Part shown: positions 1-36,597 of the stretch, piece after piece
How positions within the stretch are numbered: position 1 is the stretch's first letter
Layout of the letters: each line of letters opens with the position of its first letter
NCBI GenBank assembly: GCA_018062785.1
Contig: JAGORO010000011.1
Location: 1-36,597, forward strand
From: Candidatus Saccharimonadota bacterium
GTDB taxonomy: Bacteria; Patescibacteriota; Saccharimonadia; Saccharimonadales; UBA4665
Direction of reading: 5' to 3'
DNA length: 36,597 nt
The notes under the pieces: model-generated
What the model was told of the DNA's origin: nothing
The model's database searches: none
Seen by the model: the letters and a program-made list of their open reading frames with translations, nothing else
Made by a program: the position numbers and the translations under genes

Positions 1-2
1 CG

Positions 3-44
3 CCAAGAAAAACACCTCAGCGAAAGCTGGGGTGTTTTTCTTGG
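3..44. terminator. Bidirectional intrinsic terminator (copy 1)
   Basis: A near-perfect palindrome: a 19-bp stem with a GAAA tetraloop at 22-25 and a T-run on the right arm. The A-run on the left arm makes it a terminator on both strands. It presumably ends a gene lying left of the window. The right part recurs at 179-211. Confidence 0.75.
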
Positions 45-94
45 TCTGCCTGCCGGTTTGGGCCGGTGATCAGCGAACAACGTGAGCCAGATCG
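11..94. repeat. 84-bp direct repeat, copy 1
   Basis: Positions 11-94 are identical to 179-262 (period 168 bp). The unit contains the terminator hairpin and about 50 bp of downstream sequence. The two copies bracket a REP-like hairpin element. No credible gene lies in 1-286. Confidence 0.9.
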
Positions 95-96
95 TC

Positions 97-170
97 GGTT
101 CGGTGCAGCGAATGTAGCCAGAAAGAAGTTCTTCTTTCTGGCAAATGAGCGGAAGAGCGAAGCGATATCC
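97..170 (+). repeat. REP-like hairpin element, copy 1
   Basis: Contains a perfect hairpin with arms CCAGAAAGAA and TTCTTTCTGG (119-142). It is followed by a GAGCG-rich tail ending GCGATATCC. A diverged copy lies in the opposite orientation at 10423-10508, sharing the GGTTCGGTG start, the hairpin and the GCGATATCC end. Function unknown. Confidence 0.6.
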
Positions 171-178
171 GGTCGAGT

Positions 179-262
179 AACACCTCAGCGAAAGCTGGGG
201 TGTTTTTCTTGGTCTGCCTGCCGGTTTGGGCCGGTGATCAGCGAACAACGTGAGCCAGATCG
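179..262. repeat. 84-bp direct repeat, copy 2
   Basis: Second identical copy of 11-94. It carries the terminator hairpin at 179-204 with a T-run after it, but lacks the left A-rich arm, so it would terminate rightward transcription only. Confidence 0.9.
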
Positions 263-286
263 GTCAATAGTACAAAACAATAAAAT

Positions 287-790
287 ATGATAAAATCAAT
301 ACTCTATATGCATAGTTTAGAAACACAATTGCCAAAAGAAATGTACTTTGACCCAGAAGGGCATATAACGCCCGAAGAAGTGTACAGCCTGCAGAACCCT
401 ATTGTCACAGATTGGGTAGCCAAGCTATGGGGCGCCCAGAGAATCGAGGATTACCGAGCAAAGGCGGCTCGAGAGGGAGTGGCCATACACTCAACTGTGG
501 TGCGGGACGAGGACGCCGAGGTTATTGCGGCGGGAGATGTACTAATTAATTCGAGCAATACAGAAGGGCATGTGGCAAATCTTGTGGTGCGGGCAGAGCA
601 TCGGGGGCGGTGAATTGGGCAGGCTATCTTAGTTGATCGAGTGAACTTTGCAGACACAAAAAACCTTGCCTTAACAACGGTGCTATCACCCCAAAACAAT
701 CTACGGACTTTGTACCATAAGCTTGGTTTTAGCCCTCGAATGCCCAGCGCCCGATTACTATATAGACCAAACCACTCCTCGGATAAATAA
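287..790 (+). pseudogene. GNAT N-acetyltransferase interrupted by one in-frame TGA
   Basis: Reading 287-610, then TGA (611-613), then continuing in the same frame to TAA at 788-790 gives a 167-residue protein, a normal GNAT length. The C-terminal half is clearly a GNAT fold: HRGR-[stop]-IGQAIL is motif A, the acetyl-CoA pyrophosphate loop (R/Q-x-x-G-x-G/A), and LYHKLGFSPR is the motif B ending. The TGA sits exactly where GNATs carry the first conserved glycine, one base from GGA. No other lesion is visible. The start could also be the ATG at 308; neither has a clear ribosome site. Either a fresh nonsense mutation or a read-through codon; pseudogene is the conservative call. Confidence 0.75.
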
Positions 791-859
791 AATAATTGCT
801 GTTTTGTACCGGCTATCGTATACTTCAAATTACTAACAGAGGTAATAAGGAGAAAGAAA

Positions 860-1198
860 ATGGCAAAACACGTAAGAGGTTTTACGGACTTTGTTCGTGA
901 GCAGGGTGTTGTCGGCCTAGCAGTTGGTCTTGCAATCGGAACTGCAGCCGGCGCAGCCGTAAAATCAATAGTTGAGGAGTTCATCAATCCAATCATTGGC
1001 TATATTGTTGGTGGTGTCTCTCTTGATAAGCAAATGTGGCACACTGGGCTTTTCCGTGGTAAGGCAGAGCTTGTATTTGGCTGGGGTGCTATCATCGGTG
1101 CAATCATCACGTTGCTTGCGACAGCGTTTGTGGTTTACCAAATTGTTCACATTGCTAAGCTTGATCGTCTGGACAAGAAAAAAGAAGACAAGAAATAA
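860..1198 (+). CDS. mscL: Large-conductance mechanosensitive channel MscL
   Basis: A 112-aa inner-membrane protein that opens under membrane tension to release solutes during osmotic downshock. The N-terminal FTDFVREQGVVGLAVGLAIG is the conserved amphipathic helix and TM1. It is followed by GAAVKSIVEEFINPIIG, a short periplasmic loop, and TM2 around residues 75-98, ending in a charged tail (LDKKKEDKK). The length is slightly short for MscL (about 130), with the reduction in the loop. AAGGAG lies 9-14 nt before the ATG, so the start is secure. Monocistronic: a terminator follows directly. Confidence 0.95.
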   Translation: MAKHVRGFTDFVREQGVVGLAVGLAIGTAAGAAVKSIVEEFINPIIGYIVGGVSLDKQMWHTGLFRGKAELVFGWGAIIGAIITLLATAFVVYQIVHIAKLDRLDKKKEDKK

Positions 1199-1213
1199 CT
1201 TCTTAGCACATAA

Positions 1214-1248
1214 AATAACGGGGCATTGATGCTCCGTTATTTTTTTGA
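1214..1248 (+). terminator. Terminator of mscL
   Basis: A 13-bp stem (1214-1226 with 1229-1241, one G-T pair) runs into seven Ts, 16 nt after the mscL stop codon. Confidence 0.85.
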
Positions 1249-1249
1249 C

Positions 1250-1503
1250 TCCCCACGAAAGCCAAGTAGCGGCTTTCTCCAGCCCTTTCGAGGTGATAGC
1301 CGAGCTTTAGGGAGTAGTGAATATCCGAATTTAGTTCGGATACGAAACAGAGGGTGAAAAGTGCCTGTAGCACTTTGCAAGAAAACCTTCCGATGAAATC
1401 TATGATTTCAATCGTGAAGTTTTGGGCCTGCAGAATGTAGGGAGACCCTCTTTTATAATGACCAACAAAAAAACTTTCCAGATGGAAAGTCCTTTTGTTG
1501 GTG
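1250..1503. other. Hairpin-rich intergenic region
   Basis: No gene is seen here. The stretch is a chain of hairpins: AAAGCC/GGCTTT near 1258-1276, ATCCGAAT/AGTTCGGAT near 1322-1340, AAAGTGC/GCACTTT near 1358-1376, and a long interrupted hairpin at about 1381-1424. An outer AGAGGGT/ACCCTCT pair spans about 1350-1452. A last hairpin (ACCAACAAAA with TTTTGTTGGT, about 1460-1503) touches the left inverted-repeat arm. The ATCCGAATTTAGTTCGGAT piece recurs at 18440-18458. Confidence 0.6.
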
Positions 1504-1759
1504 GCTTTCTACGCGAAAGCTCGAACCTATTTTAGCAGATAATGACCGAGGTTGCCGCCAAGCCCCGCCGCCTAACGGGGCAATCCCGCGCTGCGCCCCG
1601 CCAGAAAAACTAGCCTTTATATTTTTTGAATTTTCCCGCCAAATTTCTTCTTTTGAATTAGGAAAAGGCTGTTTTTTCTGGCGGGGCGCCTGCCATGTAG
1701 AGCAGAGGTAAGATAGCTCTAAGGCGACAGGGTTGTAGTCCTGGACTGATATGCTATGC
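1498..1759 (+). repeat. 170-bp inverted repeat A, left arm (with 92-bp insert)
   Basis: Positions 1498-1603 plus 1696-1759 (106 + 64 = 170 bp) are the exact reverse complement of 3393-3562. The left arm is split by a 92-bp insert (1604-1695). The inner end holds a plausible promoter for the next gene (TTGTAG at 1733-1738, TATGCT at 1755-1760). Confidence 0.95.
1593..1689. repeat. Hairpin insertion in inverted repeat A
   Basis: The sequence absent from the right arm is AT-rich inside and bounded by inverted ends. GCGCCCCGCCAGAAAAA at 1593-1609 pairs with the complementary end at 1673-1689, and the pairing extends further in as TAGCCTTT/AAAAGGCT. It looks like a tiny MITE-type insertion. The GCCA at both junctions may be a target duplication. 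Confidence 0.6.
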
Positions 1760-1808
1760 TATGATCACAATAAAGCTTATCCTAAAAAACAGAAAAGGAT
1801 CAGACCAG

Positions 1809-3398
1809 ATGTCAGAAGGAATGCCACAAGATAACTTCGAGCAAAGTAAGCCAGAGGAACCGCATATTGGTAAGGCTGCTCTACTGGATAGCCAGCAAAA
1901 AGTAGATGAGAATGGTTATTTGTCCGATGGGACACAACCATCCTATGTAGAGGACGTGGGGTTAGCCCATGAAGCGGCAAACGCTTCCAATGAAGATCGT
2001 AGCGAGGCTGCATTGCATCGTGAGCAGGCTGGAACATATGACGCAACTACTCATCATCGCATATATCGGGATCATCATATGGATGTTGCTGAAGCATTAG
2101 ATACACGTGCCGAGCTAAAAGAGAACGATGTACTAAATCAAACAGCTGAGGCTGACGATCATGAAACACACGAAACAATTGAAAATCCTGAACGCGAACG
2201 CATTGAAAAGCTTGTCGAGTTACGAGCCGAGGCGGCAAAACTCAGTACAGCCCTCTCGGGAAAAAGTATTGAAAGCATTCAAAAAAGTATACAAGATGTT
2301 GTGCCAACGAATGCATATGCGGAGACAATTTACTCTAGTAGAAACGGCGGATATATCCACCCTCATCTGGATGACCAAGCCGAATATGACGCAACATTTT
2401 ATGAAAAGGCTAAGGATTTAACGTACGCCCAGAAGTTCGGAGTGGTTAGCCATGGTCGCTTTGACGCAGAGTGGGATGGAGTTGAAATCACAAGGGGGTG
2501 GCCAGACAAATACAATCGTTGGTACAGTAGCCTGGGCAATACCGTTGAGATAGATGCATCAAATCTTTTAGATCAATCGACCGATGAAGAAGGAAAAGTT
2601 ACGTTTACGGTCAGCGGGGCAGCAGAACAATTGGACGGTGATGGCCAGTTAACTCGTTTTGCTGAAAGATTTAGCCACCATAAGAATACCTTTTACGCAC
2701 GAATTGAGTCTCGCCCAGCTATCGTGATCGGTCAGGACAAAGATGGAAACGTCGTTGCAAAAGCATACTTTATCGTACAGGTTGGAGACAGGTCTTCTAA
2801 AAACCTTGAATCTGTCGATTTGTCTGCGATTGATGGCGTATTGCAGCTAGCAAATGAGAGAATTAAGCCATATTCTGACGATATAGAAGAAAGTAAGCGC
2901 CTTGCTGGCTCAGTAGACATTGATGCTATTAGAGAGAGCATGTACGAACAAGCAGAGGCTCGCAATAGGCAGTTTATCCAAGAATTTAAGGCATCTGCAC
3001 CAGAGTTTGATGATGTTACAGATGCTGATCTCAGTGAGTTGTTGCAACTTCGCGCGACTAATCGTAGCTCGGATTATCCAGAAGGCTTATCTGAAAAGCA
3101 GAAACTCATTTTCGACGCATTAACAGCGCGTGGCAGTTTGACGTTTGCCACTGATAGCAGTGGTAGTATCGTAGATCACCGATCGGTCCGTGATTTACAA
3201 GACCGATTTGACGGTGTATTCGAGTTCTGGAATCTTACTGCTACAGATAAAGCTACCAAGACAATATATAAAGGTTCGCCATGGTCTCCATGGGGGCACA
3301 AGACGGAAGATAAAACTGATGTTGACATGTCACCACAAGACATTACATCCCTACGCAAAAGAGTTCTCGAGGCAAAGCTTAATCAATCAGCTGCATAG
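1809..3398 (+). CDS. Unrecognised 529-aa acidic protein inside inverted repeats
   Basis: I do not recognise the family. The protein is hydrophilic and rich in D/E, with no signal peptide and no membrane segment, so probably cytoplasmic. Residues about 1-130 are low-complexity and charged, probably disordered. Residues about 130-165 (ERERIEKLVELRAEAAKL) look like a coiled coil. The middle (about 180-360) has a beta-rich globular pattern with GRFDAEWDGVEITRGWPDKY and RPAIVIGQDKDGNVVAKAYF. The C-terminus ends KRVLEAKLNQSAA. The ATG at 1809 is preferred over the upstream 1761 codon because AAGGA stands about 10 nt before it. The promoter lies in the left repeat arm and the stop codon in the right arm, so the gene fills the cassette. 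It is flanked by a recombinase cassette, which suggests cargo of a mobile element. Confidence 0.7.
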   Translation: MSEGMPQDNFEQSKPEEPHIGKAALLDSQQKVDENGYLSDGTQPSYVEDVGLAHEAANASNEDRSEAALHREQAGTYDATTHHRIYRDHHMDVAEALDTRAELKENDVLNQTAEADDHETHETIENPERERIEKLVELRAEAAKLSTALSGKSIESIQKSIQDVVPTNAYAETIYSSRNGGYIHPHLDDQAEYDATFYEKAKDLTYAQKFGVVSHGRFDAEWDGVEITRGWPDKYNRWYSSLGNTVEIDASNLLDQSTDEEGKVTFTVSGAAEQLDGDGQLTRFAERFSHHKNTFYARIESRPAIVIGQDKDGNVVAKAYFIVQVGDRSSKNLESVDLSAIDGVLQLANERIKPYSDDIEESKRLAGSVDIDAIRESMYEQAEARNRQFIQEFKASAPEFDDVTDADLSELLQLRATNRSSDYPEGLSEKQKLIFDALTARGSLTFATDSSGSIVDHRSVRDLQDRFDGVFEFWNLTATDKATKTIYKGSPWSPWGHKTEDKTDVDMSPQDITSLRKRVLEAKLNQSAA

Positions 3399-3562
3399 CA
3401 TATCAGTCCAGGACTACAACCCTGTCGCCTTAGAGCTATCTTACCTCTGCTCTACATGGCGGGGCGCAGCGCGGGATTGCCCCGTTAGGCGGCGGGGCTT
3501 GGCGGCAACCTCGGTCATTATCTGCTAAAATAGGTTCGAGCTTTCGCGTAGAAAGCCACCAA
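3393..3562 (-). repeat. 170-bp inverted repeat A, right arm
   Basis: The exact reverse complement of the left arm without its insert. It contains the stop codon of the 529-aa gene (3396-3398). Its outer end overlaps the start of inverted repeat B by six bases (CACCAA, 3557-3562). Confidence 0.95.
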
Positions 3563-3661
3563 ATCAGAACAGAACTGGAAATTGTCGCCCTGTCGGGCGG
3601 CTTTTTCTTTGGTCACGCGCAGCGCAGACCAAAGGTTTTCTTGGGGGGAATTGGGAAATTG
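3557..3661 (+). repeat. 105-bp inverted repeat B, left arm
   Basis: Identical to the reverse complement of 5312-5416. It lies upstream of the recombinase and has no coding role here. Read on the minus strand it would encode the same C-terminal residues as the recombinase. Confidence 0.95.
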
Positions 3662-3685
3662 ACGCGGCAAAAGCCGCGTTTCTTT
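3662..3685 (+). terminator. Terminator-like hairpin
   Basis: ACGCGGC/GCCGCGT with an AAAA loop, followed by TTTCTTTTT. It may insulate the recombinase from upstream transcription. Confidence 0.6.
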
Positions 3686-3734
3686 TTGTAGTCGGCATAG
3701 CCGACACGCTACCGCGTATGCTACAATCGTAAGT

Positions 3735-3823
3735 GGAATACAAAATCATTATGGCGGATTTTTCTATTTGACCACTCAAATAGCCGTTTCGCACAAATTT
3801 AGGTTCGCCTGATTTTGTATTCC
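3735..3823. repeat. Nested cruciform upstream of the recombinase
   Basis: A perfect 14-bp outer stem (3735-3748 with 3810-3823) encloses a second perfect hairpin, CTATTTGA/TCAAATAG (3764-3771 with 3776-3783). It sits 37 bp before the recombinase ATG. It could be a leader RNA structure, an operator or a recombination site. I cannot decide between these from the sequence. Confidence 0.6.
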
Positions 3824-3859
3824 AGCGAAGCGGCTTTTTGAGTGTCAAAAGGGGGTGTT

Positions 3860-5674
3860 ATGAATTACTTTATCTACGTTCGTAAATCGACAGATGTCGA
3901 GGACAGACAGGTATTATCTGTCGAGGCACAGGTAGTCGAGCTAAAAGAATACGCTACTAAATACAAGTTAGATATTGTCGATATTTTCATCGAAAAACGC
4001 ACCGCTAAAAAGCCCGGTCGCCCAATCCTCAATAAAATGCTCGCGCGCATTTCATCGGGCGAAGCTAGCGGCATTTTGTCATGGCTACCAGATAGATTAT
4101 CTCGTAATTCCATAGATAGCGGACAAATTATCTATATGCTTGATGAGAATATATTGCTTGACCTAAAATTTCCGCATTTTTGGTTTGAAAACACGCCTCA
4201 GGGCAAATATATGCTGGCTAATGAGTTTAATTCGTCCAAGCAGTACGTAGACAATCTGTCAGTCAATACCAAGCGCGGTTTGCGCCAAAAGGTTCGGCGC
4301 GGCGAAATGCCAGGCGTTGCCCCTATTGGCTACTACAACGATATGCGCACCAAGACAGCCAGAGTAGACAAGAAAACCGCGCCTGTTGTTGTGCAAGCCT
4401 TCGAGTTATACGCGCGTGGCGACCAACGGCTCGACCAGATTACAGATTTTCTGTATCAGAGCGGCATAAAAACAAAAGCGTGCAAAGTACGTGGTAAAAC
4501 AATGACTGGCAAAAAGCCGTATTCGAGAAATCGCATAACACATATATTGAGCAACCCGTTTTACTACGGACATTTCCGTTATCTTGGCGAAGTTCACGAG
4601 GGCAAACACAAAGCGATTATCTCGAAACAGCTGTTTGACGAAGTGCAGGAAGTAATGAAACGGCGAGGCAAGCCACAAAGAAAAGCCAATGATCCAAAAC
4701 CGCTGTGCGGTCTTGTCTATTGTTCGTGCGGTATGATGTTTACGGCTGAAACACACACTAAACGCCAGAAAAACGGTAATGTGCGTACCTACACTTACTA
4801 TCGTTGCACTCGCAAAAGCAAAACAGTCGTCTGTCGTGAGCCACATATTCGCGCAGAGGAGCTGGACAGACAACTCTCAAGATTGTTGCGTGGCTTTTCT
4901 TTGCCCACTGCGTGGGCGGACAAGATGCGTGAACTACTGCGCAAAGACGAAGCCAGAGAGAAAGCTGAATATTCCACGAATACTGAAGTCTTGCGAACCG
5001 ACATCACGCATTTGTCTGATAAACTGGCGCTTTTGCTTGAGAGTTACCTAGATGGCGACGTTGAGCGCGAACTTTACCAAGACAAACGCGCGGAAATACT
5101 TGGACAGAAGAAACGGCTTGAGGAGAAAATCGAGCAAGCAACAGTCGGCGTGTCGACTTGGGTCGAACCGATGAAACAATGGATAGAAACTGCCGTTTCT
5201 ATCCATAAAATTGCAAAGTCGGACGATTTACAAGCCAAAAAGTCCTTATGCCTTGAAATCTTCGGGTCGAACCTGCAAATGCGACAAAAAGAAGTCGTCA
5301 TAAATGACGAGCAATTTCCCAATTCCCCCCAAGAAAACCTTTGGTCTGCGCTGCGCGTGACCAAAGAAAAAGCCGCCCGACAGGGCGACAATTTCCAGTT
5401 CTGTTCTGATTTGGTGCGGGTGGGGGGAGTCGAACCCCCGTCTCATCCTTGGGAAGGATACATAATAGCCGTTATACGACACCCGCGTCGGAATGGACGA
5501 CCCTACCTCGTTTTGCCGCATGCGGCAAAAGCTTCGGTCTGGGTCTATATTCCTCCTTCTCAAAATTCCATTCAGTCGACTTCGCTCCTTGGATTGGAAT
5601 TTTGGGTGCGGCCTTTGGCCGCAGAAAGTAAGATCGGTACGAATGACGAATTTACTTCGGTATTCGTACTATAG
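3860..5674 (+). CDS. Large serine recombinase (resolvase/invertase family)
   Basis: A site-specific DNA recombinase that cuts and rejoins DNA through a serine-DNA intermediate. The N-terminal catalytic domain starts MNYFIYVRKST with the nucleophile Ser near residue 10. LSWLPDRLSRN carries the conserved arginines. The recombinase domain follows (KRGLRQKVRRGEMPGVAPIGYYND). A Cys4-type zinc ribbon (CGLVYCSCG...YYRCTRK...VCRE) lies at about residues 283-335, and a coiled coil follows. The ATG at 3860 has AAAGGGGG 6 nt upstream, so I prefer it to the GTG at 3842. The last real residues are probably around FQFCSDL (about 5410). Beyond this the frame runs antisense through tRNA-Gly (giving VGGVEPP, a typical tRNA shadow) to a TAG at 5674. 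The C-terminus therefore depends on the insertion site. Confidence 0.9.
   Translation: MNYFIYVRKSTDVEDRQVLSVEAQVVELKEYATKYKLDIVDIFIEKRTAKKPGRPILNKMLARISSGEASGILSWLPDRLSRNSIDSGQIIYMLDENILLDLKFPHFWFENTPQGKYMLANEFNSSKQYVDNLSVNTKRGLRQKVRRGEMPGVAPIGYYNDMRTKTARVDKKTAPVVVQAFELYARGDQRLDQITDFLYQSGIKTKACKVRGKTMTGKKPYSRNRITHILSNPFYYGHFRYLGEVHEGKHKAIISKQLFDEVQEVMKRRGKPQRKANDPKPLCGLVYCSCGMMFTAETHTKRQKNGNVRTYTYYRCTRKSKTVVCREPHIRAEELDRQLSRLLRGFSLPTAWADKMRELLRKDEAREKAEYSTNTEVLRTDITHLSDKLALLLESYLDGDVERELYQDKRAEILGQKKRLEEKIEQATVGVSTWVEPMKQWIETAVSIHKIAKSDDLQAKKSLCLEIFGSNLQMRQKEVVINDEQFPNSPQENLWSALRVTKEKAARQGDNFQFCSDLVRVGGVEPPSHPWEGYIIAVIRHPRRNGRPYLVLPHAAKASVWVYIPPSQNSIQSTSLLGLEFWVRPLAAESKIGTNDEFTSVFVL
5312..5416 (-). 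repeat. 105-bp inverted repeat B, right arm
   Basis: An exact inverted copy of 3557-3661. It encodes the C-terminal end of the recombinase, and its last five bases are the 3' end (discriminator and CCA) of tRNA-Gly. Recombination between the two arms would invert the recombinase. Confidence 0.95.
5412..5486 (-). tRNA. tRNA-Gly (anticodon CCC)
   Basis: A cloverleaf on the minus strand: acceptor GCGGGTG/CACCCGC, anticodon loop TTCCCAA, T loop TTCGACT, with an encoded CCA. The 3' end coincides with the end of the recombinase cassette, as expected for an integration site. Confidence 0.95.
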
Positions 5675-5733
5675 ATATAGGAAAAAGAGCAGCGAAGCGT
5701 TGAGAAAAAACCTTTGGTTTTGTCTCAACTTTG
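5487..5733. other. Intergenic hairpins between tRNA-Gly and tRNA-Thr
   Basis: No gene seen. Palindromes are present: TTTTGCCGCATGCGGCAAAA at 5511-5530, CAAAATTCCA/TGGAATTTTG (about 5561-5604), TGCGGCC/GGCCGCA (about 5608-5624) and GTACGAAT/ATTCGTAC (about 5637-5669). These may be tRNA processing or termination structures. Confidence 0.5.
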
Positions 5734-5809
5734 TGGAGCCACCTAGCAGGATCGAACTGCTGACCTGCGCGTTACGAATGCGCCGCTCTACCAACTGAGC
5801 TAAGGTGGC
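5734..5809 (-). tRNA. tRNA-Thr (anticodon CGT)
   Basis: A minus-strand cloverleaf: acceptor GCCACCT/AGGTGGC, D stem GCTC/GAGC, anticodon loop TTCGTAA, T loop TTCGATC, with an encoded CCA. The discriminator is U, so the 3' end is UCCA. This matches the UGGA of the thrS T-box at 11301-11304. The last pair of the anticodon stem is an A-C mismatch. Confidence 0.93.
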
Positions 5810-5893
5810 AATATGTCTCTGACGGTACTGATTATAGCAGAACGAAAACAAAATGTTTTCTCCATGCCCGATCTGATACAATGAAGGGAACGT

Positions 5894-6253
5894 ATGAGTA
5901 AAAATAAGTTATATTTTCGCGACCGGACAGCGTTGTTGCTCTTGAGCATTAGTTTATTCTTGACCATCGCAAATAGCGCTCTGATTATCTTGCGGATGAC
6001 TGCAGTACGGGGTAGTTCCAACTACATTGTTTCGTACCGTGCAAATTTGGGACACGATCACTATACTCAAGGTTCGGTTTGGGACATTATGGGTTTTGTT
6101 CTGGCAGGACTTATGATCTTCGGGTTCAGTGCTATTTTGAGTTATCGTGTCTACGGTATACGCCAAGCGCTATCCAAAGTTGTGCTTGCGCTTTCAGCTT
6201 TTTTGCTCGTGCTACTCATTATTGTCAGTAATGCGCTACTGGTGCTTCGTTAA
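5894..6253 (+). CDS. Small three-TM membrane protein
   Basis: A 119-aa protein of unknown family with three predicted transmembrane helices, at about residues 13-34, 65-84 and 92-116. A positively charged N-terminus (MSKNKLYFRDR) suggests it faces the cytoplasm. GAAGGGA lies about 6 nt before the ATG. Its TAA shares one base with the ATG of the downstream GT2 gene, so the two are translationally coupled. It probably serves the glycosyltransferase, for example as a membrane partner in polymer export. That role is inferred from position only. Confidence 0.75.
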   Translation: MSKNKLYFRDRTALLLLSISLFLTIANSALIILRMTAVRGSSNYIVSYRANLGHDHYTQGSVWDIMGFVLAGLMIFGFSAILSYRVYGIRQALSKVVLALSAFLLVLLIIVSNALLVLR

Positions 6254-7872
6254 TGACGGATATAGAAATTCCGTACGAAAAAGATCGTAAAGGTCACTAC
6301 CGTTTTTTCGAGATTTTGCCTGGATTGTTGAGCTGGACGATTTTGGCGGTGCCATTTATTTTGAGCTACTTCGATGTCCGCTTAGCGGCATTTTTTGTAC
6401 TTGTATACCTGCTGATCAACTTCGCACGTGCTATGGCGGGGGCTATGCGCGCACTACACGGCTACCATGCTATGCGCAGCCACCAAGTATTACCGTGGAC
6501 AAATATGATTGCAGAGCTAGCAGCAGGCGAAGTACACTCCAATGCCAAACGCCCGAACTGGCACAAAAAAGTCGTCGCAAGGCTCACTGAGCGGCCGCTT
6601 TTTGTACAGCCCGACGACGTACTGCACGCGGTAATCGTCGCTACCTACAAAGAAGTTCGTGAAGTACTCGAACCGACCATACAATCTATTATTGATACCG
6701 AGTACAACATGAAGCAGGTTATTTTTGTACTCGCTTACGAGGAGCGAGCCGGCGAAGCTACCGAGAAACTTGCGCATCAACTCGTGCGAGAGTACGGGGC
6801 TAGCTTTAAACATGCAATGGCGGTTGGGCATCCGGCTGGAATCCCTGGCGAGGTTGTAGGCAAGGGTGGAAATGTAACGTACGCTGGGCGTGAACTAGAA
6901 AAATATGTGCTCGGTGCTGGCATAGACCCCAAGCGCGTTCTCGTTACGACACTCGATGCAGATAATCGGCCCGACAAACAATACTTTAATGCCCTTAGCT
7001 ACACCTATATGGTTGCGCCGAAGCCGCTCAACGCTTCGTATCAGCCAGTGTCGCTCTATACTAATAATATCTGGGATGCACCGGCGCCGATGCGTGTCTT
7101 GGCGACGGGTAATTCGTTCTTTAATCTTGTTATTTCGCTTCGCTCGCACGCGCTGCGCAACTTTTCGTCTCATGCCCAGCCACTGGCATCACTGATGAAG
7201 ACAGATTATTGGAGCGTTCGTACCATTGTCGAGGATGGACATCAATTTTGGCGTTCTTACTTTACCTACGACGGGGACTACCGTGTTTACCCGTTGCACG
7301 TGCCCATTTATCAGGATGCTGTGCTTTCGGACAGTTACATCAAAACACTCAAGGCACAGTTTGTGCAGCTTCGACGCTGGACGTATGGGGCCTCGGACAT
7401 TGCGTACGTGGTAGACAAGGGGTTCTTTAAGCGGAATAAGGTGCCGCGCTTTGATCTAATTGCTAAGACGTGGCGATTGCTAGAAGGGCACATTAACTGG
7501 GCTGTCGGCTCGCTACTGATCTTGTTTGGCGGTTTCATTCCGTCGCTGTTTCATCCCAAGGACATTGCGGCCAACGAGTTGCCAATTGTCGTAAGCCGTG
7601 TTCAGACCGTTGCGGTTATAGCATTACTGATTACGATCTTTCTATCTCTTAAGACGCTGCCACCCAAGCCACTCCGCTATAAGCGGCACCGATCTGTGTT
7701 TATGGTGCTGCAGTGGGTCTATTTGCCGATTACAACAGTGGTGTACAACTCTTTCGCGGCATACTACTCACAGACGCGGCTCATGCTCGGAAAGTATATG
7801 TCCAAGTTCGATGTTACCGAGAAGGCCGTGGTGGTCGAAGACGCCTCTGGCGGTGCAAAAAGAAAAGTGTAA
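6253..7872 (+). CDS. Processive GT2 family membrane glycosyltransferase
   Basis: A 539-aa membrane enzyme resembling cellulose/hyaluronan-synthase type GT2 proteins, which polymerise a sugar from a nucleotide sugar and pass it through their own TM channel. Two TM helices lie at about 22-66. The cytosolic catalytic domain follows with VIVATYKEV (128-136), the metal-binding DAD in TLDADNRP (235-237), VEDGHQFWR with the catalytic Asp near 328, and QLRRW at 372-376, the Q-x-x-R-W signature of processive enzymes. Three or four more TM helices follow from about 413 to 510. The polymer cannot be predicted. In CPR bacteria a surface polysaccharide is the likely product. Coupled to the upstream 119-aa protein. 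Confidence 0.88.
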   Translation: MTDIEIPYEKDRKGHYRFFEILPGLLSWTILAVPFILSYFDVRLAAFFVLVYLLINFARAMAGAMRALHGYHAMRSHQVLPWTNMIAELAAGEVHSNAKRPNWHKKVVARLTERPLFVQPDDVLHAVIVATYKEVREVLEPTIQSIIDTEYNMKQVIFVLAYEERAGEATEKLAHQLVREYGASFKHAMAVGHPAGIPGEVVGKGGNVTYAGRELEKYVLGAGIDPKRVLVTTLDADNRPDKQYFNALSYTYMVAPKPLNASYQPVSLYTNNIWDAPAPMRVLATGNSFFNLVISLRSHALRNFSSHAQPLASLMKTDYWSVRTIVEDGHQFWRSYFTYDGDYRVYPLHVPIYQDAVLSDSYIKTLKAQFVQLRRWTYGASDIAYVVDKGFFKRNKVPRFDLIAKTWRLLEGHINWAVGSLLILFGGFIPSLFHPKDIAANELPIVVSRVQTVAVIALLITIFLSLKTLPPKPLRYKRHRSVFMVLQWVYLPITTVVYNSFAAYYSQTRLMLGKYMSKFDVTEKAVVVEDASGGAKRKV

Positions 7873-8281
7873 CTTTTATCCTCATCGGTCATTAGTATCT
7901 CTGTGGATTCGTTTTCATTTTGGTTGGTGGCCTCTAATTTTCGATTATAGATTCATTTCACTTTTAATCTCATTTCTAATCAGTCCTTTCAGGGCCGCTT
8001 CGACCTTCATTTTGTTCCGGCAAAAAGAAGGCAAAAACCTCGGCCAAGAACCCAGCGACTGGTCAGCTGATTGTCGTTTGTTACAACTCTCGGGAGGGCT
8101 CCTTGCTGGTCAGTACCACTGGTACTTACCAGCTGCGTCAAACATCTCCCTCGACCCCCTAAAGGGGAAGTTGTAAAACCGAAGCAACACCTGAGCCATG
8201 TTGCTGGCTTATGGCCGCAAGGAAGCTATATGCGGCGATGTCGCATATATTCGAGCGAGCTTTGCTCGCGGAGGGGAGTGG
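7873..8281. other. Intergenic region with hairpins
   Basis: About 410 bases without a credible gene; the open frames are interrupted and have no recognisable domain. Visible structures are a 13-bp hairpin with one mismatch (GCTGGTCAGTACC with GGTACTTACCAGC, about 8106-8134), ATATGCG/CGCATAT (about 8229-8249) and GCGAGC/GCTCGC (about 8256-8270). Confidence 0.5.
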
Positions 8282-8293
8282 TATCATAACAGT
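8282..8293 (+). promoter_or_regulatory. -10 box of a leaderless gene
   Basis: TATCAT at 8282-8287 ends 6 nt before the ATG at 8294 and no Shine-Dalgarno is present, so the mRNA probably starts at or next to the start codon. Confidence 0.45.
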
Positions 8294-8809
8294 ATGAGTA
8301 AGTTGATTGTGCTGAGGGGGCCGTCGGCATCTGGGAAGAGCACTGTGGCCAGCATGCTGTTTAAGGCAGCAAAAAACCGCGTCGTGCTCATACAGCAAGA
8401 TTATTATCGTTTTATCTTCAATCCATCAGGCGCAGGGAGTCGGCTCAACTCTGAGACTATCCACAAGATGATTGAAAGTGATGTGGCCATAGCACTTGAG
8501 GATGGCTACGATGTGATTATGGAGGGTATTTTGAGTGTTAAGTCCTACGCAGATGTGCTTGAGCGCATCTTTGCGAAGCATCCCGAAGATAATCATTTGT
8601 ATTATTTTGATGTTAGTCTGCTCGAAACATTGCAGCGCCATAAGACCAAGCCCAAAACAGACGAGTATGGAGAGGATGAGATACTAAAGTGGTATCCGAC
8701 GTCGTTTCCGTCAGGCCATCCTTTTGAGAAAATAGTCGCCGAAGAGCTTTCTGCCGTTCAGGCAGTAGAATTTATCTCTACGACGAGCGGTTTCGGGCTT
8801 TCGGGATAG
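8294..8809 (+). CDS. P-loop kinase / zeta-toxin-like ATPase
   Basis: A 171-aa single-domain P-loop protein. The Walker A motif GPSASGKST lies at about residues 8-16. LIQQDYYRFIF, with a conserved Asp, follows as in small-molecule and zeta-type kinases, then EGILSVKSYADVL and a lid region around YFDVSLLETLQRHKTK. This family phosphorylates small metabolites or nucleotides, and the substrate cannot be read from sequence. No antitoxin-like partner lies next to it, so a toxin role is not supported. The start at 8294 is chosen because homologous P-loops begin a few residues before GPSASGKS. Its TAG is 17 bases from the end of the convergent nrdR. Confidence 0.8.
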   Translation: MSKLIVLRGPSASGKSTVASMLFKAAKNRVVLIQQDYYRFIFNPSGAGSRLNSETIHKMIESDVAIALEDGYDVIMEGILSVKSYADVLERIFAKHPEDNHLYYFDVSLLETLQRHKTKPKTDEYGEDEILKWYPTSFPSGHPFEKIVAEELSAVQAVEFISTTSGFGLSG

Positions 8810-8825
8810 CGATAGCACACCCTTC

Positions 8826-9230
8826 CTAGATGTGATGGTAGGCGGCGTAGGTGATGGCGGCGGCTTTGTCGAAGTTTTGTAGGGTGATCGTGCTGGTCTC
8901 GATAATAGTTTGGCGGGTTAATAGGGCGCTGGAGGTGTTCTGGACGAGTTTTTGGGTAATTGTGCTCGTCAGGGCGGTGGCAGCCGTTATGGCGTCGCTA
9001 CGGTGGCCGAGGGCTTTATGGAGGCTCAGAAGGAGCTTTTCGCGGCTAAATGCCTCTAATTGACCTCTCTCGTCAGCTACTCGGATGCTCATCTCCATGT
9101 CTACTTCTTCTCTAGTGGTGAAGATAGTAGTGCACGAACGACATTGTCGCCTGCGCCAAGTGCTCGCATGTTTTTTACTGCCGCGAGAATTCGTAACAGC
9201 TGTTTTTGAACCGCAATATATACAAACCAT
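8826..9230 (-). CDS. nrdR: Transcriptional repressor NrdR
   Basis: A 134-aa regulator that senses ATP/dATP and represses ribonucleotide reductase genes. The N-terminal zinc ribbon has two Cys pairs: CIYC near residues 3-6 and CRSC near 31-34. The basic RRRQC segment between them fits the family, and FTTREEV follows as in FTTYE of other NrdRs. The rest is the ATP-cone (AFSREKLLLSLHKAL ... ITYAAYHHI). The ATG at 9230 gives the canonical start two residues before CIYC. A frame open further upstream has no homology. It is slightly short for NrdR (about 150). A palindrome covers the start codon and may be an autoregulatory operator. No nrd genes are in the window. Confidence 0.9.
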   Translation of the reverse strand: MVCIYCGSKTAVTNSRGSKKHASTWRRRQCRSCTTIFTTREEVDMEMSIRVADERGQLEAFSREKLLLSLHKALGHRSDAITAATALTSTITQKLVQNTSSALLTRQTIIETSTITLQNFDKAAAITYAAYHHI

Positions 9231-9246
9231 GTCAACATATTGACAT
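9229..9246. promoter_or_regulatory. Operator-like palindrome over the nrdR start
   Basis: ATGTCAA-CATA-TTGACAT is a perfect inverted repeat whose first two bases lie in the nrdR start codon. Upstream of it are two GTTATCCAC sites (minus strand, 9266-9274 and 9288-9296) and one TATCCAC (plus, 9318-9324), which resemble DnaA boxes with a mismatch in the last position. Confidence 0.5.
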
Positions 9247-9347
9247 AACGCTGGTAAAAATGCTAGTGGATAACATAAGAAAGTATCGTGGATAACGGCC
9301 TCACACGTTCTATGAGCTATCCACCGAGAACAACAAAATAGTGAAAA

Positions 9348-9374
9348 CCCCTCATGTACTAGGTACATGAGGGG
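9348..9374. terminator. Bidirectional terminator palindrome
   Basis: A perfect 12-bp stem (CCCCTCATGTAC with GTACATGAGGGG) and a TAG loop. T-rich sequence follows on the plus strand and TTTT on the minus strand. It would end the transcript from the 9590-9697 gene. Confidence 0.8.
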
Positions 9375-9504
9375 CATCGTTTTACAGTGGCCACCGTTAA
9401 TTGAGTTGCAGCAATAGCTTTTACAATCTTGGACTTTGAGACGATGTACACTTTTGCATGAGGAGCGGAGTAAATCGTACATGGAGTACGAAGCACGAGC
9501 ACCA

Positions 9505-9560
9505 CAAGGGAAAGGTGTGCAGCGACCAAAGAGGTCAGCGGAGTTCCAGCTCTGCTGGAA
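9505..9560 (-). other. Hairpin downstream of the 35-aa ORF
   Basis: On the minus strand GGTCAGC ... GCTGACC encloses TTCCAGC-AGA-GCTGGAA, a two-level stem-loop. It lies in a 215-nt tail between the small ORF and the terminator. The tail may be an RNA of its own or contain another short ORF (one ends KRCPSCT just at the terminator). Neither is certain. Confidence 0.4.
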
Positions 9561-9589
9561 GCAGGCTGACCGGCCAAAGGTTGTAAAGG

Positions 9590-9697
9590 TTATTTGCTAA
9601 CTCGAGCCCGACGCACGCGCTGTACACGCTTTGCGCTGGGTAGTTCTTCGTAAAACAACTGGAAGCTCTTAAGCGAGCTTGGTCGTTTGTTACTCAA
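9590..9697 (-). CDS. Small basic 35-aa ORF behind a strong promoter
   Basis: The frame runs from a TTG at 9697 to TAA at 9590-9592. The peptide is very basic, ending AKRVQRVRRARVSK, which resembles a nucleic-acid-binding tail, but I recognise no family. Support for a real gene is mostly regulatory. A near-consensus promoter stands directly upstream on the minus strand, and GAGGTG precedes the TTG by 5 nt. No other gene occupies the stretch. It could also be the leader part of a structured RNA. Confidence 0.45.
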   Translation of the reverse strand: MSNKRPSSLKSFQLFYEELPSAKRVQRVRRARVSK

Positions 9698-9720
9698 GAA
9701 AACACCTCGTTTAACTAAGG

Positions 9721-9758
9721 AAGTATAGCAAAATAAAACATATTAGTCAATACTATAC
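9721..9758 (-). promoter_or_regulatory. Near-consensus sigma-70 type promoter (minus strand)
   Basis: On the minus strand TTGACT, a 17-bp AT-rich spacer and TATACT, pointing at the 35-aa ORF. It is one of the best promoters in the window. Confidence 0.75.
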
Positions 9759-9840
9759 TCAAAAGCACAAGCAGTATCATACCTATAAAACGCAGTAATT
9801 CCGCAGCAATTCTCTCTATCATGGCAGGGAAAGCATCTGA

Positions 9841-9852
9841 TATAATTACCCC
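9841..9852 (+). promoter_or_regulatory. -10 box of a leaderless gene
   Basis: A perfect TATAAT (9841-9846) ends 6 nt before the asparaginase ATG; there is no Shine-Dalgarno. Confidence 0.6.
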
Positions 9853-10389
9853 ATGTCAGACTTAAAAATTATGCATCTTAAAACAGGTGGCACTATAAAT
9901 GGCTGTGTGCCGGAGTATAAGGAAGTTGAAGATATTGCCAAGCTTTTCCACGATACAGTTGATTTTGATAAATATCTTACCAAAAGCTTCAATATACCCT
10001 GCGAATATCAAGAATTTGAGGTTTGTAACAAGGATAGTCGTGATATAAACGAACACGATAGACAGGTGATTGCCGAGGTTATTCAAAGAGAGTATGCAGG
10101 AGGGATGAGGCGTTTCTTGGTTAGCCACGGTACATATACAATGCCCGAAACCGCTTGATACCTTAAAGATCGCTTACCCCAAAGCCTGCAAGAAGAGTGC
10201 CTCGTAATCCTAACGGGGTCAATGTATCCGTGGAACTTATTTGGCTCGGACGCACCGATGAATTTAGGTGCTTCAGTCTCACAACTTATCGAAAGCTATG
10301 TGAAAGGTGTGTGGATTTGTATGCACGGTCGTATGCTAGACCCACTACATACAAAAAAGAATGTCGAAGAAAGGGTGATATCTGACTAA
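9853..10389 (+). pseudogene. Short type asparaginase-family protein with one in-frame TGA
   Basis: Reading through the TGA at 10156-10158 gives 178 residues to TAA at 10387-10389. Both halves belong to the N-terminal asparaginase domain. LKTGGTING (near residues 9-17) carries the first catalytic Thr. HGTYTMPETA (near 93-102) is the second catalytic motif, with Tyr where Asp is usual in HGTDT. The downstream part gives YLKDRL, ILTGSMYPW, SDAPMNLGASV and CMHGRMLDP. Such N-domain-only asparaginase-like proteins exist, so the length may be complete. The TGA follows PETA, where Arg is a likely ancestral residue (CGA to TGA). No frameshift is visible. Confidence 0.75.
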
Positions 10390-10422
10390 ATCGAAGAAAC
10401 AGACCCGGATGACTCCTGTATA

Positions 10423-10508
10423 GGATATCGCTCCACTTTGTTCCGCTCCTTCGTTCGCTCGCCAGAAAGAACAAGTTTCTTTCTGACCTTCACTTACTCC
10501 ACCGAACC
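10423..10508 (-). repeat. REP-like hairpin element, copy 2
   Basis: A diverged, inverted relative of 97-170. It shares GGTTCGGTG, a CAGAAAGAA/TTCTTTCTG hairpin and the end GCGATATCC. It lies between the asparaginase remnant and tRNA-Val. Confidence 0.6.
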
Positions 10509-10550
10509 TCTTTTGCTGGCGCAAAAGTACGGTTCTCGTCCTAACCTTCA

Positions 10551-10590
10551 CCATAGAAAAACCACCATTCACACGGTGGTTTTTCTATGG
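10551..10590. terminator. Terminator downstream of tRNA-Val
   Basis: A perfect 16-bp stem with an 8-nt loop, carrying T-runs in both directions (AAAAACCACC with GGTGGTTTTT, extended by CCATAG/CTATGG). The right arm includes the CCA end of tRNA-Val. Confidence 0.85.
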
Positions 10591-10664
10591 TGGGCGATAT
10601 AGGATTCGAACCTATCACCTCCACAACGTCAATGTGGCGCTCTAGCCAAATGAGCTAATCGCCC
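10588..10664 (-). tRNA. tRNA-Val (anticodon GAC)
   Basis: A minus-strand cloverleaf: acceptor GGGCGAT/ATCGCCC, D stem GCTC/GAGC, anticodon loop TTGACGT between CCACA/TGTGG, T loop TTCGAAT, with an encoded CCA. Confidence 0.95.
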
Positions 10665-10809
10665 TCTTTACGGACTATCGATGAGTATAGCAACAACCAA
10701 CAACTCATTCAAGGGAGTGCGACTGGTGGATCTATGCCATAAAAGGTATTTATGTCTGACATGCATATCCCACGAATGATATAAAATAGTTATAAAAGGG
10801 CATTCCACT

Positions 10810-10818
10810 TTATCCACA
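10810..10818 (+). promoter_or_regulatory. Exact DnaA box
   Basis: TTATCCACA, the consensus DnaA box. A single site lying 27 bp before the TACTAG iterons; too little to call an origin. Confidence 0.4.
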
Positions 10819-10844
10819 GGTTCGGGATAAACAAAAGCAAAAAG

Positions 10845-10878
10845 TACTAGCCAAATGGTACTAGTTGGTCTATACTAG
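10845..10878 (+). promoter_or_regulatory. Promoter with three TACTAG iterons
   Basis: TACTAG occurs at 10845-10850, 10859-10864 and 10873-10878, exactly 14 bp apart. The last overlaps a TATACT -10 box (10871-10876). This looks like a regulator-bound promoter driving the RNA at 10883-10990. Confidence 0.55.
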
Positions 10879-10882
10879 CTCG

Positions 10883-10990
10883 TGAGGTGAGGTTTTGCCG
10901 AGAGCGTTTTAAGCGATTAAGCGCGAAGTGTGGAAACTTCATTAGGGAAAGAAGTCGGACGTCATGCGAGAACGCCCGACTTTTTATTTT
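10883..10990 (+). ncRNA. Candidate small RNA, about 105 nt
   Basis: The region lies between a -10 box and a clear terminator (AAGTCGG/CCGACTT, 10952-10982, then TTTTTATTTT). Inside are a GAAGT/ACTTC hairpin (about 10925-10940) and a GCG-rich stem (about 10904-10924). No ORF is credible. It shows no SRP RNA, 6S or tmRNA hallmarks that I can see, so the identity is open. It may also be a leader peptide or attenuator remnant. Confidence 0.5.
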
Positions 10991-11038
10991 GGCCTTCTTT
11001 TCCTTTACGCCATTCCTCTTTGCGCTCCCCAGCTTCGA

Positions 11039-11111
11039 AATGGTGTGAGGTCTAACCTTTCACCACCTAAAGTCACCGATGTTATGGTGAAAGGTTAGAC
11101 CTCACACCATT
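11039..11111. repeat. Perfect 27-bp palindrome with 19-nt loop
   Basis: Positions 11039-11065 and 11085-11111 are exact reverse complements. There is no T-run, so it is not a terminator. It looks like a small non-autonomous insertion or a protein-binding cruciform. It lies between the small RNA and the thrS leader. Confidence 0.85.
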
Positions 11112-11173
11112 CACTGGCTGTTGGAGGCATGCGTTATTTTTTGGAGAGGGTATGTTCTGGGTGGGGGTGTGTT

Positions 11174-11201
11174 TTGGAAGGGGGTGTGGTTGGTATATAC
11201 T
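11174..11201 (+). promoter_or_regulatory. thrS: Promoter of the thrS leader
   Basis: TTGGAA (11174-11179), a 16-bp spacer and TATACT (11196-11201). Transcription would start near 11208, just before the T-box stem I. Confidence 0.65.
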
Positions 11202-11207
11202 GTTGCA

Positions 11208-11386
11208 TAGGCAATGAGGCGGATTCACCAACCGCGGAGCTTCATCGACATGGCGATAACAGATGTAAAAAGGCACCATCGCAAGAGGAAACGCCCCAGG
11301 TGGAACCTCCGATATATCTGCGAGAATATCGGACCCGAGGCACGCCAGAAATGACCTATTAGAGTCAAATCGGCGTGTTTTTTATT
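11208..11386 (+). promoter_or_regulatory. T-box riboswitch (threonine) controlling thrS
   Basis: Stem I: ATGA/TCAT (11214-11217 with 11242-11245) and GCGG/CCGC (11219-11222 with 11232-11235) enclose a loop with ACC at 11227-11229 followed by A, a Thr specifier codon. Antiterminator: AGG, then the 7-nt bulge UGGAACC (11301-11307), then TCCGATAT pairing perfectly with ATATCGGA (11326-11333), then CCC. This matches the canonical T-box with its UGGNACC bulge. UGGA complements the UCCA end of tRNA-Thr at 5734-5809. Terminator: CACGCC/GGCGTG (11341-11346 with 11372-11377), an inner TGAC/GTCA, and six Ts. Uncharged tRNA-Thr should favour read-through into thrS. The stem I is short compared with classical T-boxes. 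Confidence 0.82.
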
Positions 11387-11424
11387 TGCAAAGTTATGTA
11401 AACAGAAGCACTAAGGAGGCGTAC

Positions 11425-13278
<1,854 letters not shown>

Positions 13279-13281
13279 CCC

Positions 13282-13893
13282 ATGACGAAGCCAATAATCG
13301 CCATTGATTGCGACGATGTTTTGGCAGCGAGTGCCGAAGCATTCTTAGCATTTAGTAATGAGCGTTGGGGCACTCGTTTGGTCATCGAAGATATAGATGA
13401 GGACTGGTCGAACATGTGGCAAATTGATGAGCAAGAAACAGCAGCCAGGGCTCGTGAGTTTCACGCATCGGGAATCATTAATAACTACCGTCATTACGAT
13501 GAGGCTTTGCCTGTCTTGGAGCGGCTAAGCAGAGACTATCAGCTTGTTGTCGCAACATCCCGCAATAGCAGTATCAATATGGAGACGATTGCTTGGATCC
13601 AGAAGCACTATGCTGGGATTTTTACCGAAATATATTTTTCTGGTATCTATGATGATTTTGATAAACTCGATTCTGCGCATCTGGCGACAAAGGCAGGCTT
13701 GCTGCAGAAGATTGGTGCCAGCTACTTAATTGACGACCAGATAAAACACTGTAACAGCGCGGTAGAGAAGGGGTTGCAAGCGATCTTGTTTGGCAATTAC
13801 CCATGGAGTAATACCCACGCTATGCATAGTGGTGTTACACATTGTGCAGATTGGGCGGCTGTAGGGGAGTTTTTTGATGGTATCGTCTCGTAA
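13282..13893 (+). CDS. HAD-family 5'(3')-deoxyribonucleotidase-like protein
   Basis: 203 aa. DCDDVLA near residues 9-15 is the HAD DxDx(V/T) motif, with the nucleophile and acid/base Asp. VVATSRNSS is motif II and the YLIDDQIKHC stretch gives the acidic metal-binding motif. The layout matches the NT5C-like group, which dephosphorylates nucleoside monophosphates. The substrate is inferred from family. It starts 3 nt after the thrS stop and overlaps the next gene by 17 nt, so it is part of the operon. Confidence 0.8.
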   Translation: MTKPIIAIDCDDVLAASAEAFLAFSNERWGTRLVIEDIDEDWSNMWQIDEQETAARAREFHASGIINNYRHYDEALPVLERLSRDYQLVVATSRNSSINMETIAWIQKHYAGIFTEIYFSGIYDDFDKLDSAHLATKAGLLQKIGASYLIDDQIKHCNSAVEKGLQAILFGNYPWSNTHAMHSGVTHCADWAAVGEFFDGIVS

Positions 13894-14215
13894 CGCTGGG
13901 TTTGCTCATGAGGTAGAGTTGCTTGTAGCGCAAATTCCTATGGGGCGCGTGATGACATACGGGCAGTTGGCTGCATTATGCGGGAGCCCATTGGCAGCAC
14001 GAATTGTTGGGGGGATTGCACATTTTGGGGATCCAGAATTACCTTGGCAGCGAGTAGTCAACAAAAAGGGCGGCCTAGCTGCTGGCTATCCTGGCGGCCG
14101 TCAGGCTCATGCCGAACACTTACGCACTGAGGGTGTAGTTGTTTCGGATGATTTTTATGTCGATATAGAGAAACTTATTTGGTGGCCCGAACAGGGTGTA
14201 GGGTATGGGGCATAG
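13877..14215 (+). CDS. Alkyltransferase-like protein (ATL)
   Basis: 112 aa, related to the DNA-binding domain of O6-alkylguanine-DNA alkyltransferase. GRVMTYGQLAALCGSPLAARIVGG is split between the HTH and recognition helix region. The active-site PCHRV of the repair enzyme is replaced by PWQRV, so the acceptor cysteine is Trp. ATL proteins bind O6-alkylguanine and hand the lesion to nucleotide excision repair without transferring the alkyl group. The ATG at 13877 overlaps the end of the nucleotidase gene. The last codons (EQGVGYGA) are encoded by the left arm of an 18-bp inverted repeat. Confidence 0.87.
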   Translation: MVSSRNAGFAHEVELLVAQIPMGRVMTYGQLAALCGSPLAARIVGGIAHFGDPELPWQRVVNKKGGLAAGYPGGRQAHAEHLRTEGVVVSDDFYVDIEKLIWWPEQGVGYGA

Positions 14216-14262
14216 GGTTTGGAAGAGCGCAACTACACCCTACGCCCCATACCCTACACCCT
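14193..14262 (+). repeat. 18-bp inverted repeat spanning the ATL stop and miaA start
   Basis: Positions 14193-14210 are the exact reverse complement of 14245-14262. The stem would hold both the ATL stop codon and the TTG start of miaA in its loop. A further partial copy of the right arm (ACACCCTACGCCCC) lies in the loop. Confidence 0.85.
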
Positions 14263-15154
14263 ACTAGTGATAGTGGGTGAGACAGCGAGCGGTAAGTCTG
14301 CGCTGGCTATGGAGTGCGCCCGGCGATACAATGGCGAACTGATCTGCGCAGATTCGTTGACGGTATACAAAGGGTTTGATATCGGTACTGCCAAGCCATC
14401 GCAGGCCGAACGGGTAGATATACCACACCACCTCCTCGACGTTACCACTGCAGATAAAGGGTTTGCGGCACCAGAGTTCAAACGACAAGCCGAGGTAGCT
14501 ATTGAAGCTATTTGCGAGCGCGGCAAGCTGCCAATTGTCGTCGGAGGTAGTGGGCTATATATCGACAGCCTGCTATATAATTATGCGTTTCTCGAGAAAT
14601 CTGACCCAGATTTGCGCTCAAAACTAAATGCAATGAACTTGCCAGAGGTAATCGCGCTTGCCCAGGAGAAAAACCTTGATCTTGACGGCATTGATATACG
14701 CAACAAGCGTCGCGTGATTCGCCATATCGAGAATGATGGTAAGGTTCCAGCTAGATCTCCACTGCGGCAAGATACAATTGTGGTTGGCTTGTCGGTGTCG
14801 CGAGGGACGCTCGAGGCACGTATTGAACAACGAGTCGATGCAATGCTTGCGGCTGGGCTAGAAAAAGAGGCTAAAATGCTTGCCAACGACTACGGCTGGG
14901 AAAATGAACCGATGAAGTCCATTGGCTACCGAGAGTGGAAAGACTATTTTGATGGCGCAGATAAGATCGAGAAAACGCGCGAACGCATCGTTGCGGGCAC
15001 TAAGCGTTTGGCCAAGAAGCAGCGAACATGGTTTGGCCGCAACCCCGACATCCGGTGGGTTCAGGGTGTAGAGGAAGTTTACGGTTTGGTCGATAGCTTG
15101 CGGATACCAAAAAGTAGCAGCAGCCAGAAGACTAGCAAAAAGCACAAACCGTAG
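14219..15154 (+). CDS. miaA: tRNA dimethylallyltransferase MiaA
   Basis: 311 aa. Transfers the dimethylallyl group to N6 of A37 in tRNAs reading UNN codons. The P-loop VGETASGKS lies near residues 19-27 and DSLTVYKGFDIGTAKPS contains the conserved substrate-binding Asp and Thr. VVGGSGLYI and RVIRHIE follow, with a C-terminal KRLAKKQRTWF motif. The start is a TTG at 14219 followed by an unusual N-terminal tail encoded by a hairpin arm. Most MiaA proteins start only a few residues before the P-loop, so the exact start is uncertain. The 3' end overlaps the convergent MFS gene by 76 bp. Confidence 0.95.
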   Translation: MEERNYTLRPIPYTLLVIVGETASGKSALAMECARRYNGELICADSLTVYKGFDIGTAKPSQAERVDIPHHLLDVTTADKGFAAPEFKRQAEVAIEAICERGKLPIVVGGSGLYIDSLLYNYAFLEKSDPDLRSKLNAMNLPEVIALAQEKNLDLDGIDIRNKRRVIRHIENDGKVPARSPLRQDTIVVGLSVSRGTLEARIEQRVDAMLAAGLEKEAKMLANDYGWENEPMKSIGYREWKDYFDGADKIEKTRERIVAGTKRLAKKQRTWFGRNPDIRWVQGVEEVYGLVDSLRIPKSSSSQKTSKKHKP

Positions 15155-16254
15155 CGCAGGCTATGGAGGACACCTATCTGGTGGGCCACGCCCGTAATGA
15201 CGAGTACCAACCAGATACTATGAAGCGTCGCCACGTTGCCGATGATTGAAAACAACGTCGCCTTGTAGCGAGTATTGCCGTATATCTGCGCCAGATAGTG
15301 TTGGTACATAATGCGCTGAAACCGCCAGAGGGCCATGTTTTGCGCCCAGAGAAAAATAACCAGAAGCTTATTCTGCAAGAAGCCGAAGGCAATGAAGGTC
15401 AGCGCCATCGAGGCTACGTCGACGGTGACATACTGGCTAAAGGTCAGTCTTTTTAGGTGGTGTACAACGAGCCCCAGCGCCGCACCCGCGAGGCTAGCAG
15501 CGGCAAAGATCACTCCAAGCTGTTCTGGCTTAATGTCGAGTGCTACAAAACCAAGGTTAAATAGGTCGCCCATGCTGGTTGTTGCGCTGTACATAAACCC
15601 CGCACAAATAAAAAACAGGATTGCTCTGCGGTTTATGAGATGGCGGATTGCAACGATGAATTTCTTTTCTTCCTCTTTGGCGGAATGCTTGACTGGGGGC
15701 TCGGTCAGTAACGATGCGAATAAAAACAGGATTATGTACGCGAGGATACCGACCACAAAAGGTAGGCGAGGATCAACAGGGTAGAGGAGTGGCACTACGG
15801 CCATGACGCCAGCATTAATGACGAGACTGAATGATTGGGCGCGTGAGGCAACCTTCGGGAAGTCGTCTTCACGGCCAAGTACCGACAAGCTGTCGTGTAC
15901 GAGGGCGGCCATCGACCCGCTCAAGAACGCATAGCCTACAGCTACGACGAACGATGCGGTGGCAATGCCGATAAAATTAGGCAACAGGATGTATAGAAGT
16001 GTTCCTAGCCCTGCCAAGAAAGAGCCGATCCGGGCACTAGCACGGCGGCCGTATGTATCGGCCCAGAAGCCAGTCGTAGTCTCAAATAGAATTGTGGCAA
16101 TCGACGAGATGACAATAGTGTAGCCAATCTGCGCTACGCTTAGGTGCGCTACTTGGCTGGCATAAATCGCGACAAGCGGCAAGAACACGCGCTTTGTAAA
16201 AACCTGATAGGGACCATATAGTTTGATGTTTCGAGTCATTTTTTGTTCGAGCAT
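15079..16254 (-). CDS. MFS transporter
   Basis: About 391 aa with around 12 hydrophobic segments. GFWADTYGRRASARIG after the second helix matches the MFS loop motif (G-x-x-x-D-x-x-G-R-R). A charged central loop (PPVKHSAKEEEKK) divides the two six-helix halves. The substrate is unknown. The start at 16254 (MLEQKMTRN) is a choice; the ATG at 16239 is equally likely, and neither has a good ribosome site. Single gene on the minus strand, convergent with miaA and divergent from the wHTH regulator. Confidence 0.85.
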   Translation of the reverse strand: MLEQKMTRNIKLYGPYQVFTKRVFLPLVAIYASQVAHLSVAQIGYTIVISSIATILFETTTGFWADTYGRRASARIGSFLAGLGTLLYILLPNFIGIATASFVVAVGYAFLSGSMAALVHDSLSVLGREDDFPKVASRAQSFSLVINAGVMAVVPLLYPVDPRLPFVVGILAYIILFLFASLLTEPPVKHSAKEEEKKFIVAIRHLINRRAILFFICAGFMYSATTSMGDLFNLGFVALDIKPEQLGVIFAAASLAGAALGLVVHHLKRLTFSQYVTVDVASMALTFIAFGFLQNKLLVIFLWAQNMALWRFQRIMYQHYLAQIYGNTRYKATLFSIIGNVATLHSIWLVLVITGVAHQIGVLHSLRYGLCFLLVFWLLLLFGIRKLSTKP

Positions 16255-16422
16255 ACAGATAAGTATAACAGGATAGTTCAATAGAACATTAACAGATGTA
16301 GATATGATGCTATCAGTACAACACTTTTGAACAAATAGATTTTGGACGCCCTATTCAGATGTATAATATTTATGGTAGACTACGTGCAGTGTTGAATAAA
16401 TGTCGGAAGGGAGTAACTAGCG

Positions 16423-17067
16423 GTGATCGATCAATTATTCGGGTCTAAAACTCGCGTGAAATTATTGAAGCTATTCTACGAAAACCCAAATAGGTCTTTT
16501 TATGTACGCGAGATTACTCGTAAAATTGATGAGCAGATCAATTCGGTGCGAAGAGAGCTTGCCAATCTGCTTTCGATTGGCATCATCAGCAACGACACAA
16601 CCAATAACAAAGTATTTTACGAGGTTAACCAGAAGTTTGAACACTATGCTGCGCTGGAATCTGTTTTTGGCAAGGGCACAGCCAAGAAGCGGCGGCCCAA
16701 AAAAGTGGCCACCCCGAAAGAGAGTGGGACAACTCCAGATGAAGTTGTTGTCGAAGAAGTGGCCGAAGTGCCAGTGCTCGATGAAGCCATGCAGGCCCTC
16801 GGTCGCGTTGAGGCAGCCTGTCTAACGGGGCAGTTTACGCGCGATGAACAGAGCGGTGTAGATGTATTAGTTGTTGGGGATGTAAATGAGAATGCAGTCA
16901 ATAAATATGTGAGTGATCTTGAGCAAAAAGAGGGCAAAGACTTGCGGTATGCAGTTTTGTCGGTCGAAAGCTTTAAGTATCGGCGCCAGATTAATGATAA
17001 GTTTGTCCTGAGTGTACTGAGCTCCAAGAAGCAGATTTTGGCTGATACCGTAGGTCTGTTCGCATAA
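16423..17067 (+). CDS. wHTH regulator with nucleotidyltransferase-like C-terminus
   Basis: 214 aa. The N-terminal winged helix (LLKLFYENPNRSFYVREITRKI ... SIGII is split over residues about 12-55) resembles ArsR-type and related CPR regulators. A low-complexity linker with many Lys, Thr and Glu residues follows (about 84-122). The C-terminal part (TGQFTRDEQSGVDVLVVGD) looks like a degenerate pol-beta-type nucleotidyltransferase fold that has kept the D-x-L-x-V-G-D strand. GTG start with GAAGGGAG upstream. TATAAT at about 16363 may be its -10 box. Targets unknown; the MBL-fold gene follows after 86 bp. Confidence 0.75.
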   Translation: MIDQLFGSKTRVKLLKLFYENPNRSFYVREITRKIDEQINSVRRELANLLSIGIISNDTTNNKVFYEVNQKFEHYAALESVFGKGTAKKRRPKKVATPKESGTTPDEVVVEEVAEVPVLDEAMQALGRVEAACLTGQFTRDEQSGVDVLVVGDVNENAVNKYVSDLEQKEGKDLRYAVLSVESFKYRRQINDKFVLSVLSSKKQILADTVGLFA

Positions 17068-17153
17068 AACATCACAAAAAGAGGCCATAGTACGGTATAC
17101 TTACTACTAACGGTTGGTGGTAGAGCCAAGTAACTAATCTGGAGGGTAATGTA

Positions 17154-17783
17154 GTGGATATTCAATTTTATGGCGCAAACTGTATCGTCATTAGCACAAA
17201 GCAAGTTCGTTTGGTCATCGACGATGATCTGGCAGCCCGCGGAGGCAAATCTGTCACCCGTCCGGATGATGTATGTCTGTTTACGGCTCCTCAGCCCGAG
17301 GGTTTTACTTCGGATGGCCGAATGACCATCGCCATGCCAGGTGAGTATGAGGTGAGTGGAGTTTCGATCCATGGCTTACAATCTCGTTCGCATATGGATG
17401 AAGAGACCGAGCGGAGTGCCACCATGTACAAAATCGTGCTTGGCGATGCGAAGGTGCTTGTTACTGGCCATGTATTTCCGAGGTTTAGCGACACCAAGCT
17501 AGAGGATATTGGTATGATTGACGTTATGGTACTGCCTGTCGGTGGTAATGGTTTTACGATCGATCCCGTTGGTGCGCTCCAAATTATCAAGCAGGTAGAG
17601 CCCAAGCTTGTAGTGCCTACGTACTACGAAGACAAGGACTTGAAGTTTGAGGTGCCCGCGACGAACTTGCAGGATGCGCTCAAGACAATGAGTATGGAAC
17701 CGCAAGAAACCACCAAGAAGCTCACTGTCAAATCTGGTGAAATGACCGACACTACACAACTCGTTGTGCTTGAAAGAAGCTAG
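17154..17783 (+). CDS. MBL-fold protein lacking metal ligands (UlaG-like)
   Basis: 209 aa, with the overall strand pattern of UlaG-type metallo-beta-lactamase-fold proteins: MDIQFYGANCIVIS, RLVIDDDL, MPGEYEVSGVSIHG, VLVTGHVFP, DVMVLPVGGNGFTI and PKLVVPTYY. The HxHxDH metal motif is absent; FTAPQPEGF occupies its place. It is probably not a hydrolase. Similar proteins are common next to small regulators in CPR genomes, but their role is unknown to me. GTG start with GGAGGG 6-11 nt upstream. Confidence 0.75.
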   Translation: MDIQFYGANCIVISTKQVRLVIDDDLAARGGKSVTRPDDVCLFTAPQPEGFTSDGRMTIAMPGEYEVSGVSIHGLQSRSHMDEETERSATMYKIVLGDAKVLVTGHVFPRFSDTKLEDIGMIDVMVLPVGGNGFTIDPVGALQIIKQVEPKLVVPTYYEDKDLKFEVPATNLQDALKTMSMEPQETTKKLTVKSGEMTDTTQLVVLERS

Positions 17784-17885
17784 CTTGCGTCAGTTCTTCT
17801 GAATTAAAAACATATACATTTATTGACTTTTTTGCACACATATGATATTATTGAAACAGCAATAAGCTAAATCAAGGAAATAAAT

Positions 17886-18260
17886 ATGGCAACTAAAACA
17901 CAATCAACTCGAGGCCCAGCTGCAAAGAACTTTCGGACAATGCAGAACCTAGAGAAGTTTTCTAAATTTTATGACGCTGAGGTTACAGCCGAAAAAATTG
18001 ATGCTTGGGTAGAAACATTGAGCGCGCTTATGGTCAGCAAAACGGCGATACTGATCACTGGTGAAGCAGCTCGTAATAAAGGGGTTACCTTGCTCGATGA
18101 AGAAGGGCAGGCTTTGGAGCCGATACCGCTTGATGTCTTGAACAGTACGCTGGGTCTTGGTGCAGAGCAACCAGACCTGAATGGGCCGACAGCAGAAGTA
18201 GCGCGACATTTGGCGGCTGCACTCGACAAGACAGTAGAGATCGTTGAACCCAATCAGTAG
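17886..18260 (+). CDS. Hypothetical 124-aa protein
   Basis: No family recognised. Soluble, with a helical N-terminal half (EKFSKFYDAEVTAEKIDAW) and a central strand-rich part (TAILITGEAARNKGVTLLDEEGQ). AAGGA is 9 nt before the ATG. It has its own upstream AT-rich promoter region (TATGAT near 17840). Codon use fits the neighbours, so it is likely a real gene. Confidence 0.65.
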   Translation: MATKTQSTRGPAAKNFRTMQNLEKFSKFYDAEVTAEKIDAWVETLSALMVSKTAILITGEAARNKGVTLLDEEGQALEPIPLDVLNSTLGLGAEQPDLNGPTAEVARHLAAALDKTVEIVEPNQ

Positions 18261-18481
18261 ATAGCCATTTTCTAGGCGTGAAGGTACGAGGCGTTAGCCG
18301 AGCGAGTAGCTTTACGGAAGGAAAAGCTACTCTTCCCTTCGATGACAAGAAGCCCCTTTAACCCTACAACTGTTGCGACATGCTTGGGTCGCACGAGGCG
18401 CAAGCCGAGCGGCCGACAGGCCGAGGGAGGAATAAAAATCCGAATTTAGTTCGGATTTGAAATGGAGGGGCTTCGCCCCTC
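18261..18481. repeat. 3' multi-hairpin element
   Basis: No gene. It contains GCGAG-rich sequence, ATCCGAATTTAGTTCGGAT (18440-18458) and GGAGGGGC/GCCCCTCC (18463-18481). The same order of parts appears after the M50 gene (about 19426-19490), and the first hairpin recurs after mscL (about 1322-1340). The last hairpin may terminate both the 124-aa gene and rpmB. Confidence 0.6.
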
Positions 18482-18673
18482 CTAAGCTATAATCCCTTTT
18501 TTCTTGAGGGTGCGGATAGCTTGGGTGCTGACCTTGAGCTTTACTTTTTTGCCGTCTACGACAATTGTTTTGGTCTGAAGATTTGGCTTCCAGACTTTCT
18601 TGGTGTGGCGCTGGGAAAAACTGACGTTATTGCCAAATTGTTTGCCCTTGCCGGTAAGTTCGCATACTTGCAT
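18482..18673 (-). CDS. rpmB: Ribosomal protein bL28
   Basis: 63 aa, a component of the 50S subunit. MQVCELTGKGKQFGNNVSFSQ matches the L28 start, followed by HTKKVWKPNLQ and the basic C-terminus KVSTQAIRTLKKKGI. AGGAG lies 9-13 nt before the ATG at 18673, so the longer open frame from 18697 is rejected. Monocistronic. Confidence 0.95.
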   Translation of the reverse strand: MQVCELTGKGKQFGNNVSFSQRHTKKVWKPNLQTKTIVVDGKKVKLKVSTQAIRTLKKKGIIA

Positions 18674-18754
18674 GATTATTTCTCCTAGATTCAGCACCTA
18701 ATTGTACAGATTTTATCCCTGTTAGTCAAGGTATGTTCGAAAGTTCTTTGCTGC

Positions 18755-18767
18755 TATAATAGCCTCG
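18755..18767 (+). promoter_or_regulatory. Extended -10 promoter of a leaderless gene
   Basis: TGCTATAAT: a perfect -10 (18755-18760) with the TGn extension. The ATG begins 8 nt later without a Shine-Dalgarno. Confidence 0.65.
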
Positions 18768-19376
18768 ATGCTAGAGACACTAGGGCCACTCGGGATTGTA
18801 TACCTCATTGCCTTTATTTTGATCGGTTTGACTGTGCACGAGTTCATGCATGCTTACACGGGTCATCTACTCGGCGACTCGACGGCAAAAGATCAGGGGC
18901 GGATTTCGCTCAATCCGCTCGACCATATAGACCCCATTATGACGATTGGGCTACCGATTTTGACGGTGTTGCTTTTTCAGGCACCCATTTTGGCTGCAAA
19001 GCCTGTACCATTTGACCCAGCGCGGGTGCGGTTTGGAGATATGGGTGCGGCGCTCGTCGCGGCTGCAGGGCCACTGTCGAATCTAGTTTTGGCAATACTA
19101 GGTGTCGGGCTAGGGGGGATCATTGGCATGAGCCAAGTTCTCTTTATGTTTGTAGCGTTGAATGTATCGCTATTTATATTTAACCTCATCCCCATACCGC
19201 CTCTTGATGGATCACGTGTACTGTATGCGTTTATGCCAGAATCGGTTCGAGACCTCATGGACCAAATAGAGCCTGTCGGACTTTTCATCATCTTCGGCTT
19301 GGTGCTCATGGGCGGCTTCGGCGGCTGGCTGTCCGGCCTCAACCGAGCGGTGCTAAGTCTCCTGGGTATTGGCTAA
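18768..19376 (+). CDS. M50 family site-2-protease-like membrane peptidase
   Basis: 202 aa, four to five TM helices. VHEFMH (about residues 24-29) is the zinc-binding HExxH in the first TM helix. NLIPIPPLDGSR supplies the third ligand (the N-P-x-x-D-G motif as I-P-P-L-D-G). These proteases cut membrane proteins within the bilayer and often release regulators; the substrate is unknown. It is a minimal version without a PDZ domain. The last 21 codons are also present in the downstream duplication at 19501-19615. Confidence 0.92.
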   Translation: MLETLGPLGIVYLIAFILIGLTVHEFMHAYTGHLLGDSTAKDQGRISLNPLDHIDPIMTIGLPILTVLLFQAPILAAKPVPFDPARVRFGDMGAALVAAAGPLSNLVLAILGVGLGGIIGMSQVLFMFVALNVSLFIFNLIPIPPLDGSRVLYAFMPESVRDLMDQIEPVGLFIIFGLVLMGGFGGWLSGLNRAVLSLLGIG

Positions 19377-19426
19377 GATAAACTCCGCCCTATGAATGGG
19401 CCGAAGGCCCACGTGAGCGCAGCGAG
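19312..19426 (+). repeat. 115-bp direct repeat, copy 1 (M50 3' end)
   Basis: Identical to 19501-19615 (period 189 bp). It starts inside the M50 gene and ends 50 bp past its stop. Confidence 0.9.
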
Positions 19427-19500
19427 TCGGGGGAGGAAGTAGATATCGAATTTATTTCGAGATCGTAGCGTGGAGGGGCTTGCCCCTCCATAAATTAACA
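19427..19500 (+). repeat. 3' hairpin element between the duplicated segments
   Basis: Holds an ATATCGAATTTATTTCGAGAT hairpin and GGAGGGGC/GCCCCTCC, in the same order as 18435-18481. Likely a terminator-like 3' element for the M50 gene. Confidence 0.55.
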
Positions 19501-19615
19501 GCGGCTTCGGCGGCTGGCTGTCCGGCCTCAACCGAGCGGTGCTAAGTCTCCTGGGTATTGGCTAAGATAAACTCCGCCCTATGAATGGGCCGAAGGCCCA
19601 CGTGAGCGCAGCGAG
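19501..19615 (+). repeat. 115-bp direct repeat, copy 2 (M50 3' end fragment)
   Basis: An exact copy of the last 65 bp of the M50 gene, its stop codon and 50 bp after it, without a start. The following 190 bp to the tRNA show no gene. Confidence 0.9.
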
Positions 19616-19809
19616 GTGCCAAAAGCAGTAAAACGAGGTATACTATAAGGGTTGGGGAAGGTTAGATTTCTAGCAGCTAACTATTGATTATCTGAATACT
19701 AATCAATAGGGATTCCAATACCTGCATTGACCGTGGTTGATGCGTGCGGAGACCCACCTTGGACTCGTTCAGGGCTAATCACGTTAGCACCCCAACACTT
19801 TTATTTTCG

Positions 19810-19884
19810 GGATGTGGCGCAGTCTGGTAGCGCGTACGGCTGGGGGCCGTGAGGTCGCAGGTTCAAGTCCTGTCATCCCGACCA
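19810..19884 (+). tRNA. tRNA-Pro (anticodon GGG)
   Basis: Acceptor CGGGATG/CATCCCG, D arm GCGC, anticodon loop CTGGGGG between TACGG/CCGTG, T loop TTCAAGT, with an encoded CCA at 19882-19884. A serine-recombinase remnant abuts its 3' end tail to tail. Confidence 0.95.
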
Positions 19885-20751
19885 TTTAGTAATTTTTCAG
19901 TTTTTAGCAGGGTCGCATATGATTCCCGTATCTGTGAATCGATCACTTTTTCCTCATCTACAGTGAAGTTCAAGAATTGGCTGATGCTCAGGTTATTGCC
20001 CTCGATGCCCGTAATTTCATGCTTGATGCGGGTGATTGTATTTTCTAGGTCTTCTTTCTGGGCTTCCAACTTAAGGATGCGGCTATTGTTGGTTTTTAAA
20101 ATCGGGCTGCCTTCCTTGTAGTGGATGATCTTGAGGCTAATGGTATCGTTCTCGCGGACAACGGCTTTGAGCGCGCTCTGGGCGCTATGTAGTTTGATTT
20201 GGAGGGCGTTCCGCTTGCGTTCATTTACATCAGTCAGGTCGCCTGCGTGCCGCTCATAGTCGGCCTCGGTAAAGTTCAGCCCGTCTTTCAAAAAGTCATA
20301 AATGTAATTGAAAACCATTTTGGCACGGATTTTTGGAGCGTGGACAGCCTTTAGTGTCGCAGTGGTAGTAAAGACATTTCTTATCCCCTGAGCCTGGTGC
20401 CGCGTACATGATGTTGTTGCAAAATGAGCAAAGCACCATCTGTTTAAGAGGGAAGAACGGCCTAGCCTCGTTGGCTTTTATGGCCTTCCGACGCAAGCCG
20501 GAGAGCGCCTGCACGGACTGTCAGTCTTCCTCGCTGACAGTCGGAATAAAGCTATAGCTAGGCACCTCACGCATACCAGTTCAAAGTTCTTGCCGCCTAG
20601 CCTGTAAAACCGTCCTCGTTACGGATGTAACCAGCCTTGGGCGTGCCGGATGATTTGCCCTCGGCGAAGCCGCGCCGAACGCCACGAGTAGCCTTTTGCG
20701 ATAGGTCACCGAGATAATGTTTTGAAAGTACGAAAGCCATGCCCAGTAGCA
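19863..20751 (-). pseudogene. Decayed large serine recombinase at tRNA-Pro
   Basis: Read on the minus strand, recombinase pieces occur in order but in different frames. The resolvase-to-recombinase linker (MAFVLSKHYLGDLSQKATRG, then GKSSGTPKAGYIRN) lies near 20600-20750. GGKNFELV is in another frame near 20580. The frame encoding SYSFIPTVSEED meets a TGA and continues QSVQALSGL into the zinc ribbon (LCSFCNN ... YYHCDTKGC) to 20299. A frameshift leads to NYIYDFLKDGLNFTEADYE and the C-terminal coiled coil ending in the tRNA at 19863. The catalytic N-terminus is missing. At least two frameshifts and one stop mean the enzyme is dead. Confidence 0.85.
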
Positions 20752-21016
20752 TCTTGCCGTTGGCAATCGCCATAAAACCGTCCTTCTTGACCGTCCGTAT
20801 CCGACTAATGGTGTCTATAGCATCTCCGCGACATTGTGGATTGTAGATAGGTTCGGCGGTAGTATCTGAGGTATAAGGGCTTGCCTGCCCGCCTTTACGG
20901 GTTGCGGCATGGTGTTGCTCGCGGGTGGCCGAGTTATGGGTAAAGCAATACTTGCTAGTGCTCATGGCATTAGCCCTGCAGTTACTTCCGTTCGCTGTTT
21001 TACTGTGGCAAATCAT
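20597..21016 (-). CDS. Chimeric ORF: Cys-rich small protein fused to recombinase fragment
   Basis: 139 aa. The first 60 residues resemble a small CPR/phage family with CHSKTANGSNCRANAM and YCFTHN (a probable zinc-binding C-x(8)-C ... C-x(2)-H pattern), then the basic TRKGGQ. DTISRIRTVKKDG follows, also typical of that family. From about residue 85 (KMLLGMAFVLSKHY) the sequence is a serine-recombinase fragment in the same frame, ending at a TAG after NEDGFTG. The junction probably formed by deletion. I doubt it makes a useful product. Confidence 0.55.
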   Translation of the reverse strand: MICHSKTANGSNCRANAMSTSKYCFTHNSATREQHHAATRKGGQASPYTSDTTAEPIYNPQCRGDAIDTISRIRTVKKDGFMAIANGKMLLGMAFVLSKHYLGDLSQKATRGVRRGFAEGKSSGTPKAGYIRNEDGFTG

Positions 21017-21091
21017 AATCACATTACAACTTAAGTAACATGGGGTGGGACAAAGCACGACAGTGTATTAGGTTTTTGCTATGCCATATCT

Positions 21092-21750
21092 ATGTTTCCG
21101 TTTTTTCAAACACTTGAACCAGACCCTATAATCATTTTTTATGAAGGCAATATTGAAAGTATTTATGGTTTCTTGGTTCTAAAGATACTGACCTAAAAAA
21201 TACGCTTAATAAAGCAGGTCGCAAATACCGTAGATCAAGCGACCGTACTGACTATGAGAAAGTTGTTGAGCAACTGCTTGAAAGAGGTACAACACGAAGT
21301 CCTATACAGTACGAGGTTCTAGCACAGCTAATTCGCTTGAAGTCAGTTCCAGTGAGGAGTGCAGAATTACTTGACTTTCCTCCACTAGAAATTAGCAAAA
21401 CTGTTGACCCAACTTTTCAGCAGGCTTTTTCTCTGATAGGTGAATGGCGCAGTTTTTTGACAGGAAAGACCCCAGAAACAATGCGCGTGGACTGCTTTAT
21501 TGGTTCAGGATTTGTCAGGAACGGAGAGTTGCCCAAGTTATTAAACGTTATAGAGTCTTTATCCAAAACAGACATCAGACAAGATCTTATCGATAATCAT
21601 TACGTTGAGCAAAGACAAATTGATAATGTTCTCAATAAACTCTTGCCAATGCTTAAGGCATCTAAAGAAAATGGTAAAGACGTTTTTATTGTAAGTGGAG
21701 GCTATGTGCCTCGGCGATTAACGCTGAAAGACTGGGCTAAAGATATTTAG
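21092..21750 (+). pseudogene. Frameshifted hypothetical gene
   Basis: An ATG at 21092 opens a frame (MFPFFQTLEPDPIIIFYEG ... IYGF) that ends at a TAA at 21194. A second frame, open from 21157, continues as GSKDTDLKNTLNKAGRKYRR and runs to TAG at 21750. A -1 shift around 21160-21190 joins them into about 218 residues. The family is not recognised. The C-terminal part is soluble and mixed alpha/beta. TTG at 21337 is an alternative short start but cuts a clearly continuing frame. A true mutation or an assembly error would both fit. Confidence 0.5.
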
Positions 21751-21820
21751 TTCGTCATTAAGTTCAAGTAATATCTTTCTGGGCCTGTTTACGGATATTT
21801 TTAGGCATAATTATACATGA

Positions 21821-21832
21821 TATACTACCGTT
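21821..21832 (+). promoter_or_regulatory. -10 box of a leaderless gene
   Basis: TATACT (21821-21826) ends 6 nt before the ATG at 21833; no Shine-Dalgarno. Confidence 0.5.
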
Positions 21833-22369
21833 ATGACCGAAAGAGCAGGAATGAACGAACGTGCTGCGCTGCCATCAGGATATAGTGAAGTCGTACATAC
21901 CGATCCAAGCATCATTACACCCCAGCAGCTACCATGGCTAAGTGAACAGGTAGAGCTTAGTACGGTCAGGTGCGTCCTAGAGGATGGGACGTCTTTTTTG
22001 TTCGCAAGCGCGGTAGGCACGCATCCAGTCTTGACGAAAGCTGCAGACGCTATGACCGAACAGCAGACCACAAATTGTAATAATATGCTCTACTCGCGAA
22101 TGGCAGGGTTTGTTATGGGAGGATTCTCGAGTAGTTTAGTGGACAAAGTGGCTAAATCACAAACAAGCATTACAGAGTCAACCTTTGCCCTTAGGAACAA
22201 TGGCGGCCAAAGGGTGTACTTTTGCGTAATAAGCCCTGATTCTTCTGAAGAAAGGCTAATCGTGAGAATAGCTGCAGCTGACAAAAATAATGTTGCGAAA
22301 ATTTACAATGTAATTAGCAGTGGGTCCGGTCGGGCGATACGGCAAAAAGCAAAGAGAGGGTCAAACTGA
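21833..22369 (+). CDS. Hypothetical 178-aa protein
   Basis: No family recognised. Soluble; the centre (SRMAGFVMGGFSSSLVDKVA) is mildly hydrophobic but too weak for a TM helix. The second half has a strand pattern (RVYFCVISPDSSEERLIVRI). It ends TGA, overlapping the ATG of the next gene (TGATG), so the two are translationally coupled. It is one of only two intact genes here that end in TGA, and an in-frame TAG follows seven codons later. Confidence 0.65.
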   Translation: MTERAGMNERAALPSGYSEVVHTDPSIITPQQLPWLSEQVELSTVRCVLEDGTSFLFASAVGTHPVLTKAADAMTEQQTTNCNNMLYSRMAGFVMGGFSSSLVDKVAKSQTSITESTFALRNNGGQRVYFCVISPDSSEERLIVRIAAADKNNVAKIYNVISSGSGRAIRQKAKRGSN

Positions 22370-22680
22370 TGTCATACAGGCCAGAGGTAGTATTTCCATT
22401 GGGCGATGCGGAAGTCATTGAAATCTCGAGTAGTAGTGATACGATACGCGCGGTAACACTACTTGTGCCGGACGCGGTCCAACGATTATTTTTGCTTCGA
22501 GTTGAAACGCAAACATACCATGATGCAAATGTACTCAGAGAAAGTGCTGAGTCGTTTGGTGACGCATTAGATAGTGCCGAGCCGGTCTTCTTGGTCCCGC
22601 ATCCTATAGGCAATGAGCTCATTCGAGAAGTTCTGGGGAGTGCCGTCATTAGCAAATATCTAGTAGAGCAGAACGTATAG
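22369..22680 (+). CDS. Hypothetical 103-aa protein
   Basis: No family recognised. Small, acidic and soluble, with two strand-helix units (VVFPLGDAEVIEISSS; RLFLLRVETQTYHDANVLRE). Start codon overlaps the stop of the previous gene. Seven bases separate it from the PCD-RNase H gene, so the three probably form one transcript. Confidence 0.6.
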   Translation: MSYRPEVVFPLGDAEVIEISSSSDTIRAVTLLVPDAVQRLFLLRVETQTYHDANVLRESAESFGDALDSAEPVFLVPHPIGNELIREVLGSAVISKYLVEQNV

Positions 22681-22686
22681 GTCAAC

Positions 22687-23388
22687 ATGTGGCAAGAAAC
22701 AAAACACGGACTTTATAAGAAATTTACCTTCACAGATTTTGCGCATGCATGGGATTTTATGGTGCTCGTGAAGGCTGTAGTCGATGCTCGAAACCACCAT
22801 CCAAGATGGCAGAACGAATGGAACGTTGTAGAAATTTGGCTTATCACGCATGAAGGCGAGCATAAAATAACCGAAAAAGACCATGAGCTGGCTGATGCAA
22901 TCGATGCACTCGACACTATCGATGCAAACACCTCTATTGCCAAAGGAGATGCAAAAAACACAACAAAAATAACAGAGATAAAGATGTATGCAGATGGTGG
23001 ATCGCGCGGTAACCCCGGCCCGTCTGCAAGTGGGTTCGTTATTCTTGATATGGACGATACTGTCCTGTTTTCTGAAGGGGTATATTTAGGAATTACAACA
23101 AACAACCAAGCGGAATACCAAGCTTTGCGACTTGGGCTGGAGGCAGCGGAAAAAGTGTTCAAGGCTCGAAAGGTGCACGTCTTCATGGATAGTTTGCTGG
23201 TGGTAAACCAAATGAAACGAATCTTTAAAGTAAAGAATCGGGACCTATGGCCGATACACGACGCCATAAATAGCCTAGTTCCTAAATTCGAGAGCGTAGA
23301 GTTTACGCACGTGCCACGCGAACTTAATAAGCTAGCTGATGCCGAGGTCAATAAGGCTTTGGATGCCGAACTTGGCATAACGAACTAA
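22687..23388 (+). CDS. Pterin dehydratase-like / RNase HI fusion
   Basis: 233 aa with two domains. Residues 1-75 look like a pterin-4a-carbinolamine dehydratase (DCoH/PCD): FTDFAHAWDFMVLVKAVVD, then the active-site NHHPRW and VVEIWLITHEGEHKITEKD, which fits the H-H-P ... W ... T-H signature. Residues about 98-230 are RNase HI: MYADGGSRGNPGPSASG carries the first catalytic Asp, NNQAEYQAL the Glu, VFMDSLLVV the second Asp and LADAEVNKALD the last. The usual catalytic set is therefore present. RNase HI cuts RNA in RNA-DNA hybrids. The PCD part could be a fold reused for dimerisation. The linker (about 76-96) is Lys/Thr-rich. Confidence 0.85.
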   Translation: MWQETKHGLYKKFTFTDFAHAWDFMVLVKAVVDARNHHPRWQNEWNVVEIWLITHEGEHKITEKDHELADAIDALDTIDANTSIAKGDAKNTTKITEIKMYADGGSRGNPGPSASGFVILDMDDTVLFSEGVYLGITTNNQAEYQALRLGLEAAEKVFKARKVHVFMDSLLVVNQMKRIFKVKNRDLWPIHDAINSLVPKFESVEFTHVPRELNKLADAEVNKALDAELGITN

Positions 23389-23454
23389 AAACCAACACAC
23401 TAGGTCTAAAGGTGCACAACTTTATGTGCCGAGGTAGCAAAGTAGTAACTGTGG

Positions 23455-23460
23455 TATAGT
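23455..23460 (+). promoter_or_regulatory. rnpB: -10 box of rnpB
   Basis: TATAGT, with the RNA predicted to begin about 7 nt later at P1. No clear -35 element. Confidence 0.5.
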
Positions 23461-23466
23461 TTGAGG

Positions 23467-23827
23467 GTTAGATAGTTGGCTAATCGCTAGTACATTAACT
23501 GGAGGAAAGTCCGGGCAGCACAGGAAGAGACAGCCGCTAACGGCGGCCGAGGGCGACCTTAGGGAAAGTGCCACAGAGACAAAACGTCCATCATTTATGG
23601 TGGTCATGGTGAAAAGAGTGCGGTAAGAGCGCACAGTCGCTTACGGTGACGTAGGCGAGCGGTAAACCCTGTCTGCTGCAAGGAATGGGCCTTGTTTTGA
23701 TCTTTGATCGAATCGGTTTTCCGCCGGCCCGAATATAACCCGCTTGAACCTGTTGGTAACAGCAGGCCTAGATAGATGATTAGCTCCGTATTTTACGGAA
23801 CAAAACCCGGCTTATAGACTATCTGAC
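23467..23827 (+). ncRNA. rnpB: RNase P RNA (class A)
   Basis: The catalytic RNA that matures tRNA 5' ends. P1 is formed by GTTAGATAG (23467) with CTATCTGAC (23819). The conserved GAGGAAAGTCCGGGC block lies near 23502, CACAGAGACAAAAC near 23572 and ACAAAACCCGGCTTA near 23799, matching the universal P4 and J elements. Ends are set by P1 pairing. A terminator follows 7 nt later. Confidence 0.95.
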
Positions 23828-23833
23828 GTATAT

Positions 23834-23865
23834 AAAAACACCCCCGATACATCGAGGGTGTTTTT
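23834..23865. terminator. Terminator between rnpB and rplT
   Basis: AAAAACACCC/GGGTGTTTTT with an inner CGAT/ATCG. It has T-runs on both strands, so it serves both convergent genes. Confidence 0.85.
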
Positions 23866-23881
23866 CGCTAATAGAGAAGTG

Positions 23882-24232
23882 TTATTTCTCTAACTTCGCC
23901 GCTTTGACGATTGCTTCAAAAGCTTTTGGCTCGTTGACAGCTAGCTCAGCCAAAACCTTACGGTCTAGGTCGATGCCAGCGGCCTTGAGACCAGCGATCA
24001 GACGGCTGTAGGTCGTGCCATTGAGACGCGCTGCAGCATTGATGCGTGTGTTCCACAGGGCACGGAAGGTACGCTTGCGGTTGCGTCGGTCGACGTACGC
24101 ATTGTGCAAGCTCCGTGTAATGGCTTGCTTGCCACGCTTGATACTTACGCGATTAGGGTGGCTAAAGCCTTTTGTGGCCTTGCGGATTTTGTTGTGCTTG
24201 GCACGGGTAGTAACTCCTCGTTTGACTCGCAT
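23882..24232 (-). CDS. rplT: Ribosomal protein bL20
   Basis: 116 aa, a 50S assembly protein. The extended basic N-terminus [20 protein letters not shown] and the globular part [19 protein letters not shown] are typical, and the length is normal. Last gene of infC-rpmI-rplT; the gap to rpmI is a single base. L20 often controls this operon by binding the mRNA, but no such site is obvious here. Confidence 0.97.
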
Positions 24233-24233
24233 A

Positions 24234-24428
24234 CTACACCCCCAGATTCTTTCGAATTATTTTACTATTGGTGGTGTTCATTGTCTCCAAACCAGCCAGC
24301 TTGCGCTTTCGAGCGCCGCTCTTCTTCTGCAAGAAGTGGCTAGCGTGTGAGTGACGGGTGCGAACACGACCGTTCTTGGATACTCGTACGCGGTCTTTGG
24401 TCCCGCTGTGAGACTTGAGTTTTGGCAT
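24234..24428 (-). CDS. rpmI: Ribosomal protein bL35
   Basis: 64 aa, a 50S protein. [20 protein letters not shown] matches the L35 start and the basic [14 protein letters not shown] follows. A ribosome site (AAGGAG) lies upstream on the minus strand. Located between infC and rplT in the usual order. Confidence 0.96.
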
Positions 24429-24468
24429 TTGGTTACTCCTTATGTCTATACTCGTTTAGGTAATAAAA

Positions 24469-25026
24469 TTATTTATCAGTAGCGTCTGGAGCTTCGACTG
24501 CAGGTTTTGCAGTTTTGCTTGGGACGCCGCGGATAACAAATGAAAGTTGTTTGCCGGTGAGCTGCGGTTTTTGGTCGACGACGATAGCGTCTCCAAAATC
24601 GTTAATAACTCGGTCGGCAAGGGCAAAACCAATATCTTTGTGGGCCATTTCTCTTCCTCTGAAGAAAAGAGTAATCTTGACCTTGTGTCCTGACTCTAAA
24701 AAGCCGGTAACTTTTTTCATCTTGACTGCGAGGTCATGGTCGCCAATTTTAAGCCCGAAACGCATCTGTTTCATCTCGGCTGATTTCGCACTCTTACGGT
24801 TTTTCTGCTGCTGTTTCGTCTTCTGGTAGTTGTATTTACCCCAGTCGATGATCTTACAGACGGGCGGCTTAGCGTTGGGAGATATTTCTACTAAGTCTAG
24901 GCCACGTTCTTGCGCCATAAAATATGCCTCTTTTGAGCTCATGACTCCTAATTGGCTGCCATCTTCATCGATGACACGTACTTCTGGTACTCGAATTTGA
25001 CCGTTCAAGCGAGTGTGATTAGCTAT
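24469..25026 (-). CDS. infC: Translation initiation factor IF-3
   Basis: 185 aa. IF-3 binds the 30S subunit and checks start-codon pairing. The N-domain has PEVRVIDEDGSQLGVMSSKE and DLVEISPNAKPPVCKIID, then the linker KYNYQKTKQQQKNRKSAK, and the C-domain with HDLAVKMKKVTGFLESGHKV and FRGREMAHKD. The TTG at 25008 has no ribosome site. The in-frame ATA at 25026 has AGGA 8-9 nt upstream and adds IANHTRL, the expected extra N-terminal residues. A rare AUA-type start is what infC autoregulation would predict, so I place the start at 25026. The C-terminus has a short charged tail (EAPDATDK). Confidence 0.9.
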   Translation of the reverse strand: MANHTRLNGQIRVPEVRVIDEDGSQLGVMSSKEAYFMAQERGLDLVEISPNAKPPVCKIIDWGKYNYQKTKQQQKNRKSAKSAEMKQMRFGLKIGDHDLAVKMKKVTGFLESGHKVKITLFFRGREMAHKDIGFALADRVINDFGDAIVVDQKPQLTGKQLSFVIRGVPSKTAKPAVEAPDATDK

Positions 25027-25145
25027 CGTGTGCGTTCCTATTTAGTTTTGTCCTACGAATTGCATGAGGGCACGCCTAGGCACCGCTACAAACACATCGT
25101 TGAGCCTCATTCTAACAGATTAGACTATAGGGGTCAAATGAACGA

Positions 25146-26681
25146 CTACGCACTGAGAGAATGCGGACGGTATTGGAGGGCTTCGGCGACGTGCTGAGTT
25201 TTGATCTCATCAGAGGTCCCAAGATCGGCGATGGTACGGGCGACTTTAACGGTTCGCATGTAAGCACGAGGGCTGAGACCAAGCTTTTCGGCGCCAGCAT
25301 CGAGCAGCTGCTTGGCCGCTGCAGATAAGTTTGCCTTGGTTTTTACCTGACGGTTGGTCATGTCGGCGTTTAGGATATCTGGACTACCAAATCGCGTGGC
25401 TTGGAGGGCTCGCGCTTTTGCGACTCGTTTTGCGAGGTCGATCGAGGATTCAGTGTTATGAGAGTCCGCCTGCAGTAGCTTGCTAGTGTCGATCTCGTGT
25501 ACATCGGCATACAGATCGATTCTATCGAGGATTGGCCCCGAAAATTTACGTCGGTAACCGTTGATTTGATGCGGGGTACAAGAACACTCCTTTTTGGTCT
25601 GGTAGTAGCCACAGGGGCAGGGGTTAGCGGTAGCTACGAAGATAAAATGGGCAGGGTACTCGGCACTTTCCTTGGCCCGAGACACGCAAACGGTGCGGGT
25701 TTCTAGGGGTTGACGAAGTGATTCAATGGTTCGGCGGTCGAACTCGGGAAACTCATCGAAGAGCAACACGCCACGATGGGCTAGGCTCATTTCGCCTGGT
25801 TTTATCGTCGTGCCACCACCTGTGATAGCCACATGACTGGCGCTGTGGTGCGGGGAGCGGAATGGCCGATCGGTAATGATGTGATTGAAGTTGTTCGTCG
25901 CGAGGCTGTGAATCTGGGTAGCTTCGAGCACTTCCTTGGGTGACATTGGCGGTAAGAGGGCTGGCAGGCAGCTGGCCAGCATACTCTTGCCTGTTCCGGG
26001 TGGCCCTCCGAGCATGACATTGTGTCCACCTGCAGCGCATATCTCTATGGCGCGTTTGCCCACCTGTTGGCCGATAATATCTGTCACATCGTTTAACGGG
26101 TGCGTAGGAGTATTTTGTAGTAGTGCAGTAACAGAGGTGTGGTTGGTTGATTTCTCTGGGACCGCAGCAGCTCCAGCGAGTAGCATTTGGAGCTCGCGGA
26201 GGTACGAAAGGGGTATAACGGTAATGTCTGGTACAAGCAGCGCTTGGTCGAGGTTATCGTTGGATACAAAAAACTTGGTTAGGCCAAGTTTTTTGCCGGC
26301 GAGTATCTTACCGATTATACCTCGGACTGGTCGCACGGTCCCATCTAGGCCGAGCTCGCCAATAAAAGCGGTATGATCTGGCAGTGCAATAGAGGTGTTT
26401 GTGGCGCAAATAATTGCAACGGCGATGGCAAGGTCGAAGCTTGTGCCAGTTTTGGGTATATCTGCTGGTGCGAGGTTGATGGTGATGCGTTTTCTTGGCA
26501 AAGGTGTTTCGGAGGCTGCAAATGCACTCCGGATACGTTCCTTGGCTTCATCAACCGACTTATTTGCATAGCCAACGATGACAACACTGGGCAAGTTATT
26601 GCTGAGCCGACACTCTACTTCGACTTTCAGGCCATCAGAGCCCGATTCAATCGTCGTATAAATGGGTGCACGCCTCTTCAT
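25146..26681 (-). CDS. comM: ComM / YifB-type Mg-chelatase-like AAA+ ATPase
   Basis: 511 aa. ComM is a hexameric helicase that helps branch migration during natural transformation. The N-terminal ChlI-like domain (LPSVVIVGYANKSVDEAKER; INLAPADIPKTGTSFDLAIA) precedes the AAA+ core. Walker A is GGPPGTGKSM at about residues 220-229, Walker B is GVLLFDEFPEF, and sensor sequence VATANPCPCG and a CxxxxxCxC cluster follow. The C-terminal Mg-chelatase domain ends LSPRAYMRTVKVARTIADL. It agrees with the DNA uptake known for Saccharibacteria. Likely leaderless (TATACT 8 nt before the ATG). Confidence 0.95.
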   Translation of the reverse strand: MKRRAPIYTTIESGSDGLKVEVECRLSNNLPSVVIVGYANKSVDEAKERIRSAFAASETPLPRKRITINLAPADIPKTGTSFDLAIAVAIICATNTSIALPDHTAFIGELGLDGTVRPVRGIIGKILAGKKLGLTKFFVSNDNLDQALLVPDITVIPLSYLRELQMLLAGAAAVPEKSTNHTSVTALLQNTPTHPLNDVTDIIGQQVGKRAIEICAAGGHNVMLGGPPGTGKSMLASCLPALLPPMSPKEVLEATQIHSLATNNFNHIITDRPFRSPHHSASHVAITGGGTTIKPGEMSLAHRGVLLFDEFPEFDRRTIESLRQPLETRTVCVSRAKESAEYPAHFIFVATANPCPCGYYQTKKECSCTPHQINGYRRKFSGPILDRIDLYADVHEIDTSKLLQADSHNTESSIDLAKRVAKARALQATRFGSPDILNADMTNRQVKTKANLSAAAKQLLDAGAEKLGLSPRAYMRTVKVARTIADLGTSDEIKTQHVAEALQYRPHSLSA

Positions 26682-26695
26682 AATCAGAGAGTATA
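26682..26695 (-). promoter_or_regulatory. -10 box of leaderless comM
   Basis: On the minus strand TATACT (26690-26695) precedes the ATG by 8 nt with no Shine-Dalgarno between. Confidence 0.5.
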
Positions 26696-26759
26696 CCTAT
26701 AGCAAGCGGAACACAAGCAATAGCATAATAGACTTTGCGAATTAAACACAAAGTAACGA

Positions 26760-26920
26760 AAAATAGGAGCCCAACTTCTTGTGGCTTTGTATCTAGCGGA
26801 GCATGTAGGAGAGATTGGCCGCGCTTACATAGGAGGTTGTGTGACTACTCAATCTGGCTTGATTGAATCGTACGTAACGCCAATTAAAAACGACGGCCTG
26901 CGAGGTACCGTCGTTTTACT
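26760..26920 (+). ncRNA. Candidate small RNA or leader with strong terminator
   Basis: The stretch ends in a strong terminator (AAAACGACGG/CCGTCGTTTT, 26887-26917). A frame from a GTG near 26779 crosses the terminator stem and ends in hydrophobic low-quality sequence, so I do not accept it as a gene. GGAGG at about 26840 precedes a very short frame. An RNA with a tiny leader peptide is possible. Confidence 0.3.
26887..26920 (+). terminator. Intrinsic terminator
   Basis: A 10-bp perfect stem with an 11-nt loop; the stem carries TTTT on its 3' side and the following sequence is T-rich. Confidence 0.75.
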
Positions 26921-27077
26921 TTGCTTTTTTGTTTTTGAGCACTATTTTTGTTCAGTGCTGATCATTACTATAAGCACAACGGTTAACAGTGTCAAGCAGA
27001 TTTTTGTAACATTTTTTTAGAACAAAAAAGGGCGCGCAAAACAGCGTCAAAAAAGCAACGAATACCACGTTTCACAA

Positions 27078-27106
27078 TTGACAAAACAGGGGTAATCATG
27101 TAGTAT
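27078..27106 (+). promoter_or_regulatory. Consensus-type promoter
   Basis: TTGACA (27078-27083), a 17-bp spacer and TAGTAT (27101-27106). Downstream, up to 27340, lies a structured leader with GTAAGG/CCTTAC, GCC-CTCAA-GGC and GACGGTAA/TTTACCGTC stems, which precedes the four-TM protein. Confidence 0.7.
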
Positions 27107-27340
27107 TTAACTCAGTAAGGCAAAAACAAACACAATATTTATTTCCTTACAAATCTACGCTCAATATGCCCTCAAGGCATAGCGAGCGGTCAGTCACAGT
27201 CGACAGACGGTAAGCGCTTCAATAGTCTATATATAATAAGCGGATTTACCGTCTTCGACATCTTTTGTAATCACTTGCCCTGCGATATGCGAGGGAGTAA
27301 TGCGCTTTATGTTTTTATGCATAAGGCGTATTTTATATAC

Positions 27341-27715
27341 ATGATGATAAAGCCAAAAAAAGGCAGGATACTTTTACTTGCAGCTACATTATGGCTGGTG
27401 TTGGTGGCTTTTTTGCTCGGTACCAACCCCTCGAGACTACCCGTTAGTTTCGTGGTAACCCCATACGCCTTGTTTGCCGCCGCCGCTTGGGTAACATGGG
27501 ATGCATTTTGTGCGCAGATATTCGCCGATCGTACTAGAGGACGTTCGGTGCGACGGTTTGGGCATGTAATGGCCTTAGCCGCTACTGTCTGCCTTGCGTT
27601 ACAATCTATCGGACAACTCTCGTACAGAGACGTGGCGGTAGTTGTCCTTGTGTGCTCTCTAGGGTTCTTCTATATGCACCGAATGGCTGGCTCTGTAAGA
27701 AATACTACCGAATAA
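27341..27715 (+). CDS. Four-TM hypothetical membrane protein
   Basis: 124 aa with four hydrophobic helices (about residues 10-28, 36-56, 72-92 and 98-116) and a basic N-terminus (MMIKPKKGR). No family recognised. The start is placed at 27341 because the frame upstream to 27275 contains no membrane-protein character and TATTTT precedes this ATG by 6 nt. It may be the first gene of the block with the VirD4-like ATPase, although the 94-aa gene has its own -10 box. Confidence 0.65.
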   Translation: MMIKPKKGRILLLAATLWLVLVAFLLGTNPSRLPVSFVVTPYALFAAAAWVTWDAFCAQIFADRTRGRSVRRFGHVMALAATVCLALQSIGQLSYRDVAVVVLVCSLGFFYMHRMAGSVRNTTE

Positions 27716-27728
27716 AGCATCTGCGGTA

Positions 27729-27742
27729 TATACTAAGACCAT
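27729..27742 (+). promoter_or_regulatory. -10 box of a leaderless gene
   Basis: TATACT (27729-27734), 8 nt before the ATG at 27743; no Shine-Dalgarno. Confidence 0.5.
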
Positions 27743-28027
27743 ATGGAAAGTGGAACCGTACCGAACCCCCAAACCCAAGCGTATGATGCGCAGCAGGCTC
27801 AACCTCAGGTTGCAAATACTACATTTTCGCAGGCTCAGCCAGAAGCTATGGGTGCGCCCTCTAGGCAGCCACAGCCCTCGGGAGATACGAGCCTCGATCG
27901 AGGTATCGCAGCCGCAAAGTCCATAATTCTCCAAACGCAAAATAGCCCCTTTGCGCAAGCCCGAGACATCGCAGCGCTGAAGGCGGTGTACCTAGAAGAA
28001 AAGTACGGAATAACGCCTCAAGCGTAA
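27743..28027 (+). CDS. Gln/Pro-rich 94-aa protein
   Basis: The first 50 residues are rich in Gln, Pro and Ala (QAYDAQQAQPQVANTTFSQ) and likely disordered. The last 40 are helical (LDRGIAAAKSIILQ; RDIAALKAVYLEEKYGI). Family unknown. It lies 16 bp before the VirD4-like ATPase, whose C-terminus has a similar Gln/Pro-rich composition, which suggests a small partner of that ATPase. Confidence 0.6.
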   Translation: MESGTVPNPQTQAYDAQQAQPQVANTTFSQAQPEAMGAPSRQPQPSGDTSLDRGIAAAKSIILQTQNSPFAQARDIAALKAVYLEEKYGITPQA

Positions 28028-28043
28028 GAAGAGAGACTGGGTG

Positions 28044-30743
28044 ATGCTGAGAAATATACAAAAACCAAGTGTTGCGCGAGAGAAGGTGAAGTTTGAGCGC
28101 GGGCTTGATTTGGTGCCCCTTCTCATCCATTTGCCCCCTGTGAGTGAAGATATTGAAGGTGGTGGCCGCGATGCCCGCGATGTTACAGACGAAAATATAT
28201 CAAAAGCATTGACGATCTATAACATCATCTCGAGTACGGTTCAGAAGGGTTTTGCGTACTTACGTCATGGCCAGAAGCATTTCGGCTTTGAGATCGTCGG
28301 CACCCAAGGATATGTGCATTTGTATGCGTTGGCGCCAGCAGAGTACATTGATGTTATTGAACAGGCGATTACTACGGCATACCCATCGACGCGCCTCGAG
28401 AGAAGGCCTGAGTACAATATTTTTAGTGAACAGGGTGGTATACAGGGTATTGCAGGCGGTAGGTTTTCGCTCAAAGAGAACTATGCCTATCCTATCGCCA
28501 CGTACCAAGACCTAAAAAAGGATACCTTCCAAGGTATTTTGAATGCTCTGTCCACGATTGAGAATCAAGACGGAGCTGCTATACAGATCCTCTTCCGTCC
28601 TCTCGATGACGGCTGGCGCAAATCTGCAAGCGATTTTGCAAAGAGCAAAAGAAAGGGCACGGACAAGGCTCTAAAGGTTGGTCAATTCGCTAAGGACTTT
28701 ATTGGTGCATTCAATAAGGTCCCCGAGAATAAAGGGGACGATAAGGGTAGGGACCTATCTGCTGCCGAACAGGCTGTACTGGAGTCTATCGAAGCAAAGA
28801 CGCAGTATGCGGGCTTTGAGGTGGCAATCAGGACGATCGCGTCCTCTGCCAGCGCCAACGAAGCAAAGAGCATTATTAATAATATCGTCTCTAGCTTTAG
28901 TCTCTTTAATGCGCCCGGAAAAAATGGGTTTGCGTTTACGCATGCGACAGATGCAAACGATCTCGTGACTAACTTCTTGCTTCGGGTTTTCCCGCACGAA
29001 AAAAAGAAAAGCATCCTTAATGTAGTCGAACTTGCGACGCTGTTTCACTTTCCCGACCAGAGTAGCACTCCTACTTCTCAGCTGGGACGGCAGGACTCAA
29101 AGCAGGTTGATGCACCGCGTAACATGCCTGAGAACGGTCTTATGCTGGGGTACAACCTCTTTCGGGGTATCAAAAAGCCGATTCGCCTAGGCCTCAAGGA
29201 CCGACAGCGCCACATGTATGCGGTCGGACAGACCGGTACTGGTAAGTCAACCTTCCTCGAAAATCTGGCCCTCCAAGACATGTTGAATGGCGATGGGTTT
29301 GCCTTTGTGGATCCACACGGAGACACCGCAGAGAAGCTGCTTTCGATGGTACCTAAAGAACGCGTCGAAGATATCATCTACTTTTGTCCGTCCGACATGG
29401 ATTACCCAATGGGCATGAATTTGTTCGAATACCATACCGATGACCAGAAGGATTTCTTGATACAAGAAGTACTCAATATGCTATACAAGTTGTATGATCC
29501 ACAACACCAAGGCATCATGGGCCCGCGTTATGAAGACATGTTCCGAAATGCAGCACTTGTCATCATGGCTGACCCTAACGGGGGTACATTTGTCGATATT
29601 CCAAAACTTTTTCGAGATCCGCAATTCTTAAAGCAGAAATTACAACATGTAAAAGACCAAACGGTACTCGATTTTTGGACAAAACAATTCCCCGCATCGC
29701 AACGATCAAACGAAGCCGGCGAGGTGACAGCATGGTTTGTAAGTAAGTTCGGTGCATTCCTTTCAAACGAGATGATGCGTAATATTATTGGCCAATCCAA
29801 GAGTGCGTTTAACTTGCGCGATATTATGGACAACAAAAAGATCCTACTTGTAAACCTTAGTAAGGGTCGGACGGGTGATCTAAACAGCAAACTGCTTGGC
29901 ATGATGTTTGTTATGAAATTTCAAGCTGCAGCAATGAGCCGAGCAAATGTACCCGAAGATGATCGAGTAGACTTTGCACTGTACGTCGATGAGTTCCAGA
30001 ACTTCTCGACGGATAGTTTTGCCACCATTCTCAGCGAGGCCAGAAAATACCACCTAAACCTGATTGTGGCCAACCAGTTTACGACACAGCTTAGCGAAGA
30101 GATCCGCGACGCGGTGTTCGGCAATATCGGTACAATCGTGGCTTTTAGGGTGGGTCAGAACGATGTAGACTCATTGTCGCGCTACTTCCAGCCTCAATTT
30201 GATGCCGACGATCTATTGCGAGTTCCAAACTATAACGCGATAGTTAGGACGATGGTAAATGGCGTTCCTACGCAGCCATTTAGTATGGCCGCACTGCCAC
30301 CTCTTGGCAATCCAAACGCTAAGCTTGCGACTGCGCTCAAGCAGCTGACTGCTGCCAAGTACGGTCGACCGAAAGCTATGGTAGAAAAAGAGATTTTTGC
30401 CCGTCTTGAAACCAAGACTCCCCAAGGGGGAGGGATGAGTGGGCAGCAGCCTTCTGCGGGCTCATTTGGCGGCGGCCAAGCAATGCCTGCGCCTTCGCAA
30501 CCTAAACAGGGATCATTTTTGGATGAGTGGGTAGCTAAACAGCAGAGACCAGCCGCGACCACAAGTACCGCTTTCCCACAGACTACACCTCAGGGGTATG
30601 CCCCTTCAGCGCCTAGTGGCCAGCCAGTAGCCCAGCCGGCTTACTCCGTCGATCCTGCAAGCTCTCGACAGCAGGCGCCTAGCCCGCAAGCAAACGACGA
30701 TGCCCTTCAGGCCCCAGATGGCAGTCTTAAAATCCAGAGATAG
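28044..30743 (+). CDS. VirD4/TraG-like ATPase (type IV coupling protein superfamily)
   Basis: 899 aa. An N-terminal domain of about 380 residues has no obvious TM segment. The RecA-like motor domain follows: Walker A VGQTGTGKST at about 393-402 and Walker B ALYVDEFQNF at about 643-652. VANQFTTQLSEEIRDAVFGN is typical of TraG/VirD4 and DUF87-type ATPases. The last 120 residues are Gly/Gln/Pro-rich and disordered. Such ATPases pump DNA or protein through membranes; CPR genomes usually carry one like this together with pilus genes. No other T4SS gene is in the window, so DNA transfer is only inferred. ATG at 28044 follows AGAGAG; GTG at 28041 is the alternative. Confidence 0.85.
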   Translation: MLRNIQKPSVAREKVKFERGLDLVPLLIHLPPVSEDIEGGGRDARDVTDENISKALTIYNIISSTVQKGFAYLRHGQKHFGFEIVGTQGYVHLYALAPAEYIDVIEQAITTAYPSTRLERRPEYNIFSEQGGIQGIAGGRFSLKENYAYPIATYQDLKKDTFQGILNALSTIENQDGAAIQILFRPLDDGWRKSASDFAKSKRKGTDKALKVGQFAKDFIGAFNKVPENKGDDKGRDLSAAEQAVLESIEAKTQYAGFEVAIRTIASSASANEAKSIINNIVSSFSLFNAPGKNGFAFTHATDANDLVTNFLLRVFPHEKKKSILNVVELATLFHFPDQSSTPTSQLGRQDSKQVDAPRNMPENGLMLGYNLFRGIKKPIRLGLKDRQRHMYAVGQTGTGKSTFLENLALQDMLNGDGFAFVDPHGDTAEKLLSMVPKERVEDIIYFCPSDMDYPMGMNLFEYHTDDQKDFLIQEVLNMLYKLYDPQHQGIMGPRYEDMFRNAALVIMADPNGGTFVDIPKLFRDPQFLKQKLQHVKDQTVLDFWTKQFPASQRSNEAGEVTAWFVSKFGAFLSNEMMRNIIGQSKSAFNLRDIMDNKKILLVNLSKGRTGDLNSKLLGMMFVMKFQAAAMSRANVPEDDRVDFALYVDEFQNFSTDSFATILSEARKYHLNLIVANQFTTQLSEEIRDAVFGNIGTIVAFRVGQNDVDSLSRYFQPQFDADDLLRVPNYNAIVRTMVNGVPTQPFSMAALPPLGNPNAKLATALKQLTAAKYGRPKAMVEKEIFARLETKTPQGGGMSGQQPSAGSFGGGQAMPAPSQPKQGSFLDEWVAKQQRPAATTSTAFPQTTPQGYAPSAPSGQPVAQPAYSVDPASSRQQAPSPQANDDALQAPDGSLKIQR

Positions 30744-30873
30744 TCGGTCATCCTAGAGCCGTTGCTTAAGGTGTATCGAAGCTAGGGCACACAGTAAATA
30801 AAGCCATTAAATATTGTTATCACGTCAAAATAACGGTATACTATAGAGAGCTATATAAAAGGTCGCAGAATAA

Positions 30874-32883
<2,010 letters not shown>

Positions 32884-32884
32884 T

Positions 32885-35449
32885 ATGGAAGACCAAAACC
32901 TAGACAACACGCCAATTATCGATGCCGAGGATGAAGAACGGCAGGAGCAGCGGACAGGTGCCGTTGAGGTGATCGAATCCGATCACTCTCGTCTCGTCGA
33001 GCGACGCACTGTCGAAAACGTCATGGAAGACAGCTACTTGCGATATTCCATGAGTGTCATTATCGATCGTGCGCTGCCAGATGTCCGAGACGGCCTCAAG
33101 CCGGTCCATCGACGTATTTTGTATAGTATGAATGAGGACGGGCTGCGCAGCAGTTCTCGTCACCGTAAGAGTGCCAACGTGGTCGGTGCGGTGATGGGTA
33201 AATACCACCCTCACGGCGATAGTTCCATTTATGATTCTATGGTGCGTTTGGCCCAGCCGTGGGCAACCCGCTACTTACTCGTAAATGGCCAGGGTAACTT
33301 CGGTAGTATGGACGGTGACCCGCCAGCCGCTATGCGTTATACCGAGGCAAAGATGCACCGGTTGGCAGACGAGTTGCTTGCAGATATCAATATGGATACG
33401 GTGGATTTCCGTGATACATATGACGGCGAAAACCAAGAACCGACTGTTTTGCCGGCCAAAATGCCAAACCTTCTGCTGAACGGCCAACTGGGTATCGCTG
33501 TTGGTATGGCGACGAACATTCCACCGCATAACTTGAGTGAAATCGTCGATGCTACCGTACACCTGATCGATCACCCAGACGCTACGCTTGATGATTTGCT
33601 TACTCACGTCAAGGGCCCAGACTTTCCGACGGGTGGTGTAGTGTATGGTGCAGCCTCAATCCGCCAAGCCTATGCGACTGGTCGCGGTGGGGTGGTCGTA
33701 CGTGGGGTGGCCGAGATTATCGAAGGCAAAAAGGGTCGACACCAGATCGTTATCACCGAAATCCCTTACGCGCTGAACAAAGAGAGTTTGGTTGTTAAGA
33801 TTGCCGACCTTGTTAAGGAAAAGAAGATCACTGGTGTGAGCGATCTGCGCGATGAATCTGCTCGGGGCAACGTGCGCATTGTTATCGACCTCAAGAAGGA
33901 TGCTTACCCCAAGAAGCTCCTCAACCAGCTGTATAAACTCACGCCGCTTCAGACGAGCTTCCACTATAACATGATGGCGCTCATCGACGGTATTCAACCT
34001 CGTGTATTGGGCTTACAGGACATCCTGAGCGAGCACATCAAGCACCGTCAGTTGGTTGTGCGTCGTCGCACCGAGTTTGAGCTACGCAAGGCCAAAGACC
34101 GAGCGCACATTTTGGAGGGTCTCAAGATTGCGCTCGATCACATCGACGAAGTCATTGCGACCATTCGCTCGAGCGAGACTACCGACGAAGCCCAAGCAAA
34201 TCTGATCAAGAAGTTTAAGCTTTCCGAGATTCAGGCCAAGGCTATTCTGGCCATGCAACTTCGTACGCTGGCTGGACTTGAGCGCAAGAAGATCGAGGAT
34301 GAACTGGCCGAGCTTATGAAACTCATCGCCGAACTCGAGAGTATTTTGGCCGACGAAAAGAAGATCTTGGCTATTATCAAGACAGAATTTGCCGAGCTCA
34401 AGAAGCAATACGGCGATGATCGTCGCACCCAAGTAATTGCACAAGAACTTAACCGTTTGAGCGATGAAGATCTTGTTCCGGACGAGCAAGTTGTTGTGAC
34501 ACTTACATCAGCTAACTACATCAAGCGCAGTCCGATCGCTGAATACAAGAGACAGGGCAGGGGCGGTAAGGGTCGACGTGGTATGGCTACTCGAGAAGAA
34601 GATGTCATCGAACACGTTGTAAATGCATCTACGCACGACTTCTTACTATTCTTTACTAACAGGGGTAGAGTCTTCCGGCTTAAGACGTATGAAGTCCCAG
34701 CGGCCAGCCTAAACGCCAAGGGCGTGGCTATTGTAAACCTCTTACAGCTACAGCCAGAAGAAACGGTCAGCTCGGTCATAAACATTAGTAAGACCGATAG
34801 TGCGGCTAATCTCCTGATGTGCACTATCCGAGGTGTCGTGAAGAAAACACCATTCGAGCAATACAAGAATGTTCGGAGCAGTGGTCTGATCGCGATAAAT
34901 CTTGATGATGGCGATGAACTTAAATGGACCCGCATGACGAGCGGAGACAACGAGGTGATTATTTCGACCAGTCAAGGACAGGCAATTCGCTTCCATGAGA
35001 AGGATGCGCGTCCAATGGGCCGTGTGAGTCGAGGTGTTCGTGGTATACGTTTGCGAGCCGATGACCATGTTATAGGTATGGACATCGTGGATGAACACAG
35101 TAGCATTTTTGTAATTAGCAAATACGGCTATGGTAAAAGGACCAAGGTTGCACAGTTTACTCCGCATACAAGAGGTGGGGTAGGCATACGGTCTGCGGTT
35201 GTAAATACCAAGACAGGGAACTTGGTAGGAGTAAACACACTCAGCGACAACGATGGACAAGAGGTAATAATAATTTCCAAAAATGGCCAGACAATTCGTC
35301 TAGGGCTTAAGGACATCCCAGCACTTGGCCGTGCGACGCAAGGGGTGCGTATCATGCGCCTCAATGATAAGGACGAAGTAGTGTCACTCGCACTCGTAGA
35401 GAAGTCACTAGACCCCGAAGACGACGAGGAAGATAATGACCCAAAGTGA
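32885..35449 (+). CDS. gyrA: DNA gyrase subunit A
   Basis: 854 aa, the DNA cleavage and wrapping subunit. The catalytic Tyr is in [10 protein letters not shown] (near residue 155). The quinolone region reads [10 protein letters not shown], so the usual Ser and Asp are retained. The coiled-coil tower ([20 protein letters not shown]) is followed by a GyrA-box-like QGRGGKG at about residues 556-562, a variant of QRRGGKG, and six beta-pinwheel blades. The C-terminal tail is acidic ([12 protein letters not shown]). The stop is TGA, rare in this window, and the next gene starts 14 nt before it. Co-transcribed with gyrB. Confidence 0.97.
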
Positions 35450-35798
35450 GCCTACTAGTATAGATTTGTCTAGGGTTGTACGCATACAGGCTGCATTTGA
35501 CAGCGAGAACGATAACTTCGAAGGGGCAAATACTCCTGATGGCAAAAGGCATCACACAGCCCTGCATTTAGGAAAGCTTCTTGGTAAGGTAATGACTGTT
35601 GAAGAGCGTGCGGCACACGGTGATTTGGACACAACAGTCATTAAGAAAGAAGTCATTGGTGATCTGATTGTCTTTGCTGCCCAGCTCTCGCGTATTGAGG
35701 GCGTGGATCTTACGGAGGCTTATCGTGAGCGACTTGGCGGTGTAGCGATGCGGAACGGAACCGATGGTTCAGCTACGCGAGCACTATCAGTTGAGTAG
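35436..35798 (+). CDS. MazG-like nucleotide pyrophosphohydrolase-type protein
   Basis: 120 aa. The C-terminal helical part ([20 protein letters not shown], then LTEAYRERL) matches the E-x-x-D helix and following helix of MazG/all-alpha NTP pyrophosphatases. The first metal-binding ExxE helix is not clear: [15 protein letters not shown] occupies its place. The enzyme may hydrolyse non-canonical NTPs or be inactive. It overlaps gyrA by 14 nt and is co-translated with it. Confidence 0.6.
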
Positions 35799-35836
35799 TG
35801 AGGCAATAATTACAACGAGGTTGGGCAAATAGAGGC

Positions 35837-35865
35837 TTGACACCGATGTTTTATGCGAGTATAGT
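35837..35865 (+). promoter_or_regulatory. rRNA operon promoter
   Basis: TTGACA (35837-35842), an exact 17-bp spacer and TATAGT (35860-35865), about 385 bp upstream of 16S. The leader that follows has three hairpins: CTAGCATTTGC/GCAAGTGCTAG (35970-35996), TGCTGCATTTGCAGCA (36018-36033) and AATGACAT/ATGTCATT (about 36067-36087), probably for processing or antitermination. Confidence 0.8.
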
Positions 35866-36127
35866 GGACGACTAGTGCTTGTGGGTTCTGTTTTGACCTG
35901 TTTCCACCAATTATCCAGGTCTGACTTTTTGGCCTCAAGCTACGATCGTTAAAAATTTGGATAGTGCAACTAGCATTTGCTACCCGCAAGTGCTAGAAAT
36001 CAACGTCAGTTCACGTATGCTGCATTTGCAGCAGTGAATTGTTTTAGATAATTTCGATATACAACAATGACATTTTTGATGTCATTGTAAGAAAGTAAGT
36101 CAGCTTATGCTGATGCCTAAGACAAAT

Positions 36128-36163
36128 TCTTTTTGAAGAGTTTGATCCTGGCTCAGGATGAAC
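36128..36163 (+). repeat. Decoy copy of the 16S 5' end in the leader
   Basis: 36 bases identical to 36250-36285, including the first 30 or so nucleotides of 16S. It is followed by GCCCC/GGGGC and CGGC/GCCG hairpins and by GCCGCCAGCGTT (36201-36212), the reverse complement of 16S bases at 36283-36294. Confidence 0.9.
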
Positions 36164-36250
36164 CTCGCCCCGTAGGGGCAGCAGATAACAAAGCGGCCTA
36201 GCCGCCAGCGTTTGAAGCTTTGGTCTATCTTGGTCAAGAACAACCTTCAT

Positions 36251-36597
<347 letters not shown>

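Follow-up and report, generated by a model that had tools for sequence, protein, structure and literature searches.

Gene regulation in Patescibacteria has, to our knowledge, been the subject of almost no studies, and the locus described here raises the question of how a threonyl-tRNA synthetase gene might be controlled in a member of this phylum. The window, i.e. the whole stretch of DNA that was analysed (36.6 kb; 36,597 nucleotides), is contig 10 of an 862-kb genome in 22 contigs, and the nearest named relatives of its thrS belong to Candidatus Saccharibacteria MAGs. The gene occupies positions 11425-13278 of the forward strand, on which all features of its leader also lie. It encodes a threonyl-tRNA synthetase of 617 aa (TIGR00418, 588 bits against a cutoff of 384, E 2e-176), as had been proposed, and starts with the ATG at 11425, with an AAGGAGG at 11413-11419. 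A preliminary description of this DNA had placed a threonine T-box riboswitch before thrS in a CPR bacterium, and this reading now draws on the saccharibacterial relatives, a Thr specifier, a fitting bulge, a terminator and conservation across the order. The T-box-type leader extends from 11209 to 11343, and the terminator and U-tract come next. Downstream of a promoter, a hairpin of 34 nt that displays ACC comes first; it is followed by a pseudoknot and a purine linker, and then by the antiterminator, with its UGGAACC bulge, and a terminator with U6. Judged from the sequence, it is very probable that the leader is a minimal type of T-box riboswitch which would control thrS through transcription attenuation. 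Its identity as a T-box appears, on comparative grounds, close to certain, while tRNA binding, the sensing of charging and the direction of control (readthrough on uncharged tRNA) would follow by analogy with known T-boxes.

The promoter that had been claimed for the leader is of the sigma-70 type and is found at 11174-11201 (TTGGAA, 16 nt, TATACT). A TA-rich -10 hexamer lies 12 or 13 nt upstream of Stem I in 41 of the 62 related leaders, and since this distance is nearly fixed the RNA probably begins at Stem I, i.e. with the sensor. Further upstream, at 11036-11111, there is a long inverted repeat with arms of approximately 27 bp. Such arms, about 25 bp long and 90-100% identical, recur at four other sites of the genome (G000:C13:79190-79281, C11:17796-17887, C13:61088-61117 and C15:20077-20107), two of which have them as facing pairs, and the repeat is classed as a REP/MITE-like element.

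Sequence and covariation define Stem I (11209-11242) as a C-stem (11209-11212/11239-11242) and an upper stem GCGG/CCGC (11219-11222/11232-11235), with a k-turn-like GA/GA pattern (11216-11217 and 11237-11238) after a 3-nt bulge. The hairpin reads GCGG-AUUCACCAA-CCGC, and its terminal loop holds the Thr codon ACC at 11227-11229 with a conserved purine next to it. In relatives the same layout is seen (C-stem, 3 nt, GA, 1 nt, 4 bp, a loop usually of 9 nt, 4 bp, 1 nt, GA, C-stem), which by its sequence is the pattern of a k-turn hairpin whose terminal loop carries the specifier. When the triplet ending two bases before the loop end was read, ACN not having been required in the search, a Thr codon was found at this register in 55/55 leaders (ACC in 47, ACG in four, ACU in three and ACA in one). 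The specifier ACC of the preliminary description is therefore upheld, and so is its impression of a minimal Stem I, which has only the k-turn and 4 bp, stops at the specifier loop after a total of 34 nt and lacks the distal, elbow-binding part.

The position before thrS and the resemblance of the hairpin to an anticodon stem are also what would be expected if the leader mimicked tRNA-Thr and was bound by the synthetase, as is the thrS operator of E. coli. However, the loop holds the codon ACC and not an anticodon, and mimicry would explain neither the terminator nor why the UGGA bulge is conserved. Classical attenuation, in which ribosomes stalling at the Thr codons of a leader peptide would set the terminator, could make use of an open frame that begins with an ATG at 11250 and spans the leader; yet this frame has, by eye, one Thr codon, L002 and other relatives have no such start in the same stretch, and it is the structure rather than a peptide that is conserved, so that control of this kind is extremely improbable.

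Stem I of the proposed T-box is followed by CAUC (11243-11246), which covariation pairs with GAUG at 11262-11265 in a pseudoknot; GAUG lies in the loop of a hairpin (11253-11282) whose helix GCGAU/AUCGC (11253-11257/11278-11282) is found in both of the covariation alignments described below. Three core pairs of the pseudoknot are present in 20/20 seed sequences and two of them change on both sides. It is because of this aligned covariation in the 20 seed leaders that the pseudoknot is accepted, and not because of a crude 4-bp search, which is weak evidence (32 of 55 leaders versus 36% in shuffles). We infer that it is homologous to the Stem IIA/B-type pseudoknot. In the 20-leader alignment a purine linker, AAGAGGAAA at 11283-11291 (consensus AAGAGuAAA), precedes the antiterminator. 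The distance from Stem I to the bulge has a median of 55 nt, which pseudoknot and linker occupy; no S-turn helix was identified in it, and Stem II appears to be missing from the thrS leader, where there seems to be too little space for one.

Folding and covariation place the antiterminator at 11293-11341, with helix A1 (11293-11300/11334-11341), helix A2 (UCCGAUAU/AUAUCGGA, 11308-11315/11326-11333) and the 7-nt bulge UGGAACC (11301-11307) between them; folded alone, it gives this shape at -13.8 kcal/mol. The bulge had been described as having perfectly paired flanks, which is true of A2, with all of its 8 bp paired, but not of A1, where GCC/GGC is followed by a C-A mismatch, then by a C-G pair, then by an A-C mismatch and finally by GG/CC. 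The loop of A2 contains the heptamer TGCGAGA (11319-11325), which occurs again at 10965-10971 and also in L007, L012, L021, L025, L029 and L058. Many terminator-like hairpins in Saccharibacteria have it in their loop region, with a placement that looks regular, and the total count of the heptamer in the window is not above chance.

The intrinsic terminator noted earlier is confirmed as GCACGCC...GGCGUGU followed by U6 (11340-11383; -16.0 kcal/mol folded alone), and a downstream U-tract accompanies 57 of 62 leaders versus a background of 38%. The 3' strand of A1 has two bases in common with the terminator core and about five with an extended 5' arm (from about 11337), a small overlap that makes the switch less sharply defined than that of a textbook T-box. 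Since the A2 helix is compatible with both the antiterminator and the terminator state and could stay formed in each, the switch appears, as modelled here, to work through the outer A1 helix. The U6 ends 29 nt upstream of AAGGAGG, which the predicted terminator fold leaves out, and sequestration of the ribosome-binding site, a trait of translational class II T-boxes, was not found in the thrS leader. Besides this small overlap and the lack of an RF00230 match described below, another result counts against the T-box reading: unconstrained energy folding does not produce Stem I and pairs the specifier loop with GGUGGAA instead. Plain energy folding of the sensor part was no better than that of shuffles. 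The pairing of loop and GGUGGAA was considered as a real off-state that would hide both tRNA-contact sites and was rejected; ACG specifiers and UAACC loops break it, and it is therefore probably incidental to the complementarity of ACC and GGU.

As for the tRNA partner, the genome has three tRNA-Thr genes (UGU, GGU and CGU), of which tRNA-Thr(GGU), at G000:C13:5643-5714, pairs with ACC at all three positions, unlike the other two. The UGGA of the bulge is complementary to UCCA (discriminator plus CCA), an end which among the 37 tRNAs is carried only by the three tRNA-Thr and tRNA-Cys, so that a full match to both contact sites is found in tRNA-Thr(GGU) alone. A tRNA-Thr within the window (5734-5809, reverse strand) had been cited as independent support; its UCCA end does fit the bulge, but its anticodon is CGU, which reads ACG and is not the cognate of the specifier, and the cognate GGU gene lies elsewhere. 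Beside this tRNA gene and one for tRNA-Gly, which together lie at 5412-5809, a gene at 3842-5674 encodes a large serine recombinase, a relative of CcrB/CcrC/XisF; the arrangement is like that of an integrated mobile element.

The search with Rfam RF00230 (gathering cut-off 93 bits), suggested earlier as a check, was negative over the leader even at E 10; neither this model nor Rfam overall matched the leader, and RF00230 matched nothing in the genome. Because RF00230 misses the thrS variant, a covariance model (R1) was built from 20 aligned thrS leaders and calibrated. With R1 the thrS leader scores 95.8 bits (E 1.2e-22) and is the sole copy in the genome, where the next-best place reaches 12.9 bits (E 0.69). 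Lack of conservation of specifier and bulge in related thrS leaders had been named as the observation that would speak against a T-box, and both are clearly conserved. In the 20-leader alignment, pseudoknot included, 90.7% of cells are paired versus 31-43% in slid controls, a comparison that favours the real structure as it was derived from the same 20 sequences; 18 of 26 pairs change on both sides, and none of 500 shuffles equalled the real structure on any of five measures. A second alignment, of 41 matches that nearly all lie outside the training set but were themselves aligned by fitting to R1, has 93.0% of cells paired, with changes on both sides in 21 of 23 pairs. Among the weak R1 matches, L190, L191, L196 and L198-L205 had no T-box parts by eye and were discarded as chance, and L197 is the antiterminator of a genuine thrS leader.

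Of the 149 related genomes (family and order), 73 have an R1 match, and almost all of these have just one. The approximately half of the genomes with no match would suit a T-box relic, kept by descent after switching was lost in the source genome; against this, no damage is seen there in specifier, k-turn, bulge, A2 pairing, promoter or terminator, and compensatory changes run across the family, which leaves a functionless leader highly improbable. Of 380 Patescibacteria genomes, 13 have a match above the RF00230 cut-off (the best at 126.5 bits) and many more have weaker ones, and in G266, G162, G333, G352 and G374 matches of RF00230 and R1 coincide. These coincident matches indicate that the thrS element is a T-box that has diverged and not a look-alike of independent invention. 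Two T-boxes in the survey have unusual neighbours. L182 (G374:C1:55235-55490; 99.4 bits, above the RF00230 cut-off) precedes a gene of 313 aa with no NCBIfam match, an unusual target, and L159 (G162:C58:37186-37309), with specifier ACU (Thr) and bulge UGGAACC, has as its nearest large downstream ORF one of 196 aa which has no NCBIfam match and is not thrS.

Although trained on thrS, R1 also finds leaders of other genes in the 380 Patescibacteria genomes. The expected gene was noted from specifier and bulge before the downstream genes were searched for families, and the searches agreed with the predictions for three glyS leaders (GGC or GGA, bulge UGGA), one ileS leader (AUC, UGGU), one serS leader (UCC, UGGC) and two proS leaders (CCC, UGGU). 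L185, before valS, had no readable specifier. The discriminator of tRNA-Gly(GCC) is U in the three glyS genomes, as the UGGA bulge requires, and A in the source genome. Throughout the phylum, specifier and UGGN vary in step with the amino acid of the gene that follows, and this switching of specificity, as read from the leaders, speaks for recognition of codon-anticodon and acceptor end over mimicry of tRNA-Thr or a control peculiar to thrS; autoregulation by the synthetase has, on this evidence, very little probability.

Compared with the canonical transcriptional T-box (RF00230; Bacillus type), the thrS leader has the same specifier codon in Stem I, a UGGN antiterminator bulge matching the discriminator, a competing terminator and an aminoacyl-tRNA synthetase gene downstream. 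However, it has neither an RF00230 match, nor, it seems, space for Stem II, nor the distal module of Stem I, which in Bacillus-type T-boxes binds the tRNA elbow. The glycine T-boxes (glyQ) are likewise transcriptional and lack Stem II, as the thrS leader appears to, but their Stem I is still long and touches the tRNA elbow. Saccharibacterial ileS leaders (L256, L257, L258 and L260, weak with RF00230 at 40-49 bits, and the similar L259) were assigned to ileS, in the case of the first four, from sequence and 62% identity to the copy of the source genome, whose own ileS has no T-box. In these four, Stem I has a k-turn, equals that of the thrS leader in size and carries AUC as specifier in its terminal loop, and the bulge is UGGUACC, but their middle part is longer and contains Stem II-like AGUAGA and GUGAA motifs. 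The loss of Stem II in glyQ has been attributed to its all-GC codon (PMC7583486), an explanation that fails for the ACC of the thrS leader. Short Stem I's belong mainly to translational T-boxes, and Stem II is held essential where Stem I is short (PMC7583486). The ultrashort-Stem I translational T-boxes of actinobacterial ileS (Sherwood 2015), as summarized in PMC7583486, resemble the thrS leader in a short Stem I with no elbow-binding module; the thrS leader differs from that summary in having a terminator and U-tract, with Stem II apparently missing and the pseudoknot alone left. TBDB applied its class II model to Actinobacteria, and also to those class I hits whose Stem I was truncated (PMC7778990).

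By analogy, the terminal loop of Stem I would offer the codon ACC to the GGU anticodon of tRNA-Thr, and pseudoknot and purine linker would position the tRNA near the bulge. The UCCA end of an uncharged tRNA-Thr would pair with the UGGA and stabilize the antiterminator, and RNA polymerase would continue into thrS. A charged tRNA would make no contact with the bulge, the outer A1 helix would open, and its freed 3' strand would join the terminator, halting transcription before thrS. More broadly, and with appreciable doubt, Patescibacteria probably hold a phylum-wide class of minimal T-boxes that attenuate transcription by means of a bare specifier hairpin, k-turn and pseudoknot and that lack both Stem II and an elbow-binding Stem I. 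If so, a kinetically controlled T-box could do without contacts so far regarded as necessary to it, and a very small transcriptional sensor of this kind would be useful for asking which tRNA contacts matter. No description of T-boxes in Patescibacteria was found in the literature searched, a partial search that may have passed over an earlier mention. The thrS element carries T-boxes well into this phylum and shows that RF00230 overlooks a whole subgroup of them. Patescibacteria, being dependent on amino acids, would be expected to monitor tRNA charging, and the thrS element would provide a regulator that can be put to the test in a lineage whose genetics is just emerging.
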